Positions 1 to 64,000 of a DNA stretch of 64,000 nucleotides are shown here, one piece after another. The notes beneath the pieces are model-generated. The model saw only the letters and a list, made by a program, of their open reading frames with translations, did no database searches and was not told the origin of the DNA. The position numbers and the translations under genes are program-made. Position 1 is the stretch's first letter. Every line of letters starts with the position of its first letter. This DNA is from Asanoa ferruginea (GTDB lineage Bacteria > Actinomycetota > Actinomycetes > Mycobacteriales > Micromonosporaceae): positions 7,378,001 through 7,442,000 of the forward strand of contig NZ_QUMQ01000001.1 of NCBI RefSeq assembly GCF_003387075.1, read 5' to 3'.

Positions 1-1
1 G

Positions 2-307
2 GCCGCCGAAGCGGCCCGGCCCCTCGCACTGGCGAACAAGCTGCTCGCCGCCGTCGCCGAACCCACCGATGTCCATATCGGGCACCGCCAGGCCAACGTC
101 GAAGCGACCGCGTGTGCCGGAATCGCCATCAGCGCACCAGGCACGGATACGGCGCGGATCACGCTCGCCCACGCCGACCGTGCCCTGCAGCACGCGAAGA
201 CCCGCGGACGCGGACGCGTCGCGACGATCGCCGACGCCGTCCGACGCGAAGGACCCGCAGGCGGGCAACAGGCGGGACCGGCAGCCAGCCACGGCGGACA
301 GGTATGA
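2..307 (+). CDS. C-terminal end of a GGDEF-domain protein (partial)
   Basis: The reading frame is open from the window edge and ends at TGA 305-307. About 100 residues are visible. The part ending in HADRALQHAKTRGRGRV has the arrangement of the C-terminal end of GGDEF domains: a hydrophobic strand (AGIAIS), then a helix with the D-x-A-L-x-x-A-K pattern and the G-R-G-R-V ending. The catalytic GGDEF loop itself would lie upstream and is not visible, so activity as a diguanylate cyclase cannot be judged. The tail after the domain is Gly/Ala-rich. It overlaps the next gene by 4 bp (ATGA), so the two are probably co-translated. Confidence 0.6.
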   Translation, partial: AAEAARPLALANKLLAAVAEPTDVHIGHRQANVEATACAGIAISAPGTDTARITLAHADRALQHAKTRGRGRVATIADAVRREGPAGGQQAGPAASHGGQV

Positions 308-693
308 ACGCCGCCGGCCCCGACACCACCGCCAACGATCACAACCTGGCCGGTGCCTTCACCTGCGCCCCGGCGGACAACCCCGGCGCTCTGGGGCTGA
401 CCGACCACCCGATCCGGGTCGGCGACCTGCGGCTGGCCGGCCGGGCTGCCACGATCTGGGCTGACCGGCCCGCACGAAACCTGGTGCGGATCATGCTCGT
501 CGACGAAGGCAGCCGCGCGTGCGGCGACGCACTCGCCCAGGATGGCACCCGCACCATCGCCGTCCCCGAGACATGGCCGCCACCTATCCGGGCCGCCGCC
601 ATCCAGCTGCTCCACACGCTGCTGGACCGGATGGCTGCCGGACCGCCCGTCCTCGGCGACGAGAACGTCCCGGCCCGAACACCGAATCCCTGA
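304..693 (+). CDS. Hypothetical protein (129 aa), translationally coupled
   Basis: The start ATG at 304 overlaps the stop of the GGDEF-type gene, which makes it a better choice than the in-frame start further upstream. The protein has a region around residues 40-75 with alternating hydrophobic residues (IRVGDLRLAGRAATIWADR, then LVRIMLVDEG) that looks like a small beta-rich domain, then an amphipathic helix (AAAIQLLHTLLDRMAAG). There is no signal peptide or membrane segment. I do not recognise the family. Its position before the ArdC-like gene suggests it belongs to the same element-maintenance operon. Confidence 0.55.
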   Translation: MNAAGPDTTANDHNLAGAFTCAPADNPGALGLTDHPIRVGDLRLAGRAATIWADRPARNLVRIMLVDEGSRACGDALAQDGTRTIAVPETWPPPIRAAAIQLLHTLLDRMAAGPPVLGDENVPARTPNP

Positions 694-867
694 CCTAAGG
701 GAGTCCCCGACAGCCGGTCGCGGCGCGGGCATCCCGTCACCTGACCGATGCCGCTCATCCACACCGCCAACACGGCGATCTCATCTCGTGCCTACGGGCC
801 GGCTGGGACCGTCCACGGCCCCAGCCTGTCCGCCGCCACGAGGCGGGGAACAGGAGGGCCACACCTG

Positions 868-1998
868 ATGGCCACCAGAACGCGGCGCCCCACGCGCCGT
901 GCACACGACGAGCGCGGCCGCGCCGACGAACGCGCCGCCCTCATCACCAAAATCAAAGCCGACTTCGATGACCGGCTCGCGCGGATGGCCGCCGACCCTG
1001 GGCAGTGGGTTGAGTTCATCGACCACGTCGCCGGGTTCGGTGCCCGGTACAGCCTCGGCAATCAGATCCTGCTGCTCGTCCAGGCCGCGGAGCGCGGCAT
1101 CACCCCGCGCTACTTCCTGCCCTTCGGGCGGCGGGACGGGTCGACCGGGTGGAGAGCCCACCAGCGGTTCGTCCGCACCGGCGAGAAAGCGTTCAAGATT
1201 TGGGCGCCGGTCCGCCGGCGACCCACCGAAGCGCAGGCGGCGGCGTCGGTGGCTGCCGGGCGGCGGGTGCCGCGCGACCCGGACGGGCGGCCATCGCTGC
1301 GGCTCGCTGGGTTCGCGTTGGCGAACACCTTCGAGCTGTCCCAGACCGACGGTGAGCCGTTCGCCCCGCCCACCATCGTCGGCCGCCGCCGCCGGCACCG
1401 TCGCGTCGCGGGCCCGCCAGCGTTGTTGACAGGCCAGGACCCGACCGGCGTCTACGACGACCTGGTCGCCCTGCTCGCCGCGGCCGGCTACCAGTACGCG
1501 CTCGTACCGGCCGGCAGCGGATACCTCGGCACCGGCACCGGTGTCACCGTCCACCGCGGCACCAGCCGCCAGGTGCAGGTCCGTGACGACATCGACCCGG
1601 CCCAGCGGACCAAGACCGTCGCCCACGAGCTCGCCCACATCCGCTGCGGCCACACCGACCAGCCAGGAGTTGTGGCGCATCGGGGTCGGCAGGAGACCGA
1701 GGCGGAAAGCGTCGCTCACATCGTTCTGCGCGCGGTCGGCCTGGACACCGCCGCCTACTCCGACGCCTACGTGTTCGGCTGGGCCGACGGCGACATGGAT
1801 CTGGTCAAGGACTGCGCCGAGACGGTCCTGCGGACCGCCCGACAGATCCTCGACGACCTCACCCCTGCCGACCCCGAACGGCCCGACGAGCCGCACCGCG
1901 TCAACCCTGCAGCGGTCGACAGCGCAGCCGAGGCGACGGCCCCACCGGCAGATCACCCGGACCCGACCGGCACCTACGCCGAGCAGGAGGTGGCGTGA
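868..1998 (+). CDS. ArdC-like protein: ssDNA-binding domain plus zinc metallopeptidase
   Basis: ArdC-type proteins occur on plasmids and conjugative elements. They combine an N-terminal ssDNA-binding domain with a C-terminal zincin domain and can protect incoming single-stranded DNA from restriction. The N-terminal half (residues 20-110) carries the typical SLGNQILLLVQ segment, the GWRAHQRFVRTGEKAFKIWAP block and a Pro/Arg-rich linker. The C-terminal half carries the zinc motif HELAH (in KTVAHELAHIRCGH, about residue 254) and a downstream glutamate in ETEAESVAHIV, which is the expected third ligand region. ATG 868 follows AGGAGG at 852-857, which decides the start over the longer frame from 748. 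The stop TGA is shared with the ATG of the next gene, so the two genes are coupled. Confidence 0.85.
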   Translation: MATRTRRPTRRAHDERGRADERAALITKIKADFDDRLARMAADPGQWVEFIDHVAGFGARYSLGNQILLLVQAAERGITPRYFLPFGRRDGSTGWRAHQRFVRTGEKAFKIWAPVRRRPTEAQAAASVAAGRRVPRDPDGRPSLRLAGFALANTFELSQTDGEPFAPPTIVGRRRRHRRVAGPPALLTGQDPTGVYDDLVALLAAAGYQYALVPAGSGYLGTGTGVTVHRGTSRQVQVRDDIDPAQRTKTVAHELAHIRCGHTDQPGVVAHRGRQETEAESVAHIVLRAVGLDTAAYSDAYVFGWADGDMDLVKDCAETVLRTARQILDDLTPADPERPDEPHRVNPAAVDSAAEATAPPADHPDPTGTYAEQEVA

Positions 1999-2927
1999 TG
2001 GAGGCCGAGAACATCCGGGTGGCGCGGGCCCGTCTCGGGTGGCTGTTCGAACCCGGCGACCCGACCCTGGCCCAGCTGCTGGCCACCAACAGCCCCGTCG
2101 ACGCCTACGACCTCATCGCCGCCGGGCAGGTCACCTTCACCGCACGCGCGGAACTAGCCGGCCTGTCCCTGCCACAGATGTGTGGCCAGGCGGCGGCCGC
2201 GGTCGATGACGCCTACCAGGGCGGCAGGATCGTCATCCCGGAAGACCAGGACTGGCCGGCCGGGCTCGACGACGCCCGCGACTGGACACCGGTCTGCCTA
2301 TGGACGGCCGGGCCCGGCGCCATCCCGCAACCGCGGCAGGCCGTCACCCTCGTCGGAGCGCGGGCCTGCACCGCCTACGGCGAACATGTGGCCCGCGACC
2401 TCGCCGCCGGGCTCATCACCCACGGCTGGGCCGTGGTGTCCTCCGCCGCGGTCGGCATCGAACGCGCCGCCCTGTATGCCGCGCTGGCCGCCGAAGGCGC
2501 AGCGGTCGCCGTCCTGCCGCACGGCATCGACCAACTCCTGAGCGACCAGCAGCGGCAGTTCACCAACTTGCTCGCCGAAAGCGGGCTACTGGTCAGCGCG
2601 TTCCCGGCCGGGGCCGTCCCGCGCCGCGACCGCGGCCAGCTCAACGCGCTGTATCTGGCCATCCTCACCGGCGGCACGGTCGTGGTCGAAGCACCCGCCC
2701 GCGCCAGCTGCCTGGCCGTGGTCGCCAGCGCGGTACGCCACGGCCGCGCCGCGATGGCCGTGCCCGGGCCGGTCACCTCGGCCATGTCGACCGGATGCCA
2801 CCGGCTGCTGCGCGAGGACCGGCAGATCCGGATCGTCACAGACGTCGACGACATCATCGCCGACCTGCGGCACGCGTTCGCGCCGGTCTGGCCCCGACCG
2901 GAGGCCGACGATGCCCCAACCACCTGA
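1998..2927 (+). CDS. DprA/Smf-like DNA-processing protein
   Basis: DprA proteins bind ssDNA and load recombinase during DNA uptake; plasmid-borne relatives are common in actinobacteria. The Rossmann-like core is visible from about residue 115 (VTLVGARACTAYGEHVA), through GWAVVSSAAVGIERAALYAAL and VAVLPHGIDQLL, to GGTVVVEAPARASCLAVV and VPGPVTSAMSTGCHRLL. The usual GGARGID loop appears as SAAVGIE, and the F-P-x-R-N-R segment is replaced by PRRDRGQLNAL, so this is a divergent member. ATG 1998 lies 7 nt after AGGAGG (1985-1990) and overlaps the upstream TGA by one base; a GTG at 1995 is the alternative. Grouping with the ArdC-like gene fits a role in handling transferred single-stranded DNA, which is inference. 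Confidence 0.8.
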   Translation: MEAENIRVARARLGWLFEPGDPTLAQLLATNSPVDAYDLIAAGQVTFTARAELAGLSLPQMCGQAAAAVDDAYQGGRIVIPEDQDWPAGLDDARDWTPVCLWTAGPGAIPQPRQAVTLVGARACTAYGEHVARDLAAGLITHGWAVVSSAAVGIERAALYAALAAEGAAVAVLPHGIDQLLSDQQRQFTNLLAESGLLVSAFPAGAVPRRDRGQLNALYLAILTGGTVVVEAPARASCLAVVASAVRHGRAAMAVPGPVTSAMSTGCHRLLREDRQIRIVTDVDDIIADLRHAFAPVWPRPEADDAPTT

Positions 2928-3444
2928 CATCCCCGCCCACCTGCTCGGCCGGCCGGTCCAAGCCGGGCTGGTCGTTCCATGGATCACCCCGTCGATCGGT
3001 GGGGTCTACCTGTTCGGGACCATCACCGACCTGACCCAGACGCAGTGCCTGCAGGGACGGCGCTGTCAGGTCTGCGGACGGCCACTGACCGGCCGGGTGG
3101 TGCTGTTCGCCCGCGCATCCGACCTGACCCACCGCTGCACCGTCGAGCCGGGCACCTGCCCACCCTGCGCCGCCTACAGCACCCGCGCGTGTCCGATGCT
3201 CGCCGGGCGCCGCCCCCAACACCGGGCCCACGCTCACCCCGCCCTGGCCGGCCAACCGCCGGCGGCGGACGAGCACCTACGCCGGGCAGCGCCGGCCGAA
3301 CAGTGGTTCGCGGTCTGGGTCCGCGGCTACGACGTGCTCCCCCACCCGGCCCAACCCCACGTTCCGGCCGCGTCATGGCGGCGGATCCCGCCGCTGACCA
3401 TCCGGCCGCTGCCACCCCACACCGGGCCCGTCCCGGTCAACTGA
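2911..3444 (+). CDS. Cys-rich (putative zinc-binding) hypothetical protein
   Basis: The 177-residue protein starts inside the 3' end of the DprA-like gene (17-bp overlap), so it is translated from the same message. It has an N-terminal hydrophobic segment (GLVVPWITPSIGGVYLFGTI) that is probably a buried sheet rather than a membrane helix. Then come CQVCGRPL near residue 52 and CTVEPGTCPPCAAYSTRACP near residue 75, two Cys clusters that could form a zinc ribbon. The C-terminal third is Pro/His/Arg-rich and ends WFAVWVRGYDVLPHPAQP. I do not recognise a named family. Confidence 0.65.
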   Translation: MPQPPDIPAHLLGRPVQAGLVVPWITPSIGGVYLFGTITDLTQTQCLQGRRCQVCGRPLTGRVVLFARASDLTHRCTVEPGTCPPCAAYSTRACPMLAGRRPQHRAHAHPALAGQPPAADEHLRRAAPAEQWFAVWVRGYDVLPHPAQPHVPAASWRRIPPLTIRPLPPHTGPVPVN

Positions 3445-3605
3445 CCCGACCACGGGCCGGCGCAACCCGGCCGGGGCAGACGCGTCCAGTCTGACCCGGC
3501 CGCCACCGGCCCGCCCCTCTTCCCGATCCCAACCGCCTTTCGGCAACGCGAGGTGCGCGGGACCGGACGGCCTGCGCACCTCCCTGACCTCTCGGAGGTG
3601 TGGCA

Positions 3606-4713
3606 ATGCCACAACAGTCCAACCCGAACCAGCACGCTCTGCCCGACCTCGGCCTGCCCGACCCGCCCACCGCAACCACCACCGCAGAGCACGTCCTGCC
3701 GTGCCCAGGATGCCGCAGCCTGCTCAGCGTCGGGGCGGCGTGCACGACGTGTGTGACCTGCCGCCGTTGCCGGGCGACCACCCCGGTCGCTCACACGCAG
3801 GCGACCGCCCGCGGCTCCCGGATCTGCGACACCTGCCTGGACTCCTTCTACTGGCGATGCGACAGCTGTGACGGCTGGAACCGCGACGGCGACCGCTGCG
3901 GAAACCACTGCCAGGAGGACCCCGACGACAGCTGCGACTGCGGCTACTGCAGCGACTGCAGCCCCGACGACGACCGGTACCCCGGTCCACAGCTACGACT
4001 ACAAACCCCGCCCGATCTTCCGCGGCACCGGGCCGCTGTTCCTCGGCGCGGAAATCGAAATCGAAACGCCCTACAACGCCTACAACTCGAGCGCGAAACT
4101 CGCCGCCAACCACCTCGGCGACCTGGGCTACCTCAAAAACGACAGCTCCATCGGCCACGGGTTCGAGATCGTCACCCACCCCATGTCCTACCGGTGGGCG
4201 ATCGCGAACTTCCCCTGGCAGATGCTCACCGACCTCGCCGCCGCCGGCTGCGACACCACCGACGCGACCGGCATCCACGTCCACCTGTCCCGGGCCGGGT
4301 TCACCTCGCCCTGCCACACCTACCGGTGGATGAAATTCATCTACCGCAACCAGCGCCACGTCACCCGGCTGGCCGGGCGCTCATCGGAACAATGGGCCGC
4401 GTTCACGTCCTACGACCGTTCCGCGGCCAAGGACTACGCCAAAGGCGCCTGCAGCGAACGCTACCGGGCGATCAACACCGGCAACCCCGACACGTTCGAG
4501 CTGCGGGTCTTCGCCAGCTCCCTGGACCCCGCACAGGTCCAGGCCGTCCTCGGCTTCGCCGCCGCCTCCGTCGAATACACCCGCAGCCTCCAAGCGCACG
4601 ACATCGTCACCCGCAACGGCTGGGAATGGCCGTCATTCACCGGCTGGCTCGACCAAAGGCCCGACTACCAGCCGCTGCTCGACCGGATCGAGGCACCCGC
4701 ATGTGCCTTCTGA
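3606..4713 (+). CDS. Zinc-ribbon plus amidoligase (COOH-NH2 ligase) protein, split by a +1 frameshift
   Basis: Two frames together make one sensible protein. From ATG 3606 (SD GGAGG 3594-3598) the first ~125 codons are Cys-rich: CPGC, CTTCVTCRRC, CDTC, CDSC, CDCGYCSDC, so several zinc sites. The frame then becomes non-biological Arg/Pro-rich text, while the +1 frame reads VHSYDYKPRP and continues as a putative amidoligase domain: GAEIEIE, SSIGHGFEIVTHPMS, TGIHVHLSRAGF, FELRVFASSLDPAQV, ending at TGA 4711-4713. These are the hallmarks of the glutamine-synthetase-like amidoligase superfamily, which forms amide bonds with ATP. The switch is placed at CCC-G (3981-3984), where a proline tRNA could re-pair with CCG. 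It may be programmed frameshifting, a recent indel, or a sequencing error. The stop overlaps the start of the glutamine amidotransferase gene. Confidence 0.75.
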
Positions 4714-5504
4714 CATTCGTGCCCGCCGGCGTCCAACCCGACCTGACCGCCCTGTGCAACGGCACCCTGATCAACCAGGACGGTCACGGCTACGCGATCG
4801 TCACCGACGGCCAGATCCTCGTCCACCATGGAATGAACGCCGACGAGGTCATCGACGCGTTCGCCCAGACACGCGGCCGCCACCACGACGGGCCCGCACT
4901 GTTCCACTCCCGCTTCGCGACCCACGGCACCACCCGGCTGGACAACTGCCACCCATTCGCCGTCGGCGGCGACCCGCGAACCGTCATCGCCCACAACGGC
5001 GTCCTACCCGCCAACGTCCAACCCGCCAAACACGACCCACGATCCGACACCCGCATCGCCGCCGAGGCATTCATTCCGAGCCTCGGGTCGCTGCGCGTCC
5101 GCCGCATCCGCAAACAGATCGAACGGTGGATGGGAGAACACAACAAAATCGTCGTCCTCACCGTCGACCGCAGCTTCACCCAACAGGCGTACATCCTCAA
5201 CGAGCCGTCAGGAACCTGGGACGGCGGCATCTGGTACTCCAACGACGGCTACCTGCCACCCCGCTACCCCAACTCCGGGCGGCTATGGAACTACCAGGGC
5301 TGGGACGACCAAGACGACCGCGGCCTCGACCTGCCCGACCGCTGCCCCAACTGCTGGCCCGCCATCGCCGAATCCGGCGTCTGCACCGAATGCGGCTGCT
5401 GCGTCGACTGCAGGCAATTCCTCGAGTACTGCCAGTGCTACCAACCGGCCCACCCCAACCCACAATCCACCATCCCGACCCTCGGACAGCTCCACCACAC
5501 CTGA
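4701..5504 (+). CDS. Class II glutamine amidotransferase-like protein (N-terminal Cys nucleophile)
   Basis: The protein begins Met-Cys-Leu-Leu; after Met removal Cys would be the N-terminal nucleophile of a class II (Ntn) glutamine amidotransferase. Supporting blocks are NQDGHGYAIV, FHSRFATHGTT, NCHPFAVGG and IAHNGVL, which correspond to the glutamine pocket and the H-N-G loop of this family. The last 60 residues carry CPNC, CTECGCCVDC and CQC, a zinc-ribbon-like tail similar in style to the N-terminus of the upstream amidoligase. ATG 4701 lies inside the end of the amidoligase gene (13-bp overlap), so the pair is translationally coupled. Amidoligase and class II amidotransferase genes are known neighbours, where the second is thought to supply ammonia or act as an amidohydrolase; the substrate here is unknown. 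Open reading in this frame upstream of 4701 (after about 3980) is fortuitous. Confidence 0.8.
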   Translation: MCLLTFVPAGVQPDLTALCNGTLINQDGHGYAIVTDGQILVHHGMNADEVIDAFAQTRGRHHDGPALFHSRFATHGTTRLDNCHPFAVGGDPRTVIAHNGVLPANVQPAKHDPRSDTRIAAEAFIPSLGSLRVRRIRKQIERWMGEHNKIVVLTVDRSFTQQAYILNEPSGTWDGGIWYSNDGYLPPRYPNSGRLWNYQGWDDQDDRGLDLPDRCPNCWPAIAESGVCTECGCCVDCRQFLEYCQCYQPAHPNPQSTIPTLGQLHHT

Positions 5505-5738
5505 TCTGCCCACCCACAGCAGTCGGTGCCGGGCAACATCCGCGCTGACCCGCGCCTCAGCCACACGACCGGCGGCCACGAGCAACACCACGGCCGCATC
5601 CACAAGGAGCGGATACACCGCTGGTGACGGGACGCCATGTGCGTCCCGCCACCAGCGATCCCGCCGCCGATCGCCACTTTCGCCACCAACCACGTCAGGG
5701 GCGCGAATCATGCATGCCATCAATCCTCAGGAAGCCAC

Positions 5739-6770
5739 ATGAGCAGCCGCGCGATCGCGGCGACAATTGCTGCGGTCGTCGGCATCGTGCTGCTGTGCGC
5801 CGGCGGACTCGCCGCCGTGACGGGCGTAGCGTCCGCCTGCTCAACGGTCGCAGCGTCCAGCGACGTCAGCGGCCGCTACGACGCCACGCAGATCCGCAAC
5901 GCGGGCGTCATTGCGATCGTCGGCGACCGGCTGCACGTACCTGTCCGTGGGCAGATCATCGCCATCGCCACCGCACTACAGGAATCCCAGCTGCGCAACC
6001 TTGGCCACCTCGGCCCGGACAACGACCACGACTCGCTCGGCCTGTTCCAACAACGCCCAAGCCAAGGCTGGGGAACACCCACCCAACTACAAGACCCGGC
6101 CTACGCAGCGACCGCGTTCTACCGCAAACTCGCCACCATCCCCCGATGGCAGACCATGCCGCTCACCGTCGCCGCCCAAGCCGTCCAACGCAGCGCCTAC
6201 CCCGACGCCTACGCAAAATGGGAAGCCGACGCGGCCGCGCTGCACCAGCTCACCGCCGACGAGACCAACGCACCATCTTCCGAGCCGATGAACGGCTGCA
6301 CCGCGTTCGGCGGCTGGACAATGCCAGTCGACGGACCCATCGGTTCCGGATTCCGCACCGAAACCCGCCCCAGCCACGACGGCATCGACATCATCGCCGC
6401 CAAAGGCACCCCAGTGCGCGCCGCCGCCACCGGGACCGTCATCCGGATCGTCTGCGACGCCCGCCTACGCAGCGGTCGGCCCTACTCCTGTGACATGGAC
6501 GGTCATCCCACCGACGTGATGGGATGCGGCTGGTTCGTGGAACTCCAGCACCCCAACTCCACCGTGACCCGCTACTGCCATCTAGTCGAACGTCCCAACC
6601 TCCACGAGGCGCAACAGATCGCCGGCGGCCGCATCATCGGGCACGTGGGCAGCAGCGGCCACTCCTCCGGACCACATCTACACCTTGAGACACACAACGG
6701 ACGACCCGCAACCAGATCAAACGCCGTCGACCCGATCAGCGTCCTTGCGATAAGAGAGCCTGACCGGTGA
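5739..6770 (+). CDS. Secreted cell-wall hydrolase: transglycosylase-like domain plus M23 peptidase
   Basis: ATG 5739 follows CAGGAAG; a signal peptide or anchor spans residues 5-30 (IAATIAAVVGIVLLCAGGLAAV). Residues ~50-170 resemble a lysozyme/transglycosylase-like fold (IAIATALQESQLRN, DSLGLFQQRPSQGWG, AATAFYRKL). Residues ~200-340 form an M23 peptidase: SHDGIDI gives the first zinc ligands (H and D), and PHLHLE the H-x-H pair. Two-domain hydrolases of this type act locally on peptidoglycan and are typical of actinobacterial conjugation loci. A conjugative role is inference from the context (ArdC-like and DprA-like genes upstream). It is separated by 234 bp from the amidotransferase gene and is the last gene of the co-oriented block. 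Confidence 0.85.
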   Translation: MSSRAIAATIAAVVGIVLLCAGGLAAVTGVASACSTVAASSDVSGRYDATQIRNAGVIAIVGDRLHVPVRGQIIAIATALQESQLRNLGHLGPDNDHDSLGLFQQRPSQGWGTPTQLQDPAYAATAFYRKLATIPRWQTMPLTVAAQAVQRSAYPDAYAKWEADAAALHQLTADETNAPSSEPMNGCTAFGGWTMPVDGPIGSGFRTETRPSHDGIDIIAAKGTPVRAAATGTVIRIVCDARLRSGRPYSCDMDGHPTDVMGCGWFVELQHPNSTVTRYCHLVERPNLHEAQQIAGGRIIGHVGSSGHSSGPHLHLETHNGRPATRSNAVDPISVLAIREPDR

Positions 6771-6949
6771 CAGTCGTCGCCCACGTAGACGTCCTGAGCT
6801 CCACCAACCCACGGACCCTGAAGTTCAGGCGAACCCAAATGTCGTAAAGAGAATCCGGGTACCCGTGCCACGCCACTGAGGAAGAGTCGCGGGCTCCTAA
6901 GCAGCGGCCGAGCTCCGCGTAAACCCCTGACCGCTCGCCGGGGGCTCCC

Positions 6950-7240
6950 GGCCCACACGTCCGGATCATGACCGTCTCCGGAACGCAGCGTGCGTCCCGC
7001 GTCGTTGATCAAAGGCGCCATGCGCGCCAGGGGCACGAGCCGTCCGAGCCCTTCCTGAGCGTGGAATTGTCGAACGGGCCGAGGTCCCGCTTGATGTCAT
7101 CGAGATCCCGGTTGCAGGCTTCGTTAACCCGCAATCCGACATCTGCCGGCAGTCGAGCTGCCGTGTAGTTGCGCGCCCTTCGCGCGAAACCTCTGGCAGA
7201 TCGCCAGCCCGGCCGCCCAACCCGAGAAACAGGTCTGGAT
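6950..7240 (-). pseudogene. Tyrosine recombinase (phage-type integrase) remnant, multiple frameshifts
   Basis: On the minus strand three frames carry consecutive pieces of one integrase: FSGWAAGLAICQRF (about 7225-7180), ARNYTAARLPADVGLRVNEA and DLDDIKRDLG (about 7180-7075), then PLARMAPLINDAGRTLR (about 7033-6983). These match, in order, the region around the first catalytic arginine (G-L-R-V-N-E) and the following beta strand block of actinobacterial tyrosine recombinases. The C-terminal H-L-R-H and Tyr boxes are not recognisable downstream. The gene is clearly dead. It marks an old integration event in the gap between 6771 and 7394, which otherwise shows no intact gene. Confidence 0.6.
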
Positions 7241-7394
7241 CTCCGCCTCGCGCGGCAGAGCGGCCGAAGTACGCTCCCCCTCGGTCGGCTCCATCGCCCA
7301 GAGCGGACGGCGACTTCCGTGACACGCATGGCCCGCAAGCCAGAACCAGCCGGACGCAGTCCAACAGCAAGACCACGTGTGTAAGTCTGAGCCC

Positions 7395-7835
7395 ATGCGC
7401 GCCCCAGCCCCACCTCCGGAAGCAATCACGGCTGCGAACAGCCCGGACTGGTCAGCCCGGGCCGCCGCCGGACAGCAACTCGCCGCCTGGGCCGACCGAG
7501 ACGACATCGCCGATATCCTCTGGCGGCTTCTCCTCGACCGCGGCAACACCGCCGTCGTCGAAGCGACCTGCCTGGCCTTGCTGCGCCGCAACGACATTCA
7601 CGGCATACGACTCGTCGCGCGAGCAATCCCAGCAGCCGAGGATCTCCTGAACGCTCGTCTGGACCACCTCGACCACCTCCACGACGCCGTCGTTAACTAC
7701 CTCATGCCCGACTGGCTTGGTCAGGTCGGCGGCATCGTGGACGACTTCCTTATCCTCTGCAACGCCTTGGCCCAAGACCCCTACCCCACCACGGCAACCG
7801 CGGCCAGGGAGCTCGCCGGCTGGGCGCGCCCGTAG
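7395..7835 (+). CDS. Hypothetical helical-repeat (HEAT-like) protein, 146 aa
   Basis: ATG 7395 is chosen; a GTG six codons upstream is possible. The protein is soluble and almost entirely helical with repeated Ala/Leu-rich helices: WSARAAAGQQLAAWADR, ADILWRLLLDR, TAVVEATCLALLRR, GIRLVARAIPAAEDLL, then FLILCNALAQ and ATAARELAGWARP. The spacing (helix, short turn, helix ending in hydrophobics) is like HEAT/Armadillo repeats and some small immunity proteins. No catalytic motif is seen. It stands alone, bordered upstream by the integrase remnant. Confidence 0.6.
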   Translation: MRAPAPPPEAITAANSPDWSARAAAGQQLAAWADRDDIADILWRLLLDRGNTAVVEATCLALLRRNDIHGIRLVARAIPAAEDLLNARLDHLDHLHDAVVNYLMPDWLGQVGGIVDDFLILCNALAQDPYPTTATAARELAGWARP

Positions 7836-8119
7836 GCCCGTGGACCGAGCAGTCCCCCTTCGCTGTCCAACCCGGAGCGATCCAGCGCGCGTCTGGACTT
7901 GAACACCCTGAGGCAAAACCACTTCGCGTGCCGCTCCTATATTGGGTGGACGCTTGGGTTCAAGCCAGGCGTGACGGTTCGCTCGCATGCATTACGCCGA
8001 GAACGCGACGAACCTCAGCTACCACGTCGGCGTCGACGTCGTAGCCGACCGAGCGAGCAACTCCCGAGCGTCACCACCGCTGCTCATAGCTCAGCTCCAT
8101 CGGCAGGTCGATCTCGGAC

Positions 8120-8890
8120 ATGTTGGCGTGGCTCCATGTTCACGACACTCGGATTGTGCTCCAGGAACACAACGACGGCAGGCACGCAGGTGCCCATTGC
8201 CATACCCTGCCCACCGTGGACGCAGACGACAGGTCCGGACTCGCCGGCGATGCCAACGACGCGCCCATGCCAGGCAGAGCCGCCTTCCGACGTTCCAGAC
8301 CCGTTGCGGTGGCCACGGCGGGGTGCGTCCTCGTCATCCTGCTTGGCGCGTGGTGGGCGGTCTCAGGTGCCCCACGTGAGGCCACGAAGCCTAGCGGCGG
8401 CGTCGGATTCGGATGTGGCTTTCTCGGCACTCCTGCTCCCGCTACGGGCTGCCCACTGCCCGATGAAGCGCAACTACGCCGGGGCGTGCTCGACGACAGA
8501 CTCCTGGCTGCCGACGAGAGCCGGCGCTCCGCACTTTCCCCGCAGGCCAAGATCGCCCAAGGCACACTCGACGACGTTCGTATGGCGGCCGCATTTGGCG
8601 GCTGGTGCCCAACGTTGAGCGATCAGTCGTGTGGCGCTCCTGCCCCTTCACCGCATCCGCCGACACAGGCCGACCTCGAGCAGGCACGCCTGTGGCTGAA
8701 TCGCACCGGCGCCTCCGCGACCGTCGCACGGTTCGCCCGTCCTGAGGACCCGGCGCCTCCGGGAAGTGTTGTCTACGCAGCACGTTTCGGAGCAGCCTGT
8801 GTCGTCTCGTACGTCGTGACGGTTCCCAATTTCAACGGTCCGATCCGGGTGGTCGGCTTGCTGCCTGACGGGAGCTGCTTGCCGGCCTAG
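8120..8890 (+). CDS. Single-pass membrane-anchored hypothetical protein
   Basis: The frame contains a clear transmembrane helix (VAVATAGCVLVILLGAWWAV) preceded by Arg-rich residues (RAAFRRSRP), so the C-terminal ~170 residues would be extracytoplasmic. That domain contains several cysteines (FGCGFLG, GCPLPD, GWCPTLS, QSCGAP, GAACVVSYVV, GSCLPA) consistent with disulfides. The start is uncertain: ATG 8120 gives a long cytoplasmic tail; ATG 8267 would place the helix close to the N-terminus and looks more natural. No family recognised. Confidence 0.55.
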   Translation: MLAWLHVHDTRIVLQEHNDGRHAGAHCHTLPTVDADDRSGLAGDANDAPMPGRAAFRRSRPVAVATAGCVLVILLGAWWAVSGAPREATKPSGGVGFGCGFLGTPAPATGCPLPDEAQLRRGVLDDRLLAADESRRSALSPQAKIAQGTLDDVRMAAAFGGWCPTLSDQSCGAPAPSPHPPTQADLEQARLWLNRTGASATVARFARPEDPAPPGSVVYAARFGAACVVSYVVTVPNFNGPIRVVGLLPDGSCLPA

Positions 8891-8960
8891 ATGCAGCACG
8901 CCAGCGAGAGATCGGCTGCTACCGCAGGCATCGAGGGACTTAGCCGGGTTATTGAAATAA

Positions 8961-9242
8961 ATGGTCTCTGGAGTCGAAGTGACGCTTGGAACATCCACCC
9001 CAGGACGAGAAGTTCAGGTTCCCGCAGTTACCTTGTTGCTCGGTGTTGCGTTGGGAGTCGCTTCATTCGTTCCGGACGTATCCCCGCAGCCTCTAGCAGA
9101 CTTTCTAGTGCCCATAGTAGGTTCTGCCTTCGCGTGGGGCGTCACCGCATGGTTCGCCGGAATCCTCGGCGGAGCTTTGCGGGACGCCCTTCTGCGGGCC
9201 TGTAGCGCCCTCCTCGCCGCGACTTCGTCTATTACTCATTGA
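8961..9242 (+). CDS. Small membrane protein (93 aa), first of three
   Basis: ATG 8961; no good Shine-Dalgarno sequence precedes it. Hydrophobic stretches PAVTLLLGVALGVASFVP and FLVPIVGSAFAWGVTAWFAGILGG predict two membrane helices, followed by a basic/amphipathic end (ALRDALLRACSALLAA). The stop overlaps the next small gene by 4 bp. The region has lower GC than its surroundings, suggesting separate origin. Function unknown. Confidence 0.45.
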   Translation: MVSGVEVTLGTSTPGREVQVPAVTLLLGVALGVASFVPDVSPQPLADFLVPIVGSAFAWGVTAWFAGILGGALRDALLRACSALLAATSSITH

Positions 9243-9445
9243 TTGTCATCGTGAGTAGACGTTGGTGGCACGGAATTTCTGACCAGCGCGGCAGCATTGA
9301 CGGCATCACATCAGTGCTCGCCTCGTTCCTGTTCTGGACCGCAGCGTCTGTAGTTGGCGGTACGGCAATGGGATTGCTCGCGCACATCGCAAAACAAGCT
9401 CTCCCAAGCGTGCGTCAGTGGCTGCTGGAGCCGCCTTCGGGCTGA
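9239..9445 (+). CDS. Small membrane protein (68 aa), second of three
   Basis: Starts at ATG 9239 overlapping the preceding stop (ATGA-type coupling). One membrane-spanning stretch, TSVLASFLFWTAASVVGGTAMGLLAHIA, lies in the centre, followed by a basic amphipathic tail. No similarity is recognised; it is supported mainly by the coupling and by the hydrophobic profile shared with its two neighbours. Confidence 0.4.
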   Translation: MIVIVSRRWWHGISDQRGSIDGITSVLASFLFWTAASVVGGTAMGLLAHIAKQALPSVRQWLLEPPSG

Positions 9446-9451
9446 TAATCG

Positions 9452-9694
9452 GTGAGGCCAGCTATAGTATTCCACGCAGTTTTCATTTGGGTTGGACCCA
9501 TCGGCGCATTCATCTGGAGCCGGGTTGCGTCGGCGGTCGTCCAGATCGCTCTCGCCGTGGCGGTAGCGACTGTCGTGCTCGTGCGACGCAGGGCAAGCCT
9601 TGCCTGGGCACATGTGATTGCCGCTGCAGGCCTCGCTATTGCACTCAGCGTTCCAGCATGGCATCTAATTCAGATGGGTCGAGCGACCTTCTAA
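9452..9694 (+). CDS. Small membrane protein (80 aa), third of three
   Basis: GTG 9452, six bases after the previous stop. Three hydrophobic segments are visible: IVFHAVFIWVGPIGAFIW, VVQIALAVAVATVVLV and WAHVIAAAGLAIALSVPAW. Together with the two preceding genes it would form a tiny operon encoding only membrane polypeptides. Function unknown. Confidence 0.4.
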   Translation: MRPAIVFHAVFIWVGPIGAFIWSRVASAVVQIALAVAVATVVLVRRRASLAWAHVIAAAGLAIALSVPAWHLIQMGRATF

Positions 9695-9759
9695 AGTGGA
9701 AGATTCCCCAAGATCTATAGCGCGTGGCGACGGCGACAGTGGCGCGGCGCCCTCGGCAG

Positions 9760-9935
9760 ATGAGGGTGCCAGTGATGGGAGTGTCATCAGCTACGGCGAT
9801 GTGCGGTTCGTCGGAACGATGGACGGCCAGGCCCGGAACAAGCCGATGGTCGCGGTGGCGCCGACCTGCACGAAGGCTGGCTAGTAGGCCGTGGCATCCG
9901 ACGGCGGCGTCTTCGCCTTCGGCCCCCGGGTAGGC
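9760..9935 (+). pseudogene. Remnant of a repeat protein with VASDGGVFAFG-type beta-propeller repeats
   Basis: In one frame the sequence reads SYGDVRFVGTMDG, then MVAVAPTCTKAG, two consecutive TAG stops (9883-9888), then AVASDGGVFAFG. This is the period of large actinobacterial secreted proteins built from repeats of the form Y-W-x-V-A-S-D-G-G-V-F-x-F-G-D-A-x-F-x-G-S. The Tyr-Trp position is replaced by the two stops, and frame is lost soon afterwards. Only about 1.5 repeats survive. Confidence 0.5.
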
Positions 9936-10119
9936 CGGGATCGGCCAGCCACCGACACCGGTCGCTTGAGGCACCCAACTGCCGGTCGCTTGCGGTCAGG
10001 TTGCGCGTCGGATCACGGACCGGCCAACCCCGCCAGCCAAGACATTGGGTAATCTCGATGTTACTGCGCGTGGTTTCCCTACCGGTGGGGCCTTGAGGAG
10101 GCAATCTAGGAGGTTGAAG

Positions 10120-10677
10120 ATGAGAAGCTTTTTCCGGTTGGCCCTGGTTGTGATTATGACCGCGGTCCCGTTGGCGGCTGCTCCCGCTTGGGGGCAAGCC
10201 AGCGAGGCGGGTTTGGCGGTATACGAGGGTCGTTTGGTCGATCTTGCGAAGGGTTGGGACGGTGCACAGTCCTGTGTGGTGTTCTCGACCTCTGATACCA
10301 GATGCTTCGCTTCGCACGCCGACGCGGACAAGTTGTTGGGTTATCGCCGGGATGCGGACCCGTTGGTCGCTCAGACTGCTCGTTCCTTAGGTGCGGTCGC
10401 AGCTGCGGCGGTGCCGTCGTGTTCGTCGGGGTGGCTGTGTCTGTACGAGAACACCAACGGTGGTGGGCGCCGCTTGCAGTTCAGCGACGAGTACTGGCAC
10501 TACCTGTCGGACTGGGGGTTCAACCGGTCGACGTCGTCGTGGCGGAACAACCAAGGGGCCAGCGATGCCGGCCATCTGTCGTTGTACAACCTGACGACGG
10601 TGTACAACTGCGCGGCCCGCGCGTACGCGCTGTCGATGGGCAGCTACAACGATCAGGCCTATGCCGTGTGGGGTTGA
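10120..10677 (+). CDS. Secreted peptidase-inhibitor family I36-like protein
   Basis: ATG 10120 lies 6 nt after a perfect AGGAGG (10108-10113). Residues 1-27 are a signal peptide (FFRLALVVIMTAVPLAAAPAWG with an A-x-A-like cleavage site). The mature C-terminal half shows the beta/gamma-crystallin-like I36 pattern: SSGWLCLYENTNGGGRRLQF, then YWHYLSDWGFNRSTSSW, ASDAGHLSLYN. Members of this family from Streptomyces inhibit metalloproteases; many relatives are uncharacterised. The gene is monocistronic, followed after 12 bp by a strong hairpin. A protease target cannot be stated from sequence; a large metalloprotease is encoded at 27616-30624 but any link is speculation. Confidence 0.75.
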   Translation: MRSFFRLALVVIMTAVPLAAAPAWGQASEAGLAVYEGRLVDLAKGWDGAQSCVVFSTSDTRCFASHADADKLLGYRRDADPLVAQTARSLGAVAAAAVPSCSSGWLCLYENTNGGGRRLQFSDEYWHYLSDWGFNRSTSSWRNNQGASDAGHLSLYNLTTVYNCAARAYALSMGSYNDQAYAVWG

Positions 10678-10689
10678 GCGGGTAGGAGT

Positions 10690-10730
10690 CCGCGGCTGAG
10701 GCGGTGCGGGTAACGCCGCCTCAGCCGCGG
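10690..10730. terminator. Strong bidirectional hairpin terminator
   Basis: Perfect 15-bp inverted repeat (arms 10690-10704 and 10716-10730, CCGCGGCTGAGGCGG and its complement) with an 11-nt loop. It lies between the convergent I36-like gene and the CU044_5270-type gene, so it can end transcription from both sides. No U-tract, as is usual in actinomycetes. Confidence 0.85.
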
Positions 10731-10776
10731 GGCTTTCGCCAGCGCACCACAGTGGGGCCGGCCGTGGAGGTCGGGG

Positions 10777-11838
10777 TCATTCGGCGACGAGCTCGCTGAC
10801 CACGTAGGTGTCGTATCCGATGACCGCGGGTGCGGTGACGTTGTTCTTGCCGACGTCGGTCTCAAGCACGCGTTCGACCGCCAGGATCTGTCCGGTGTCG
10901 GGGTCGATGATGAATGTGTAGGTGATGGGCAGGCCGGGCCCACCGGATTGGACGGCTCCGGGGAGGGTGGCGGTGTAGGCGTCGCCGGTGCGGCCGGCCC
11001 GGTCGGTGATGGTGCCGGTGTACCGCAATCCGGGCAGGTCGGCGAGGACGTGCAGGGCTGCGGACGTCTCGGCCGGGGTCAGGGCCCGTTCTCGCAGAAG
11101 ATCGGTAAGCCCGCTGACGATGGTTGTGGCTGGGTTGGCGCCCTGCCGGGTGGAGGCCAGCCACCGCTGTAGCGCCCTGGGTTCGCTGGGCGGGCGACCC
11201 TGCCACAGATAAGGAAACCCGCCGGCGGGGAAGCGGTCCTGGGTTGGTGTCTCGTCGGCGCCAGGTGATCCTTCGTCGCGCCAGGTTTCCAACTGCGCCG
11301 CGCTGGCGTCTTCCGGCTCGAGGTAGCAGGTGGTGGAGCTTCCGGAGTTGTCGGGGTTACGCCAGGTCTCGGTCTCGGTGGGGATGACGACGGAAGTCAC
11401 CGCCGCGCCGTCGATCTTGCTTCCCAACGCCCAGCTACGGATCTTCAAATGGTCGCGGGCGCCGCCTGGCGCAGGCGTGTGGGGGTGCTCGGCGATGCTG
11501 GCGGCGAGGGCATGCAGCCGGTCCATGGCAGGTTGCGGCGTAGTGGGCTGCTGGTATGCCAGTGGTGCCGGTGTCGCCGCCCACGCGGCCGATGTCGTCC
11601 GGGGGATGGCCAGGGCGACAACGGCTCCGACGGCGGCGACGGCCACGATGGCCGCGGCCGCGAGCCACGCTCGACGGGTGAGCACGCCGCGGCGAGGGTC
11701 GCCGGACGCGCCGGTTCGGGGCGTGGCGAGAATGGCTTGCAGGGTGCGTTCGTTTCGCTCCGGGTCAGAGACGTAGTCGTCATCGATAATCGGGTCCGCC
11801 GGCGCGAAGATCTCCCTGATGCGATCGGCGTCGCTCAT
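10777..11838 (-). CDS. CU044_5270-family membrane protein paired with an ECF sigma factor
   Basis: The start ATG (11836-11838) is preceded by AGGAGG; the longer in-frame start upstream would overlap the sigma gene deeply. Residues ~25-45 are acidic, a membrane helix follows near residue 60-85 (AWLAAAAIVAVAAVGAVVALAI), and the long extracytoplasmic part is Pro/Thr-rich with blocks such as GDAYTATLPGAV and YTFIIDPDTGQILAVERV. This architecture is that of the CU044_5270 group found in actinobacteria directly downstream of ECF sigma genes, where it may act as anti-sigma factor or sensor; that role is inferred from position. Its start overlaps the sigma-factor stop by 4 bp. Confidence 0.8.
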   Translation of the reverse strand: MSDADRIREIFAPADPIIDDDYVSDPERNERTLQAILATPRTGASGDPRRGVLTRRAWLAAAAIVAVAAVGAVVALAIPRTTSAAWAATPAPLAYQQPTTPQPAMDRLHALAASIAEHPHTPAPGGARDHLKIRSWALGSKIDGAAVTSVVIPTETETWRNPDNSGSSTTCYLEPEDASAAQLETWRDEGSPGADETPTQDRFPAGGFPYLWQGRPPSEPRALQRWLASTRQGANPATTIVSGLTDLLRERALTPAETSAALHVLADLPGLRYTGTITDRAGRTGDAYTATLPGAVQSGGPGLPITYTFIIDPDTGQILAVERVLETDVGKNNVTAPAVIGYDTYVVSELVAE

Positions 11839-12407
11839 CGGCTCCTCCTGCGGCCCAACAGCGGGACGATCTGGTAGATCCGCTTCGGAGGGTCGTCGCT
11901 GTGGCCGTCCCACAGAGCGCGGAGCCGGGCGACTCGGTTGTAGACGGCGGTGCGACGCATGCCTAACACGGTGGCAACTTCCGGCACGGTCAGTTCCTCG
12001 AAAGCGATCAGCCGCAAGATCTCACAGTCGGGTTCCGGCAGCTCGGCGATCGCTTGACGCAGGACATCCCGGTCGACGACCCCAGCGGCGTCGTCGCGCT
12101 GCTCAGGTATGCCAGCGAAAAGGCTCCCGGCGGGGTCGTGCGGGTCGTGCCTGTCGTTGCGGTGGTCACGGATCTCGTTGGCCAGGACGTTTCTCGCCGT
12201 GATGTACAGCCACGGAAGGGGATTGTCTTCTGGCACGGTGTCGAAACGCTGCCACGCGGTCGCCATCACCTTGGCCACCACATCGTCGCAGTCTAGGTCG
12301 ACCGCCCGACGGCGAACATAGCGTTCGATGGCGCCGCGGTGCTGCCGATACATCGTCTCGAACCTCTCCTCGTCGCTGGGCGTTCCCATCACTGTCGTTG
12401 TGTTCAC
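11835..12407 (-). CDS. ECF (sigma-70 family, extracytoplasmic function) sigma factor
   Basis: Region 2 is visible as FETMYRQHRGAIERYVRRRA followed by DVVAKVMATAWQRFDTVP, PWLYITARNVLANEIRD; region 4 as AIAELPEPDCEILRLIAFEELTVPEVATVLGM followed by NRVARLRALW. Length (~190 aa) is normal for the group. The start is ambiguous: GTG 12407 with AGCAGG upstream is chosen; ATG 12389 and GTG 12425 are alternatives. It is translationally coupled to the downstream CU044_5270-type gene, so the two likely form a signalling pair. Targets are unknown. Confidence 0.85.
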   Translation of the reverse strand: MNTTTVMGTPSDEERFETMYRQHRGAIERYVRRRAVDLDCDDVVAKVMATAWQRFDTVPEDNPLPWLYITARNVLANEIRDHRNDRHDPHDPAGSLFAGIPEQRDDAAGVVDRDVLRQAIAELPEPDCEILRLIAFEELTVPEVATVLGMRRTAVYNRVARLRALWDGHSDDPPKRIYQIVPLLGRRRSR

Positions 12408-12414
12408 CCCCCTA

Positions 12415-12431
12415 CCTGCTGTCACAGCAGG
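12415..12431. promoter_or_regulatory. Perfect palindrome at the start of the sigma-factor gene
   Basis: CCTGCTG-TCA-CAGCAGG: two perfect 7-bp arms around a 3-bp centre, directly at the 5' end of the ECF sigma gene and covering its possible upstream GTG and Shine-Dalgarno area. It could be an operator or an mRNA hairpin limiting translation; which one cannot be told from sequence. Confidence 0.4.
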
Positions 12432-12811
12432 CCCCGAAAATTCGCGCCAACTGAAGGAGACCGCTTACGGGCCCTTTCTCCGAGACGGCCTACACGGCTG
12501 CGGTCGGTCCCTGCGTCCACTCCTGCCGCCGGTGAGTCGTCCTCGTCACCGCGACAGCGCATCGGCTGCCGCGACGAAACTGAGATGTAGTCAAGCGTCG
12601 ATTTCTCTCGGCGTCCCGAGCTCCGGTCATGGGCCGCTGGCCTGCGCATACACGGCTGGCCGCAGCCCAGTCAGGACTGGGTCGCCGATGTCCGGGCTGC
12701 CGGACCGGCCCGAGCTCGCGAACTCGTCGGCTGTCGACGTGACGGGATGACCTTCGCATGACACATCCGGGGTGGGGACCGGATTGATCGCTGCGCGGCG
12801 GGAGGCACGGG

Positions 12812-13138
12812 ATGAGCGGAGTGACCGCACCGCGTCGGATTCAGCCGCCGGCCGCCGACTTCGACACCGATGCACGGACCGTTCCTGCTGTGGGCCGACC
12901 AGAGCAGGCGGATGCGGACCTGGACGCCCCGTGGGACCTGTCGGTGGGCTTCGACGCCGTGGCACATTCGTCGCGCGTGGTGACGACCATCGACTGGTGC
13001 ACCGGGACCGTCATCAGCAGAGAACGCATCGAGCACGTCGGCGAACGGTGGTCTCCAGTACGGCGCCCCATGATCGTATCCGGGGTGATCTTCCTGGACG
13101 GCTGTCCGCATCAGCAATACCGCGGGAACCACGAATGA
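12812..13138 (+). CDS. Hypothetical protein (108 aa)
   Basis: ATG 12812. The N-terminal third is Ala/Asp/Pro-rich; the C-terminal part is better structured (WDLSVGFDAVAHSSRVVTTI, ERWSPVRRPMIVSGVIFLDGC) with an alternating beta pattern. No signal peptide and no family recognised. The alternative frames over the same stretch are Arg-rich and unconvincing. Nothing else gene-like was found from 12426 to 12811 or from 13139 to 13711, apart from a doubtful frame beginning at ATG 13135. Confidence 0.4.
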   Translation: MSGVTAPRRIQPPAADFDTDARTVPAVGRPEQADADLDAPWDLSVGFDAVAHSSRVVTTIDWCTGTVISRERIEHVGERWSPVRRPMIVSGVIFLDGCPHQQYRGNHE

Positions 13139-13711
13139 TCGCGGCAGCCGTGACCCGGTTCGAGGACCGCGCCCGGACCTTGTGGGTCGTGGCCCGGGTG
13201 CGGTCCTACAGGTCGGGGTTCCGGCAGAACCGCTCCCTTACGCATAATCCGATACCCTCCGGATCGCCGAACGCCACAACGGCCTCGAAGCGGACCGGGC
13301 CCACCGGTGACCGCGCGCCGGACAACTGCGTGCAGACAGTATCCGCATGGATGCCTCACCACACTCAAGACGGCGCCGTCCACGCGGATGTGTCCGGTTC
13401 GACCGGACACAGTGAACACGCCCCTACCTGGCCGTTCCCGGCGGCCACGATATCGCTGCACGCGTTCAGATCACGGTGTCCGACCGCGCATTCGCCTGTC
13501 CGGTTTCCCCCGTGCAGTAGCCGTTGTCAGGAAAAGGAACGAACGAACCACGCGTTCAGATGGAATCCGGCAACCGTCCGGAGTAGAGATTCCCGCAGGG
13601 CTTCGCCAGATGTAGGTCCGCCGGCAGCAGACCGACTCGTTAACGGCGTCGCCCGCTGATCCTTCACACCCTCCGGATCTGAACAACTTTCAATGGTGAA
13701 AGGAACGACTC

Positions 13712-13918
13712 ATGCCCCGGACACCTGCGGCAAGGGCCTGCATTCTCTCTCCCGAAGCAGCCCTGTATCTCGGCATCCTGATCATCGTCTCCGTGTTCGT
13801 CACGATCTGGTTCCTCGCCGGTGGCGACTTGATCGCTGCGGCCGCAACCGCTGCAGCCGTCACAGCGGCGGGCCGCACGGCCGTCAGCCGCCGAAGCGGC
13901 CGGCGCCGGCCGCGGTAG
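13712..13918 (+). CDS. Small single-pass membrane protein (68 aa)
   Basis: ATG 13712 preceded by AAAGGA at about 13698-13703. A single hydrophobic helix (AALYLGILIIVSVFVTIWFLAG) is followed by a second Ala-rich stretch and a strongly basic tail (AVSRRSGRRRPR), giving an inside-positive C-terminus. It lies 93 bp upstream of the helix-turn-helix membrane protein and may share its transcript. Confidence 0.55.
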   Translation: MPRTPAARACILSPEAALYLGILIIVSVFVTIWFLAGGDLIAAAATAAAVTAAGRTAVSRRSGRRRPR

Positions 13919-14011
13919 CAGCCGTAAGCACACGATCGACCGTTCGGCCGTCTGCCACCCGAGATCAGCGTCCGGGTGGCAGACGGCACCTGTCGCTGGG
14001 GAGAGAAAGCC

Positions 14012-14767
14012 ATGGCAGCACCCACCCTGCCGGAAGACGAGAACGCGCGACGACTCAAGACCGTCCTGCTCGAAGACTTCGCCCAGGACCTCGGCCAGCT
14101 CCGTAAAGCCGCCGGCCTGTCCTACACGCAGCTGGCCGCACACGCGTTCCAGTCCAAGACCAGCCTCTACAACGCTGACCACGGCAAGACCTTCCCGACC
14201 TGGGAGGTCACCGCTGCCTACCTCACCGCCTGCGGCGAAGACGACCACCAGCCCTGGAAACGACGCTGGGCCCGAGTCGCGGTAGCGCTCGGCCGTCGCG
14301 ACCGCCGCCCGCACCGGTCCCGCCACGCCAACTCCGCCGATACGTTGGACCGGCCGCCGCCTGACCCGAACCAAGCGACCACCGTCGCCCACTTCATCGA
14401 CAGCATGAGCGAGCTACGGAGCTGGTCCGGCATGACCTACCGCGCGATCGCGGTCGCCTCGGAGTGCCTACCCCGACGCATACCCACCAGCACACTGTCC
14501 GACCTGCTCACCCACCGCGTCCGACTACCCGACGAACCACTGCTGGCCTCGTTCCTCATCGTCTGCGGCCTCAACCACGACGATCAACAACCATGGTTCA
14601 CCACCGCCCACAGGCTGCGCCTAGGCACATCCGAGCCACCCGCAACGCATCATGACGGCAACCAACAATGGTGGACGCGGCGCCGAATCGCGATCGCAGC
14701 CCTCGCCACAGCCGCAGCCGTAGCACTCGGCGGAATCTGTGGCGCCCAAGGATGGATGCCGTTCTAA
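14012..14767 (+). CDS. Helix-turn-helix protein with C-terminal membrane anchor
   Basis: ATG 14012 is preceded by GGGGAGAG. Residues ~15-75 form an XRE-like domain typical of actinomycete regulators (DLGQLRKAAGLSYTQLAAHA, KTSLYNADHGKTFPTWE, VTAAYLTACG). A second, similar segment follows (FIDSMSELRSWSGMTYRAIA, STLSDLLTHRVRLPDEPLLASFLIVCG), so the protein has two tandem HTH-like domains. The C-terminus carries one transmembrane helix (IAIAALATAAAVALGGICGA) with no extracellular domain. Membrane-tethered HTH proteins of this layout are common in Streptomyces and relatives; the regulated genes are unknown. Confidence 0.75.
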   Translation: MAAPTLPEDENARRLKTVLLEDFAQDLGQLRKAAGLSYTQLAAHAFQSKTSLYNADHGKTFPTWEVTAAYLTACGEDDHQPWKRRWARVAVALGRRDRRPHRSRHANSADTLDRPPPDPNQATTVAHFIDSMSELRSWSGMTYRAIAVASECLPRRIPTSTLSDLLTHRVRLPDEPLLASFLIVCGLNHDDQQPWFTTAHRLRLGTSEPPATHHDGNQQWWTRRRIAIAALATAAAVALGGICGAQGWMPF

Positions 14768-14771
14768 GGAC

Positions 14772-15212
14772 AACATCACGGCGCAGCCTGCCGAACACCT
14801 CCGACGCATGCGCGCGGTTGTGCGGCACCGCCATCAGCAGCACTGAGCCACCGACGGTTACCACTTCCTACGACCTGAACGCTTGGCGCACTACGTCGCG
14901 GCGCACAACGTTCTCCTACCCAACGACGTGGGGCCATCGCCTACCAAGCAACCCACACACCCGGTTGACCCGCTCGAATTCGAGCGCAACCTCGACACCG
15001 CCGAACTGGTCATCGATGAGCAGCGGTGGGTCTCCCCAGGAAATCACTCCAATGTGCCGCCAAGGGTCTCGGCTGGTCCGGCTACGAAGTCTCGGCAGAT
15101 CCTCGTTCGCCGGGGTGCGCGGCGCCCCTCGTGGCACCAACCACCCGCTCACAAGAGTGCTTATGGTGACCGCTGGCGCCCGGGCCCGAAGACGGCATCG
15201 TGCCCGAGCTGA
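14772..15212 (+). other. Gap region; possible decayed small gene with in-frame TGA
   Basis: Between the HTH gene and the gene at 15339 (570 bp) no intact gene is convincing. One frame reads AEHLRRMRAVVRHRHQQH, then TGA at 14844-14846, then GYHFLRPERLAHYVAAHN and DPLEFERNLDTAELVIDEQ, which looks like real protein with one nonsense codon. On the opposite strand WGDPPLLIDDQFGGVEVAL is also protein-like. Neither can be assigned. Confidence 0.2.
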
Positions 15213-15338
15213 GGGGGCCGCGACGTCGCCGCGTTGCCCCCGCGCGGATCGCGGCAGATCCGTGCGTCCAACCGAGCGTGCCGGCCATGAAGTCAATCGA
15301 GATGCGGCAAGTGTTGTGACTGGTGGATCATCAGGGGC

Positions 15339-15959
15339 GTGGGAACCGATGACGTCGACGGTGCGCGAGGTCGCTTTGAGAGCGCGCTGCGCGCGCTGTC
15401 AGGTCGGCGTCTAGCGACGGTCGACTACTGGGACGTCCACAACTTTGGCCCGGAGCCGGCGCTGTGGAACTACGGCGACTGGCATCACGCCATTATGGGC
15501 GTCGAGCTCGGCACCGGCTTGGGACCTGTGACGGTCACCTGGACCGACACGTTCTATCCGTACGGCGTCGAGGTGCTCTTCGAGCCGATCGAACATCGCC
15601 TCGCGTTGGGAAATGAGGGCCCTGAACGGGTTGGTCCGGATTGCGAAGGTATGCGTGCTTGGGCCTCGTGTCTGGGATCGCCGATCCGACATGCCGAATG
15701 CCATTGGGAGCGGCTGCGGATCGGGCCTGGCCGGCGCGCGGACGGCAGCGTCACCGGCCCGGCGTACTCGATCGATGTGCCGGTCGCTGTTCGCCTGGAC
15801 TTCCCCACCACGGCGGTGTGGTTGGTCGCCGGCACGCCGCAGTTTCCCGACGCCCGGGGTGCCTTCATCCCCGCGGACGAGATCATGGTCGTCTTCTCCC
15901 CGGAGAAGATGCGTGACCTGGGCTTCGAGGATACGACGTTCCTCCGAACGCCCGACTGA
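15339..15959 (+). CDS. Conserved-looking hypothetical protein (206 aa)
   Basis: GTG 15339, preceded by an AGGGGC-type site. The protein is soluble with well-formed beta/alpha text: RLATVDYWDVHNFGPEPALW, GDWHHAIMGVELGTGLGPVT, WTDTFYPYGVEVLFEPIEHR, YSIDVPVAVRLDFPTTAVWL, and DEIMVVFSPEKMRDLGF at the end. The G-x-D/Y-W-H and W-x-D-T-F-Y-P blocks look like a small beta-sandwich ligand-binding fold. I do not recognise a named family. Codon bias is normal for the window, so it is likely functional. Confidence 0.65.
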   Translation: MGTDDVDGARGRFESALRALSGRRLATVDYWDVHNFGPEPALWNYGDWHHAIMGVELGTGLGPVTVTWTDTFYPYGVEVLFEPIEHRLALGNEGPERVGPDCEGMRAWASCLGSPIRHAECHWERLRIGPGRRADGSVTGPAYSIDVPVAVRLDFPTTAVWLVAGTPQFPDARGAFIPADEIMVVFSPEKMRDLGFEDTTFLRTPD

Positions 15960-16084
15960 CATACCCGGACGCCGCACCGGGTGCGGCATGAGCGGATGCA
16001 CAGCTGTGGTCCGCTATAGCCGGTTTCCTGATTCACGGGAGCGGCTGTGGCGCGACGTCGACGAAAGCGACGAGCCCATCTTGC

Positions 16085-16540
16085 TCATCGGGCGTCATGT
16101 GCGATGCGAGTTCGATCGGCGTCCGATCGGGGCCGGGTCGTGGGTAGGGTCACGGTGATCGTCAGGCCGCCGGAGGGCTCCGGCGTGGCCACGACATTGC
16201 CACGGTGTGCGTGGACGAACGACCGCACGATGGCCAGGCCCAGGCCGCTGGATCCGCCTCCCATGACACGGTTCGGGTCGAGTCGCTGGAACGGCTCGAA
16301 CAGCCGGTCAATCTCGGCTGACGGGATTTGTTCGCCGCTGTTGCGTACCACGACGAGCACACCGTCGGGCTCATGGCGGGTGGTCATTTCGATCCAGCCA
16401 CCCCGGTGGTTGTGTCGGATCGCGTTGTCCACAAGGTTTCGCACCAACCGGTCCAGCAGGATGACGGCGGCGATGAAGCTGAGGCAGAGCCGTGCGACGG
16501 CCCACTTCCACGCCTCTTCGGGCCAGGTCGGGGCGTTCAA
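16085..16540 (-). pseudogene. Truncated sensor histidine kinase (ATPase domain only)
   Basis: The C-terminal ~110 residues are a textbook HATPase_c domain: N box LVRNLVDNAIRHN, G1/F region IDRLFEPFQRLD, G2 box GGGSSGLGLAIVRSFVHAHRG and the final GGLTITVTLP. Upstream of LDRLVRNL the sequence (TWPEEAWKWAVARLCLSF) no longer resembles a kinase, and there is no H box, HAMP or membrane part. A response regulator gene is not adjacent. It is the 3' end of a rearranged two-component kinase gene. Confidence 0.65.
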
Positions 16541-16967
16541 CCGGCCTCGCCGATACCGGCTATCCGAACTCTCTGAGGCTTCGTGTGGACCTTGGGCTTG
16601 CTGGTGGGCGTCGTTGCCGGCCCGGGTCGGTTACCGAAGCCGCTGAAATGGGCGACCAAGGTTCGACCGTTGGTTGGGGTCACTGGAGTTTGGGCAGGTC
16701 CACGGTGGTTGCCACCTTCTTTAGGGGTCTTCGGAGCGCGATCGCAACAGCGAGATGGGGGTGATCGATGTTCCAGGCTGCCTGGCCACCACCGCTGTTC
16801 CACCTTCGCGCGGCGCGACTGGAATCTGGCCAGGTCGTGCCAGCGATCGATCTGCTCAATCTGGGAGTTCGGCAGCGGCTTCGCCGACCACGCAGTTAGG
16901 CTTGCCGTAGCGACACTTGGGCGCCGGCGCCACCGCCACCGCGAACGGCGACGGAACAGGCGGGACA
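16541..16967. other. Unassigned stretch between gene fragments
   Basis: Frames are open on both strands but none reads as a plausible protein; they are Arg/Pro/Ser-rich without hydrophobic core patterns. It separates the kinase remnant from a 13-bp inverted repeat and looks like junction DNA between rearranged fragments. Confidence 0.3.
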
Positions 16968-17000
16968 ATTCGTATCAGTCGGGGTTCGACTGATACGAAT
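16968..17000. repeat. Perfect 13-bp inverted repeat, AT-rich
   Basis: Arms ATTCGTATCAGTC (16968-16980) and its complement (16988-17000) around a 7-nt loop GGGGTTC. It is markedly AT-richer than the flanks. It lies just upstream of an alpha/beta-hydrolase fragment. It could be an operator, a terminator without U-tract, or a recombination site. Confidence 0.6.
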
Positions 17001-17028
17001 AAAGAACCGGCAGCGTGCCCTGCACGGT

Positions 17029-17358
17029 GCGCTGGCCGCCGCACCGGATGCCGCGCACGCCGCAGCCGCGCGAATCGAACTCGAAGCCGTCGCTGACGCG
17101 CTGCGGCAGGGTACCCGCGCCACAGTGCAGGAGCTCGCTCTGATCAAGCGCGAGTGGACGTTTCCGCTCAGCGAGGTCGCCACGCCGGTCCATCTATGGC
17201 ACGGCGCTCGCGACCGTAACTCGCCGATCGCTTTCGCCCGTCGGCTCGCGCGCGAGCTACCGCACGCCACCCTGCACGTCAGCGACTCATCGGGGCACAA
17301 TGTCGGCGTCGATCGCAGCGGCGAGGTCATGTCTGTGCTTGCCTTGTACGTCAAATAG
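17029..17358 (+). pseudogene. C-terminal fragment of an alpha/beta hydrolase
   Basis: One frame reads ARIELEAVADALRQGTRATV, then QELALIKREWTFPLSEVATPVHLWHGARDRNSPI and LPHATLHVSDSSGHNVG, ending at TAG 17356-17358. These are the last helix-strand units of an alpha/beta hydrolase, with the catalytic Asp (GARDRN) and His (SGHN). The N-terminal half with the nucleophile elbow is missing, replaced by the inverted repeat. Only a GTG at 17125 gives a start, so an intact enzyme is not encoded. Confidence 0.55.
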
Positions 17359-17379
17359 AGCACAGCCAGCGATGGGCCA

Positions 17380-18078
17380 TCACCGACCTCGGTACACGCC
17401 CATTAGTCGAGGACCCCTGTCCACGAGACAAAACCCCAGTTCAAAAGCCATAAGGGCCTCCCGCTCTTGTTTGGTCAACCGCTGCTTCAAGTCCCTCGCG
17501 GCCACGGCCACCGGATCCAACTGGTAGGCAGTGGTTCACCGAACGCCACGATCTCGACGTACGAGTCCTGTGTATTCCGTTCGCAGGGGCGGCAGACCAT
17601 GACGTCACCGACGCGGGTTCCCTCGTCCGCGGTGCGGAACACCTGGCCGTCGTGCCGGCAAGCCAGTGCGACAGCCCACCGCGTCAACCCGAAGCCAACG
17701 TGCTCCGGCTCAGGCTCGCCTGGTTCGAGGTAGCGAACCGCTGTCCTGCCCTCGTTGAACTGACAGGACCAGAAGATCGGACAACCGCTCGCGTGGGCGG
17801 CGACCTGTCCGCGTCGCGCTTGACGGGCCAGAACTCCTCATGCCTGCACTCGAGCGCCAACGCGAACGCACGACCTCCGTCGGTGGCGGTAGCTCCGGTA
17901 GATGAACCTCCAGAAGGAAGTTGGCCACAACAGGGCCGAACTTTTCCATAGCCGCCCAGCGCCCCTCCCGGCGGCGCTCCTCGTGCCCCGCTTCCCACTC
18001 CGGCCACCTGGCCCGAGCCTGGGCAAGTGTCACCCTGAAAGGCGGAGGCCCCGCCGCGTCTACCTCCAACTTACGCAC
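17380..18078 (-). pseudogene. Hypothetical protein gene broken by several frameshifts
   Basis: Minus-strand pieces in changing frames follow each other: MRKLEVDAAGPPPFRVTLAQ with EKFGPVVANFLLEVHLPEL; then GGRAFALALECRHEEFWPVK; then CPIFWSCQFNEGRTAVRYLE with TRWAVALACRHDGQVFRT and DVMVCRPCERNTQDSYVEIV; then YQLDPVAVAARDLKQRLTKQ and AFELGFCLVDRGPRLMGVY to a stop at 17380. Each piece reads as genuine protein, and no single frame covers it. At least three frame changes are needed. The Cys pairs suggest a zinc-binding protein; possibly two adjacent genes were fused by decay. Family unknown. Confidence 0.45.
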
Positions 18079-18149
18079 GAGCTCTCGCCGGCCCTCACGA
18101 TTTACCGAACGCCGAACGCCGAACGCGGGTCGTCGTCGGTCGCGTAAGC

Positions 18150-18403
18150 CGCCCGAGGTGGAGATCGGCTGGCATCTGCACCCGGACGTGTGGGGAACCG
18201 GCTATGCCACCGAAGCAGCGCGAGCCCTCATGGACGACGCGTTTGCTCAGGGCCTCACGCGGATCATCGGCGTAACCAACGTGGGCAACGAAACCTCACA
18301 GGCAGTCTGCCGACGACTTAGCATGGCGCACCTCGGTGAAACGACCAGGTACTACGACACCACGAAAGACTGTTCGAGAAGCTGCCCCTTTGAATGGCGA
18401 TAG
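18150..18403 (+). pseudogene. GNAT acetyltransferase C-terminal fragment
   Basis: The frame reads PEVEIGWHLHPDVWGTGYAT, EAARALMDDAFAQGLTRIIG, VTNVGNETSQAVCRRLSMAH, GETTRYYDTT. This is the second half of a GNAT-type N-acetyltransferase (acetyl-CoA loop G-T-G-Y-A-T and the N-x-x-S motif). The N-terminus is absent and the last residues run into a wrong frame; the adjacent frame would restore LFEKLP. Disrupted at both ends. Confidence 0.65.
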
Positions 18404-18443
18404 CGCCATCGACGTTGCATGTGCCGTCCTCGCTGACGGCCGC

Positions 18444-18764
18444 TCATCGGCATGAGCGGATGTCGGCGGCACGGATGACTCGCCTTCTCCGGCGCGGCGT
18501 CGGTCCGCGAATCCGAGTCGATCCTCGCAGCACATAACGGGTCAGCCGGCGGATGACGGCCGCAATCGGCAGAAGAATCACCGCAGCCATGCAGATCAAC
18601 GCCACGATCCGCACGGCAGCAAGCGTTAACCCGTTCGCTTGGACGCTGGCCAGATACGGATAAGCCCTCTCCATGAGCACGAGCACAGCCAGCGCACCAC
18701 CGGCTGCGATCAACAGTTGGGCGGAGCTGCCGCGGCGTCTCTTACGTGCCCGAGTCCCATCCAT
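18444..18764 (-). CDS. Small two-helix membrane protein (106 aa)
   Basis: Two hydrophobic segments (LLIAAGGALAVLVLMERAYPYLA and VRIVALICMAAVILLPIAAVI) are flanked by basic ends (TRARKRRRGSS at the N-terminus, RRRRRVIRAAD at the C-terminus), so both termini should be cytoplasmic. No family recognised. It is flanked by broken genes on both sides but its own frame is intact. From 18765 to 19111 nothing gene-like was seen. Confidence 0.5.
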   Translation of the reverse strand: MDGTRARKRRRGSSAQLLIAAGGALAVLVLMERAYPYLASVQANGLTLAAVRIVALICMAAVILLPIAAVIRRLTRYVLRGSTRIRGPTPRRRRRVIRAADIRSCR

Positions 18765-19111
18765 GGACAGCTTGGCACCATTGTCCCGACTGGTGAAGCC
18801 GCGAACTCACGAACGCGCACGCACACACTCGCGACGGATCAGCGTAGGTGCGCGCGTGACACGGAACCAGGACATAGAAGGTCCGAGCACGGGGCGACAG
18901 TAGGTGATTCGCCGAAGATGACGTCGGTTGGGACGTCGATGGCCGGCGTTGTCCTGCTCCTGCTACACAAAGCAGCCACAACGAGGAACACCAACCGCTA
19001 ACGACCAACCCGCCAGCAGACCCACCCCGAGCACTCAAGACGGGACCTAGCAGGCCACAGGGGCCGTTGCGTTAACCATCTGGTGGATGCGGCAGACCAT
19101 CGGCCGGCAGG

Positions 19112-19660
19112 TCAGATGGCTCGGGCGAGTTCGGTGAACGCTTCGGCGAGTCGTGAGGCGGGTGACGCGTCGAGCCCGATCTCGTAGTGACCGCGTCGCA
19201 GATTCTGGACGCAGGCGTGCCCGACGATCACCACCCGGGCCGTCCGATCGGTCCGTAGGCCGCGCATCGGTCTGAGGCGGCGCTTGAGCTGGCCGTGATC
19301 GGCCTCGATCGGATTGTTCGCGTACTGCTCGAAGCGATGCCACGCCGAGGGGACTCGAGCACGGCGGGGTAGACCGGCGCAGCGTCGACCTCGGTTGGCG
19401 TCACCTTGAGCGTCCGCGGTGCCCGAGTGAAGAAGCGGCGGGCCGCCTGGCCGTCCCGGTGCTTCGAGAGCAGCACGTCGATGACCTGCCCGTGCTGGTC
19501 GACCGCCCGATAGACGTAGCGCGATACTCCGTTGACCTTCACGTAGGTCTCGTCAACGAACCACCGGTCACCCGGTGAGTGACGGGCAAACCGGGCGGCG
19601 TCGGCCAGCAGCGGGGTGAACCGCTGCACCCAGCCGGCCGCACGACGGACACGAGATCTT
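19112..19660 (-). pseudogene. IS6-family transposase remnant (5'-truncated, frameshifted)
   Basis: The DDE domain is recognisable: RFTPLLADAARFARHSPGDRW with FVDETYVKVNG (first Asp), QHGQVIDVLLSKHRDGQAAR (second Asp), then after a frame change near 19350 SAWHRFEQYANNPIEADHGQ with LKRRLRPMRGLRT (catalytic Glu), and a C-terminal GHACVQNLRRGHYEIG ending at 19112. The ~70 N-terminal residues with the HTH are lost; upstream text is in mixed frames. Clear terminal inverted repeats were not found. A dead insertion element. Confidence 0.75.
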
Positions 19661-19752
19661 GCCGGGAGTTTGGTCCGAGGCCTTGGCGCGCGCTGGCTGA
19701 CCTGCCCGTTGCGCTGGGCGAGAGTGCGCTGCGCGTCTTTCGGAACAGGTGG

Positions 19753-19787
19753 TGTGGCAAGGGCTGTGGCAAGGGCTGTGGCAAGGT
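19753..19787. repeat. 12-bp tandem repeat, almost three copies
   Basis: The unit GTGGCAAGGGCT is repeated in tandem (three GTGGCAAGG cores) in the disrupted region upstream of the IS6 remnant. Probably a replication-slippage product. Confidence 0.6.
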
Positions 19788-19980
19788 ACCAGCGCGAAAA
19801 TCAACCGAGGTTGATTGGCAGCCGACCTGCCGCCACGTCGACGGCGGTAGGGCTGACCTCGCGGCGTACTTGTGCAGTGAAGTGTGGCGCGGCCTTCTGC
19901 GAGCGCGTTCATGAATGTGCTCCGCCGGCAGTCATCGCTACATGGCTCGGGGCGGCTTTGAAACCCACGGGGAGATCTAC

Positions 19981-21654
19981 GTGTCCGGCATCATCTACGA
20001 CACGCACTTTTACGCCACCCTCGAAGCTGAGGTGAACGGCTTCCGGAAGGCTCTGACGAAGCGTTGGCGCAAGGAGGTCGCGACCGCTATCCAGCGGTTC
20101 GGTACATTCCCGACTGCGTTCCACCGCTCCCCGGCTCCGTATGGGGAGCAGCTGTGGGACTACCGGGATCCGATCAACTCGCTCCACATCAGCTGGGGCG
20201 CGTGCGAGGTCATCACCTGGGCACAGGGCGACCAGCACGGCGGTGTGCCGTCCTGCCCGGGGCGCACGAGCAGCCCGCAGGAAGGCGTCCCGCCGCGGAC
20301 CACCTTCGATCGTGACGGCAACGAGGTGATGACGCCGACCGAGGTCAGTTGCGGCGTGGGTTCGATCATGCAGAGCGTCGAGTACTGGGCCTACAGCGAA
20401 GGCAGTGCTGTCCTGGTCAAGTTGCCGAAGTTCGACAAGCATGATCAGCGCGCAATAGAGGGTGCGCAGCAGGCGCTCCTGACGATCGGTGGTGCGCTGG
20501 GGCTGCGGGCCGCGGGCGGTTCTGATGCCAGCTTCGCCCCGTCGAGCAACGCCGACCTGATCAACAAGGTCGACAAGCTCATCGGCGCCAACGGCCAGAA
20601 CGCCGGCTGGTACAAAGCGTGGACCGGGCTGACCGCGGACACCCTCAAGGACGGCTTCTTCGCCTCGATCGCTCCGACGCTCGGCAACCAGGCTCAGATC
20701 GCCGCAGGCATCCACAACCTGTATAGCGCCAGAGGCACCATCATCCAGGAGATGCGTTCCGGCTCGCTAACGATCGTCGGCGACGCCAGCAAGGCACTCG
20801 ATGCGACGCATGTGGTCACCACCGATCTGAACCCGACGTGGCAGACCTTCCAGGGGATGGGCACGGCGCTGAGCATCGCCGGCGCCTGGAACCCGGTCCT
20901 AGGGGCGGTCGGTGCGAGCGTGCAGCTGATCGGCATCGTCGGGCAGAATTTCGCACCGCAGATGAAGCACACCGCGTACGCCCACGAGCTGGAGGCGGTG
21001 ATGACGGCTCTCTGGGACCATCTCAACGAGCAGTCCAACGACCTGATGTACCGCGAAAACGATTACAACAACGGCATCCACGACCTGCGGGACACCATCT
21101 TCGGGATCAACAGCTTCAACCTGGAGTTGTACGACCTGACCGAGAACACCGGCACCGGTAGCGGCACCAGGGACGGCTTCACCGTCGACATCGGCACCGT
21201 CCTGGAGCTCGCCGACACCTGCTTCGAATCCGCGCAGATCTACGAGGACCAGCTCATTCCGAAGATCGGCACCGTCCGGGCCGCCGACGCGTCACTGGCC
21301 ACCGAGGACGGATCTGAAGGCTTCGCCGACCCGAAGGTCAAGGCCCTGGTCCTGGAGTACCGGGAGTATTTGAAGACCGCGTGCGGGCGTCTCTACACTG
21401 CCGGCGAGGAGATCAAAGCGGCTGCGCGGTCCTACGCGGCGACAGACGCCGAGCGCAAGGCCGCCTTCGACGCCACCATGAAGGACTGGGACGAGGGCCC
21501 CGCTCCGGGCCACGCCCGAGACTGGGCCGGGGACACCGACCGCAGCGGCTGGCAGGTCCACATCCCCGGTGCGCCCTCATATGTCAACGACACGACCCCA
21601 GGCGGCGACGACGCAGGCGGCCCGGAATACGAGACGGAGGCGACCAGGCGATGA
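19981..21654 (+). CDS. Large protein with a possible type VII secretion signal
   Basis: GTG 19981 is chosen because GGGGAG (19969-19974) lies 6 nt upstream; ATG 19942 and ATG 19915 lack a ribosome site. The ~557-residue protein has no N-terminal signal peptide but long Ala-rich helices (NADLINKVDKLIGANGQ, AHELEAVMTALWDHL, VLELADTCFESAQIYEDQLI), a hydrophobic middle (ALSIAGAWNPVLGAVGASVQLIGIVG) and near the C-terminus a helix LYTAGEEIKAAARSYAATD. The last contains Y-x-x-x-D, the pattern of type VII (ESX/WXG100-type) substrates. The stop overlaps the start of a lipoprotein gene, so the two are co-translated. Export through a type VII system is a hypothesis; no ESX machinery is in the window. 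Confidence 0.65.
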   Translation: MSGIIYDTHFYATLEAEVNGFRKALTKRWRKEVATAIQRFGTFPTAFHRSPAPYGEQLWDYRDPINSLHISWGACEVITWAQGDQHGGVPSCPGRTSSPQEGVPPRTTFDRDGNEVMTPTEVSCGVGSIMQSVEYWAYSEGSAVLVKLPKFDKHDQRAIEGAQQALLTIGGALGLRAAGGSDASFAPSSNADLINKVDKLIGANGQNAGWYKAWTGLTADTLKDGFFASIAPTLGNQAQIAAGIHNLYSARGTIIQEMRSGSLTIVGDASKALDATHVVTTDLNPTWQTFQGMGTALSIAGAWNPVLGAVGASVQLIGIVGQNFAPQMKHTAYAHELEAVMTALWDHLNEQSNDLMYRENDYNNGIHDLRDTIFGINSFNLELYDLTENTGTGSGTRDGFTVDIGTVLELADTCFESAQIYEDQLIPKIGTVRAADASLATEDGSEGFADPKVKALVLEYREYLKTACGRLYTAGEEIKAAARSYAATDAERKAAFDATMKDWDEGPAPGHARDWAGDTDRSGWQVHIPGAPSYVNDTTPGGDDAGGPEYETEATRR

Positions 21655-22292
21655 GACGAGCTGCGGCAGGCGCCGCCGTCCTGCTCCTGCTGGCAGGCTG
21701 CGGCCCGTCGGCCGACCCCAGCAATGGCGAGCCGACGTCGCCATCGCCGGCGGCGTCCACCGCCCAAGCCAGGCAAGCCGACCTCGGCGCGGTCTGCGAC
21801 GCGCTGAACCAGACGGTCAAGCTTCCAGCCGACGGAACCGTCCGATACACCGCCACGTTCAACAAGTCGACGGGATGGGCGACCAACGCACCCATCTGCG
21901 ATATCGAGCCAGTCGGCACATACGACGAGGTAGCCACCAAGGCGGCGGCGTTCGGCCGAGCCAAGTTCAACTACGGCATCCTCACGGAGGAACAGATTCA
22001 GCAGCTCGGGTACCCGACGTACACCCCCGAGACGGCGCAGAAACTGCTTACCCTCGATGAAGCGGAGCCGTTGACAGACGAGATACCGTGTGCGACCGAG
22101 CCGTGCAAGAACGGCATCCACGGCTACCTGTACAGCTTCCGTTTCGAGACCGTCATGGACGACATCGGGGTGATCGCGCAGTTCGACTACATCACCACCG
22201 ACGTTAACGGCGATAAGCAGCCGCAATACCGAACCCAGGCTATCGGAGCGCTCACTACCTCGATGGAAACCATCGCCGCCGAGCTCAAGTAG
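21651..22292 (+). CDS. Lipoprotein (213 aa)
   Basis: ATG 21651 overlaps the upstream stop (ATGA). Residues 1-17 are a lipoprotein signal peptide with lipobox LLAGC followed by a Ser/Pro/Thr-rich linker typical of actinobacterial lipoproteins. The domain has paired cysteines (AVCDALNQ with PICDIEP; PCATEPCKN) likely forming disulfides, and ends with TQAIGALTTSMETIAAELK, resembling the C-terminal helix of small actinobacterial lipoproteins such as the DUF3558 type. Co-translation with the preceding exported-looking protein suggests the two interact at the cell surface. Confidence 0.75.
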   Translation: MRRAAAGAAVLLLLAGCGPSADPSNGEPTSPSPAASTAQARQADLGAVCDALNQTVKLPADGTVRYTATFNKSTGWATNAPICDIEPVGTYDEVATKAAAFGRAKFNYGILTEEQIQQLGYPTYTPETAQKLLTLDEAEPLTDEIPCATEPCKNGIHGYLYSFRFETVMDDIGVIAQFDYITTDVNGDKQPQYRTQAIGALTTSMETIAAELK

Positions 22293-22819
22293 AAGCCGCC
22301 TCCCTCTCTTCCGCCGGTGAGCTCGACCTCACGCGCGCGCCGAGGATCTCGGGCGCTTGACCGAGCCGGCGACGAGAACATGGCCCGGTCCTACGCGAGG
22401 AACACGAACGGGACCGCATCGACCATCCCAAGCAATAGCGATCGGTTGGCCTGAGGGCCTTGTTTCGCTGAGCCCGTCACACGCGGATGTGCATAAGAGT
22501 CCCTATGGTGCGGGACTCACGGCGCGAGCGTCGGTGATCACATGGTTCTGGGGTGTGCGCTTCCTACCTGAACGGACCTGCTCGAAGGCCCTACGGGTCT
22601 ACGTACCGCGGCAGACCCTGGACGCGGCCCTCGCAGCAGGGCCTGACCCACCGGGCAATGTCCGGCTTACTTCTCCTGTTGCTTGCCTCCGCTTGGATCA
22701 TCGTGCAGAAGGCGGCTCCTGGCTCTGGATGCGTCGCGCCTGAAATTGTTCGGGTGGTCGTAGGCCCACTGGGGGGAATGCGGTGTTCCATAGCCGTTGA
22801 CGTTCGAGCCATGGCTGGT

Positions 22820-23070
22820 CCTGATGTTGAGCGAACGCACGACCTCGAGACGCCGAACCTCGAGATCGTGAACAGCACCTTCGCCGCGTTCGTCGAATTC
22901 CTCTACCGACTCAGCCAACTCATCGCCACCGACCCAGGCGGCCGCGAACGAGCAACGCAAGCCGTCGCGATCCGCGAAAACTACGCACCGTTGACGCTGG
23001 CGCCTTCAGCGAACCCGAATCCTGGTAGAACATGGCATTCGACCAGCTCGAATCGAGCCGCCAAGCAACC
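22820..23070 (+). pseudogene. SUKH-4-like immunity protein remnant
   Basis: A frame reads ETPNLEIVNSTFAAFVEFLY, RLSQLIATDPGGRERATQAV; after a frame change it reads TVDAGAFSEPESW, a TAG stop, then NMAFDQLES. This order (V-N-S-x-x-x-x-F, a long helix, then D-x-x-A-F-x-x-P-x-S-W-W) is the C-terminal third of SUKH-4-type immunity proteins of bacterial toxin systems. The N-terminal part is not recognisable. No toxin gene is adjacent, but the possible type VII substrate lies 1.2 kb upstream. The rest of 22293-22819 and 23071-23383 shows nothing. Confidence 0.5.
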
Positions 23071-23383
23071 AAGACCCGACAGACAGCTCGCTGGTTGCAG
23101 TACGCGTCGGGACGGCTGCAGCAGACGCTAGGCTCGGAGTCCGGCTTGCCCAACGCGCGGCGCCGGTACCGCGTGTCACTGAACCCAGGGATGGCAGCAC
23201 CGTTCGAGCCGGGCCAGGCTCCGGGGAGCTCGCTTTCGCAGCGGGCTCCCGAAACGGTAAGCCGACCGACCTGCAACTCCGGTCCCCTGGCGGGTGGAAC
23301 CTTGGGTTTTCGTCTGATCGGCGGTTCAGTTTGGCCGGGTTGCCCGTTTGACGGCTGTCGGCGGGTTTGGTCTGCTCAGGAAC

Positions 23384-26335
23384 GTGGCTGCGGCATTGCC
23401 CCTGGTGGGCCGCCGATCCGAGCGGGCGTTGCTGGTAGAGACGCTCGTTCCCTCTCATGGTCCGCGGGCCGTGGTGGTTATTGGCGAGGCGGGGGTAGGC
23501 AAGACCCGGTTGATCGCGGATGCGATCCGGGATGCTCGCGCAGCCGGCGTGACCGTACTGGAGGGGAACTGTCTACCGCTGAGCGAGAGCGTGCCGTTCC
23601 TTCCAGTCACCGAAGCCTTGCGGTCCCTAGATCCGTCGGCTCTCGCGCGCTGTGCCCCACATGTTCGGTCCGAGCTGGTGCGGTTGATGCCCGATTGGGG
23701 CACTGAACGGGACCCGGTCAAGCAGAGTCGTGCCGAGGGCGGGCAGCACCGAGGACGGCTGTTCGCCGCGCTGCGCGATCTTCTCACCGCATTAGCGGCG
23801 GACGGCCCGTATGCGTTGGTCTTCGAAGATCTCCACTGGGCGGATGCGACAACGCGCGACTTCGTGTCATATCTGATCGCAGTCGACCGGGATGGTGTCA
23901 CGCCCCTGGTGATGTCCAGCCGCATCGAGGAACTCGACCCGACCCGGCTGCTGGGACGCTGGTTCGCCGAGCTGACCCGCCAGAGTGGAGTCAAACAACT
24001 TCACCTTGATCGGCTGTCTCGGCCTGAGGTGGCCGAGCACATCCATGGTCTCGTCGGCGCCCCCGCTCCGTCCGCGTTCGTCGACGAGGTATACGCCCGT
24101 GCCGACGGCAACGCCTTCTTCACCGAGCAGCTCGTGGCCGCCTTGCATGACGGCGGCGCTCTCACGCCGGGGGCGACATTGCCATGGAACCTGGCACAAC
24201 TACTGCTGGCCCAAGCGAAGAGGGTCCGCGACGACGGCCAGCAGGTGCTGGCGGCGTTAGCGGTGGCCGGGCGGGGACTCGACGAACAATTGCTGGCAGC
24301 GATCACCGGGTTGTCCGGTCGAGGACTGGCCACCGCATTGCAGGAGCTGGCCGACGCGTGGTTGATCGATCGGCCGGGCATGGACGGTCGCTACCGGCTG
24401 CGCCACGCACTGGTCGGTGAGGCCGTTTCGGGCGACATGCTCGCCGGGGATCGACGGGAACGGCACGCCGCCACGGCCCGGGCGTTGACTGTCCACGGGG
24501 CAGCGGACGGGGCCGGGGAGGTGGCCGAACACTGGGCCGCGGCGGGGCAATCAAACGAGGAGCTACCGTGGCGGGTCGCTGCAGCAGCCGAGGCCACGGA
24601 CGTGTACGCCCACCGGGAGGCCGCAACACACTGGAAGCGAGTGATCGACCTATGGCCCGGGGTGCCGACCGAGGCCCGACCGGCCGGAATCGATCTGCCC
24701 ACGAGCTACCTGAACGCCGTCGACGCCCTGGACCGATCCGGGGACACCAGGAGGGCCGGACAGCTGGCCGAGGAAGCCCTACAAACGCAGGGCACGACGA
24801 CGGACCGCCGAGCACTCATCCTGCTGTATGAGCGGGTGTCCCACTACCGCGAATGGGAGCAGGACGGCTCCGGGCTCGAGCCGCTCGAGAAGGCGATGGC
24901 AATGCTTGCCGGTCTGCCGCCAGGACGCGAACACGTGGGTGTGCTGCGCAGTTACGCGGACGCGTTGTGGGACGCGAACCGCGCAGATGAGGCCCGACCC
25001 TTTCTTGAACAGGCCCTGCGCGTATGCGCGGCCGGCGTCCCGGCAGTGGACGAAGTCGAAGCGCTACGCGACCTCACCTACTACGTTTTCGACGATGGTG
25101 ACGTCTCCGACGGCATGAGGCTGCTCTATCGGGCCGAGGCGGTGGCCTATCGCAGTTCTGACTCGCTAGCCACCATTACGATCCACGTCGCGCATTGCGA
25201 TGCTCTTCTCGACCTGGGCCGGTTGGAAGACGCGGCCTCCATCGCACGAGCCGGGCTCGAGGTGGCTCGCCGAGCCGGTTTGGAGCACCACGCTCACGCG
25301 CAGTTCCTGCGGTCCATGGTCCTGAGGGCGTTGGCCGAACTCGGAGATTGGGCCGAGGCCGAACCAGTCATCGACGCCATGACGCAGTCGGCCCCCACCT
25401 CCGGAGCCTCGTACGACTACATGGCCCGCGCCAGGCTGGACATCCTGGCAGGCGACCTTACTTCCGCCACCGAGCGGTGGACTGCCATCGAAGCCGTCAC
25501 CCATCGAACGAACCTCGACTTCGGCGCGAACGTGGTGGACCGATGCCGTATCGATCTCTGGTCGGGTCGGCCTCGGGAGGCATTGCGCCGGATTCAGCAG
25601 GTTCCCCAGCCGCTGGACAGGGCCTCGTTCCGACCACATACAGCCGAAGTCCTCTCCCTCGCCATGCGAACCTGTGCCGACCTCGCCGAACTCGCCCTTG
25701 CCCGACAAGACTCCCGAGGGACACAGACGGCCCACCGCGCCGCCCAGGACGTCGTCATGATGCGTGAGGCGATGACGCGGGACCCATTCGCCCAGCACCC
25801 CTACTACGTGACCGGCCCCGCCCACGGAGCGAACTGGAAGGCGGAGATCACCCGGCTGCACCACAGATCCGACCCGGACGCCTGGGCGGCCGCAGCGGCG
25901 GCCTGGGAGGGACTGCGCCGGCCACACCGTGTCGGCTACGCCCGATGGCGCCAGGCCGAGGCATTACTCGCCACAGGCAAGACCGCTCCAGCCCGCGACT
26001 GCCTCCGCCAGGCCGCGACCGCCGCGCACAACTACACGCCGCTGCTGGCCGAGATCCGGACGCTCTCCCGGCTGGCCCACGTCGACCTCCGTGACCAACC
26101 CACCACGATCCGGCCAGAGCCTGCCCCGTACGGGCTGACGCCGCGCGAGATTGCCGTCCTACGACTCGTCGCAGACGGCCTGACCAACACACAAATCGGC
26201 AACCGGCTCTACATCAGTGAAAAGACGGCCAGCGTCCACATCACCAACATCATGCGCAAACTCGCAGTGAAGAACCGAGCCCAAGCGGCCGCGCTCGCCC
26301 AACGCGCCGGCCTCCTGAACCTCGAGCAATCCTGA
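23384..26335 (+). CDS. LuxR-type large ATP-binding (LAL-like) transcriptional regulator
   Basis: 984 residues. The N-terminal AAA/STAND ATPase shows LVGRRSE, Walker A GEAGVGKTRL (about residue 34) and Walker B YALVFEDLHWAD (about 145). The middle is a long helical repeat domain (TPR-like). The C-terminus is a LuxR/GerE HTH: GLTPREIAVLRLVADGLTNT with QIGNRLYISEKTASVHITN and NIMRKLAVKNRAQA (about residues 917-980). GTG 23384 sits just before the conserved LPLVGRR; TTG 23348 is the alternative. Such regulators bind a small ligand and activate neighbouring genes. Its likely targets are the two genes downstream whose leader regions share direct repeats. The target assignment is inference. Confidence 0.9.
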   Translation: MAAALPLVGRRSERALLVETLVPSHGPRAVVVIGEAGVGKTRLIADAIRDARAAGVTVLEGNCLPLSESVPFLPVTEALRSLDPSALARCAPHVRSELVRLMPDWGTERDPVKQSRAEGGQHRGRLFAALRDLLTALAADGPYALVFEDLHWADATTRDFVSYLIAVDRDGVTPLVMSSRIEELDPTRLLGRWFAELTRQSGVKQLHLDRLSRPEVAEHIHGLVGAPAPSAFVDEVYARADGNAFFTEQLVAALHDGGALTPGATLPWNLAQLLLAQAKRVRDDGQQVLAALAVAGRGLDEQLLAAITGLSGRGLATALQELADAWLIDRPGMDGRYRLRHALVGEAVSGDMLAGDRRERHAATARALTVHGAADGAGEVAEHWAAAGQSNEELPWRVAAAAEATDVYAHREAATHWKRVIDLWPGVPTEARPAGIDLPTSYLNAVDALDRSGDTRRAGQLAEEALQTQGTTTDRRALILLYERVSHYREWEQDGSGLEPLEKAMAMLAGLPPGREHVGVLRSYADALWDANRADEARPFLEQALRVCAAGVPAVDEVEALRDLTYYVFDDGDVSDGMRLLYRAEAVAYRSSDSLATITIHVAHCDALLDLGRLEDAASIARAGLEVARRAGLEHHAHAQFLRSMVLRALAELGDWAEAEPVIDAMTQSAPTSGASYDYMARARLDILAGDLTSATERWTAIEAVTHRTNLDFGANVVDRCRIDLWSGRPREALRRIQQVPQPLDRASFRPHTAEVLSLAMRTCADLAELALARQDSRGTQTAHRAAQDVVMMREAMTRDPFAQHPYYVTGPAHGANWKAEITRLHHRSDPDAWAAAAAAWEGLRRPHRVGYARWRQAEALLATGKTAPARDCLRQAATAAHNYTPLLAEIRTLSRLAHVDLRDQPTTIRPEPAPYGLTPREIAVLRLVADGLTNTQIGNRLYISEKTASVHITNIMRKLAVKNRAQAAALAQRAGLLNLEQS

Positions 26336-26508
26336 CCCAGCGACGAGGCGCGCCAATCAGCTTAGAGCTCGCCCACAGTGATCCTGCAGCCGCGAACCGG
26401 AGTTCGGTCGCCGCGCAGGCGCACCCACATTCGTTTGGCACGGCGTCCAAGCCATGCGCACGATCGCAGCCACCACGGTCGGGGCGACTAGCGTGGCGAC
26501 GGTCAAGT

Positions 26509-26590
26509 TCTAAGGCTCCCAGATAAGGGCTCTAAGGCCGCGACCCGATCACCCGTGCGTCTATTCCCGATCCCCGGCCGTCCACCTTAG
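26509..26590 (+). promoter_or_regulatory. Candidate activator-binding region, copy 1 (TCTAAGGC repeats)
   Basis: TCTAAGGC occurs at 26509-26516 and 26531-26538 (22-bp spacing, two helical turns). A conserved CCCGATCCC block and an inverted CCTTAG follow at 26585-26590. The same arrangement recurs upstream of the metalloprotease gene. The region leads into the small secreted-protein gene at 26642, with an AAGGAGA ribosome site. The spacing suits a dimeric activator bound upstream of a promoter. Confidence 0.55.
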
Positions 26591-26641
26591 TCACAGGCTC
26601 GAGGGCACCAATCCAGGCCCACATCTGTCAAGGAGACTCCG

Positions 26642-26941
26642 GTGCCGATCGCGACTCCCACACGCCTGCTCGTTGCCGCCATCGCGGCAGCCACCCTCGC
26701 AACCCACCTCGGAACACGGCCAGCCAGCGCCAACCCCGCCCCAGAACCCGCCGACCAATCCGCCCCCATCCAGACCTGCCCAAGAATCGACAACCTAGCT
26801 CAAGCCCTACGTGCCGCCGGCTTCACCGCCCAAGGCGCCAAAAACGCTGCCCTGCTCACACAGCGCGACTGCCTCGAAGACAACCCGACAGCAACCCCCG
26901 CCCTCGCCGCGTACGGCCAGAGCGCGATGTCAACCTCCTAA
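26642..26941 (+). CDS. Small secreted protein (99 aa), target-like gene next to the LuxR regulator
   Basis: GTG 26642 follows AAGGAGA. A signal peptide spans residues 1-30 (LLVAAIAAATLATHLGTRPASA, cleavage after A-S-A). The mature part has two cysteines (QTCPRIDNL and RDCLED) and the helix LAQALRAAGFTAQGAKNAAL. Downstream of the stop another frame reads FPDPAALTDADGYTLYRYLR, so the gene may once have been longer. Its first codons align with those of the metalloprotease gene (see 27488-27568), indicating a shared duplicated 5' end. Function unknown. Confidence 0.55.
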   Translation: MPIATPTRLLVAAIAAATLATHLGTRPASANPAPEPADQSAPIQTCPRIDNLAQALRAAGFTAQGAKNAALLTQRDCLEDNPTATPALAAYGQSAMSTS

Positions 26942-26997
26942 CGGCGTTTCCCCGACCCGGCCGCCCTCACCGACGCCGACGGCTACACCCTCTACCG

Positions 26998-27345
26998 CTA
27001 TCTGCGCAACCAGGCCGGGATCAACCTGGCGAGCTCCGCCCGCACCTGCACAGGACAACGCTCCACGACGAACGGGACAGGGTGCCGGTCCGATTTGTCG
27101 ATGCCGCGTAACGCCTCGGTAACGGGAAGGAAGGGCAGATTGTCGTGCAGCGGCAGACAGGTCCCGGTCAGCACCTTCACGTCCGCTGCCCGGGCCCGCG
27201 CGATGGCCTCCTCGACGAGCCGGGTCTTCCCTACACCGGCCTCACCGACGATCACGACAGTGCGAGGTTCACCCACGGGCGCTAATGCGTCCGCCAGGAA
27301 CTCCACTTCGGCCCGACGACCGACAAGGGGCAACGCCCCAACCAT
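26998..27345 (-). pseudogene. Truncated paralogue of the LuxR-type regulator (ATPase N-terminus only)
   Basis: Reads LPLVGRRAEVEFLADAL, IVGEAGVGKTRLVEEAIAR (Walker A), TGTCLPLHDNLPFLPVTEAL, VRAELARLIPAW and then stops. It is collinear with the first ~115 residues of the intact regulator at 23384, with the same blocks in the same order, so it is a paralogue. The rest of the ATPase, the repeat domain and the LuxR HTH are absent. Orientation is opposite to the intact gene. It lies directly upstream of, and divergent to, the second copy of the repeat-bearing leader. Confidence 0.75.
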
Positions 27346-27487
27346 CCCGTCAGGATGAGCTGGCCACCGTGCCTACGTCAAACCCCGAGAATGCGTGCGT
27401 CCTTCTACGGGTCCGGGCCGACCCTTCGAACTCTGAGATCGTCCACCACGAGCTCGAACGCCGCAGGTCGAGGGTCGCCGGTCGACG

Positions 27488-27568
27488 TCTAAGGCTTTCC
27501 AACCGCGCTCTAAGGCCGCAGCGACACCCACGACGCCTCCATGCCCGATCCCGGACGGTCCGCCTTAG
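27488..27568 (+). promoter_or_regulatory. Candidate activator-binding region, copy 2 (TCTAAGGC repeats)
   Basis: TCTAAGGC at 27488-27495 and 27509-27516 (21-bp spacing), then CCCGATCCCGG and inverted GCCTTAG at 27562-27568. The distance from the second repeat to the inverted element (54 bp) equals that in copy 1. Similarity continues through the ribosome site into the first codons (ATG-TCGATCACGATT against GTG-CCGATCGCGACT). Confidence 0.55.
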
Positions 27569-27615
27569 CCACACCCTCGGAAACACCATTCATACGACCA
27601 GCCGAGGAGATGGCA

Positions 27616-30600
27616 ATGTCGATCACGATTCATGCGTCGCTCGCCGCTACCCGTTCGGCGGGGACCTCCGACGGCACGACGGCACCGCCCGATGGCATGT
27701 CGGACGGGCCGAACATCGCTGACAGACCGCGTCATTCGTCGCTTGGAATGAGAGCTGTAATGGGCCGAGAAGATGGACCATCTGAAGCCTTGAGGCGTCG
27801 CGTCCGGATCATCGCGTTGGTCACAATCATTGCGATGGGCCTGTCCGCCTGCCAGCACGACCCGACACCTGGCGCACCCGACCACCCGGACGTCGCGCGC
27901 GCCGACCTGAACGCGTTGCTTCAGGAGACAACGTCGATGGTCGACGAGTCTCTGATTCGTGTGAGTTCGGGGGACGTGTTGACGGTGCGAGTCACCGGCC
28001 AGCCTGGACGTCCGCAGCCGATGCTGCATCTGCTCGGCCCGAACGGCGCACAGGTCGCCGCGGCCGGCAACGAGGAGGGAACCGTCGCAGCTGTTGTAGA
28101 GCACCGGACCGCGACGGCCGGAGCCTACCGGGTGATCGTGCGGCCCTCGAACGCAGCTGCGGGCCAAAATGACGTCGTTACCCTCGCCGTTACGACACCA
28201 GCCGGCCCGCAGGTCCGGACGTTGACCATCGGTGGTTGGAGACCACGCGTCCTGACCTCCGTGCAGGCAGGCGAGCACCTCGTTAGCACCAAGATGCCTG
28301 AGTCGTCGTCGGCAGCGCACATCCTGTATGTCCTGTCCGCTGACGGCAGGACTGTCCTGCGGCGCGCCTCAGGTAACGGCTTCTCAGGGGGCGCCGACCT
28401 GTATCTCACAGCCGGACTCACCGGACTGACGGCAGTTCTGGCGACCTCCGGCGTCTCCGAATCAGCCAGCCTGGCCCGCAACGATCTCTCGCTATCCTCT
28501 TACGACAGTGACGGTGACGGCCTCGGCTTCAAGCTCGAGGCGGCGGCGGGCACCTGTTCCTCACGGCAAGCGATTGTGCGCGGCGTCGATTGTCGACAAA
28601 TTCCGGATCTGCGCGACACCGACGGCGATGGGATCGGCGACGGGTTGGAGCTGTTGGGATCGCGCACACTTTCCCTGCCCCGCTGGGGCGCCAATCCACG
28701 CCACAAAGACCTCTTTGTCGAGGTGGACTTCATGCGCCGCACCCCGGCGGAGAACGCCGCGGCCACCAGACTGCACATGGCGCCAGACGTGGCCCGTAGG
28801 TTCGCCGCGCACTACGGGGACCGGGCGACCGTCGATGCAGAACTTAAGGCTCGGCACGCGACGACGTTGGCCAACCCGGATGGCCTTCCCGGGATCGCCG
28901 CGCACCTCGACATCGGCGTTACTCCCCAGAGGCGAGGGGACGCGACGGTCTTCGGTGACTGGGGCGGATACTCGGCAGTCAACGCCGTCCGGGTCGGCGA
29001 CAAATACCAGGGACAGCAGGCGGGACAGGCCTGGAAGACCCAGATGCGGGCCGAACGGCGTGGAATCTTTCGGTACGCGCTCGGCTACAGCGGGGGCGGC
29101 GGCCAGACCGGTCCCGGCTTTACCGCCTCCTATAACTTCGACAGCGCGTTCGTTGCCACACACGAGACCGGTCACTCGCTAGGGCTCGGACATGGGGGTG
29201 TCTACGGCCTCGAACCGGACGTCAACTGCAAGCCGAATTATCCGAGCATCATGAACTACGCGTTCGACTCCGGAACTGGCTTCGCCGACGGCCGGATCGA
29301 CGAAGGCCCGCTCCTCAACAACCTGTCGCTTCGGGAATCCGGTGTCGCAGCCGGTGCCACACCAGAGTTCTTCGATCGCATGACCACCGTGTTCGGCTAC
29401 TTCGTCGACCGCCAACACGGCGACGTCGACTGGAACCGTGACGGCGAAATCGCACCACCGGGGACCACGGTTAGCGCGTACGCCAACCTCGCGCTGCGCG
29501 GCGCTGGTTGCGAGTACACCCGCTGGAACCGCACCCGCATTAGCGAGGCGCACAGCACCCAAGCGCCGGCACTCATACGGCACGCTGATCGGTGGTACAC
29601 CTTCCTGGTTGCAGGCGCGCAGGTGCGGTACTCGACGTCGACATCGTCCTGGCTGTGCCCGGAACCGGTACCTACCGGCTGCCAAGACGGGAAATGGGGC
29701 ACCTCGCAAGCGGCCAACCTTCCGGCCCGAGGGGTGACCGTGGACGCCGTCGAGGCGGGTACCGCGGCACGGCCCGTCCTGCTTGTGGTGGCCGGCGACA
29801 ACAACCGCAACATGTGGCAGCGCCGCAGCGCAACCGAGGGTGGCCGGGAGCGCTGGACTCCTTGGACACGGCTGGCCGGTCAAGTCGCGGTGGGCAGCGG
29901 TCCGTCGCTGGTCAGGATGGCAGACGGAGCCGTCAGGCTCTTCGCCGTCGCGCCGGACGGCAGATACTTGATGTGGCGTGGCTCCTCGGCGGGCATCGCC
30001 GGGCTGGCGGCCCCCATCGCAACCTCAGACGGCCGAACCCTGTCACGGCCGGCGGGATCGCAGTTCCGGCCCGCCGCGATCGTCGCAAAACTGGCCGGCC
30101 GAACCGGGCTGTACGCGCTGTTTGCCGGCGCTGACGATCGGGCCGATCTCTGGACACTGAACATCGGCACTCGCCGGTGGCAGAAGACGACATTGCTGGA
30201 TACCCGGCCCGGACCGATCACCAGCGCTCCTGCCATGGCATGGGTGCCACCCGGCCGAACCGGTACCCAAGGCACATTGCACATCGCGTACATCGCCAGG
30301 CCGAGCAAGGTCGTGCGGATGATGACCTCTCACATCCAGGTCACCAGCACCGGCAAGACGCAGCACGTTGGCCATGACGTCTACTTCGACAACGTGTGGC
30401 GCAGCGCCTCCGGGATTGACCTGCTGTACGAGCCAGGCGTCACCATCAACGTCACCGCGGCACTCAGCTACGCGAACAATGCCGAGATCTGGTTCCATCC
30501 CAAAGCCGATGGAATCAACAACAACAACTACACCAACTATGACGACTGGGCGGTTCTCAAGAACGAGGTGTGCCGCGGTGTCGTCAGCCCAGGCGGCCTG

Positions 30601-30624
30601 GTCGTCAACCCTATACGTTGCTAA
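27616..30624 (+). CDS. Large metzincin-type zinc metalloprotease, probable lipoprotein
   Basis: The active site HETGHSLGLGHGG (about residue 516) is a full H-E-x-x-H-x-x-G-x-x-H metzincin motif, with a downstream SIMNYAF that serves as Met-turn. Before it lie two calcium-type repeats (DSDGDGLG and DTDGDGIGDG); after it a ~350-residue region with repeated beta strands (HADRWYTFLVAGAQVRYS, LVRMADGAVRLFAVAPDGRY, KLAGRTGLYALFAGADDRAD) looks like a beta-propeller. A membrane-targeting segment with lipobox (IIALVTIIAMGLSAC) starts only ~55 residues after ATG 27616. ATG 27616 has GAGGAG 6 nt upstream and matches the start of the small secreted gene; ATG 27760 would give a normal lipoprotein leader. 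The upstream repeats suggest control by the LuxR-type regulator. Confidence 0.8.
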   Translation: MSITIHASLAATRSAGTSDGTTAPPDGMSDGPNIADRPRHSSLGMRAVMGREDGPSEALRRRVRIIALVTIIAMGLSACQHDPTPGAPDHPDVARADLNALLQETTSMVDESLIRVSSGDVLTVRVTGQPGRPQPMLHLLGPNGAQVAAAGNEEGTVAAVVEHRTATAGAYRVIVRPSNAAAGQNDVVTLAVTTPAGPQVRTLTIGGWRPRVLTSVQAGEHLVSTKMPESSSAAHILYVLSADGRTVLRRASGNGFSGGADLYLTAGLTGLTAVLATSGVSESASLARNDLSLSSYDSDGDGLGFKLEAAAGTCSSRQAIVRGVDCRQIPDLRDTDGDGIGDGLELLGSRTLSLPRWGANPRHKDLFVEVDFMRRTPAENAAATRLHMAPDVARRFAAHYGDRATVDAELKARHATTLANPDGLPGIAAHLDIGVTPQRRGDATVFGDWGGYSAVNAVRVGDKYQGQQAGQAWKTQMRAERRGIFRYALGYSGGGGQTGPGFTASYNFDSAFVATHETGHSLGLGHGGVYGLEPDVNCKPNYPSIMNYAFDSGTGFADGRIDEGPLLNNLSLRESGVAAGATPEFFDRMTTVFGYFVDRQHGDVDWNRDGEIAPPGTTVSAYANLALRGAGCEYTRWNRTRISEAHSTQAPALIRHADRWYTFLVAGAQVRYSTSTSSWLCPEPVPTGCQDGKWGTSQAANLPARGVTVDAVEAGTAARPVLLVVAGDNNRNMWQRRSATEGGRERWTPWTRLAGQVAVGSGPSLVRMADGAVRLFAVAPDGRYLMWRGSSAGIAGLAAPIATSDGRTLSRPAGSQFRPAAIVAKLAGRTGLYALFAGADDRADLWTLNIGTRRWQKTTLLDTRPGPITSAPAMAWVPPGRTGTQGTLHIAYIARPSKVVRMMTSHIQVTSTGKTQHVGHDVYFDNVWRSASGIDLLYEPGVTINVTAALSYANNAEIWFHPKADGINNNNYTNYDDWAVLKNEVCRGVVSPGGLVVNPIRC

Positions 30625-31093
30625 GCGCCGACTCGGTGCCGGGCGGGCGACAGTTTGACCGCCCGGCGTCTGTCGACGCGGCTGAATCTGGCCGCAGTGT
30701 CGTCTCGCCGACCGGCCGACTCGGTCCTCGAGCTTTCGCCTGCGGGACCCGGACGGGGTGATGGAGCGTGCCTGTCGACGGATCGACCTCGGACGGCCGA
30801 GCGGCACGCCCGAGCCCTGCCCGGGCGGTGTTCAGCCTGAGCTGCGCTGCCCGCCGCCGCGACATCGCCTCGAACACCGCGGCCCATCTTCGGCAGATGC
30901 GTGCAGCGGCGCCAGCCACCGAAACGCGATCCGCACGTTCCAGACTCCGCCGACGACATCGCGGAGCCCGACGAGGCACTCCTCCGAGTCTGGGCGACCC
31001 ACCGTTGCACGCCCCACGCACGAGTGGAGGCAAAACCGGCGTCGGCGAATCGGCTGACCGCGCCCCGACCCCGGCACTCATCACCGGTAGCTG
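30625..31093. other. Intergenic, no gene found
   Basis: Open frames on both strands are Arg/Ser/Pro-rich shadows. I see no conserved motif or strong hairpin. The convergent orientation of the flanking genes suggests it holds terminators only. Confidence 0.4.
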
Positions 31094-31909
31094 CTACGAG
31101 CCGCCGGCCAGCGCTGCGGCCGTTTGGTCCCGATGGTCCAGGAGGCCGAAAGCCATCTCCAGCAGGTCCACGACCTCGTCCGTGACCAGGCTCAGCGCCA
31201 GGATCGACGCCGTCAACTGAATCGTGACCACGCCATCGGCCGGGTCAGAGGCCTCCTTCTCTTGGAGGCTCAGGACCGCCCAGGCATCGCCGTGGGCGGC
31301 GCCGCTGCAAGCTCTCCACAGCACTTCCAGACGGTCGGCGTCGTGGACGGCAAAGTCGCCGGCGTACCGCACAATGCTGCGGTAGCCGATCGCTTCGACT
31401 GCCTATCCGGGCAGAACCCCGGCGCGCGCCGCGATCTCCTTGACGCGATCGATCCGCTGAGCTCTGGGATTCCTCGGCCCGGACATCAGCTGCTCCGCCT
31501 CGTCGGACTTCGCCACGTTGGCGGTCTGGAGCCGTAGCGCCCTCGTGACCCGCGCGGCCCGGTCCGGCGGCCCGAGCAGCCAGACGGCGCGCGCCGAATT
31601 CTCCAGCGCACCACGCAACAGCGTCCAGTGCGCGGACACCGAGAAGGCCATCCCGTTGGGTTCACACCTCTCGCAGGCCACGGTCATCCTGTGCAGCGAG
31701 TCAAGGTGGTCGACCGCCACCACCAAGGCGCTCGTGGCGGCGTGAGAGACCCGGAAGGGGTGCGAGAGTCGGTCGTCCTCGGCCAGGTCGCTCCCCGGTG
31801 ACGGTATGAGCATCCGTTCCCGCGTCTGCACGCGGGCTGCAAGGTCATCGACTCGGGCGAAGGCCTGCTTGAGGCGATTCAGTAGTTCCTGCTCCCCCGT
31901 GCTGGTCAC
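31094..31909 (-). pseudogene. Hypothetical protein gene interrupted by one in-frame amber codon
   Basis: Reading down from 31909, the first 168 codons (MTSTGEQELLNRLKQAF, AATSALVVAVDHLDSLHRM, HWTLLRGALENSARAVWLLG) end at TAG 31405-31403. The very same frame continues without break as AVEAIGYRSIVRYAGDFAVH, LEVLWRACSGAAHGDAWAVL, LTASILALSLVTDEVVDLLE to 31094. Both halves are good helical protein and complement each other, so this is one 271-codon gene with a single nonsense codon. It resembles helical proteins of abortive-infection or surface-exclusion type, but I do not recognise the family. Amber readthrough or a sequencing error are alternatives to inactivation. Confidence 0.6.
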
Positions 31910-32042
31910 GTCAGGACCGTACGTGCCGGCAGGTGTGCGCGTCCTGCGGGTTCCTCAGTCATGGGCCAGCGGTCGCCTGGAACGCCCACCTTGTCCAGGG
32001 TGGTGGCGAGAGGCGCGCGGCCGCCGTGGAAACTTCTTTCAG

Positions 32043-34910
32043 TTAGAGCCGGTCGTAAATGGCGACGGTGGCCTCGATGCGATCGAGGTCCCAGTTTGCC
32101 CGCAAGTCCCTATACACCAGAATGGATTCCGCAAAGCAAGATCTGGCATGGGCTATGGCACCGCGTTCCGCCAAGGCAATGCCGGCGGCCTCCAGCGCTT
32201 GAGCTCGTGGCAAGGGACGTCCAAGGAGCGAATATTGATCGGCAGCCTCCAGCAGAGGTTCGGGATCGCTGTGGAGCAGACCGCGGCAGTGTGGAGCGAT
32301 GGCGGCGTAACCCTCTTGGGGCCTAGCGGCCGAAGCGCCAGCCTCTGCTCGGGCTACGAACAGCTGCGCCGTGCCGTGGTCGCCGACCGTGACGGCGAGA
32401 CGGACCACATCCGGGAGTAGCTCCGCAGCTTCGATCACATCCACCTCCCACCCGGATGGTCCGTCAACTAGCGCCGAGAGCGCCTCAGCCGGGAGTCCTG
32501 CCTGCTCCCGTTCGACCGACCTTGCCAGCACAAGCGGTCCGACTAACCGTCCCGTGAGCCGCTCGGCGTGTGGTGCCGCGTCCTCGAGACGTTCACCAGC
32601 CGTTCGGTCGCCGCGATGGAGCCCGACGACCGCGGCGATTCCGTAGCGCAAGCACACAGAGATGGGATCCGCGCCCCTTATTGACTCGACATCGACCTCG
32701 GCTAGCGCGTCGTCCCACTGACCCGCGTGGAAATGCAGCTCAGCTAAAGCGCTCTGGGCCTGGCCGCACCGAAGGACGTTGCCCGCGCGATCGGCCATCC
32801 GCCTGCCACGTTCGGCAGCGGTGATCGCTTCGTCGTACCGATTCAGGGTGCCCAGAGCCAACGATCTGTTGACATGTAGCAACATTTCCAGCTCGGCAAG
32901 TCCGCTATCAGCGTCAACGACGATCAACGCACGGTCTATCAGTGAGAGTGCGTCACGCGAGTCGCCTCGCATTCCGCAAAGCACAGCCATCGTGAACAGC
33001 GCCCAACCCGAGGCCCAACGATCGCCTACCTCCGTGGCCGTAGCGAGAGCTTCGTTCGCGCATTGCTCCGCTGCCTCAGGCCTGCCACATGCGCGGTGGA
33101 CCCTGGCGATGAGAACCAGCAGGCGAGCCCGGTGAACCTGTGTAACGCCTGGAAGTGTCAAGCCCCGGGTGAGCACTGGGAGCGTCTCTTCGGGGTTTCC
33201 CTCGGCCGCGCGACTTTGGGTTAGTGTCCATTGTAGGTCGACGATAGCGTCAGGCCGCGTGGCGGTTGCGAGACCCGCAGATGCCACTTTCGCCGCGCCA
33301 GCCGAATCTCCCACCACGAACAAAGCGTGGGCGAGCCGGCAGGTCAACTCATCTCGTGTGCCGGGTTCCTGTGATCTCGCGGTCAAGGCCCATCTAAGGA
33401 GTTGGACCGCCGTGTCGGGCGCGTTTGCTATGAGCTGGTTACCGACGCCAACAAGCCACGGCACAATCCATGAGTCGACAGGGGTATCCCATCCGCCAAG
33501 GTCTAGTGCGGGGAGTAGTTGTCGGGCTACCCGTCCCGCAGCCGCGCCAGAGTCGGCAAGGGCTCGGGCCGCGTCGCGGTGCAGGGCTGCGCGTATCGGA
33601 ACTGGACGGCTCTCGTACAGCGACGCGCGTAGCAACGGATGTCGAAATGTCAGCTCAGGGCCTGTATCGAGGAAGAACCCTGCCCGTATTGCCTCTTCCA
33701 GGTCTGGCAGAAGATCGGTTACCTGCCGCTCAGAAACTGCTGCTAGTTCTGGTATCGAGATCCGCAGCCCCAAGAGCGCAGCGATGCGGAGTACCTCGAG
33801 TACGGGTTGAGGCAAGTACTCAATACGGTTCGCCAACGCTGCGGCAAGTGAAGCTGGGACACGCTCTTCAACAACTTCGACTCGACCTTGATCGCGGATC
33901 AACGCTCCGCTGCGGGAGAGCGCTTCGACCAATTCGGTGATATAGAAGGGATTGCCACCGGCACCCGCGGCGATGCGGAGCAGCGCCTCGCCAGGGACGT
34001 CGCCGGCTCTGGCGCCGACCAGCTCTGCGACGTCTGCTTTTCCAAGGCCTCGCAGGACGAGGGGCGGAGTCTGCAGCATCCGCCGAAGCGCGCTGAGGTC
34101 GTCGCGAAGGGGTACCGGCCGAACGATCCCAACAAGCAGTAGCGGGAGCCGAGGCACTGACCGGGATAGAAGACTGACTGCCGTCACTGTGCTCGGGTCA
34201 GCCCACTGTAGATCGTCCACAACCAAGGTCACTGGGGCTACCGTGCACAGTTCTTCCACCTGCGTCAGTAGTTGGTTCAGAGCGGCGGAAACGGCGTCAG
34301 GCTGGCCACCGACGGTCGGATTGGCCCGTAGCAGCTCAGCCCTGCTGGGCTGGCCCGCCGCAGCCCTTGGGGTCTGAAGGCGTAGCGCGTCCAGCAACGG
34401 CAGTAGCGAGAACGCCTGGTTCAGTTCCTCGCAGGTGGCCCAAATAGCGTAGCTCACGGCCGACGCTTCCGAGGCGATGGCTCTGGCGAGGGCTGACTTG
34501 CCAATGCCCGGCTCGCCCTCGATCAAAACGACACGACCTCGTCCGAGGTTCAGGTCGGTCACCCAACGGCGGGCAGTGTCGAGCTCGATTGCTCTCCCGA
34601 CGAGGGGGGCAGGTCTCTCGGCGACGAGCACGCCGCGGGTCGACGGTGGATCTTCCGCTCTTCTAGCTTCCAGCCAGAGGCGATGGAACCGCTCTACGTC
34701 GCCGCCAAGGTATCCGACAACCTGCTTCAGCGGATCCCAGCGCGGAACGCGGTTGCCGCTAAGTACCGCGTGAACAGTCGTGTGACTCAGCACCCCGGTC
34801 CCGAGCCCGCGGGCGATAGCCCTCGTACTCGGCTCACCTGCACTGCGATACAGGGCGCGCACCTCTTCGAACAGCGGTCCACCAGGCTGCGCTGTTTCGC
34901 CTCGAGCCAC
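32043..34910 (-). CDS. STAND/AAA ATPase with N-terminal HTH and TPR-like repeats, no C-terminal LuxR domain
   Basis: GTG 34910 (GAAGGG 8 nt upstream) starts VARGETAQPGGPLFEEVRAL, just before an HTH-like domain (STRAIARGLGTGVLSHTTVH, LSGNRVPRWDPL) at residues ~15-75; the in-frame start at 35006 is the alternative. The ATPase follows: LVGRAIELDTARRWV, Walker A EGEPGIGKSALA (about 132), Walker B TLVVDDLQWADPST (about 230), GNPFYITELVEALSRSG, FRHPLLRASLYE. The remaining ~500 residues are helical repeats ending DLRANWDLDRIEATVAIYDRL. In typical relatives a LuxR HTH comes next; here the protein stops, so DNA binding would rest on the N-terminal HTH. Ligand and targets are unknown. Confidence 0.85.
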   Translation of the reverse strand: MARGETAQPGGPLFEEVRALYRSAGEPSTRAIARGLGTGVLSHTTVHAVLSGNRVPRWDPLKQVVGYLGGDVERFHRLWLEARRAEDPPSTRGVLVAERPAPLVGRAIELDTARRWVTDLNLGRGRVVLIEGEPGIGKSALARAIASEASAVSYAIWATCEELNQAFSLLPLLDALRLQTPRAAAGQPSRAELLRANPTVGGQPDAVSAALNQLLTQVEELCTVAPVTLVVDDLQWADPSTVTAVSLLSRSVPRLPLLLVGIVRPVPLRDDLSALRRMLQTPPLVLRGLGKADVAELVGARAGDVPGEALLRIAAGAGGNPFYITELVEALSRSGALIRDQGRVEVVEERVPASLAAALANRIEYLPQPVLEVLRIAALLGLRISIPELAAVSERQVTDLLPDLEEAIRAGFFLDTGPELTFRHPLLRASLYESRPVPIRAALHRDAARALADSGAAAGRVARQLLPALDLGGWDTPVDSWIVPWLVGVGNQLIANAPDTAVQLLRWALTARSQEPGTRDELTCRLAHALFVVGDSAGAAKVASAGLATATRPDAIVDLQWTLTQSRAAEGNPEETLPVLTRGLTLPGVTQVHRARLLVLIARVHRACGRPEAAEQCANEALATATEVGDRWASGWALFTMAVLCGMRGDSRDALSLIDRALIVVDADSGLAELEMLLHVNRSLALGTLNRYDEAITAAERGRRMADRAGNVLRCGQAQSALAELHFHAGQWDDALAEVDVESIRGADPISVCLRYGIAAVVGLHRGDRTAGERLEDAAPHAERLTGRLVGPLVLARSVEREQAGLPAEALSALVDGPSGWEVDVIEAAELLPDVVRLAVTVGDHGTAQLFVARAEAGASAARPQEGYAAIAPHCRGLLHSDPEPLLEAADQYSLLGRPLPRAQALEAAGIALAERGAIAHARSCFAESILVYRDLRANWDLDRIEATVAIYDRL

Positions 34911-35059
34911 GTCATGCACCCTTCGGTCGCGAACCACAACATGTTCCAAGTCGTTTCCTAGGCCTTCGCCTGCAGACCCTATGCCTTTCACGCCCGCAAC
35001 TCCCAAGCCAAACGGAATGCGGGAACATCAACTGGCGCGTGGCCTCGGCGCATATTGGA

Positions 35060-35281
35060 TCATTCACTGTCCTCGGCGTGTTCGGTTGCTCGGTTCGGAC
35101 CGGGGGCAACGCCTAACCACACCCGACCGCGGCGCTCCGAGAGGCGATGGAGCAGGACAAGCGTCATCTCGCGCGCTCGATCACGTTGACCGGCGTTCGG
35201 TGACCACACATAAGTGATCACCAGAGCTCCAGTTAAGATCGCAGCCATCAACACCACCAACAACGCGACTTCGTTAAGCAT
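35060..35281 (-). CDS. Small single-pass membrane protein (73 aa)
   Basis: ATG 35281 is preceded by GGAGAGGATC. The product starts MLNEVALLVVLMAAILTGALVITYVW, one membrane helix at the very N-terminus, followed by a basic cytoplasmic tail (DRAREMTLVLLHRLSERRGR). It lies upstream of and co-oriented with the STAND ATPase gene, from which it is separated by about 150 bp. Function unknown. Confidence 0.5.
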   Translation of the reverse strand: MLNEVALLVVLMAAILTGALVITYVWSPNAGQRDRAREMTLVLLHRLSERRGRVWLGVAPGPNRATEHAEDSE

Positions 35282-36462
35282 TCTCGAGATCCTCTCCGGC
35301 GCCGGGCGCCCGCTATTCGAAACTCTGGCACCAGTTGACGACACGAACGTTGTCCCTCAAACGATCAGCCCAACTCGACTTCTCGGGAAAGAGCTTGTTA
35401 CGAGTCTTGACAACGCACAACAAAGACGGACAGCGGGAAACAGTCGTCTTACACGCTTGCGAATGAAGCCTGCCGCGTCCGCCAGTTCACCGGCGGGTCC
35501 CGACGATCTGCCGTTACGCACGGGGGCGATCGTTGGCCCCCCAACGTGGTTCGCGCCGCCGCGACCGGCTCTGCGGCAGCGAGCGGCTCCGTGGACCCGC
35601 GGGATCATGCGGTGGCTCGGCCTTGGGTCTTGGAGGTCGCTGCGGCTGAACCGCGATCGACTCGTCTGCAGTTTCAGCTGGCCCGACGCTGTAAATCCCG
35701 GTCGACCACCCATGCGCAGGACATCCACAAGGCGGGAAACCGTGGCGGCGCGCTTCCCCAACCGACGCGCCATTGCGGGCTACGGACGGACGTGACATAA
35801 GGGTTCTTATAGTGCATCGGCTCCTGCGGAACCTACATCGTCCGTCAACTGGTAGGTGTGGCTCGAGCCTTGCCTAGAAAGCGTCGCAACGACACCACCT
35901 AGATTTACCCGGCCAAGACGTCGCTAGGTTGGTTTGCGTCGGCATCGTACGATTCGTCATGGCAAGGCTCGAACGCGCACAGCCCCCGCGTTAAGGGCCA
36001 GGAGAGGAGATGCCACGGGTGAGACGACGTGTCTTAGATCCGTGACGTCCTGGCGTGGGCCGGGCTCGCCGCGCTTAGCGGTGTCCTTGGCAGCGCCGTG
36101 TGTACGACCTGCTGAAGTCAGGCACTCGCTGGCTGAAGCGGCGATACGACGGGCCGCCCTGAGCGTTCCGTTGATAACCCGCTCGTAGCGTCCATCTACG
36201 TGCCGGCGTGGTGGATCGTGTAGGAAGAGACGGGCAGCGAAGGGACTTCCTCCGCGTCCATACTCGGTCAGCGATTGTGGCGCAGGACGGCGTCGCCTCC
36301 CGAACTACCGGCAAGCGAGCCGACGGTTGAAGCCCGAACGAACACCATTTCGGCGCCGAACTGGTCACGTAGCCGCCTCCTGTGGGAGCGTCGTGCAAGC
36401 AGAAGCCACGTATATCCAGCTGGTTCGAGATGTGACGCTGTCGCGGCATGAGGAGGTGATGC
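35282..36462. other. Long intergenic region, no supported gene
   Basis: About 1.2 kb. A minus-strand frame at 35357-35773 begins MARRLGKRAATVSRLVDVLR but becomes Arg/Ser-rich without further support. 35800-36450 is less GC-rich with many stops in all frames, so it may hold promoters for the gene at 36463. No operator palindrome stood out. Confidence 0.35.
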
Positions 36463-38193
36463 GTGGTGGAACCGCAGCTGGCTGAGCCGCCGCGACCAGG
36501 ATCTTCTTTGGCGCTACTCGGGATACCGTTTGCCTTCTCTCAGGACGATTTACTGACCACTGAGAAGTTCATCGCGCAGGCCAAGGATCGCGGGTACGAC
36601 GTCAGCATTGATCTCTTGCAGAGGCTTCACGAGCACAGGCTTTTGCTGCCGTTGTACCGAGTGAGCGACACGCCTGTTGCAGGTCGTCGTATGCGCGTGG
36701 AGGCTGACGATGGTGGGAGCATCCGGAGCTGGGTCGTCCTCGCGGCGGCCGAAGGACGGCTCCGTGACCCGGCTGACGAAGGCTACTCGGTGGCCTGGCC
36801 GTATCGAAGGCCCTCTGATGCCCCACCTGACCGATGGTGGAACGGCTTCGTCTACTCCTCGTGGCAGCTCTTCGACCTCGAGCATGTGGTCGATGAATAT
36901 CGAGCAATCGCCGCCGGTTGGCGGGCCGGGCCGCACGGGCCGCGCACCGCGCGCGACCGACGCTTGACCCTCGCTCTCGCAGCGTTGGCACCACGCTACT
37001 TGCCTGCAGTCCTGGGCCGGTTCAGGTTCCCGTCGGGCATCGATGAGGACAGGATCCGACTAGCCGGCGCCGACGCCGACCCCCAAGAACTGCTGAGCTC
37101 GGCCGGCTTCGCGGCGACGGATCTGCAGGGCGCGGCCGATGTGCTACTGCTGTCGGCGCAAAGCGACGATCCGATGAGGCGATGGGTCAAACTGCTGCGG
37201 TACGCCAGCTACGCGGGATGGTCAAAGATGCGCGGTGAACCGCTGGACTGCATGTGGCGCCGGGTAGCCGCCGAGCTCCTCTTGCGCGCTCACGAGGATC
37301 TCGCTGGTAAGGGCGTGCTTGAACCGCTGCCCGACCTGACTGGCTCGACGTGGCATGCGCCGCAGCATGACCGTCTCACACCGCAATACCCTGAAGCGGA
37401 AACCCTCGAGCGGGCGCTCGCAGAGCTGGGCCTGTCGCCTCATCCGCGGGTGATACTCCTCCTCGAGGGAAAGACCGAACAACGCCACGTGCCACGGCTA
37501 ATGGCTGAACTGGGCCTCAACCAGCCACAACAGGTGCGGATCCAGGCGTGTCGCAGCTCCAAGGTCAACGCCCACCTGATAGCCCGCTACGGGATCACAC
37601 CACGCATCGGCCGGAGAATAGGCGACCGCTGGCTTCTCGACGCCTCCCCAACCGCGCTCGTGGTCGCCATGGACCCCGAGAACCATTTCGCTACCGCAGC
37701 ACACCGGGCCGAGCAACGGCGCAACCTACAAAGGGCGATCCGCGAGGAGGTGCAGTACCAGGACGCCGACATCAGTCAGGAGGACCTCGACACTCTGGTC
37801 TCGGTGCACGCTTGGGGCGACCATAAATATGAGCTCGCCAACTTCACCGACGACGAACTCGTCCCGGCCATCGCACAACTCGCCCTGAGCCGTGGCGCCG
37901 GCGACACGACGTCGCCGGCGTGGGAAAAGAGCCTTCGTGAATACCTGCAGGACGCACGGCGCCTGCACCTCGACATCGACGCGCCACTCGGGCGTATCAA
38001 GGCCCCGAAAGACAAGGTGGCCCTTGCCGACATCCTCTGGCCGGTGCTCCGTGCCAAGTCCGAGCGCGAACTCGCAACCAACACCGTAACAACACCCGTC
38101 CTGAAGATCGCGCTGGAGGTTCGCCGACTCATCGCGAAGGTTTCTGGAGTGTTCGCGCTAGAGGTGCCCGCCGGTTTCAACGCAGACGGTTGA
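36463..38193 (+). CDS. TOPRIM-like (OLD-type) nuclease candidate
   Basis: GTG 36463 sits 5 nt after AGGAGGT. Of 576 residues, the C-terminal part (from ~325) starts PRVILLLEGKTEQRHVPRLM, the strand plus acidic residue that opens a TOPRIM domain. ALVVAMDPENHF (about 400) fits the D-x-D/E motif and HAWGDHKYELANFTDDELV follows, which matches the layout of OLD-family TOPRIM nucleases without the usual N-terminal ABC ATPase. The N-terminal ~320 residues are helical (WWNGFVYSSWQLFDLEHVVD, RWVKLLRYASYAGWSKMRGE) and unrecognised. Proteins with stand-alone TOPRIM domains often belong to phage-defence modules; here the neighbour in convergent orientation is a NACHT protein. Nuclease activity is inference. 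Confidence 0.6.
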   Translation: MVEPQLAEPPRPGSSLALLGIPFAFSQDDLLTTEKFIAQAKDRGYDVSIDLLQRLHEHRLLLPLYRVSDTPVAGRRMRVEADDGGSIRSWVVLAAAEGRLRDPADEGYSVAWPYRRPSDAPPDRWWNGFVYSSWQLFDLEHVVDEYRAIAAGWRAGPHGPRTARDRRLTLALAALAPRYLPAVLGRFRFPSGIDEDRIRLAGADADPQELLSSAGFAATDLQGAADVLLLSAQSDDPMRRWVKLLRYASYAGWSKMRGEPLDCMWRRVAAELLLRAHEDLAGKGVLEPLPDLTGSTWHAPQHDRLTPQYPEAETLERALAELGLSPHPRVILLLEGKTEQRHVPRLMAELGLNQPQQVRIQACRSSKVNAHLIARYGITPRIGRRIGDRWLLDASPTALVVAMDPENHFATAAHRAEQRRNLQRAIREEVQYQDADISQEDLDTLVSVHAWGDHKYELANFTDDELVPAIAQLALSRGAGDTTSPAWEKSLREYLQDARRLHLDIDAPLGRIKAPKDKVALADILWPVLRAKSERELATNTVTTPVLKIALEVRRLIAKVSGVFALEVPAGFNADG

Positions 38194-38203
38194 AGTCTCC
38201 GGG

Positions 38204-38265
38204 CGGCTAGGAGTGCAGAGGCAGCCTCCCGGCGCCGTGGCCTGACAGACTGCTTCTCCTAGCCG
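38204..38265. terminator. Inverted repeat between convergent genes, probable terminator
   Basis: Arms CGGCTAGGAG (38204-38213) and CTCCTAGCCG (38256-38265) flank a 42-nt GC-rich spacer that can pair internally. It lies 11 bp beyond the TOPRIM gene stop, before the convergent NACHT gene. Confidence 0.45.
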
Positions 38266-38467
38266 TCGACAACAGTCCTTATGGTGTTACGGATGTTCGG
38301 CTTTGGACCGCGAGAACGGTCGCCTGACTTCGACTGATTCCGCGGCTCGTCCCTGGTTATGAGAGCATCCACGCCGCCAACCCCCAGGAACACCACGACT
38401 GAGGCTTCGGTTCTAGTTCCGTCGTAAAGTGAACTCCTCCGACATACCGAGTTGTCCCGCCCGGACC

Positions 38468-40255
38468 TTAGACCGGCTCGGACGGTCGGGCCCGCTCCGC
38501 TAGGGCAGCCTCATGGGTATGCCGGGCCCACCAGTGTTCGGCCCTATAGGAACGCGCCAGCCAGTCTTGTAGGCGCGCATGCCGGAACCGATAGACCGCG
38601 CCTGAACGATGGAGGACCCCTCGATCACAAGCGTCCTCAAGAAACCGGATCAATGCCCAAGGAAGCCGACCTGTCAACGGGTATGCGAATCGGACCTTTG
38701 CGAGCCAGACACCCCACCCGCCAACATATGCAAAAAGTTCGATCACGGTCATTAGGACTAGCAGGAAGATGCCGACCACAATCCAAAGCGCTAGGGGCAA
38801 AGGAGGGGGCGGGTAGGGCGCAGCGGGAACCAGAAACCTAACCAGAACATATCCGATTTCCCCCATAATTAGGTAGCCGAGCAACAAATGCTGCAACCAA
38901 GTCCGACGAGCCATTCTAAGGGAATGTCCTAGGCCGGCAGCCCGTTGGATCTTCGTAGGCGGGAGAGGGTCTGGCGCGAGATAAGGGTGTTTCACTAATT
39001 CCCACCAGGCAATGTCCTGCACGCCCAAGTCGTCGAGTCGTGAGGCGAGAAATCCAAGCCAACGCTCTGCGTCAGTATTCGACCACCTATGCCGTCGGCC
39101 AGTGAGACTTTTGGATGGGCGTCGTGCGTGTGGCCCATAGACGCTTGGTATTAGCGCTGCCATCAGAGCCTCCTCGATATGCATGATAGACGGGAGGCCT
39201 GCAAGCTTTAGAAGCTCTCTTGGGTCTGAGCGCGGCGTGCGACCGTAGGCAGTTCGCGCCAATGAGAGCATGAGGGCATTGGAAAGGACAGCGGCGAGCT
39301 TCCGTGCCATTGGATCGGTCCGGCCTATACGCTCTATGACGACTGACCAACCTGTGTCGATCTCGCCGCCAGCTATTGGCCCGCCTACGTATGTCTCAAC
39401 ACCGTCAGGGGAGAGCGAGTCGATCGAGATAACAGCAGCGGCGCTAACGGCACCGACCTCGGCCACGGCGCGAAAGAATTCATCGGGGCGACTTGTAACG
39501 AGCATTGGCGCAGCGAAAGAGTTGAGCTGAAGTAGTGCCGCGCTCTGGAGATGCTCCTCAATCTCGTCGAAGCCGTCGAGTATAGGTAGGATTCCCCTGC
39601 CTTGGACTAGAACATCTGCCATCAGTTCATCGCCATGAGTGCGTGCAGCGATTGTGCGATAATCTCGGACGAGCACCGCCGATAGAAACTCTTCGAGTCC
39701 CATGACCAGTGGGTTCCAAGAGCCGACATTGAAAATTAACGGAACAGGGCCTTGGGCCCCCTGTGAGAGATAGTCAATTGCAAAGCGAAGCGCAAGAACA
39801 GTTTTTCCGGAGCCCGCTTCTCCCACTATCACAAGGCGACCTGATCTGATACGAGCGTATTCTTTAACTATCTGATCTAGCCCCGCCGTTTTCGCGTCCA
39901 AAGTGCTTGGAAGGTCTCTTAATGAGCCAGCAGTTTCCTGCTCTGAGATCCATCTGACCCGGATAGGCATGGCGGGGGCGCCATCGACTCGCAACTGTCG
40001 TTCTGTCTGCCAGCACTGTCGCCTAACCACATCGGCGAGGTTCGACAGCGCGTCATCGATCGACGGCTGGTCGCTCTGGCGTCGGTCAGTGATCAACTCG
40101 GCACCGACGGCTGCGAGGACGAGGCCAACCAGCATCAGGACGATCCACGGTCTCCAACGGTTTGGAACCTGAATCCAGTCGGCAACCACGTTCCCTAGGA
40201 GGCCAATAGCCAAGCCAACCAGCACGATCGCAACGGCCCTGCTGATGCGCTGCAT
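38468..40255 (-). CDS. NACHT-domain NTPase with N- and C-terminal membrane segments
   Basis: ATG 40255 follows GGAGGT by 8 nt and is preferred over the GTG-type start seven codons upstream. Two membrane helices open the protein (AVAIVLVGLAIGLLGNVVADW, WRPWIVLMLVGLVLAAVGAEL). The NACHT core has Walker A LVIVGEAGSGKTVLALRFA (about 140), Walker B ILPILDGFDEIEEH (about 226) with the extra acidic residue, and LVTSRPDEFFRAV (sensor). Two to three further helices lie near 455-520 (LLLGYLIMGEIGYVLVRFLV, LWIVVGIFLLVLMTVIELFA), and the tail has GAVYRFRHARLQDWLAR. Actinobacterial NACHT proteins of this layout resemble immune NTPases that act at the membrane; ligand and effector are unknown. GC and codon bias are lower than in neighbours, which suggests transfer. 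Confidence 0.8.
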   Translation of the reverse strand: MQRISRAVAIVLVGLAIGLLGNVVADWIQVPNRWRPWIVLMLVGLVLAAVGAELITDRRQSDQPSIDDALSNLADVVRRQCWQTERQLRVDGAPAMPIRVRWISEQETAGSLRDLPSTLDAKTAGLDQIVKEYARIRSGRLVIVGEAGSGKTVLALRFAIDYLSQGAQGPVPLIFNVGSWNPLVMGLEEFLSAVLVRDYRTIAARTHGDELMADVLVQGRGILPILDGFDEIEEHLQSAALLQLNSFAAPMLVTSRPDEFFRAVAEVGAVSAAAVISIDSLSPDGVETYVGGPIAGGEIDTGWSVVIERIGRTDPMARKLAAVLSNALMLSLARTAYGRTPRSDPRELLKLAGLPSIMHIEEALMAALIPSVYGPHARRPSKSLTGRRHRWSNTDAERWLGFLASRLDDLGVQDIAWWELVKHPYLAPDPLPPTKIQRAAGLGHSLRMARRTWLQHLLLGYLIMGEIGYVLVRFLVPAAPYPPPPLPLALWIVVGIFLLVLMTVIELFAYVGGWGVWLAKVRFAYPLTGRLPWALIRFLEDACDRGVLHRSGAVYRFRHARLQDWLARSYRAEHWWARHTHEAALAERARPSEPV

Positions 40256-40429
40256 CGCGACCTCCGTTGTCCCCACCCGGCGGCCAGCTTCTACGGAGAA
40301 TCGAACGGATTACCGCCGTCGGTAGATCAGCGTCGATCCTGCTGCAGCAGCTCCTGTGTCGCAACGTCGAGGCCGGCGGTGCCACCCGATCGAGGGTTCG
40401 CGTCCGCACGGTGCCGACCTTGGCCCGGG

Positions 40430-40690
40430 CTTAGGCGGCCATCGCCGCGAGCCTTGTCGAGGCCGACGGTGGCTGCTCGCGCCGGCCCGCTCGTCGGCCA
40501 GCCGCTTCGCCAGCGTCGTCTTCCCCGACCCGGGCAGCTCGGCAGGAAGTCCGCACGTAATGTCCATTATGGTGTGATCAAAGAAACCGCTGTTGGTGAC
40601 GACCTCGTGCAGTGGTCGGGCGTCGCGGCCGTCGACCGCCTGATCGAGTGCGTCGAGGGCGTGCAGGCGCCACTGCGCCGCAGAACTTCG
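40430..40690 (-). pseudogene. P-loop kinase remnant
   Basis: One minus frame reads AAQWRLHALDALDQAVDGRD, ARPLHEVVTNSGFFDHTIMD, ITCGLPAELPGSGKTTLAKR with LADERA, and then loses sense. GLP..GSGKTTLAKRLADE is the Walker A region of small AAA-type kinases (zeta-toxin or predicted-kinase type), here with three extra residues (A-E-L) inserted before the loop. The remainder of such a kinase is absent. The rest of 40256-41458 contains no intact gene. Confidence 0.4.
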
Positions 40691-41458
40691 ACAAGCAAAA
40701 CGATTGGCGGATTTGCTCCGGATTCAAGCGCGACAGCGGACGAAGGAAATTGGCAGCGACCGCCTCCGTTCGGCTACGTCCGTGAACACGCCATCCACCG
40801 GCAGTCCTGCACGCTGGAGCGCGACGACCAAGGTGGGAGGTGTAGCCGCGCCCAGGCGGACCAGCGGCATCCACCAGATGGCCCCTGGGCAGATACGGCC
40901 GCCGCGCGTACATGGCCGAGCTGCGGCCGGAGTCCAGGTCGGGGCACCGCTGTACGAGGTCGCCGCGCCCCGGTCCTTGGCGGCCTGTCCCCGCTGGCGG
41001 AGGGCCGCGACGCCAGCAACGTAACCGCGGCATGATCAGCTCACCAGAAGCGTCCGAATCGGGGCAACTCACGAAGGCACCGCAGGCCACCCTGCATCTT
41101 CATAACGCCACGACCGCCCGCGCGCGACCGGTCATCACAGTCTGGTGTGCCTCCGATGGATCATCACAAAACGGTAGCAACCCACCTACTGTCAACGACT
41201 TCCCGGCAAGCGGGGGGTACTATTTCGGACAACTCACGGCTTTTCCGTCGTGACCTTCTTAGGCGCCAAAGGGCTTCCTTGCTTGCCCAAAGGTGCTAAT
41301 ACAATCTGTAAACATCGGCTCGCCTGGGGCGAAACAATCCCCTTGTCAACCGAGAGAATGGTAGCGATCACCTCAAAAAGGGTTCACCGCCAGCCTCGCA
41401 ATTGTACAAGCTACGCATGCGGAGGAAAACCTTGATGAGACGGCGCCGGTAGGGCCGC

Positions 41459-41713
41459 GTGCTGGGAGACCCGACTCTATGGGTTCTCCCGGCTACTTCG
41501 ACCATTCTCGGGCTCGGTTCAATGCTGATGACGTGGGTAATCGCAAGGAAGGCCCTAAACAGCAAACACCACCTCGAGTTGGAACTTCGAAAGACAAGAC
41601 GCGGGATAACCCTACGCCTAAAGCAAACCCCGGTCCCGGAGGCCGACAACTCCACTGAGCAATCCACTCTCGGCCCGTCTCCTACTCATGGGGACTTGGA
41701 AGGGGGTGGGTGA
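41459..41713 (+). CDS. Small membrane protein (84 aa)
   Basis: GTG 41459. It has one hydrophobic segment (LWVLPATSTILGLGSMLMTWVIA) followed by a basic/beta part (LELELRKTRRGITLRLKQ) and an acidic-polar tail. The helix-then-short-sheet pattern is reminiscent of the C-terminal half of small effector-associated components found next to bacterial STAND NTPases, but the resemblance is weak. The upstream sequence is degraded, so it may be a fragment of a longer gene. Confidence 0.35.
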   Translation: MLGDPTLWVLPATSTILGLGSMLMTWVIARKALNSKHHLELELRKTRRGITLRLKQTPVPEADNSTEQSTLGPSPTHGDLEGGG

Positions 41714-42009
41714 ACGGCGAATGCGGCCCGCATCATTGCGGGCCGCACCGCCAACCAGCGAGGTTCAAGGCACTTGTCCGTGCACGCGCGTGTGCCTGAG
41801 ATGGATGAAGCCGCCCGCAGGACAATCCGCACTCGACTTCGGGCACACCCTCGCCGTGGCAGCGGCGCGTGGAACATCGGCCAACCTCAAGTTCGATTTC
41901 GGACTCGACTTGCTCGAGGACCCGTCCGGACGCAGCCGGACCCACGCTGACCAGGGCGTACGTCGACAAGGCACGAACACGCGAGACGCCTAGGAGCGTC
42001 GCAGGTCCA

Positions 42010-42026
42010 CACTGGATGATCCAGTG
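42010..42026. repeat. Near-perfect palindrome beside the tRNA fragment
   Basis: CACTGGATGATCCAGTG: 8-bp arms around one central base, 41 bp from the tRNA-Lys fragment. Could be a protein-binding or recombination-associated site. Confidence 0.4.
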
Positions 42027-42066
42027 GCACGTTTCTAAAGATCAGCGCATTGGGCATTGAATGAGG

Positions 42067-42109
42067 CTGTGGATTAAAAGTCCACTGCTCTACCGGTTGA
42101 GCTAGGCCC
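42067..42109 (-). tRNA. 5' fragment of tRNA-Lys (anticodon UUU), not a complete gene
   Basis: On the minus strand the sequence has GGGCC, a D-arm GCTC-AACCGGTA-GAGC, and an anticodon arm with 5-bp stem GTGGA/TCCAC around the loop CTTTTAA (anticodon TTT, Lys). After the anticodon arm the sequence diverges: no T-arm and no matching 3' acceptor strand is found. Its length (43 nt) and position beside degraded genes fit a tRNA-derived attachment-site scar or a deletion remnant. Confidence 0.6.
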
Positions 42110-42129
42110 GCAGCGCGACCAACTTCCCG

Positions 42130-42460
42130 CGAAGAGTCACCTTGACCATCAGGCGGACCTTCAAGATCTTCTCGCCGCTCGACGGCTTCGCCAACCACAA
42201 CGGCGAATCCACCATTGAGTCCGGCTTGCGCAGCGCTCCCACGGGTGCTTGATGCTCGACCGGGCGCTGCTCAACGCCGACCTGATCGACACCATCGAGG
42301 TGCTGGCGGTCTTCCCAATGATCTCCAGTACGACCGGCGTGGACCGGATCTTCGACGGTGCGGCCGACTTCGACCTCGAGTTGAGGTGCCGTCACCGGCA
42401 CGGTGCTGTTCGGCCCGATGGGCGGCCTACCGGCAAGTCCATCCACCACCCTTAGCCGCT
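42130..42460 (+). pseudogene. Dihydrofolate reductase/RibD C-terminal-like gene remnant
   Basis: Early part reads FSPLDGFANHNGESTIESG in one frame; after a frame change ALLNADLIDTIEVLAVFPMI and SSTTGVDRIFDGAADFDLEL follow. The latter is the highly recognisable C-terminal strand-helix unit of RibD_C/dihydrofolate-reductase-family proteins (L-I-D-x-I-x-V, F-P-V-I, G-A-A-D-F-D-L-E-L). The central NADPH-binding part is missing, so it is a deletion/frameshift remnant. 42461-42591 shows nothing further. Confidence 0.6.
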
Positions 42461-42591
42461 CTGCCTGGCGCAGAAATCCCGCTCGACGATGTTGGCTGGC
42501 TTCGGCCGCGTCACCGACGAACAGGCTGTGGCTTCGGTTCGCCTGGATCCGCACTGCCACCACAAGCCGTTCAAGCGGGTGTTTTGAGCGG

Positions 42592-42831
42592 CTAACGTCG
42601 GGCTGCGGTCAGGGCGAAGCAGCTGTAGCAGACATCGACCCATCGGTTCCCGAGGGGCGTTCTCGCGACGAGCATCACCTTGCCGGGCGCGCCGCAGCCG
42701 ATACACGGCAGCGAATCCCGGGCGGCGACACCGGCTTCGGCAGCAGCAACGTCGGCAGTGTGGGCCAGCGGCAGGGCGGTCAGATCCGCCCCGAGGAGCT
42801 GGGCGACCTCGACCGCTGTTGGCTGTTTCAC
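42592..42831 (-). CDS. Small Cys-containing protein (79 aa), last gene of the membrane-SARP operon
   Basis: GTG 42831 overlaps the stop of the preceding gene by 4 bp (GTGA), which fixes the start. The protein has SLPCIGCGAPGKV and RWVDVCYSCFALTA, a C-x-x-C plus C-x-x-C pair typical of a small zinc ribbon. The N-terminal helix is KQPTAVEVAQLLGADLTALP. No named family. Translational coupling ties it to the gene upstream. Confidence 0.6.
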   Translation of the reverse strand: MKQPTAVEVAQLLGADLTALPLAHTADVAAAEAGVAARDSLPCIGCGAPGKVMLVARTPLGNRWVDVCYSCFALTAARR

Positions 42832-43196
42832 CGGCGGACCGGACGGTCGGCGTCGCGTTCCACGATCCGCCTGTTGAGGGCGGTCACGATCGCGTCGTCG
42901 GTCAGCTCCTGGATTTCGAGCCCGTCCTCGGCGGCGAGTTCGGCCTCGGCGCGCAGGTCCTCTGGCCATGTCTCGTCTGCGACAATCTTGGCGAGCCGTG
43001 CGTCGAGCGCCGCCTGATCGACGTTGCTGCCGAGTGCGCTCACGGCGTAGGGCGCGGTGCGGCCGCGTTGCCAGTAGGAAGGCGACCTCTTGCAGAGCTG
43101 ACAGCCGGTGACGAATGCCTCGCCGGGACGCGCCCATGACCCGCCTTCGCCGCAGCAGACCTCGACCGCGGCCGGCAGCCAAGCTGGTCCCGTCAT
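42828..43196 (-). CDS. Hypothetical Cys-containing protein (122 aa)
   Basis: ATG 43196 follows AAGGGGG by 6 nt, better than the ATG at 43217. The N-terminus has VEVCCGEGGSWARPG and VTGCQLCKRSPSYWQRG, possible metal ligands; the C-terminal half is helical and acidic (DQAALDARLAKIVADETWPE, LRAEAELAAEDGLEIQELTD). It ends DAIVTALNRRIVERDADRP. Coupled to the next small gene and 33 bp downstream of the DUF2637-like/SARP protein gene, so very likely one transcript. Confidence 0.6.
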   Translation of the reverse strand: MTGPAWLPAAVEVCCGEGGSWARPGEAFVTGCQLCKRSPSYWQRGRTAPYAVSALGSNVDQAALDARLAKIVADETWPEDLRAEAELAAEDGLEIQELTDDAIVTALNRRIVERDADRPVRR

Positions 43197-43229
43197 GGCG
43201 ATCCCCCCTTCGGACATCCGTTCGAATAC

Positions 43230-45017
43230 TCAGGATGCCACAGGGTGCACCGTCAGCTGCGGCAGCGCCGCGATCAGTGCGTCGTCGTGTCCGAGTCTCG
43301 TGTCGAGCCAGGGGTAGTCGTGGCCGTCGGCGATGCGGGCACGCGCCGTGTCGACGTCCGTGTCGGCAGCGGTCGGTGTGCCGGTTTTGCGTTGGTCGAG
43401 CAGCTGCCACCAGTCGACGGCGACGGCAGCTGGGTTGAGGTGGTAGTGACCGCCGGTGTTGATGATGGGCTCGAGTCGTAGACCGTCGGCGATGCCGTCG
43501 CGGTCTTCCTGATGGATGCCTTGTGACGCGCAACGCAGAGTTGTGCGCAGGTTGCTGACGCAGGTCGAGAGTCGCTGGTTTGCCTTCTCCGTGGTGGTGT
43601 CCGGCCACACCGCGTCGAGGATCTTGGTGAGTGGGGCCCCGGCGCGGTGGATGACCAGGAAGACCAGTAGTTCGATGCTCTTGGCGCGCACGCCCCGCAT
43701 TCGGCCGCCGGCCGGATCGAAGATGCCTGGCTGGCCGATGACGGTGATGAGTGCCCGCCCGTCTGCGGTGGGACCGGGATCTGCGGAGGGTCGGGAGATG
43801 GTGGTGGCGTGTGGGCCAGGCAGCGCGTCCGCTGAACTCGGGCGACGGCTGGCGACGGGTTGCGTGAGGGTGACGGCGACAGCCGCGGTCGGCGAGTTTG
43901 GTGGTGTGCTGCGCGCGAAGGTGCGGGCAAGGGACACGGGTTGGCCGTTGGTGGTCGAGCCGTCCGCCATAAGCGGGCCGCGTAGGGCGATCAGCGGACC
44001 GTACGGTGTCTCGTCCGTCGCGGAGTCGCTGAGGTCGAGATCGTCGTGCGGAGACGAAGGTTCGCCGGGACCGCGGGTTTTGTCACGGCGTTCCCCAGCG
44101 ACGGGTTCGTCAGGGTAGGCGCCCGCGATGGTGGGCGGGTCGTACTCATTGGCGCGTCGCGCGAAGAGGGCACGGTCGGTGTCTTGGTTGTCGCCGCGGC
44201 GGAGGATGCGCTCGGCGGCAAGTTCGTTGGCGACGAGCGCCGTGAGGCTGTCATAGTCCGCGGTCGCGCGGAGCCTGCGTGTGACCTCGTCCATGTCGTA
44301 GGTGAGCACGGCGATGTCTGCTATTTGTTTGCCTGCTGCGGCGTGGATACGGGCGCGCAGAACTTCTGAGAGTGCGGCGTCGCGCCGCTGTTGCCGACGC
44401 GTGATGAGCGCAGCTTCGAGCGAGCCATACAGTCCGAGTTGCGGGTATGCCCTGCTTAGGCTGCGGGCTTGGGCGGTGATCATCGGGTGGCGGATCCAGT
44501 GTGCCCAGGCCTGGTATCGCGGGCTGGGTGCGGGCAGCAGTCCTCGAACCCGCAGCAGGTCGCGGCGTTTGTTTTCTACATCGATCCACCAACTGACGAA
44601 GCCGAGCACGCTCATCAGGGCGTAGAAGCCGCCGAGTAGGTGATCGTCGTGCGTTGCGAGGTTGAACGCGGCTGCGGCAGCGGCGATGATCGCGCCGAGC
44701 AGCCGCGATGCGGCGGCGTGTTCGCCGAGCCGCCGTCGGACGTCGGCGTTGGACAGGAACGTCACACCGCCGAGCTCTAACGCGAAGATGCCACCGATCG
44801 CGATCCACCACGGCAGGTCGAACGCGGTCACCGCGCCGGTGACTGTCCCGTAGAGGGCGACGATGAGAACCGCGGCGTAGAAGAGACGTCGCATGAACGC
44901 GGTGCGTCGCACCGCCGCGGCCAGGTCGTGGTCGAGTTCGCCGGCCAGCGCGCTGGACCGGGAGTCATCGAGCCGCGTCAGCCGTGCCAGCAGTTCGGGG
45001 TCCAGTGAGACGATCAT
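43230..45017 (-). CDS. Membrane protein with C-terminal SARP-type winged helix (595 aa)
   Basis: ATG 45017 has AGGAGGG upstream. The N-terminal ~140 residues carry four hydrophobic helices (LFYAAVLIVALYGTVTGAVTA, WWIAIGGIFALELGGVTFLS, LLGAIIAAAAAAFNLAT, GGFYALMSVLGFVSWWID), resembling the DUF2637/SpdB-like membrane proteins of actinomycete plasmids. A cytoplasmic helical and low-complexity linker follows. Residues ~455-530 are a winged helix of the SARP/OmpR kind: ITVIGQPGIFDPAGGRMRGV, RAKSIELLVFLVIHRAGAPL, LSTCVSNLRTTLR, and GGHYHLNPAAVAVDWWQLLD begins the BTAD-like part, which is truncated. It lies 67 bp after the LysM/SARP gene in the same operon. A membrane-tethered DNA-binding or scaffold role is inferred. 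Confidence 0.75.
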   Translation of the reverse strand: MIVSLDPELLARLTRLDDSRSSALAGELDHDLAAAVRRTAFMRRLFYAAVLIVALYGTVTGAVTAFDLPWWIAIGGIFALELGGVTFLSNADVRRRLGEHAAASRLLGAIIAAAAAAFNLATHDDHLLGGFYALMSVLGFVSWWIDVENKRRDLLRVRGLLPAPSPRYQAWAHWIRHPMITAQARSLSRAYPQLGLYGSLEAALITRRQQRRDAALSEVLRARIHAAAGKQIADIAVLTYDMDEVTRRLRATADYDSLTALVANELAAERILRRGDNQDTDRALFARRANEYDPPTIAGAYPDEPVAGERRDKTRGPGEPSSPHDDLDLSDSATDETPYGPLIALRGPLMADGSTTNGQPVSLARTFARSTPPNSPTAAVAVTLTQPVASRRPSSADALPGPHATTISRPSADPGPTADGRALITVIGQPGIFDPAGGRMRGVRAKSIELLVFLVIHRAGAPLTKILDAVWPDTTTEKANQRLSTCVSNLRTTLRCASQGIHQEDRDGIADGLRLEPIINTGGHYHLNPAAVAVDWWQLLDQRKTGTPTAADTDVDTARARIADGHDYPWLDTRLGHDDALIAALPQLTVHPVAS

Positions 45018-45084
45018 GCCGGGCCACCCTCCTGGTCAGCGCGGAGCAAGGGGCGGTCCAGCGGTGGCATCCGTTGCGGTTCGG

Positions 45085-47898
45085 TCATGGCCGGGCCATT
45101 TCGCGTAGCAGGGTAGATGCGAGCTTCTCGGTGTCCGGGTCGATCTCGAGTCCGTTGTCGTCGAGTTCGCGTCGGAGCGAGGTTAGGCGGTCACGGACAC
45201 CGGCAGCGTCGCCGAGGCGCGCTGCGGTCCGCATCGCTCGGCGCGCCAGGTCCTCGCAGAGTGGGTCGAGCGCGCGTGCGGTGTCGTAGAGCGCGAGCGC
45301 GGTGTCTGGGTGGTTGTCGATCTGGAGGTCCCCGGCTTGGGCATAGATGGTCAGCAGGCGCCGCCGGGTGTGCTCGCGGTCGGTGTCGATCCATTCGTAG
45401 TCGCTTCCGTCGGCCAGACCGCCGGTGACCACGCCGATCGCGGCCTGCAGGTGGGTCAGGCGGGCTTCGTTGTCGGCGGTGGCGGCCTGGGCATAGGCAT
45501 CCTGGACGGTCCACCAGTCGACCTGCAGCAGCCTCGGGTCGAGGTGATAGCGGCCACCGGTGTTGATCACCGGTTCGATCTTGGTCGCGTTCGTGGCTCG
45601 TTCGGTGCCTGTCTGGGCGATCGACCGGATCGTGGTGCGCAGGTTCGCGACGCAGGTGGACAGGCGGTCCGCGGCGCGGGATACGGTCACGTCAGGCCAG
45701 AGCGCTTCCATGATGTCGTCCAGGTTGGCGCCGGCGCGGTGAACGACCAGGTACACGAACAGCTCCAGGCTCTTGGCTCGCAGGCCGCGCACCGGCCTGC
45801 CACTTCTGTCGAGGATGGCCGGTTCGCCAAGCACCCGGGCATTCACCTGCGTGGGAGTGGTTTCGGCCGGCGGCGTTGGCTGGCGTTCAGCCGGGCTGGG
45901 CGGGTCGGCGACCTGTCGGCTCGGCACGACTGTGTCGAACACCCGCGGGGCGTGGTCGTTGCGGTCGCGGGGCGGGCGCGCCTCGGTTGCAAATTGTTGG
46001 AGCTTCGGGGCTGGCGCCGGTGAGGTGAGGTCGTCGTGTGCCTCGGCGAGCATGGCGAGGACCTGGGCGGTCGTTGGGGTGTCGAGCACGGCGACGTGCT
46101 CGCCGTTGCCGCCCTGCGTGGTGCCGTCCGGTGCCACGGTCAGCGTGGTCCCGTCGCGCCACGCGCCGATCAGGACAGCGCCGATGTCGACGCTCTGGCC
46201 GAGGCGTATCGCGCCGTCCAGCCTGGTGTGCCACGTGGGGTCCGGGACGTCGGCGATGAGCAGCAACTGCGGCAACGGTTCGTCGAAGATCCACTCTTCA
46301 CGCAGCGCGTGACCGGTCACGACTTCGCGATCGGCGACGATCCGGCTTCGCCGGATGATTTCCTCTTCGAGCAGGCCAAGTGCGGCAGCGAAGGTCTCGG
46401 CAACGGTCAGGCGCCGCATCGGACGCAGGTCGACCGCCGTGACGCCGAGCAGTGTCGCCAACGTTGAGGACGGGATGATGACGCAGCCTTGACCGCGCGA
46501 GTCGCCAAGGTCACCGGCGGTGAGAGCGGCGACCAGGATGCCACGGGCGGCATCTAGAGCTGCCGGGCCGTTCAGCCCAAGACCTACGGTGACCGGGAGT
46601 GTGCCCACGCCGGCAAGCTCGGCGCCGCTAGGTCCCCAGGACGTAATCGAGGGCTTCACATCCGCTGCGACGTACTCATGGACGGTCGGGCCATGGTCGG
46701 GGCTTTGGTCGAGCACGTCCGGTGCCGCCCGCCGCAGACCATGCCGGAGCCGAGCCAACGCCGCCAGGGGTGTGGTCAGGTCCGCGCCCTGCAGGATCGG
46801 GCTAGTGATGGAGGCAGGCCGGAAGCGGTGACGACGTCGCTTCCAGACCATACGCACGCTGTAAATCAGGGCAGCGGCCAGACCGACACCCACCACGCCA
46901 CCAGCGACGGTGATCCATCCGACTGGCGTGGCCACGGAGCCGTTGCCGGCGCCGGGCGCCGGCGTCATGGGCGAGCCGGCGCAATCAGTAGGAGAGCTCG
47001 ATGAAGGGGATGGTCCAGCCCGACCGGCCGAGGGTGACGTCACGGCCGGGGACACCGACGGTGCGACTACACCGTCATCTACAGCGGGCAGGCTCGACGA
47101 CGGTGTAAGGCTGGGCGTGCTGGCAGGTGCCGCACCAGGAGTAGGACGTTGAGGGCCACCGTCACCTCGATCAGGATCGGTCGGTGCACCGGTGATCGCA
47201 CCCTTCTCACGCGAGGGCAGGGCAAGGACCCATCCGACGTGGATCACGTCGGGATCGGTGAGCCGGTAGCCGTTGCTCTGGACATGTCCCCGATTGAGTC
47301 TGTAGATCTCAGGCCAACGGTCTGGGTTGCCCAGGTGTCGAGCGGCGATTCTCGACAGGTTCTCACCTGCGACAACGCGATGAGTGCCCCCTGGCGCGTG
47401 CCGAGCCCAGCGGGGAAGGTTCGCATTGCGGGTGCCCGGGCGGGGCGGATCCGCAGCAAGGGTCGCGGCTGACCTCTCAGGTTCCGCGCTACCTACGGCC
47501 ACGCCCCCAGCCAGGACCGGTGTCGCAAACCAGCCGGCTTCGTCAGGCGACCGATCAACATGCTGCAGATCGGCGTCCCCGTCCGCAATTCCTACGACTG
47601 CGGCGCTCGCGCCCACCACCGTGGTGACGGATGCGGTGCCGACCAGCGCCACGGACAGCGAGCGGGCGATCCCTGGAAGACGCCAGCGAACCCGACGGAC
47701 TCGGCGCCGACGGTGAGCAAGGCTTCCAATCACCATCACAGCCACCATCAGCGCTAAGAGGCAGATGACGGCCACGACCGCGACTGCCAGGGTGCCAGGG
47801 GTCAAAGGATTCTGAATGAGCTCAACAACCGCGTCGGGCAGTGACTGCGACGTCGCGACAGGGACGACGGTGGGGGTTCGCGGGCTCGTAAGAACCAT
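45085..47898 (-). CDS. Membrane protein with LysM and SARP/BTAD domains (937 aa)
   Basis: ATG 47898, SD GGGAG. Helices at about 37-60 (AVAVVAVICLLALMVAVMVIG) and 85-108 (LVGTASVTTVVGASAAVVGI) are followed by a LysM domain (GGTHRVVAGENLSRIAARHL, WPEIYRLNRGH, ALPSREKG), predicted to touch peptidoglycan. Then come a Pro/Ser-rich linker, a third helix (VGWITVAGGVVGVGLAAALI), a helical domain, and at the C-terminus a SARP-like winged helix (VRGLRAKSLELFVYLVVHRA, LSTCVANLRTTIRS) with a complete BTAD helical domain (LLTIYAQAGDLQIDNH, PLCEDLARRAMRTAARLGDA). Wall-sensing outside and a transcription-factor-like module inside is unusual. First gene of a four-gene operon; such proteins are found on conjugative elements of actinomycetes. 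Confidence 0.85.
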   Translation of the reverse strand: MVLTSPRTPTVVPVATSQSLPDAVVELIQNPLTPGTLAVAVVAVICLLALMVAVMVIGSLAHRRRRVRRVRWRLPGIARSLSVALVGTASVTTVVGASAAVVGIADGDADLQHVDRSPDEAGWFATPVLAGGVAVGSAEPERSAATLAADPPRPGTRNANLPRWARHAPGGTHRVVAGENLSRIAARHLGNPDRWPEIYRLNRGHVQSNGYRLTDPDVIHVGWVLALPSREKGAITGAPTDPDRGDGGPQRPTPGAAPASTPSLTPSSSLPAVDDGVVAPSVSPAVTSPSAGRAGPSPSSSSPTDCAGSPMTPAPGAGNGSVATPVGWITVAGGVVGVGLAAALIYSVRMVWKRRRHRFRPASITSPILQGADLTTPLAALARLRHGLRRAAPDVLDQSPDHGPTVHEYVAADVKPSITSWGPSGAELAGVGTLPVTVGLGLNGPAALDAARGILVAALTAGDLGDSRGQGCVIIPSSTLATLLGVTAVDLRPMRRLTVAETFAAALGLLEEEIIRRSRIVADREVVTGHALREEWIFDEPLPQLLLIADVPDPTWHTRLDGAIRLGQSVDIGAVLIGAWRDGTTLTVAPDGTTQGGNGEHVAVLDTPTTAQVLAMLAEAHDDLTSPAPAPKLQQFATEARPPRDRNDHAPRVFDTVVPSRQVADPPSPAERQPTPPAETTPTQVNARVLGEPAILDRSGRPVRGLRAKSLELFVYLVVHRAGANLDDIMEALWPDVTVSRAADRLSTCVANLRTTIRSIAQTGTERATNATKIEPVINTGGRYHLDPRLLQVDWWTVQDAYAQAATADNEARLTHLQAAIGVVTGGLADGSDYEWIDTDREHTRRRLLTIYAQAGDLQIDNHPDTALALYDTARALDPLCEDLARRAMRTAARLGDAAGVRDRLTSLRRELDDNGLEIDPDTEKLASTLLREMARP

Positions 47899-48271
47899 GA
47901 AGACTCCCGGGGACTCGGGCGCCCGAAGCGATCACGGCCTCGGTTCCACGTCCACGACACCACGACACAAGCCAGCCGAGAACAGGGGAGCACGGGCCTG
48001 GATCTAACAGCACCTAACACGAGCGCGCGAGGCTGCGAGCATGTTCCTGACGGTGCGGGCGCCGCGGTTTCATCTCTACCTGCGGAACTCTCTTGACGAT
48101 CTAAAGCCGGGTAGCTCGGCTGGGCGCTCCAACGTCCGCCGTACTCCGGCTCGCGGTGCCACCGCCGAGGTCTCGTCGTCACCCGGGTTAGACAAGTATT
48201 GGCGGCTGTTCGCCCCCTCCGTGGGGCGTGCACCGTTCGTCTTCCCAGCCACCGTGTGCTGTGATCGACCG

Positions 48272-50075
48272 ATGGAGGATGAGGCCAGGCCGGCGATCGA
48301 GCACGTGACCATGCCTGATGATCCACTGTTAGTGGAAGCCGGCTCCGACTTCGATTGGCTCACTGGTAGTGGAGGTCGTCTGAGCTGGCTAGAACAACGA
48401 CCATCAACAGGAAGGTCCGTTGTCGTTAGCCTGGAGCGAGGCCAGCTCGTCGGCTACGGCGTCCGCGGTGGGAGCATAGGGAGCTCACTTCACTCGTACG
48501 GCGGTAGACCATTCGTGTTCCTCGGATCCGAGGGCTTGGTCGCTGTAGACGCCTCCACAGGTTGCGTCGTCGGGACTGGAGAAACCGCTGACTCGTTCAC
48601 GTACGGCGATCTTGAATACGACAACGGCGAGGTGCTAGCGGTTCGCGAGCGCGAAAGCGGCGACCAGCTTGTGGCTCTTGACCGCGTTCGTGGGTGAACA
48701 CGGAACGCTCCACACCACCGATGGCTTCCTGGCGTCACCACGTGCGCTTGGGACTCGGATCGCCTGGAGCCAGTGGGCTGGCGATGTAATGCCATGGGAT
48801 TCAAGCGAAGTGTGGATCGGCCACCGACCCAACCGAGGTCGCATCCAGCAGGCCCAGCGGGTGGCCGGCAGTCCTGAGGAGTCGGCCCTCCAGCCGACCT
48901 GGGGACCTGACGGAACCCTTTATTTCATCTCGGACGGGTCGGGATGGTGGAACCTTTATCGCTGGCGCGACGGCCACGTTGATGCAGTCGCGCCAGTGGC
49001 TGCCGAGTGTGCCACGGCTCCATGGGAGTCGACCTATTCCAACTACGTTCTGCTGCCGAGGGACCGCATTGCCCTGACAGTTCAGTCGGGACCGGAACAG
49101 AGGCTCGTCCTCGTCGAATCGGACCTGACAAGCCGCGTCGTCGACCTCCCGTATACGACGATCAAGCCATACCTCGCACCGCTCGGCGACCGGGTCGGCC
49201 TGATCGGCGCCTCGCCGACACGGGAGCCGGAGATCGCTTTGGTCGCAACCGACGGCAGCAACACGCTGGACGTCATCCGACGCTCCTCAGCTCGCCCGGA
49301 ACCAGCCAGGGTCTCCGTACCGGAGGTGCTGCGAGTGGCCGCAGGCGATGCCACGGCAACCGTGCTCTTTTACCCGCCCTTGGAAGACAGCAAGCAACCG
49401 CCGTTGATCGTGCGACCCCACGCCGGCCCGACGTACAACAGCGAGTTGCGACTAAACCCTGAGGTTCAGTTCTTCACGAGCCGCGGGTTTGCGGTCGCCG
49501 AAGTGGACTATCGAGGCAGCACCGGCTACGGCCGATCGTTCCGTAAGGCGCTCGACGGAGGCTGGGGACACGTCGATGTGGAAGACTGCTGCAACGTCGC
49601 GCTTCACCTCATCGAGGCCGGTCGAGTCCATACCAGCGCCGTGTTCATTTCCGGATCCAGTGCTGGCGGCTATACCGCACTCAAGGCCGTATGCGACGAC
49701 GGTCCGTTCGCCCTTGCAGTCGCTCGCTCAGCGATCATCGATCCGCAACGTTGGCGAACGACAGCTCCACGTTTTCAACGTCCACACGCGACGATCTTGG
49801 CTTCCGCGACCTCCCCAGTCAGAGCAGACGAGGTTCGACGCGGTGTTCTGCTTATCCACGGTGTCGCCGACGATGTCGCCCCGGTCTCAGATGTGAGGAG
49901 ACTGGCTGCCGCCGTCCAAGATCACGGCCTGTTGGTAGACCTGCTTGAGTTCGATGGGGTCGGCCACTATCTTTCTGCCGCCGCCCGACGAAGCGCCGTT
50001 GAGGCTGAACTGGCCGCCTACCAGGCCGTCCTATCGCGAATGCGATCCGCTACGCCGGCGCCGGGAGTGGCTTGA
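48272..50075 (+). CDS. Prolyl-oligopeptidase family (S9) serine peptidase, interrupted by one frameshift
   Basis: ATG 48272 begins the N-terminal beta-propeller (GGRLSWLEQRPSTGRSVVV, SSLHSYGGRPFVFLGSEGL, DSFTYGDLEYDNGEVLAVRE). At 48693-48698 the frame meets GGG-TGA; in the +1 frame it continues exactly as expected (EHGTLHTTDGFLASPRALG, TRIAWSQW, QPTWGPDGTLYFISDGSGWW). The catalytic domain is complete: ISGSSAGGYTALK (nucleophile Ser), GVADDVAPVSD (Asp), DGVGHYLSA (His). So one extra or missing base separates two good halves. It may be an inactivating indel, a sequencing error in a G-run, or +1 frameshifting at a stop codon. The 3' end overlaps the convergent regulator gene by 26 bp. Confidence 0.75.
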
Positions 50076-51315
50076 GGGTGGTGTGGGCGTAGTCGACGAT
50101 CTCGCGCACTTCCGGAACGTCAGCACTAGGTTGCAGCTCGGCGAGCATGAGCGCGATGCGATGTGTCGTGCGGAACGAAACCAGGCCGGCGGCGTGGTCG
50201 ACTGCGGAGCGAGCGAAGGCGCAGGCCTGTTCGAGTTCGCCGACCCTTGCGTGAGCGGCCGCCCGGAGTGCGGTGTCGATGCTGATGCGTCGGGCTCGAT
50301 GCGGCGGCAAGAGCGTCAGCGCGATCTCGGCTTCGCGGTGCGCGAGCTGATAGCGGCCAAGGTCAAAGAAGCAATGCGCCTTTTCATCAGCGAGGTCTGC
50401 TTCGCCGAAGTAGCGGATCCATGCTGGCTCTTCGCTTGGTCGGCTTCGAGCGAGATCGGCGTCGACCTGGAGAAGTGCTGCTGCGCAGGCGCCCTCGTCA
50501 CCGAGGCGGGCGTATGCCCGCGCGAGGACGATGCGGAAAGCTGCTCTGACCGCCGGGGAGGCGTGGTCGTTGGTCCCGTGGATTCCGGCAGTAGCGAGCC
50601 GGAGTGCCTGTTGCGGGTCACCGCAATGCAGTGCCAGGTGGGCCAAGCTGACCGCAACAAGGTAGCCGCCGTAGACCCGGTCGCCTGACCTGGTCAAGAG
50701 GGCCAGCGCTCGGAGGTAGTGCTGCTGGGCAAGGCCATCCACGCCTAGGTCAACCGCGTCGTAACCGGCCAACTCGAGCATCCCGGTCGCAACCTGTGGC
50801 GCGTTCGCGGCAAGACTCGACAGACGGCCATCCAAGGTTTCAGCCAACCTCGAGTAGGTGACGCCTGCTCCATGCACGTGGTCTTGACTTCGGAGGTTGG
50901 CTAACGCCGCAACAGCCGTCGTGACGGTGTCGTCGTCGACCGCTGGGCGCCGATCGGTCGAGGGTGTAGCCATCAACCAGTCGAGCACGGGTCGATCTGC
51001 GGCGCTGCTGCGGTATGCGCTGCACTCCCCCTTCGTGCCTGCATATGAGCGTAGTAGTCGCTCCCGGTGGATTAGGGGAAGCAGCTGTGTGAGGGAGCCG
51101 TCCGCATGCAGCGCCACGTCGCAACGTGCGATGAAGTCGTTTGAGGGGATCCGCTCAGCGATCTCAATTCGCCGGACAAGATCCCTGTGAACGAACAGCT
51201 GCTCCCCGAGTTCGGCCTGTGAGAGACCGCACGCGGTTCGGAGGTGGCGGATCCGTGCGCCGACATAGTCCAAGACCGACCGCGTCGGCGTCAGGGGCTT
51301 CGGAGCCTGTCCCAC
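50050..51315 (-). CDS. XRE-family HTH regulator with TPR-like repeats (421 aa)
   Basis: GTG 51315. Residues ~15-75 are an XRE HTH (VGARIRHLRTACGLSQAELG, EQLFVHRDLVRRIEIAERIP). The remaining ~330 residues are helical repeats (LAQQHYLRALALLTRSGDRV, LAHLALHCGDPQQALRLATA, AARIVLARAYARLGDEGACA) typical of streptomycete regulators that bind a signal through TPR-like arrays. No membrane segment. Its 3' end overlaps the convergent S9 peptidase gene, which could couple their expression. Confidence 0.8.
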   Translation of the reverse strand: MGQAPKPLTPTRSVLDYVGARIRHLRTACGLSQAELGEQLFVHRDLVRRIEIAERIPSNDFIARCDVALHADGSLTQLLPLIHRERLLRSYAGTKGECSAYRSSAADRPVLDWLMATPSTDRRPAVDDDTVTTAVAALANLRSQDHVHGAGVTYSRLAETLDGRLSSLAANAPQVATGMLELAGYDAVDLGVDGLAQQHYLRALALLTRSGDRVYGGYLVAVSLAHLALHCGDPQQALRLATAGIHGTNDHASPAVRAAFRIVLARAYARLGDEGACAAALLQVDADLARSRPSEEPAWIRYFGEADLADEKAHCFFDLGRYQLAHREAEIALTLLPPHRARRISIDTALRAAAHARVGELEQACAFARSAVDHAAGLVSFRTTHRIALMLAELQPSADVPEVREIVDYAHTTLKPLPAPA

Positions 51316-51658
51316 CTAGCGCCATCCTCGGGATATTGCGCGGAGTGTCATGGCAAATTTTGATTTTCGCTCATCGGGTCGATCAGGCGCAACACCGGCC
51401 GATCTCAAAAGAGTGCCTAGTCCACCGTCGTACGGCCCGTCGATGCACCTTGAGCGGCTCTCGGATTGCTGCCGGAGCATTCGGCCATGCCGACAACGTC
51501 GGTGTCCGCATGGAACCACTCGATCTTTGCGACTGGATGTTGGTCAATGGGAGCTGAAGGTACGCACGTGGCTAATCGCGAGATCGCCGCGCTGTAGGCG
51601 GAACCTCGATGCCTGGCAAGTAGCCCGGCGGAACAGACCCTCAGACGGGAGGCAGAGC

Positions 51659-51940
51659 ATGGCTACCGAGATGTACCACAGCTGCGATGCCGGACCGGGG
51701 CCTCGGGTACTAGCTAACGGCCAGAAGGAACGTTCCGGCTGTGGTCCCAAGGACGCTTTCACCGATAGCTCGATCTATGGAACCGGTGTGCCAGTGGCCG
51801 CCCCTGCCGTCCCCCACGGCACTTCGCCGGCCGCCGCACCGCTTCTCCCTTGTACAGCGTCATTGGCGTCTGCGGTCGCCACCACTGCACAGTCGCGATC
51901 TTGCACGACTCAGACTAGGGGCACCTCGTGCGCTGGATGA
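51659..51940 (+). CDS. Possible small protein (93 aa)
   Basis: Supported mainly by a strong ribosome site, GGGAGG (51647-51652), 6 nt before ATG 51659, and by overlap with the next gene. The product begins MATEMYHSCDAGPGPRVLAN and becomes Ala/Pro/Ser/Thr-rich. No fold is recognisable. The rest of 51316-51658, upstream of the divergent XRE gene, holds promoters at most. Confidence 0.3.
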   Translation: MATEMYHSCDAGPGPRVLANGQKERSGCGPKDAFTDSSIYGTGVPVAAPAVPHGTSPAAAPLLPCTASLASAVATTAQSRSCTTQTRGTSCAG

Positions 51941-52287
51941 GGCCGTGCCTCGCCGGCCTCGACGTGGCAGGCGGATGGGAGATCCTGTCGAACGACGGAT
52001 TCTGGTTCGTTCGGAACTTCGCCGATGCCGCCAGGGGACCCGTTCTGGAGTTCTCGTCGTACGAATGGGCAGACCTAGCGGCCGCGGTCGAGGCCGGTAG
52101 GTGGCCTCCATGGATGGTCATGTCCCCCGACGGCGGGGCGGAGGTTCGGATGCCGGGAAACGCCCCTCCTGTATTGCGCTTCAACGGCGACCAGATGGAG
52201 GCGTTCGCCGTCAGTCTCCGCCGCAGGCAGAGCGAGCTGCTACCCGCTGCGTCGAGGCCTACCCGGAGGCGAAGACCAATGCGCTGA
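51928..52287 (+). CDS. DUF397-like small protein
   Basis: GTG 51928 (ATG 51937 possible). The core GGWEILSNDGFWFVRNFADA, GPVLEFSSYEWADLAAAVEA, GRW follows the DUF397 pattern (short strand, D-x-x-x-P-x-G-P-V-L-x-F, then W/E-x-x-x-F helix). DUF397 proteins commonly sit next to XRE regulators in actinomycetes and modulate them. The XRE gene starts 600 bp away, divergent, which supports pairing. The C-terminus is basic (RPTRRRRPMR). Confidence 0.5.
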   Translation: MRWMRPCLAGLDVAGGWEILSNDGFWFVRNFADAARGPVLEFSSYEWADLAAAVEAGRWPPWMVMSPDGGAEVRMPGNAPPVLRFNGDQMEAFAVSLRRRQSELLPAASRPTRRRRPMR

Positions 52288-52397
52288 GCTCTGTGCGGGC
52301 TTCTGCACCTCATCCCTCAAGTCGGCAGATGGCTTGATCTCTTGATCCGTCACGTGCCTGGTTGTTCCGGGTCCCGGACATGGTTTGCGGGCCGGTG

Positions 52398-52431
52398 GCC
52401 GACGCGCCGACGCGCCGACGCGCCGACGCGC
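52398..52431. repeat. 8-bp tandem repeat (GCCGACGC, four copies)
   Basis: Four exact copies plus two bases. The period is not a multiple of three, so copy-number change would shift any frame across it; this argues against coding here. Confidence 0.8.
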
Positions 52432-53198
52432 ACGCTTCTCTCGATACAAAGAGGTGACTGTTCCGTGTTCCGTGCTCGTGTTCAACTAAGCAACTTGCGG
52501 CGTCGCGTCACCAGGCGATTGCGACTGGTTGGCCCGCCGTCCTTGGCGCAACTGTCATCGGGTCATCGCGTGGTAGGTACGGTCCATAGGTCTCGGCCTC
52601 CGGGGCCCCATCATCTTGAGCCGAGCTCATCGACGACGCAGCTGAGCGCCGTCTCCTGGTTAGGTGGACAGACAGCCAAACGGTGGGTCTGTGCGGCACG
52701 GTCAAGTCGCCGGAGGCCCGGCAAGGCGGCCGTGCGTATCCGGCGGTTTCGGAAAATCTCGAGCCGTGGCCGGACCTCGATGGGCTCGGATTTCGGCGAT
52801 CTATCCCGCTGGCTACTTGCGCCGACTTCGCAGCCCAACGCTTCGAAAGACGTCACGAGGCGGACAGCAGAGGGCACGCGGGTCCGCCGGTGGGCGTTCG
52901 GTGCTGTGGCCCATGGGGACTCTGTCTGGGAGCCGCGTCGGCCGACGAGTTCGCGTTCGCTGCAGACCACCTGCGTAAACCGTGAGGTCCGACGTCCAGA
53001 ACTGCGTTGGCTATCCCACGTCTTGGCCTGGATCCAAACTTCTTCTCACCTAACGACTCGCTCCCGACTGCCCGTGGGCATGGGTGTCCGCCCTGCTGTC
53101 AGGTGCACCTGGCAGCTGCGTTCGAGTGCAGCGGCTTCATCGGCGGCGACCTACTCAGCCCGCCCGATCACAGCACTGACACGACCTATGGATGAACG
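52432..53198. other. Gap, no convincing gene
   Basis: Frames such as 52683-52985 (PLATCADFAAQRFERRHEAD) are weakly protein-like but lack ribosome sites and neighbours. The segment just upstream of 53199 probably contains the promoter of the nucleotide-modification cluster. Confidence 0.3.
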
Positions 53199-53459
53199 AT
53201 GCCTCGCGTTTACTACAGCTACAGCGATATTGCCGACGAGATTCGTCGGCAGATCACCTCAGGCGAGCTTCCCCCGGGCGCCGCGCTGCCGACCGGTCGC
53301 GTCTTGTGTGAGAGATACAGCGTCAGCCGCCAGACGATCGCGAGCGCGATGCTGGTTCTGCGCACAGAAGGGCTCATTGCCGGCCAGCAGGGCAAAGCCG
53401 TCTACGTCAGCGCTGACCATCGGATCGTCCAGACAGCCCGGGACGCTGAGACCACATGA
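53199..53459 (+). CDS. GntR-type winged-helix regulator, DNA-binding domain only (86 aa)
   Basis: ATG 53199. The whole protein is a GntR HTH: YSDIADEIRRQITSGELPPG, AALPTGRVLCERYSVSRQTI, ASAMLVLRTEGLIAGQQGKA, VYVS. There is no effector-binding domain, as in small plasmid or cluster-borne GntR proteins. It overlaps the next frame (stop 53457-53459; candidate ATG 53456) and heads a run of six further co-oriented genes, so it probably controls them. Confidence 0.85.
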   Translation: MPRVYYSYSDIADEIRRQITSGELPPGAALPTGRVLCERYSVSRQTIASAMLVLRTEGLIAGQQGKAVYVSADHRIVQTARDAETT

Positions 53460-53503
53460 TCAGGACTGTCCTTGCCGGCCCCTACCACAGAAGGGCTGAA
53501 AAA

Positions 53504-54529
53504 GTGCGAATCGGCTACAGCATGTGGGGATTCCTTGGCTCCGGAGTCGTTGACACTCCTGACGGCGCCCGCGCCTTCCGTCGGTCCTTTGTGGATGCCT
53601 TGGCAGGCGACGAACACGAGATGGTGTTCCTTCAGAAGAACCGTGACCTCGAGGAAGCGGGACTGGATCTCACTGATCGGTTCGTGTGGAATCCATCGGG
53701 TCTTCCTGCGCTCGAAACGGTCGTGTTGGAGTGGCGGTGGCCTCTTCCCGGCCGGAATACCACTTCGTGCGGCACGCCGGGCCACACCTGCGACCTGCAT
53801 CGTCAAGCCGAGCTTCTTTGGCACTACGCGGCGGCGCCGCGGACGACTCTGTTGATCTGGGATCTGGACCGTCAGCTTCCATCCGACGCTGAGGTGCGCC
53901 GGTTGCCGGGCGTGGTGGTTGGCGAGTTCGCGTTGGCGCACACGGTCGGCGCTCATCATGTCCCCTGCCCAGTTCCGGACGAGGCGCTGGATCGCGCTGA
54001 CCCTGTTTTGCTGGCGCGCCGGCGCCGAGCTACGCCGCTGGTGTATGTCGGGAATCAGTACGACCGCGACGACCACTTCGACACGTTCTTCGCACCAGCT
54101 GCGCGAGTGGTGCGTCATCAGGTTGCGGGGAAATGGCCGCACATCAGCCGTTGGCCACACCTAACCTTCTCTGGCCGCGCTGGCTTCGCCGATGTTGCCC
54201 GGATCCACGCCGGCGCCCTGGCGACGGTATTACTGCTGCCTTCGCGGTATCGCGAGGTGGGTCATATGACGTCGCGGTGGTGGGAGTCGCTGTTTGAGGG
54301 GTGCCTACCGCTTGTCCCTGCGGATGTGTATGGCGCCCACTCGTTTGTGCCGAAGGAACTCATCGTCAATGACGGCCGTGAGGTGCTCGAGCGGATCGGC
54401 TGGTTGCAAGGCATCGCCGGCACGAGGGAGCACGCCGCGACCATCGCTACCTGTCTGTCCTTCCTGGAACCATTTCGCTGTTCTGCGGTGACGCGGACGG
54501 TGTTGAGCGCTATGGAGAAGCCGCGATGA
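53504..54529 (+). CDS. Glycosyltransferase-like protein (GT-B style), 341 aa
   Basis: GTG 53504 has GAAGGG 8 nt upstream and starts MRIGYSMWGFLGSGVVDTPD, as expected for the first strand and glycine-rich loop of a GT-B Rossmann fold; ATG 53456 is a longer alternative. The C-terminal half has LVYVGNQYDRDDHFDTFFAP (second Rossmann start), ISRWPHLTFSGRAGFADVAR, IHAGALATVLLLPSRYREVG and WWESLFEGCLPLVPADVYGA. The last is very like the donor-site helix of glycosyltransferases (E-x-L-x-x-G-x-x-P-V). No signal peptide. It overlaps the thymidylate-synthase homologue by 4 bp. The sugar and acceptor cannot be read from sequence. Confidence 0.6.
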   Translation: MRIGYSMWGFLGSGVVDTPDGARAFRRSFVDALAGDEHEMVFLQKNRDLEEAGLDLTDRFVWNPSGLPALETVVLEWRWPLPGRNTTSCGTPGHTCDLHRQAELLWHYAAAPRTTLLIWDLDRQLPSDAEVRRLPGVVVGEFALAHTVGAHHVPCPVPDEALDRADPVLLARRRRATPLVYVGNQYDRDDHFDTFFAPAARVVRHQVAGKWPHISRWPHLTFSGRAGFADVARIHAGALATVLLLPSRYREVGHMTSRWWESLFEGCLPLVPADVYGAHSFVPKELIVNDGREVLERIGWLQGIAGTREHAATIATCLSFLEPFRCSAVTRTVLSAMEKPR

Positions 54530-55530
54530 CGACGATCACGGGTCCGACGTTCCGCGGGTTCACTGACGCCTACCGGGCGGTGCTCGCCGGCATCCTCGAG
54601 GCGCCTCGATACCGCACGAGCACGCGGGCCAAGACCGCTGTCGAGACACCGAACGTCAGTTTCACGCTCCTGGATCCGGTCGTGCGGATGCCGTTGATCG
54701 CGGCTCGGAAGGCGAACGTGGTGTTCAACCACGCGGAGGCGTTGTGGTACCTGATGGGTCGCGACGATCTGGACATGATCGGCTATTACGCGCCGAGCCT
54801 TCGACCGTTGTCGGCGGACGGTGAGCGGCTGACCGGCACCGCATACGGTCCGCGACTGTTCCAGCCCGATGGCGAGGACCGGCGTAGCCAGTTCACCCGG
54901 GTCATGGCTCTGCTGCGGCGTGACCCGGACACGAAGCGGGCCGCGCTGCTGATCATGCGGCCGGACGAGTTGGTCGACCCGGACAACCCCGATGTGGCAT
55001 GCACGCTGGGCCTGCAACTGATGCTCCGCGAAGGCGAGCTGCACATGTCGGCGTTCATGCGCGGAAACGACGCGGTCATAGGCCTGCTCGGTGACACGTT
55101 CGCGTTCACGTTCATCCAGGAGTTCGCCGCGCGGCAGCTCGACGTCGAGGTAGGCACCTACGCGCACCACGTCGGTTCGATGCACATCAACGTCAATCAC
55201 CTGGACCAGGTCGCCGCGATCCTCGCCGAACCCGACGGTCCGACCTTTCCGCGGGTGCAGATGCCCAAGACGAGCTGGATCGACCTCGCCGACATCGGCA
55301 GTTGGGAGGAGCGCCTGCGCCGGGACCACGCCCGCTTCGACCGCGACGACTGCGTGGGCATCGATCCGTACTGGGCGCAAGTGATCGCGCTGTTCGAGGT
55401 CTACCGGCAGATCGTTCACTGTCCCGGCCAGCGGGTCACCGTCGCTGCGCTGGAGATGCTCCGCCCGGACCACCGGTGGCTGGTCACCCACCGGTGGCCG
55501 TCACGGATGCCGGAACCGGTGACAGCATGA
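54526..55530 (+). CDS. Thymidylate synthase homologue (nucleotide C5-modifying type)
   Basis: 334 residues. Clear thymidylate-synthase superfamily: NHAEALWYLMGRDDLDMIGY, GTAYGPRLF, NPDVACTLGLQLMLREGELH with the catalytic Cys159, MSAFMRGNDAVIGLLGDTFAFT and AHHVGSMHINVNHLDQVAAI. The active site is V-A-C-T rather than P-C-H, and the Q-R-S signature is M-R-G-N-D. This is the style of homologues that methylate or hydroxymethylate nucleotides other than dUMP (for example CMP hydroxymethylase MilA or PolB-type enzymes in nucleoside antibiotic pathways). So a housekeeping ThyA is unlikely. Start ATG 54526 and the stop both overlap neighbours by 4 bp. The exact base and one-carbon unit are unknown. 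Confidence 0.8.
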   Translation: MTTITGPTFRGFTDAYRAVLAGILEAPRYRTSTRAKTAVETPNVSFTLLDPVVRMPLIAARKANVVFNHAEALWYLMGRDDLDMIGYYAPSLRPLSADGERLTGTAYGPRLFQPDGEDRRSQFTRVMALLRRDPDTKRAALLIMRPDELVDPDNPDVACTLGLQLMLREGELHMSAFMRGNDAVIGLLGDTFAFTFIQEFAARQLDVEVGTYAHHVGSMHINVNHLDQVAAILAEPDGPTFPRVQMPKTSWIDLADIGSWEERLRRDHARFDRDDCVGIDPYWAQVIALFEVYRQIVHCPGQRVTVAALEMLRPDHRWLVTHRWPSRMPEPVTA

Positions 55531-56057
55531 CCAGCGTCGACTGGACCCGGTGGTCGGTGGTGTTGCTCAAACCCGACTGCGTCGCCCGCCGTCTCGTCGA
55601 CCAAGTCCTCGACGTCATCGGCAACGACGCCACGATTGTTGACCGGCGGATCGTGCATCCGACCGCGGACCAGATCTTCGCCCACTACGCCGACCTGCTG
55701 ACCATGCCGCGCATCGCCGACTTCACCTGGGTCGACGTACACGCGGACGTCCACCGAACCTACGTCGGCCAGCCCACCGGAATCGCGCTCGCGCATGCCC
55801 CCGATGCTGCCGTCCGGCTTCGCGGACTGATCGGCCACTTCGACCCCGCGCAGGCCAGCACCGACACGATCCGCGGACGGTTTGGGACGGATTCCTTGGC
55901 CCGCGCGCGGGCCGAACGGCGACTGATCGCGAACGTCATCCACACCTCCGACGATCCCGTCGGCGCCCGTCGCGAGTTCGGCATCTGGTACGGCAACGCC
56001 CGCGCTCACCTGCTCAACCGTGCCGCCACCACCCCAGCGGAAGGAGCTCCCACGTGA
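55527..56057 (+). CDS. Nucleoside diphosphate kinase-like protein (176 aa)
   Basis: The fold markers are VVLLKPDCVARRLVDQVLDV at the N-terminus (K-P-D), ALAHAPDAAVRLRGLIGHFD with QASTDTIRGRFG (R-G-x-F-G), and ANVIHTSDDPVGARREFGIW carrying the phosphate-accepting His139. It is longer than housekeeping NDP kinases (~140 aa) and has inserted segments (TMPRIADFTWVDVHADVHRT), so it may act on a special nucleotide. ATG 55527 overlaps the upstream stop and its own stop overlaps the radical SAM start, which strongly implies a shared pathway. Confidence 0.8.
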   Translation: MTSVDWTRWSVVLLKPDCVARRLVDQVLDVIGNDATIVDRRIVHPTADQIFAHYADLLTMPRIADFTWVDVHADVHRTYVGQPTGIALAHAPDAAVRLRGLIGHFDPAQASTDTIRGRFGTDSLARARAERRLIANVIHTSDDPVGARREFGIWYGNARAHLLNRAATTPAEGAPT

Positions 56058-57298
56058 CCCTCGACCTGCTGCCCATGGACCCCGGGCCCCGAACGCTGCC
56101 CGTGCTCGGTGACGCCGCCAAGGCCGCCCTCGACCCTTACATGGCGCTGATCGTCGGCTACCGCAAGTCCGGGCTGTCGCTCAACCACATCATCGGCTGC
56201 CCACTGGACTGCGGCTACTGCGTCCGCCACTTCTGGGGCAACTTCGACGTCAAGGTCCCGCACCTCCTCTGCCCCACCGACGAAGCCATCGAAATGCTCG
56301 TCAGCCACCACGCGTTCCGGCCGCACACCACCCCGATTCAGCTGTTCAACAAGGCCACCGACCCGTTCCTGCCCGGCGTAAAACCCCACCTGTTCCAGGT
56401 ACTGCAGGCCCTGGACAGCCGCGGCTACACCAACCACGTCCTGGTCATCACCCGCTTCCACGTCACCGAAGCCGACATGGCCGCCCTCGAGCAGCTCGAG
56501 CACGTGCGGGTCACCCTGCTGTTCACCTACAGCGGCATCCAAGACCCGCGCGTCGAGCCGATCGCGAAATCGGAAGTCACGGTCCGGTCGATCCGCACCG
56601 CCGCCGCCCATCGGACCCGGACCGGCGTGGTCCTGTACTGGAGGCCGATCGTGCCCGGCTGGAACGACCAGCCCGAGACCATGGCCCGCGTCCTTGACCT
56701 CGGCCAGGCCGTCGACGCGATCGTCTTCACCGGCTACTACCACAAGCCGCAAAACGCCGACTTCCTGCGCGACCTCGGCGTCGAGGTCCCCTACGGCGAC
56801 GACTACGCCCGCCGCAAGGTCATGCCCGCCGACCTCGACGCCCACGTCGTCGCCGCCTGGGAAGCCAGCGGCATCAACACTCCGCTGTTTCGCAAAACCT
56901 CATGCGGCGTCGCCTACGCCCACCAAGCACCGGACTACAACGGTCACTGGGGTGTCAGGGAAATCTGCGACATCTGCCCCGCCGCCCAACGGGACCGCTG
57001 TGCGGCCGACTACCGCGAGCCCGAACCCGCGGACATGCAGGACGTGCTCAACCTGTTCGGCTACGACAGCGACTTCGTCATCGAGCCCGGCCATATCTGG
57101 ACCCACGGCCTCGGCGAGCAGCGGCGCTACGCCATCCAACACACCCTCCGGCACCAGATCTGGGAACTCGACCAACCCCACTACCTGCACGCCCACGGCC
57201 GATCTTTGACCGGACACAGCTCCGACCCCGACCAACTCGCCGCCGTGACCGCCGTCCGGGCTCAGTTCGAGGACGCGGCGCGGTACGAAGACGACTGA
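56054..57298 (+). CDS. Radical SAM enzyme (414 aa)
   Basis: GTG 56054. The cluster motif C-x3-C-x2-C is IIGCPLDCGYCVRHF (Cys49, Cys53, Cys56). The barrel follows: LFNKATDPFLPGVKPHLFQV, HVLVITRFHVTEADMAALEQ, VRVTLLFTYSGIQDPRVEPI, VLYWRPIVPGWNDQPETM. This ordering resembles the spore-photoproduct-lyase-like subfamily. A C-terminal region has TSCGVAYAHQ and ICDICPAAQRDRCAADY, four more cysteines that may bind a second iron-sulfur cluster. It is embedded between the NDP-kinase and exonuclease genes; a nucleotide or nucleic-acid substrate is a reasonable guess but unproven. Confidence 0.85.
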   Translation: MTLDLLPMDPGPRTLPVLGDAAKAALDPYMALIVGYRKSGLSLNHIIGCPLDCGYCVRHFWGNFDVKVPHLLCPTDEAIEMLVSHHAFRPHTTPIQLFNKATDPFLPGVKPHLFQVLQALDSRGYTNHVLVITRFHVTEADMAALEQLEHVRVTLLFTYSGIQDPRVEPIAKSEVTVRSIRTAAAHRTRTGVVLYWRPIVPGWNDQPETMARVLDLGQAVDAIVFTGYYHKPQNADFLRDLGVEVPYGDDYARRKVMPADLDAHVVAAWEASGINTPLFRKTSCGVAYAHQAPDYNGHWGVREICDICPAAQRDRCAADYREPEPADMQDVLNLFGYDSDFVIEPGHIWTHGLGEQRRYAIQHTLRHQIWELDQPHYLHAHGRSLTGHSSDPDQLAAVTAVRAQFEDAARYEDD

Positions 57299-57315
57299 CA
57301 GACGAGCACGAGAGA

Positions 57316-57954
57316 ATGACGCAGATGGCACCGGCGCCCTGGCACAACGCACCGATCGTCGCATTCGACCTCGAAGGCAGCGGCGCGCAGGACCGCGACC
57401 GCGAAGCAATCCTCGAACTCGCCGCCGTGCCACTCGTCGACGGCCAGCCGGCACCAGACCAAGCGTTCAGCACCTTGGTCAACCCCGGCCGGCCCATACC
57501 TCGACGACCCTGGATCTCTCCCGGCCTGACCGACGACAGGCTCGCGGACGCCCCGACGATGAGCGACCTTGGTCCGACACTGGTCGAAAGGATCAACGGC
57601 CGGTGGCTTCTCGGGCACAACGTCAACGTCGACTGGCGTCTCCTACGCCACCACCTGCCGCACCTGGAGCCGGCCGGGCTGATCGACACCCTTCCCCTGG
57701 CGCGACAGGCCATCCGCGACGGCAGACGGTCCCTCACCGACCTGATCAGCCACTTTGGACTTTCCGAGCTCGTCAACGCCGCAGCGCCCGGAAGCAAACC
57801 GCACCGTGCGCTCTGGGATGCCGTCGCCGTCGGCTACCTCCTGCGCTCCCTCACCGCCGAGCTCTGGCCCGATCAGATCCCCACCCTCGATACCGTTCGA
57901 AGCCCCGTGCCGGCACGGGCCGCCCGCGTGGATGAACAGCCCGGCCTCTTCTAA
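57316..57954 (+). CDS. DEDDh 3'-5' exonuclease-like protein (212 aa)
   Basis: ATG 57316 (ATG 57325 also possible). The three exonuclease motifs are in order: Exo I IVAFDLEGSGAQDRDREAIL (D18, E20), Exo II RWLLGHNVNVDWRLLRHHL, Exo III KPHRALWDAVAVGYLL (H-x4-D). So it has the full catalytic set of the DnaQ/RNase T-type superfamily. No other domain is fused. It lies 17 bp after the radical SAM gene. In this setting it could act on nucleic acid or oligonucleotide intermediates; this is inference. Confidence 0.8.
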   Translation: MTQMAPAPWHNAPIVAFDLEGSGAQDRDREAILELAAVPLVDGQPAPDQAFSTLVNPGRPIPRRPWISPGLTDDRLADAPTMSDLGPTLVERINGRWLLGHNVNVDWRLLRHHLPHLEPAGLIDTLPLARQAIRDGRRSLTDLISHFGLSELVNAAAPGSKPHRALWDAVAVGYLLRSLTAELWPDQIPTLDTVRSPVPARAARVDEQPGLF

Positions 57955-58058
57955 CCCGGGACGCTCCGCCAAGTGCGCGGCCTGATCGGCCAGGCGATGC
58001 GCGGGCTCATGACATCCCGAGACCTTCCCATCTGATCCGACAAGCCGGAGGCAGCCAC

Positions 58059-58973
58059 GTGGTTCCTGCTCGACTCCTGCGCGCCTGCGTCCGTCATGGC
58101 CCCGCGTGGTGGCCGACCGCTCGGGCAGCCGAGGTCCTCGACAAGCGGTTGATGCATCACCCGATCACCTCCATCGCCCGCACCCGATACGGTGCGCGCA
58201 TTCCGGTCACGACCAGCGACCTCATCCAGCGCTACCTCTACATGTTCGGCACCTGGGAACCGAATCTGACCGCCTGGATCTGCGGCCAGTTGCGGCCAGG
58301 CGACGATTTCATCGACGTCGGTGCCAACGTCGGCCACTTCTCCCTGCTGGCCGCATCATTGATTGGCCCGTCTGGCCGGGTCGTCGCAATCGAAGCATCG
58401 CCCCGGCTCGCGGCCACCCTGGTGCAGACAGCGACGGCCAACGGCTACAAGAACGTACGGGTTGTCAGCAGTGCAGTCTCCGCCGCCGCAGGCGAGCTGA
58501 CCTTCTACATCAAGGACAGGAACAACCTCGGCGGGACGACCAGCATCCGACCCCGCAAGCAACCGCCAGCCGCGTTCAGCGCGCCGACCGCATCTCTCCC
58601 CGACCTCCTCAGCGCCACAGAGCTCGAAAACGCACGCATCATCAAAATCGACGTCGAAGGCTCCGAGGCCGACGTTATGGACGGACTCTCACCTCACCTC
58701 CACCGGCTTCGACCCGACGCCGAACTCGCCATCGAAATCTCACCCAAACGACTCGCCCGACAAGGCCGCACACCGCGCGACGTGACCGCACCCATGCACG
58801 CCGCCGGTTTCCGCCGTTATCGGATCGACAACAGTTACGCCCCCCGCAGCTACGCCGAACGCCAGGTCACCCCGCCACACCCTTGGCCCCACCCGATCAC
58901 GGAGATGAGCGACCTCATCTTTTCCCGCTCGCACCATTCAGCGTCCCCGTCGGGGCCGCACGCCACCCGTTAG
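58059..58973 (+). CDS. FkbM-family methyltransferase (304 aa)
   Basis: GTG 58059 follows GGAGG. The SAM-binding core is DFIDVGANVGHFSLLAASLI (about residue 84), RVVAIEASPRLAATLVQTAT, VRVVSSAVSAAAGELTFYIK, and the FkbM hallmark RIIKIDVEGSEADVMDGL. FkbM enzymes usually O-methylate sugars or hydroxyls. It is 104 bp after the exonuclease gene and is probably the last gene of the cluster. A hydroxymethyl or sugar group introduced by the upstream enzymes would be a natural acceptor. Confidence 0.8.
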   Translation: MVPARLLRACVRHGPAWWPTARAAEVLDKRLMHHPITSIARTRYGARIPVTTSDLIQRYLYMFGTWEPNLTAWICGQLRPGDDFIDVGANVGHFSLLAASLIGPSGRVVAIEASPRLAATLVQTATANGYKNVRVVSSAVSAAAGELTFYIKDRNNLGGTTSIRPRKQPPAAFSAPTASLPDLLSATELENARIIKIDVEGSEADVMDGLSPHLHRLRPDAELAIEISPKRLARQGRTPRDVTAPMHAAGFRRYRIDNSYAPRSYAERQVTPPHPWPHPITEMSDLIFSRSHHSASPSGPHATR

Positions 58974-59166
58974 TCGAGATTGGTCCGTCGCCAACCTCGC
59001 GCAGGGGGCAGCTGCGCCGCCGGTGACCCGGGGCTCGTTCCGCGACGCGTCGGCCTCTGGGCCCTAAGCCGCTCCAGCGCCGCCGCCGGCACGCGAAGAC
59101 AACCGCCGCGGGAACCTCGGCTTGGCGCTGTCGCCGGCGACGGCGGACGGCTGCTCCCCTTCTCCT

Positions 59167-59403
59167 TCAGCGCGGTAAGGGTCTGGCGAGCCAGAGATAA
59201 CGCCAGGGCGGGCCGGTGCCGGCGATGGGCTCGAGGGCGTAGATGCCGTCGACGTCGGCGTCCAGGAGCTCGCTGCCGTACTCGGTCCACAGCCAGGTCT
59301 GGTCGAGCTCAGTCGGCGGGTTGCCGTCGTCGTCGAGACTCACCCAGGCGCTGCGGCCGCTGAGCGGGCCATCGACGCACGGGATCTCCACGACGTCCGT
59401 CAT
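59167..59403 (-). CDS. Small hypothetical protein (78 aa)
   Basis: ATG 59403 is chosen; the frame extends upstream but there it is Arg/Pro-rich. The sequence VVEIPCVDGPLSGRSAWVSL, LDQTWLWTEYGSELLDADVD, GIYALEPIAGTGPPWRYLWL is a good beta-rich domain. No family recognised. It is convergent to the methyltransferase gene. Confidence 0.5.
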   Translation of the reverse strand: MTDVVEIPCVDGPLSGRSAWVSLDDDGNPPTELDQTWLWTEYGSELLDADVDGIYALEPIAGTGPPWRYLWLARPLPR

Positions 59404-59749
59404 CACCCGATCATCAGCCGGGATGCCCTCCAGCGGACACGGTTTACGCACTTCAGCGAGATGGTGCGGTGCCGTGGCTGTCAGGCGCGGGGCACGCCTC
59501 GTGCCGCCCGAGCGTCTTCCGATGCGCCGCGGCCGGCGCTGCGTGTCGATGCGCCGCGGTCTCGTATACCTTCGCCAGGCTTCCCGGGCCCGGGCGTTCG
59601 CGCGCACGATCCCGAGCGGAACACCCCGCAGTTTCGGCCACACACGGGCAGACACCCACTCCTTGTGTGGAACAAGCTGGGAGATTGTCGCCAGCGCGGG
59701 CGACGGCGGAGGATTTGATTAGTACACCCGTACGAGCCATCCTCGACCG

Positions 59750-60004
59750 GTGCGGATCGTCGAGCGGTGGTGGAACGGTTCGTGGCAGGTCGCCCGCCGA
59801 GATGTCGTCCTTGGCCAGCTCGACGACGGCCGTTGGGGCGTGTGGTGGTGGCGCCGCAACGACACAGCCACTGGCGTTAAACGGCTCAATCTTGACGAGG
59901 AGACGGCGAGGAGACTCATCGACGACCTGATCAGGTGGACGCCCGGCCCGCGATCGGACTGGCGCCTACGCGACTCACCGCGCCGGACGATCGACTACCA
60001 CTGA
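59750..60004 (+). CDS. Small hypothetical protein (84 aa)
   Basis: GTG 59750; no clear ribosome site. The product is rich in Trp and Arg (VERWWNGSWQVARRDVVLGQ, DDGRWGVWWWRRNDTATGVK), and ends with an acidic helix LDEETARRLIDDLIRWTPG. It looks like a small DNA- or protein-binding domain. It lies 65 bp before the DNA ligase gene, possibly co-transcribed. Confidence 0.5.
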   Translation: MRIVERWWNGSWQVARRDVVLGQLDDGRWGVWWWRRNDTATGVKRLNLDEETARRLIDDLIRWTPGPRSDWRLRDSPRRTIDYH

Positions 60005-60069
60005 GATTTCCACGATCGGTTCTGCTGGATCTCCTGCGGTGACCGTCCGACACAGCGAAGTCTGGGCGT

Positions 60070-61080
60070 ATGGCCGTGCCGCTCAGCGCGCCAATCGTCC
60101 CGATGATCGCGGTGACGGCTGAACTACCAACTGGGAACCAATGGGCGTACGAGCCGAAATGGGACGGGTTCCGGGCGGTCGCGTTCCGCCGCGAGAACCG
60201 CGTCGACCTGCAGTCCCGATCGGTCAAGCCGCTCGGTTCGTACTTCCCCGAGATCACCCGCGCGATCCGAGCTGCTGTCCCACCCGGTGTAGTCCTGGAC
60301 GGTGAACTTCTCGTGTGGGACAACGACCGCGAACGCAGCTCGTTCGCGCTGCTCCAGCGGCGAATCTCCGCCGGACGCCACGTAAACCGCTACGCGCGTC
60401 GCTGGCCCGCCCACTACGTGGCCTTCGACCTTCTCGCCGACGGGCAACGGTCCCTGCTCGGCCTGCCGCTGCGAGAACGACGTCGCCGTCTCGAGCAGCT
60501 CCTGGCTCGAGCGCCGAACGAGGTCGTCCTGACACCGCAGACGACCGACCTGGACGTGGTGACGGAGTGGATCGACACCTGGACCGAGACCGGCATTGAG
60601 GGCGTCGTCGCGAAACGGTTGGACCACCCCTATCGGCCGGGCCAGCGCGGCTGGCGAAAACATCGCACCCGCTCCACGACTGAGGCGATCATCGCCGGAA
60701 TCACTGGCTGGCTGTCAGCACCGCAGACCATCCTGGTCGGCAGGCTCGACACCCGCGGACGCCTACGATATGTCGGCCGATCCACACCCCTCACCGACGG
60801 ACAGCGGACCGAACTCGCGCCGCTACTATCCCGACCCATCGCCCAACACCGCGCTGCGCCAGTGCAGCATCCGTGGCCGCAGCCTCTGCCGGCGTCATGG
60901 TCAGGGTCGTGGGAGCGCCCGGAGCCGCTCCGATACGTGCCCACCCAGCCCGACGTCGTGGCTGAGATCCTCGTCGATACCGCGTTCGAACACTCACGCT
61001 GGCGGCACCGGGTCAAGTTCGTCAGACCGCGGCGGGACATGTCGGTGTATGACGTGCCGATCCTCGGCCCTCACGTGTAG
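60070..61080 (+). CDS. ATP-dependent DNA ligase (LigC-like, 336 aa)
   Basis: Motif I is AYEPKWDGFRAVAF with adenylated Lys30; motif III-like YVAFDLLADGQRSLLGLPL, motif IV TGIEGVVAKRLD, motif V RGWRKHRTRSTTEAIIAG. The C-terminal OB-fold region has LVGRLDTRGRLRYVGRSTPL. No polymerase or nuclease domain is fused, as in LigC-type ligases of actinobacteria. In motif V the second lysine of W-x-K-x-K is Arg. ATG 60070. It may serve the element or long-patch repair; no Ku gene is near. Confidence 0.85.
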   Translation: MAVPLSAPIVPMIAVTAELPTGNQWAYEPKWDGFRAVAFRRENRVDLQSRSVKPLGSYFPEITRAIRAAVPPGVVLDGELLVWDNDRERSSFALLQRRISAGRHVNRYARRWPAHYVAFDLLADGQRSLLGLPLRERRRRLEQLLARAPNEVVLTPQTTDLDVVTEWIDTWTETGIEGVVAKRLDHPYRPGQRGWRKHRTRSTTEAIIAGITGWLSAPQTILVGRLDTRGRLRYVGRSTPLTDGQRTELAPLLSRPIAQHRAAPVQHPWPQPLPASWSGSWERPEPLRYVPTQPDVVAEILVDTAFEHSRWRHRVKFVRPRRDMSVYDVPILGPHV

Positions 61081-61240
61081 CCGCCGACCTCACGATTTTC
61101 GTCTGGCGAATCCGACAACGAGAGCAGCTCCGACGTTCCCGTCGTCGGCATCGACGGATAGAAGGTCCTCGTCTTCGCGCTTGACCGTGGGTTGGGAGGT
61201 CCACAGGCGAACGGCGCGCACGGGGTAGCGACCTGACGGG

Positions 61241-63073
61241 TCAACTCGCCTGAACGGCCGCGATGCGGTCCGGCAGATAGACGTTGAGCGGGTCGACAGC
61301 GGCGGCCCGCTGGAGCAGCTGCAAAGCGGTGGTTGGGCCGGCGTGGTCGGCGAGGCCGACATAGGAGTCGATCGCAGCGCGACGGAGGCGTTCGCGGTGT
61401 GGTTGTATCCATGGCCAGCGGTGGCCTTCGGCGAGCTCGCCCTGGTAGAGGCTGGTGACGGCTGTCCACGCGGTGATCCGGCCTTGCTCGGTTGTCGCCC
61501 GTGCGGCGCGGTCGATGGCGTCCATGAGGTGCCAGACGTCGACGTCGGTCGCGGGATGGAGGCGATAGTGGTCGCCATCGCGTTCGACGACAGGCTGGGT
61601 CCCGCCGATGGCGGTGTTGCGACGCAGCTCGCTGACGGTCGTGTAGAGCCGGTCTCTGGTGGCATGGGTGCGCTCCCCGGGCCAGATGACGGCGGCGAGC
61701 TGAGCGGTGGTGGCGCCATGCGGGTGCTGGGCGAGGTAGACCAGCAGCGGCCAGGCGGCCGCGCGGCGAACGGTGATCCTGTCACTTTCGTGGAGCAGCT
61801 CGGGCTTGCCCAGGATTCGCAGCCGGAGCTGTGCGTCGCTGCTCCCGGGTCGAGGTGGTGGCGTGTAGCGGATCGTCGGCGCGGTACGCGCGTGTTCCGG
61901 TGCGGTGCCACGAGCTACGGCAGCTAGCCGGAGCAGATCTGCGGTGGCCTGCGGCTTCAGCGTGCACAGCCTTCCGATGAGCCCGTTGTCCACCTGGTCC
62001 GGGTACACGTGTCCGTCGGTGTCGACGTGCCACGTCCGGTCTCTGTCCCATTGGCCGAGCAGGACCGCGACAGCGCCGGTGGCGGTCAGCAGGTCGCGCA
62101 GGCGCCGCCGCGACTCGGGGTCGCTCGGTGCCAGCGCGACCAGCGTTAGCCCGCCGGCGTAGCCGTTCATAGCAGCTAGCTCGTCTACGCCCGCAAGGGT
62201 CGGAAACTGATCGAGCGTGCGGATCGTCGACGCGTCGACGGCGGGTATCAGCAGCGCCTCGAGGGTCTCGCGGGTGGACACGACCGTGTCGCTGCCGTCG
62301 GGGTCCAGGAACAGCGAGACGATCACGCCGCGGACGGCGTCGGCTGCGCCGGGCCCGGTCATTCCGGTGGCACCGGCTGGGAGTTCGCGAGGGGTGAACA
62401 GCGTGCCGGAGCGGACATCGGAGGAAGGGTCTGTGGTCGCGTCCGCCGCGGCGGAGACGGCGGATACGGTCGGGGGTAGAGGTTCAAGGCCGAGGTGGCG
62501 GGTGCGGCCGTCGGGGTCGGGCTGGTAGTCGCGGCGGCGTTGCTGCCAGACGACGGACGCAGCGGCGGTGATCGCGTTGGCGAGCGGATCAGGGAGCCAG
62601 CTGCCGTCGGGCAACGTCAGCCCGAGCGGAGTCTCGCGCGAGGACGGTTCGCCGAGCTCGCCCAGCGGCGACGGGTCGTCGGCCGTAGTCGCATCTGCGG
62701 AGTCGACGGTCGCGCGGTGCGATTCCGGCGGTGAGCTGGCCGGGTTGGCCGCCCGGGTGAGCGCATAGGCGCCGAGAAGCGCACTCACCGTGACCTGGAA
62801 GGGGGTGGGTAGACGACATCGCCGCGCAGGCCCCGGCCGGGTCATGGACGTTACAACCTCGACGGTTAGGGCCGCCGCCAGGATCGCCCAGAGCACCGCC
62901 GCGGCGGCACATGCCACGACGAACACGGTTGTGGCGGTGATCCTCGGGTCGACCAGGTCGGCGAGCGTGACACGGACCTGGGGCCACCACCTGGATGCTG
63001 TCCACGCCAGCGACGCTCCGGGAAAGAGAACGACGACCAGCAGAACCGCGAGGTGTCGGATCCTTCCGCTCAC
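61241..63073 (-). CDS. Membrane protein with C-terminal SARP/BTAD domain (610 aa)
   Basis: GTG 63073 follows GGAGG by 7 nt. Helices at the N-terminus (HLAVLLVVVLFPGASLAW, TTVFVVACAAAAVLWAILAA, PFQVTVSALLGAYALTRA) anchor it; a Ser/Thr/Asp-rich linker and a domain with DGSDTVVSTRETLEALLIPA and LTLVALAPSDPESRRRLRDL follow. The C-terminal SARP winged helix is LRLRILGKPELLHESDRITV, VRRAAAWPLLVYLAQHPHGA, YTTVSELRRNTA, with BTAD helices to the end. It is the third member of this membrane-SARP group here and sits 51 bp after a polytopic membrane protein gene. Confidence 0.8.
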   Translation of the reverse strand: MSGRIRHLAVLLVVVLFPGASLAWTASRWWPQVRVTLADLVDPRITATTVFVVACAAAAVLWAILAAALTVEVVTSMTRPGPARRCRLPTPFQVTVSALLGAYALTRAANPASSPPESHRATVDSADATTADDPSPLGELGEPSSRETPLGLTLPDGSWLPDPLANAITAAASVVWQQRRRDYQPDPDGRTRHLGLEPLPPTVSAVSAAADATTDPSSDVRSGTLFTPRELPAGATGMTGPGAADAVRGVIVSLFLDPDGSDTVVSTRETLEALLIPAVDASTIRTLDQFPTLAGVDELAAMNGYAGGLTLVALAPSDPESRRRLRDLLTATGAVAVLLGQWDRDRTWHVDTDGHVYPDQVDNGLIGRLCTLKPQATADLLRLAAVARGTAPEHARTAPTIRYTPPPRPGSSDAQLRLRILGKPELLHESDRITVRRAAAWPLLVYLAQHPHGATTAQLAAVIWPGERTHATRDRLYTTVSELRRNTAIGGTQPVVERDGDHYRLHPATDVDVWHLMDAIDRAARATTEQGRITAWTAVTSLYQGELAEGHRWPWIQPHRERLRRAAIDSYVGLADHAGPTTALQLLQRAAAVDPLNVYLPDRIAAVQAS

Positions 63074-63124
63074 GGCTGATCCTCCAGCGACGGATCGGTG
63101 GAGGAGCGTTCCGGCGCAGTTCGG

Positions 63125-64000
63125 TTAGCCGACATGACCGGCGGGAACGCCCTGCTCGCGGATGAGAGTCCAGATGCGCACTGCGAGCCAGGCGGCTACG
63201 GCGAGGGCGAACATCACTGCGAACAGACCTGCGCTGCGCCAGCCCGCGATCAGCAGGCAGAACACGGTGACCGGCACACCGAGAAGGAGCCGGAAAAGCG
63301 GTCGGGACACGACCGCCAGCGTCAGCCCGATCCCGATCGTCACGCCAGCGAGTCGTGTTCCGAGATCGAGGAAGACGATGATGTTTGGCCAGTGGACCGC
63401 GTTGAGGCAGAAGCTGAGCAGGGCCATGCCGGCCGCGACCAGACCCAACGACCAGGCCGGAAAACTCAGCCAACGCAGCCACCCGCTTACCGGTGCCTGG
63501 TAGCGGCGCACGATCAACGCGGCGACGCCCAGGACGGCGAAGACCGGCAGCATTGGCAATAGTGTCCAGCGGAGAAATGGGCCGTACCCGACGGCCAAGA
63601 GAAAGCTGCCCAGAATGGAGTAGGCGCCCGCCGCGGTGACCGCGCCCAGGCTCGCGCCCGCCATTCCAGCGACGACCCGTACCCCGGTCAGCGGGACCTG
63701 CCGCTCGTCGGCCAAGTACGCGGCGAGGCTGACCCCGAAGGTCAGACAAGCGATCAGCGCGCACACCGCCGACAGCGCAAGCTCGCCCCAGGTAGCGATG
63801 ATGTAGTAGTGCGTACCCGGATAACGCGGAGTGCCGTTGCGCGGCTCGACTGTCTGGATGAAATGCGCGAACAGCAACAACGACGCCAGCCCCGCAACAA
63901 GCAACACCGGCACATGTCGCAGCAGCGTCCTTGCCACCTCCCACGCAGCAAACTCGGCGACCTCGCTGCTGGTCGGTGTCGCGCCGGCAGCACCCCATAA
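63125..64000 (-). CDS. Polytopic membrane protein (5' end outside the window)
   Basis: The frame is open to the window edge; a GTG at 63937 exists but the upstream residues (TPTSSEVAEFAAWEVARTLL) read as real protein, so the gene probably starts beyond 64000. About seven hydrophobic helices are visible (VPVLLVAGLASLLLFAHFI, LSAVCALIACLTFGVSLAAY, GAYSILGSFLLAVGYGPFL, VFAVLGVAALIV, SLGLVAAGMALLSFCLNAV, IGIGLTLAVVSRPLF, AGLFAVMFALAVAAWLAV). No transporter signature recognised. Likely in an operon with the membrane-SARP gene downstream. Confidence 0.65.
   Translation of the reverse strand, partial: LWGAAGATPTSSEVAEFAAWEVARTLLRHVPVLLVAGLASLLLFAHFIQTVEPRNGTPRYPGTHYYIIATWGELALSAVCALIACLTFGVSLAAYLADERQVPLTGVRVVAGMAGASLGAVTAAGAYSILGSFLLAVGYGPFLRWTLLPMLPVFAVLGVAALIVRRYQAPVSGWLRWLSFPAWSLGLVAAGMALLSFCLNAVHWPNIIVFLDLGTRLAGVTIGIGLTLAVVSRPLFRLLLGVPVTVFCLLIAGWRSAGLFAVMFALAVAAWLAVRIWTLIREQGVPAGHVG

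Follow-up and report, generated by a model that had tools for sequence, protein, structure and literature searches.

The CMP hydroxymethylases MilA and BcmA of the mildiomycin and bacimethrin pathways have in common with the thymidylate synthase homologue (TS) of the locus reported here the catalytic Glu and Cys, Lys133, Ala/Gly176 and Asp186 (MilA numbering). The window-type TS differs from both in forming a clade of its own, in the loss of Tyr218 in 42 of 42 sequences and in its partners, a nucleoside diphosphate kinase (NDK), a radical SAM enzyme (rSAM) and an exonuclease (EXO) with no N-glycosidase. In Photorhabdus, thmA-C encode an rSAM, a kinase and a resistance NTPase that lead to 4'-thiothymidine (PMC12691670). 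Compared by description only, this minimal set of rSAM, kinase and nucleotide-acting resistance enzyme resembles the cassette, and the same source describes the cluster as found across species and its product as entering DNA (PMC12691670). As presented in that account, however, thmA-C resistance involves an NTPase and not a clamp-type exonuclease, and no TS is listed with the cluster. Viperins are rSAM enzymes acting on cytidine nucleotides, the putative substrates of the cassette, and a 3′-5′ exonuclease can undo their product, as outlined for SARS-CoV-2 nsp14, which excises the viperin product ddhC (PMC9415739). The cassette rSAM is unlike viperin in having no PADLOC match, a TMq of only 0.40 and an additional four-Cys site.

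In phage T4 a TS homologue, gene 42, likewise lies beside a glycosyltransferase (GT) of similar fold, the beta-glucosyltransferase, although the gene 42 enzyme has the deoxy signature Arg/Ser where the cassette TS has Lys and Gly/Ala, and the phage replication context is absent from the cassette. DnaQ epsilon and the PolC exonuclease have the DEDDh residues in common with EXO, which differs from them as a stand-alone protein of about 190-220 amino acids coupled to a biosynthetic operon. DnaQ epsilon also has a clamp-binding motif, the kind of motif that the EXO tail resembles. No description of the cassette was found among the matches listed in the open-access literature.

Arrangement of the locus and its recurrence

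The window is a 64,000-nucleotide stretch of the Asanoa ferruginea genome (contig NZ_QUMQ01000001.1, positions 7,378,001 to 7,442,000). Gene calls and family searches recovered every gene of the seven-gene unit that had been predicted at 53199-58973, listed here with a divergent regulator.

50053..51315, - strand: XRE (HTH_31) regulator, divergent from the operon (PF13560, 46 bits)
53199..53459, + strand: GntR DNA-binding domain alone, 86 aa (PF00392, 59 bits)
53456..54529, + strand: GT, GT-B fold glycosyltransferase (AF2 model and Foldseek)
54526..55530, + strand: TS homologue, predicted MilA-type CMP 5-hydroxymethylase (5jnh match, tree and residues; Thymidylat_synt, 62 bits)
55527..56057, + strand: NDK, divergent nucleoside diphosphate kinase (PF00334, 65 bits)
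56054..57298, + strand: rSAM, radical SAM enzyme (alignment, AF2 model and Foldseek)
57316..57954, + strand: EXO, DEDDh 3′-5′ exonuclease of PolC/ExoX/DnaQ type (PF00929 (RNase_T), 50 bits)
58059..58973, + strand: FkbM-type methyltransferase (TIGR01444, 101 bits)

The 4-bp overlaps ascribed earlier to the middle four genes are real but reach further, chaining five genes from GntR to rSAM through four junctions (GntR/GT, GT/TS, TS/NDK and NDK/rSAM). EXO probably starts at ATG 57316, 17 nt past the rSAM stop, and FkbM starts 104 nt downstream of EXO. Separate ThyA and NDK genes are present elsewhere in the host genome.

The rSAM family spans 268 genome stretches and has no solved structure. Gene layouts were tallied for the best 80 of these, a sample that favours relatives of the window and in which some loci start or end at contig edges. 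Among the 80 best loci, 18 repeat the order GT-TS-NDK-rSAM-EXO, with 44-81 % identity to the window proteins, and the array is therefore not a chance assembly. Recurrence of the gene order was a check proposed with the original prediction, which also named a lack of co-occurrence as evidence against itself; the genes in fact co-occur in many genomes. All 80 best loci carry rSAM and in all 80 EXO comes after it (that of L087 is a fragment), making EXO the most constant neighbour of rSAM, and 77 carry either NDK or a P-loop kinase (KIN, AAA_28), the partner gene in other rSAM loci. TS is present in 38, each time with NDK, and KIN in 40, the two occurring together in only two loci, while 42 of the 80, from several phyla, have rSAM and EXO without TS. 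Wherever TS was seen among the 80, the locus came from an actinomycete. The core of rSAM and EXO with exchangeable kinases was found in actinomycetes, Pseudomonadota and Myxococcota and, in metagenome-assembled records only, in Bacteroidota, Nitrospirota, Acidobacteriota and Obscuribacterales, and cassette copies are scattered over chromosomes, plasmids and predicted viral contigs. EXO is missing from a Nostoc plasmid (L021), which has rSAM-KIN, and also from L036 (whose rSAM has an internal stop), from the fragments in L038 and from the distant rSAMs of L040, L041 and L044.

The two outer genes of the window are not part of this core. GntR was absent from its window position in all 80 best loci and is a local addition; FkbM was present in one (L070, 70 % identity, placed after EXO and AKR) and is local or accessory. 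On these counts both were rejected as core members; neither GntR as the conserved regulator nor O-methylation in the core pathway, as suggested earlier, is supported. The XRE regulator at 50053..51315 is the likely conserved regulator of the unit, a homologue (60-62 % identity) lying divergent from and adjoining GT in 4 of the 80 best loci (L053-L056).

The TS homologue and its partner enzymes

TS scored 255 bits against MilA vs 49 bits against ThyA, and its match to MilA (5jnh) is nearly full length (E 5.7e-75). A single clade (98/94) holds the 42 operon TSs and joins MilA and three bacimethrin-type TSs (97/97). Grouping with housekeeping ThyA, the outcome that was to count against the original prediction, is rejected by the tree, which places TS beside MilA instead, and by a best NCBIfam score of 57 bits vs an equivalog cut-off of 327. 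The V-A-C-T motif read earlier as non-canonical is present, and matches the active-site sequence of MilA itself. Residues of note in the window TS are E71, K137, C159, G180, D190, H220 and N222.

Residues of MilA that contact ribose and cytosine have been described as Lys133, Ala176 and Asp186 (PMC5175136). The catalytic Cys155 and Glu68 (MilA numbering) are kept in all 42 operon TSs, as are Lys at the Lys133 ribose position and Asp at the Asp186 cytosine position; the Ala176 ribose position is Gly in 28 (including the window), Ala in 14 and Ser in none. A T4-like deoxy enzyme was rejected as a candidate on the tree and on residues, Lys with Gly/Ala in 42 of 42 operon TSs being set against Arg/Ser in T4 dCMP hydroxymethylase. 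By sequence, both the family, a predicted MilA-type CMP hydroxymethylase, and its base specificity are well supported: the base is cytosine, and CMP is probably the nucleotide acted on first. The sugar-hydroxyl contact Tyr218, a Tyr in MilA and eight other reference TSs, is replaced throughout by Asn (34), Gly (7) or Ala (1), and because this sugar-binding tyrosine is lost the substrate may carry an altered sugar. The TS-less loci carry no base-specificity evidence and cytosine is unproven for those cassettes.

The active site of NDK is intact in the 46 operon NDKs, with His, Asn and each of two Arg in 46 of 46 and Lys and Tyr in 45 of 46 each, with one gap each. KIN is assigned no more closely than P-loop kinase (AAA_28), as its profile matches to PDB sequences were weak and mostly confined to the P-loop region. 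GT had no family match in Pfam, NCBIfam or PHROGs (E ≤ 1) and no PDB sequence match. Its AF2 model (pLDDT 86.4) best matched T4 beta-glucosyltransferase (1qkj, E 3.7e-9, TMq 0.56) with other GT-B enzymes close behind and, as GT-B folds resemble one another, this match is weak evidence on what the predicted acceptor may be. Of the 80 best loci, 18 have GT, every one with TS (18 of 18), but L191 keeps GT and EXO without TS, NDK or rSAM and GT is therefore not strictly tied to TS. Of the decoration steps suggested earlier, addition of a sugar agrees with the GT-B fold and this linkage; O-methylation in the core is not supported, FkbM being so rare. With TS beside MilA, the NDK active site kept, a GT-B fold and genes that co-occur, the predicted C5-modified pyrimidine nucleotide pathway is supported, while the core of rSAM and EXO with its clamp-like tail had gone unnoticed.

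The rSAM enzyme gave only a sub-threshold Radical_SAM match (E 0.54) in Pfam, NCBIfam and PHROGs, but carries CX3CX2C together with Cys284, Cys305, Cys308 and Cys316, and these extra C-terminal cysteines, already remarked on from the sequence, are invariant in 25 of 25 aligned members. Its AF2 model (pLDDT 88.8) has PFL-AE, spore photoproduct lyase and viperin as Foldseek relatives (TMq 0.40-0.47), and no relative was found when the family profile was searched against PDB sequences. Neither P0004 nor the Sinorhizobium rSAM matched a PADLOC model (E ≤ 0.01), and the library presumably includes a viperin profile. Assignment as a prokaryotic viperin was rejected on this result. No match to rSAM was found among 50,697 records of sequenced phages, and nine loci lie on IMG/VR contigs (predicted viral).

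The exonuclease and its C-terminal tail

The EXO family profile matched PolC exonuclease, ExoX and DnaQ epsilon best (103, 92 and 87 bits), with RNase T at 37 bits, and the DEDDh residues D25, E27, H170 and D175 are present in 16 of 16 members. Read by eye from the alignment, some members have Glu in place of the Exo II Asp. The window EXO ends in QPGLF, and a strict QxxL[FW] tail is found in 30 of 94 EXOs vs a mean of 0.46 and a maximum of 4 in 2000 shuffles, although the motif was noticed before counting and the 94 are relatives rather than independent sequences. A loose pattern covers only 47 of the 94, and many other tails end in EGGLW or QGSFL. No QxxL[FW] tail was found among ORFs of rSAM (0 of 107), KIN (0 of 55) or AKR (0 of 32). 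QxxLF is described as a general sliding-clamp motif in one account (PMC12309361). By its sequence, EXO is of the DNA-proofreading type with a clamp-like tail that would bind the clamp.

Possible roles of the cassette

From these families and their linkage we infer a product, its toxicity and immunity to it. Our preferred reading, held at somewhat less than even confidence, is a compact cassette that spreads horizontally, directs synthesis of a modified cytidine nucleotide and shields the bearer from that nucleotide. rSAM would alter the sugar of a cytidine nucleotide and the MilA-type TS would place a hydroxymethyl on C5 of the putatively sugar-altered CMP, after which host CMP kinase and the dedicated NDK, if this is its substrate, would raise it to the triphosphate; in TS-less relatives the P-loop kinase may replace NDK. 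GT may attach a sugar to the new hydroxymethyl as tailoring or protection. The triphosphate would then enter or block nascent DNA, and EXO, tethered to the clamp by its C-terminal QxxLF, would clear the primer end and so provide self-immunity. As MilA prefers a ribonucleotide, a DNA-directed product would need ribonucleotide reduction or a tolerant polymerase. A sharper form is possible, though we lean against it: a toxin-and-immunity pathway in which DNA synthesis is stopped by a sugar-altered cytidine nucleotide, made by an rSAM whose family is unstudied and in actinomycetes further hydroxymethylated and glycosylated, and a private clamp-docking proofreading exonuclease is the immunity.

An anti-phage system akin to prokaryotic viperin, in which a CTP analogue poisons phage polymerases and EXO spares the host, is unlikely. 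It would suit the scatter across several phyla on chromosomes, plasmids and predicted viral contigs, the presence of viperin among the rSAM fold matches, and hardly any recurrent transporter, the only one recognised by eye in the 60 largest ORF clusters being a permease, present in 4 of 96 stretches. Anecdotally, some of the alphaproteobacterial copies on plasmids have Shedu, CBASS, toxin-antitoxin, DNA-methylase or TIR genes close by, and four such copies are accompanied by an HD protein, the one checked having a weak dGTPase match (E 4.5e-6). Yet rSAM lacks a PADLOC match, and upstream of the Streptomyces plasmid cassettes are HTH regulators and a 'DUF6415 family natural product biosynthesis protein'. 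Nor was PADLOC enrichment visible in the flanks (E ≤ 1e-15; among the matches listed, at least 37 families vs at least 69 in the control) in a small test of 100 of 140 flank ORFs from 17 type-B loci vs 100 of 128 control ORFs on the same contigs. We consider it rather improbable that the locus makes an ordinary nucleoside antibiotic or signal that can be secreted, of the same class as mildiomycin and bacimethrin, with EXO incidental, although MilA and the bacimethrin-type TSs are the sister group of the TS clade and TS-bearing loci among the 80 are all actinomycete. A recurrent transporter is nearly absent and EXO, on this account a bystander, is the most constant neighbour. Three plasmid N-glycosidases, annotated as nucleoside deoxyribosyltransferases and putatively MilB-like, adjoin other MilA-like TSs, but homologues of these were not found in the 80 best loci, a set of 32 loci or the 9 viral loci, and the nucleotide is therefore probably not cleaved to the base.

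The juxtaposition of TS and GT as in T4 gene 42 and b-gt, the best fold match of GT and a clamp-linked exonuclease would all fit a T4-like DNA modification, with hydroxymethylcytosine made by TS, taken into DNA and glucosylated by GT. This is very doubtful given the ribonucleotide-type residues of TS, the 42 loci with rSAM and EXO in which TS was not found, and recurrent clusters in which no modification-dependent nuclease or polymerase was recognised by eye. Just as improbable is a DNA repair unit, in which an SPL-like rSAM reverses a lesion, a clamp-bound EXO trims or proofreads and the kinases feed nucleotides: EXO is of DNA type and rSAM has spore photoproduct lyase as one of its best fold matches (E 2e-5, TMq 0.47), but at just 11-12 % identity, and the CMP hydroxymethylase, GT and aldo/keto reductase would be left without a role.

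If the reading as a self-protecting modified-cytidine cassette is true, the rSAMs would be a widespread family acting on nucleotides and would offer new cytidine analogues of natural origin, clamp-tethered proofreading would be a form of self-protection without description among the matches listed in the open-access literature, and orphan EXO copies would identify strains previously exposed to the product. The host genome has a second, orphan EXO copy (77 % identical), and in 4 of 11 EXO-bearing genomes no rSAM was found, one of these four EXOs being broken. In five congeners the EXO matches were to larger proteins, only 33-35 % identical. In S. anthocyanicus and Streptomyces SYP-A7193 a different rSAM-MurA-aldolase-GT set precedes an EXO of the window family. 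We left this arrangement out as functional evidence; together with a 29-residue remnant of a window-type rSAM in L028, it looks like a cassette swap.

Gene content and conservation of the cassette

We found all seven genes that the original prediction had placed at window positions 53199-58973, encoding a GntR regulator, a GT-B fold glycosyltransferase (GT), a thymidylate synthase homolog (TS), a nucleoside diphosphate kinase homolog (NDK), a radical SAM enzyme (rSAM), a DEDDh exonuclease (EXO) and an FkbM methyltransferase. The predicted 4-bp overlaps are real (ATGA/GTGA) but involve five genes rather than four, with four such overlaps chaining GntR, GT, TS, NDK and rSAM; EXO starts 17 nt after rSAM and FkbM another 104 nt past EXO. 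The host genome (9.07 Mb, single contig; window G000:C1:7378001-7442000) has a ThyA of its own (387 bits) and likewise an NDK (173 bits) at other sites. Eight proteins of the window neighborhood were searched in 80 loci, the best 80 of 268 genome stretches matching rSAM. GntR occupied the corresponding place in 0/80 and an FkbM homolog in 1/80 (L070, at 70 % identity and behind an aldo/keto reductase); both thus look like local genes. Two genes lie upstream of GT:

48669-50072, S9-peptidase-like gene, upstream of GT
50053-51315, XRE-type regulator, divergent from GT

Both have homologs of 60-62 % identity in loci L053-L056, where their order upstream of GT is kept, and the conserved unit is probably regulated by the XRE protein rather than by GntR. 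A search of five other species of the same genus yielded no rSAM at E ≤ 1e-8, and the cassette was therefore probably gained by the host. Just past the unit, 60070-61080 encodes a stand-alone ATP-dependent DNA ligase domain protein (PF01068, 126 bits), a distant homolog of which lies near one of the 80 loci (L107).

Relatives of rSAM were present in 14 of 151 genomes (host counted, some through weak or partial matches), 39 plasmid records (24 of 30 among the matches listed at 44-50 % identity), 268 stretches of the genome contigs collection and nine loci in viral contigs, with zero matches in phage records. The 80 loci contain rSAM (80), EXO (80, including L087 where the match spans only 38 residues), a P-loop kinase (KIN; AAA_28, 43-44 bits) (40), NDK (39), TS (38), an aldo/keto reductase (AKR) (25, including L103 where it is far off on the other strand) and GT (18). 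NDK accompanies TS in 38/38 TS-bearing loci, while all 18 GT-bearing loci contain TS and keep the order GT-TS-NDK-rSAM-EXO. NDK or KIN is present in 77/80, and two of the remaining three loci (L060 and L080) start at a contig edge near rSAM. TS and KIN occur together in 2/80 loci; since six Streptomyces plasmid loci and 5/9 viral loci likewise contain both, the combination is commoner than the 80 indicate.

Layouts of the cassette
A: (GT)-TS-NDK-rSAM-EXO; actinomycetes, window included
B: rSAM-EXO-KIN; several phyla, often with AKR, or with an HD protein on four alphaproteobacterial plasmids
C: TS-NDK-rSAM-EXO-KIN-AKR; Streptomyces and Kitasatospora

The complete set of seven genes is present at L168, a locus in a viral contig (TS-NDK-rSAM-EXO-KIN-AKR-GT). 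Several phyla are represented by metagenome-assembled records alone, which may be mis-binned; the KINs of L118 (Nitrospirales) and L119 (Acidobacteriota) are nearly alike, and their EXO tails are the same. Clustering of ORFs from 96 stretches (the 80 loci, 15 fetched loci and the window), with the 60 largest clusters judged by eye, revealed no further partner in more than 7/96 stretches, the sole transporter recognized being a permease in 4/96. In five alphaproteobacterial type-B cassettes, the gene immediately before rSAM encodes a protein annotated as DUF3800 in L048 or a relative of it (L048:5742-6902, L109:8706-9854, L115:8706-9854, L127:8739-9887 and L128:8693-9886).

Putative nucleotide-modifying enzymes

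The best solved relative of TS is the mildiomycin CMP 5-hydroxymethylase MilA (E 5.7e-75, 255 bits), followed by a ThyA at 49 bits. The original prediction had proposed placing TS in a tree with MilA, ThyA and dCMP hydroxymethylase; among 51 sequences, the 42 from the operons fall into a single clade (98/94) and group with three plasmid TSs of bacimethrin type and MilA (97/97), leaving ThyA, T4 dCMP hydroxymethylase and SPO1 dUMP hydroxymethylase outside on long branches of unsure order. The MilA structure paper attributes the preference for ribose to Lys133 and Ala176 and that for cytosine to Asp186 (PMC5175136). Operon TSs have Lys (42/42), Gly (28) or Ala (14), and Asp (42/42) at these positions; the host ThyA row also shows Asp at the last column where that paper states Asn, and is thus likely misaligned there. 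Tyr218, which contacts the sugar hydroxyls and is Tyr in MilA and eight other reference TSs, is replaced by Asn (34/42), Gly (7/42) or Ala (1/42). Retention of catalysis with loss of this sugar contact suggests that the substrate is CMP bearing an altered sugar.

On Streptomyces and Priestia plasmids, a MilA-like TS adjoins a gene annotated as a nucleoside deoxyribosyltransferase (L135, L136 and L137); these are probably bacimethrin-like clusters, the annotated gene being a putative bacimethrin-type N-glycosidase. The three proteins match one another but nothing in the 80 loci, a set of 32 loci or nine viral loci, and the cassette nucleotide is therefore probably kept whole and phosphorylated. 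Of the active-site residues, His, Asn and two Arg are retained in all 46 operon NDKs and Lys and Tyr in 45 (one gap each), yet these proteins have a longer, different segment in place of the one that in common NDKs holds the base-stacking Phe, which suggests that the kinase is active but recognizes the base differently. Several Streptomyces plasmids encode a tandem two-NDK-domain protein of about 344-353 aa (L023:6929-7963, L045:5915-6967, L049:5910-6971).

Sequence and profile searches assigned GT to no family. Its predicted model (pLDDT 86.4) has a GT-B fold, with T4 beta-glucosyltransferase, annotated as glucosylating hydroxymethylcytosine of phage DNA, as first Foldseek match and tetrahydrobiopterin glucosyltransferases and others close behind. 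Since GT-B folds resemble each other, its co-occurrence with TS argues more strongly than the fold match that GT would act on the TS product. Profile searches found no rSAM relative in the PDB; the predicted model (pLDDT 88.8) contains the rSAM core, and its best fold matches (TMq 0.40-0.47) are PFL-activating enzyme and spore photoproduct lyase, with CTP-bound viperin ranking lower. Among 25 members the cysteines C49 and C56 are invariant and C53 is present in 24, while the invariance of four extra cysteines (C284, C305, C308 and C316, each 25/25) points to an additional metal or Fe-S site.

The exonuclease and its C-terminal tail

EXO retains the DEDDh residues, and its family profile scores highest against enzymes of DNA proofreading, namely the PolC exonuclease domain (103 bits), ExoX (92 bits) and epsilon (87 bits), compared with 37 bits for RNase T. 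A C-terminal QxxL[FW] occurs in 30/94 EXO tails, where 2000 shuffles of these tails gave 0.46 on average and at most 4, and a looser pattern in 47/94 (shuffles 2.05, maximum 8), although the motif was noticed prior to counting and the tails belong to related proteins. The strict motif was absent from control ORF tails of rSAM (0/107), KIN (0/55), AKR (0/32) and the TS/NDK cluster (0/94). The window EXO ends in DEQPGLF, and the remaining tails (EGGLW, QGSFL and the like) merely resemble the motif. QxxLF is the general bacterial clamp-binding motif (PMC12309361).

The host encodes a second, orphan EXO, 77 % identical and ending in QPRLF, about 417 kb away (G000:C1:7852715-7853311; L174:6698-7312); the 14 kb examined there contain no further cassette gene. 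EXO was detected at E ≤ 1e-30 in 11 genomes including the host, seven with rSAM and four without. In the latter, EXO is unbroken with zero other cassette genes within 16 kb (L190 and L192), broken (L193), or side by side with GT in the absence of TS, NDK and rSAM (L191 (G055), 7788-9529), its tail there extending past the motif region. Such a spread beyond producers is common among self-resistance genes. In L191 GT and EXO are perhaps both protective, or the locus has decayed. A SAM-dependent methyltransferase is often encoded a few kb or less downstream of EXO: FkbM in the window (58059-58973), weak FkbM-like matches at L190-L193 and a PCMT-like cluster elsewhere (L067, L074).

Proposed working of the cassette

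Most likely, the cassette would make a sugar-altered, C5-hydroxymethylated cytidine nucleotide and raise it to a triphosphate that interferes with DNA synthesis, while the clamp-tethered EXO would confer self-immunity by removing the modified nucleotide from the primer end. Beyond the observed gene families, residues, linkage, tail statistics and orphan copies, we infer this order of steps, as well as product, target and immunity. The predicted ribonucleotide specificity of TS sits awkwardly with a DNA target, and a Nostoc plasmid locus (L021, rSAM-KIN) has rSAM without EXO, as do L036, L038, L040, L041 and L044, which are decayed or distant. In a test of 100 flank ORFs against 100 control ORFs the cassette showed no visible defense-island enrichment, and an anti-phage purpose therefore ranks only as a rival to this scheme.

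That scheme has precedents in the three-gene thmA-C cluster, which makes 4′-thiothymidine that is incorporated into DNA and has an NTPase as resistance gene (PMC12691670), and in the excision by nsp14 exonuclease of ddhC, the chain terminator made by viperin, there from RNA (PMC9415739). No description of the cassette appeared among the results listed by the literature searches. The unit of the original prediction is real and conserved, and its reading becomes more specific: we regard it as a variant of nucleotide-analog pathways in which an exonuclease of DNA-proofreading type is the most constant partner.

Two Streptomyces plasmids (L028:3866-10248 and L134:1937-8915) carry a GT, an aldolase, a MurA-like protein and a distant rSAM before an EXO-family member, L134 also having an annotated KIN and L028 retaining 29 C-terminal residues of the displaced cassette rSAM; we take the MurA-like and rSAM pair to be reminiscent of polyoxin/nikkomycin chemistry.
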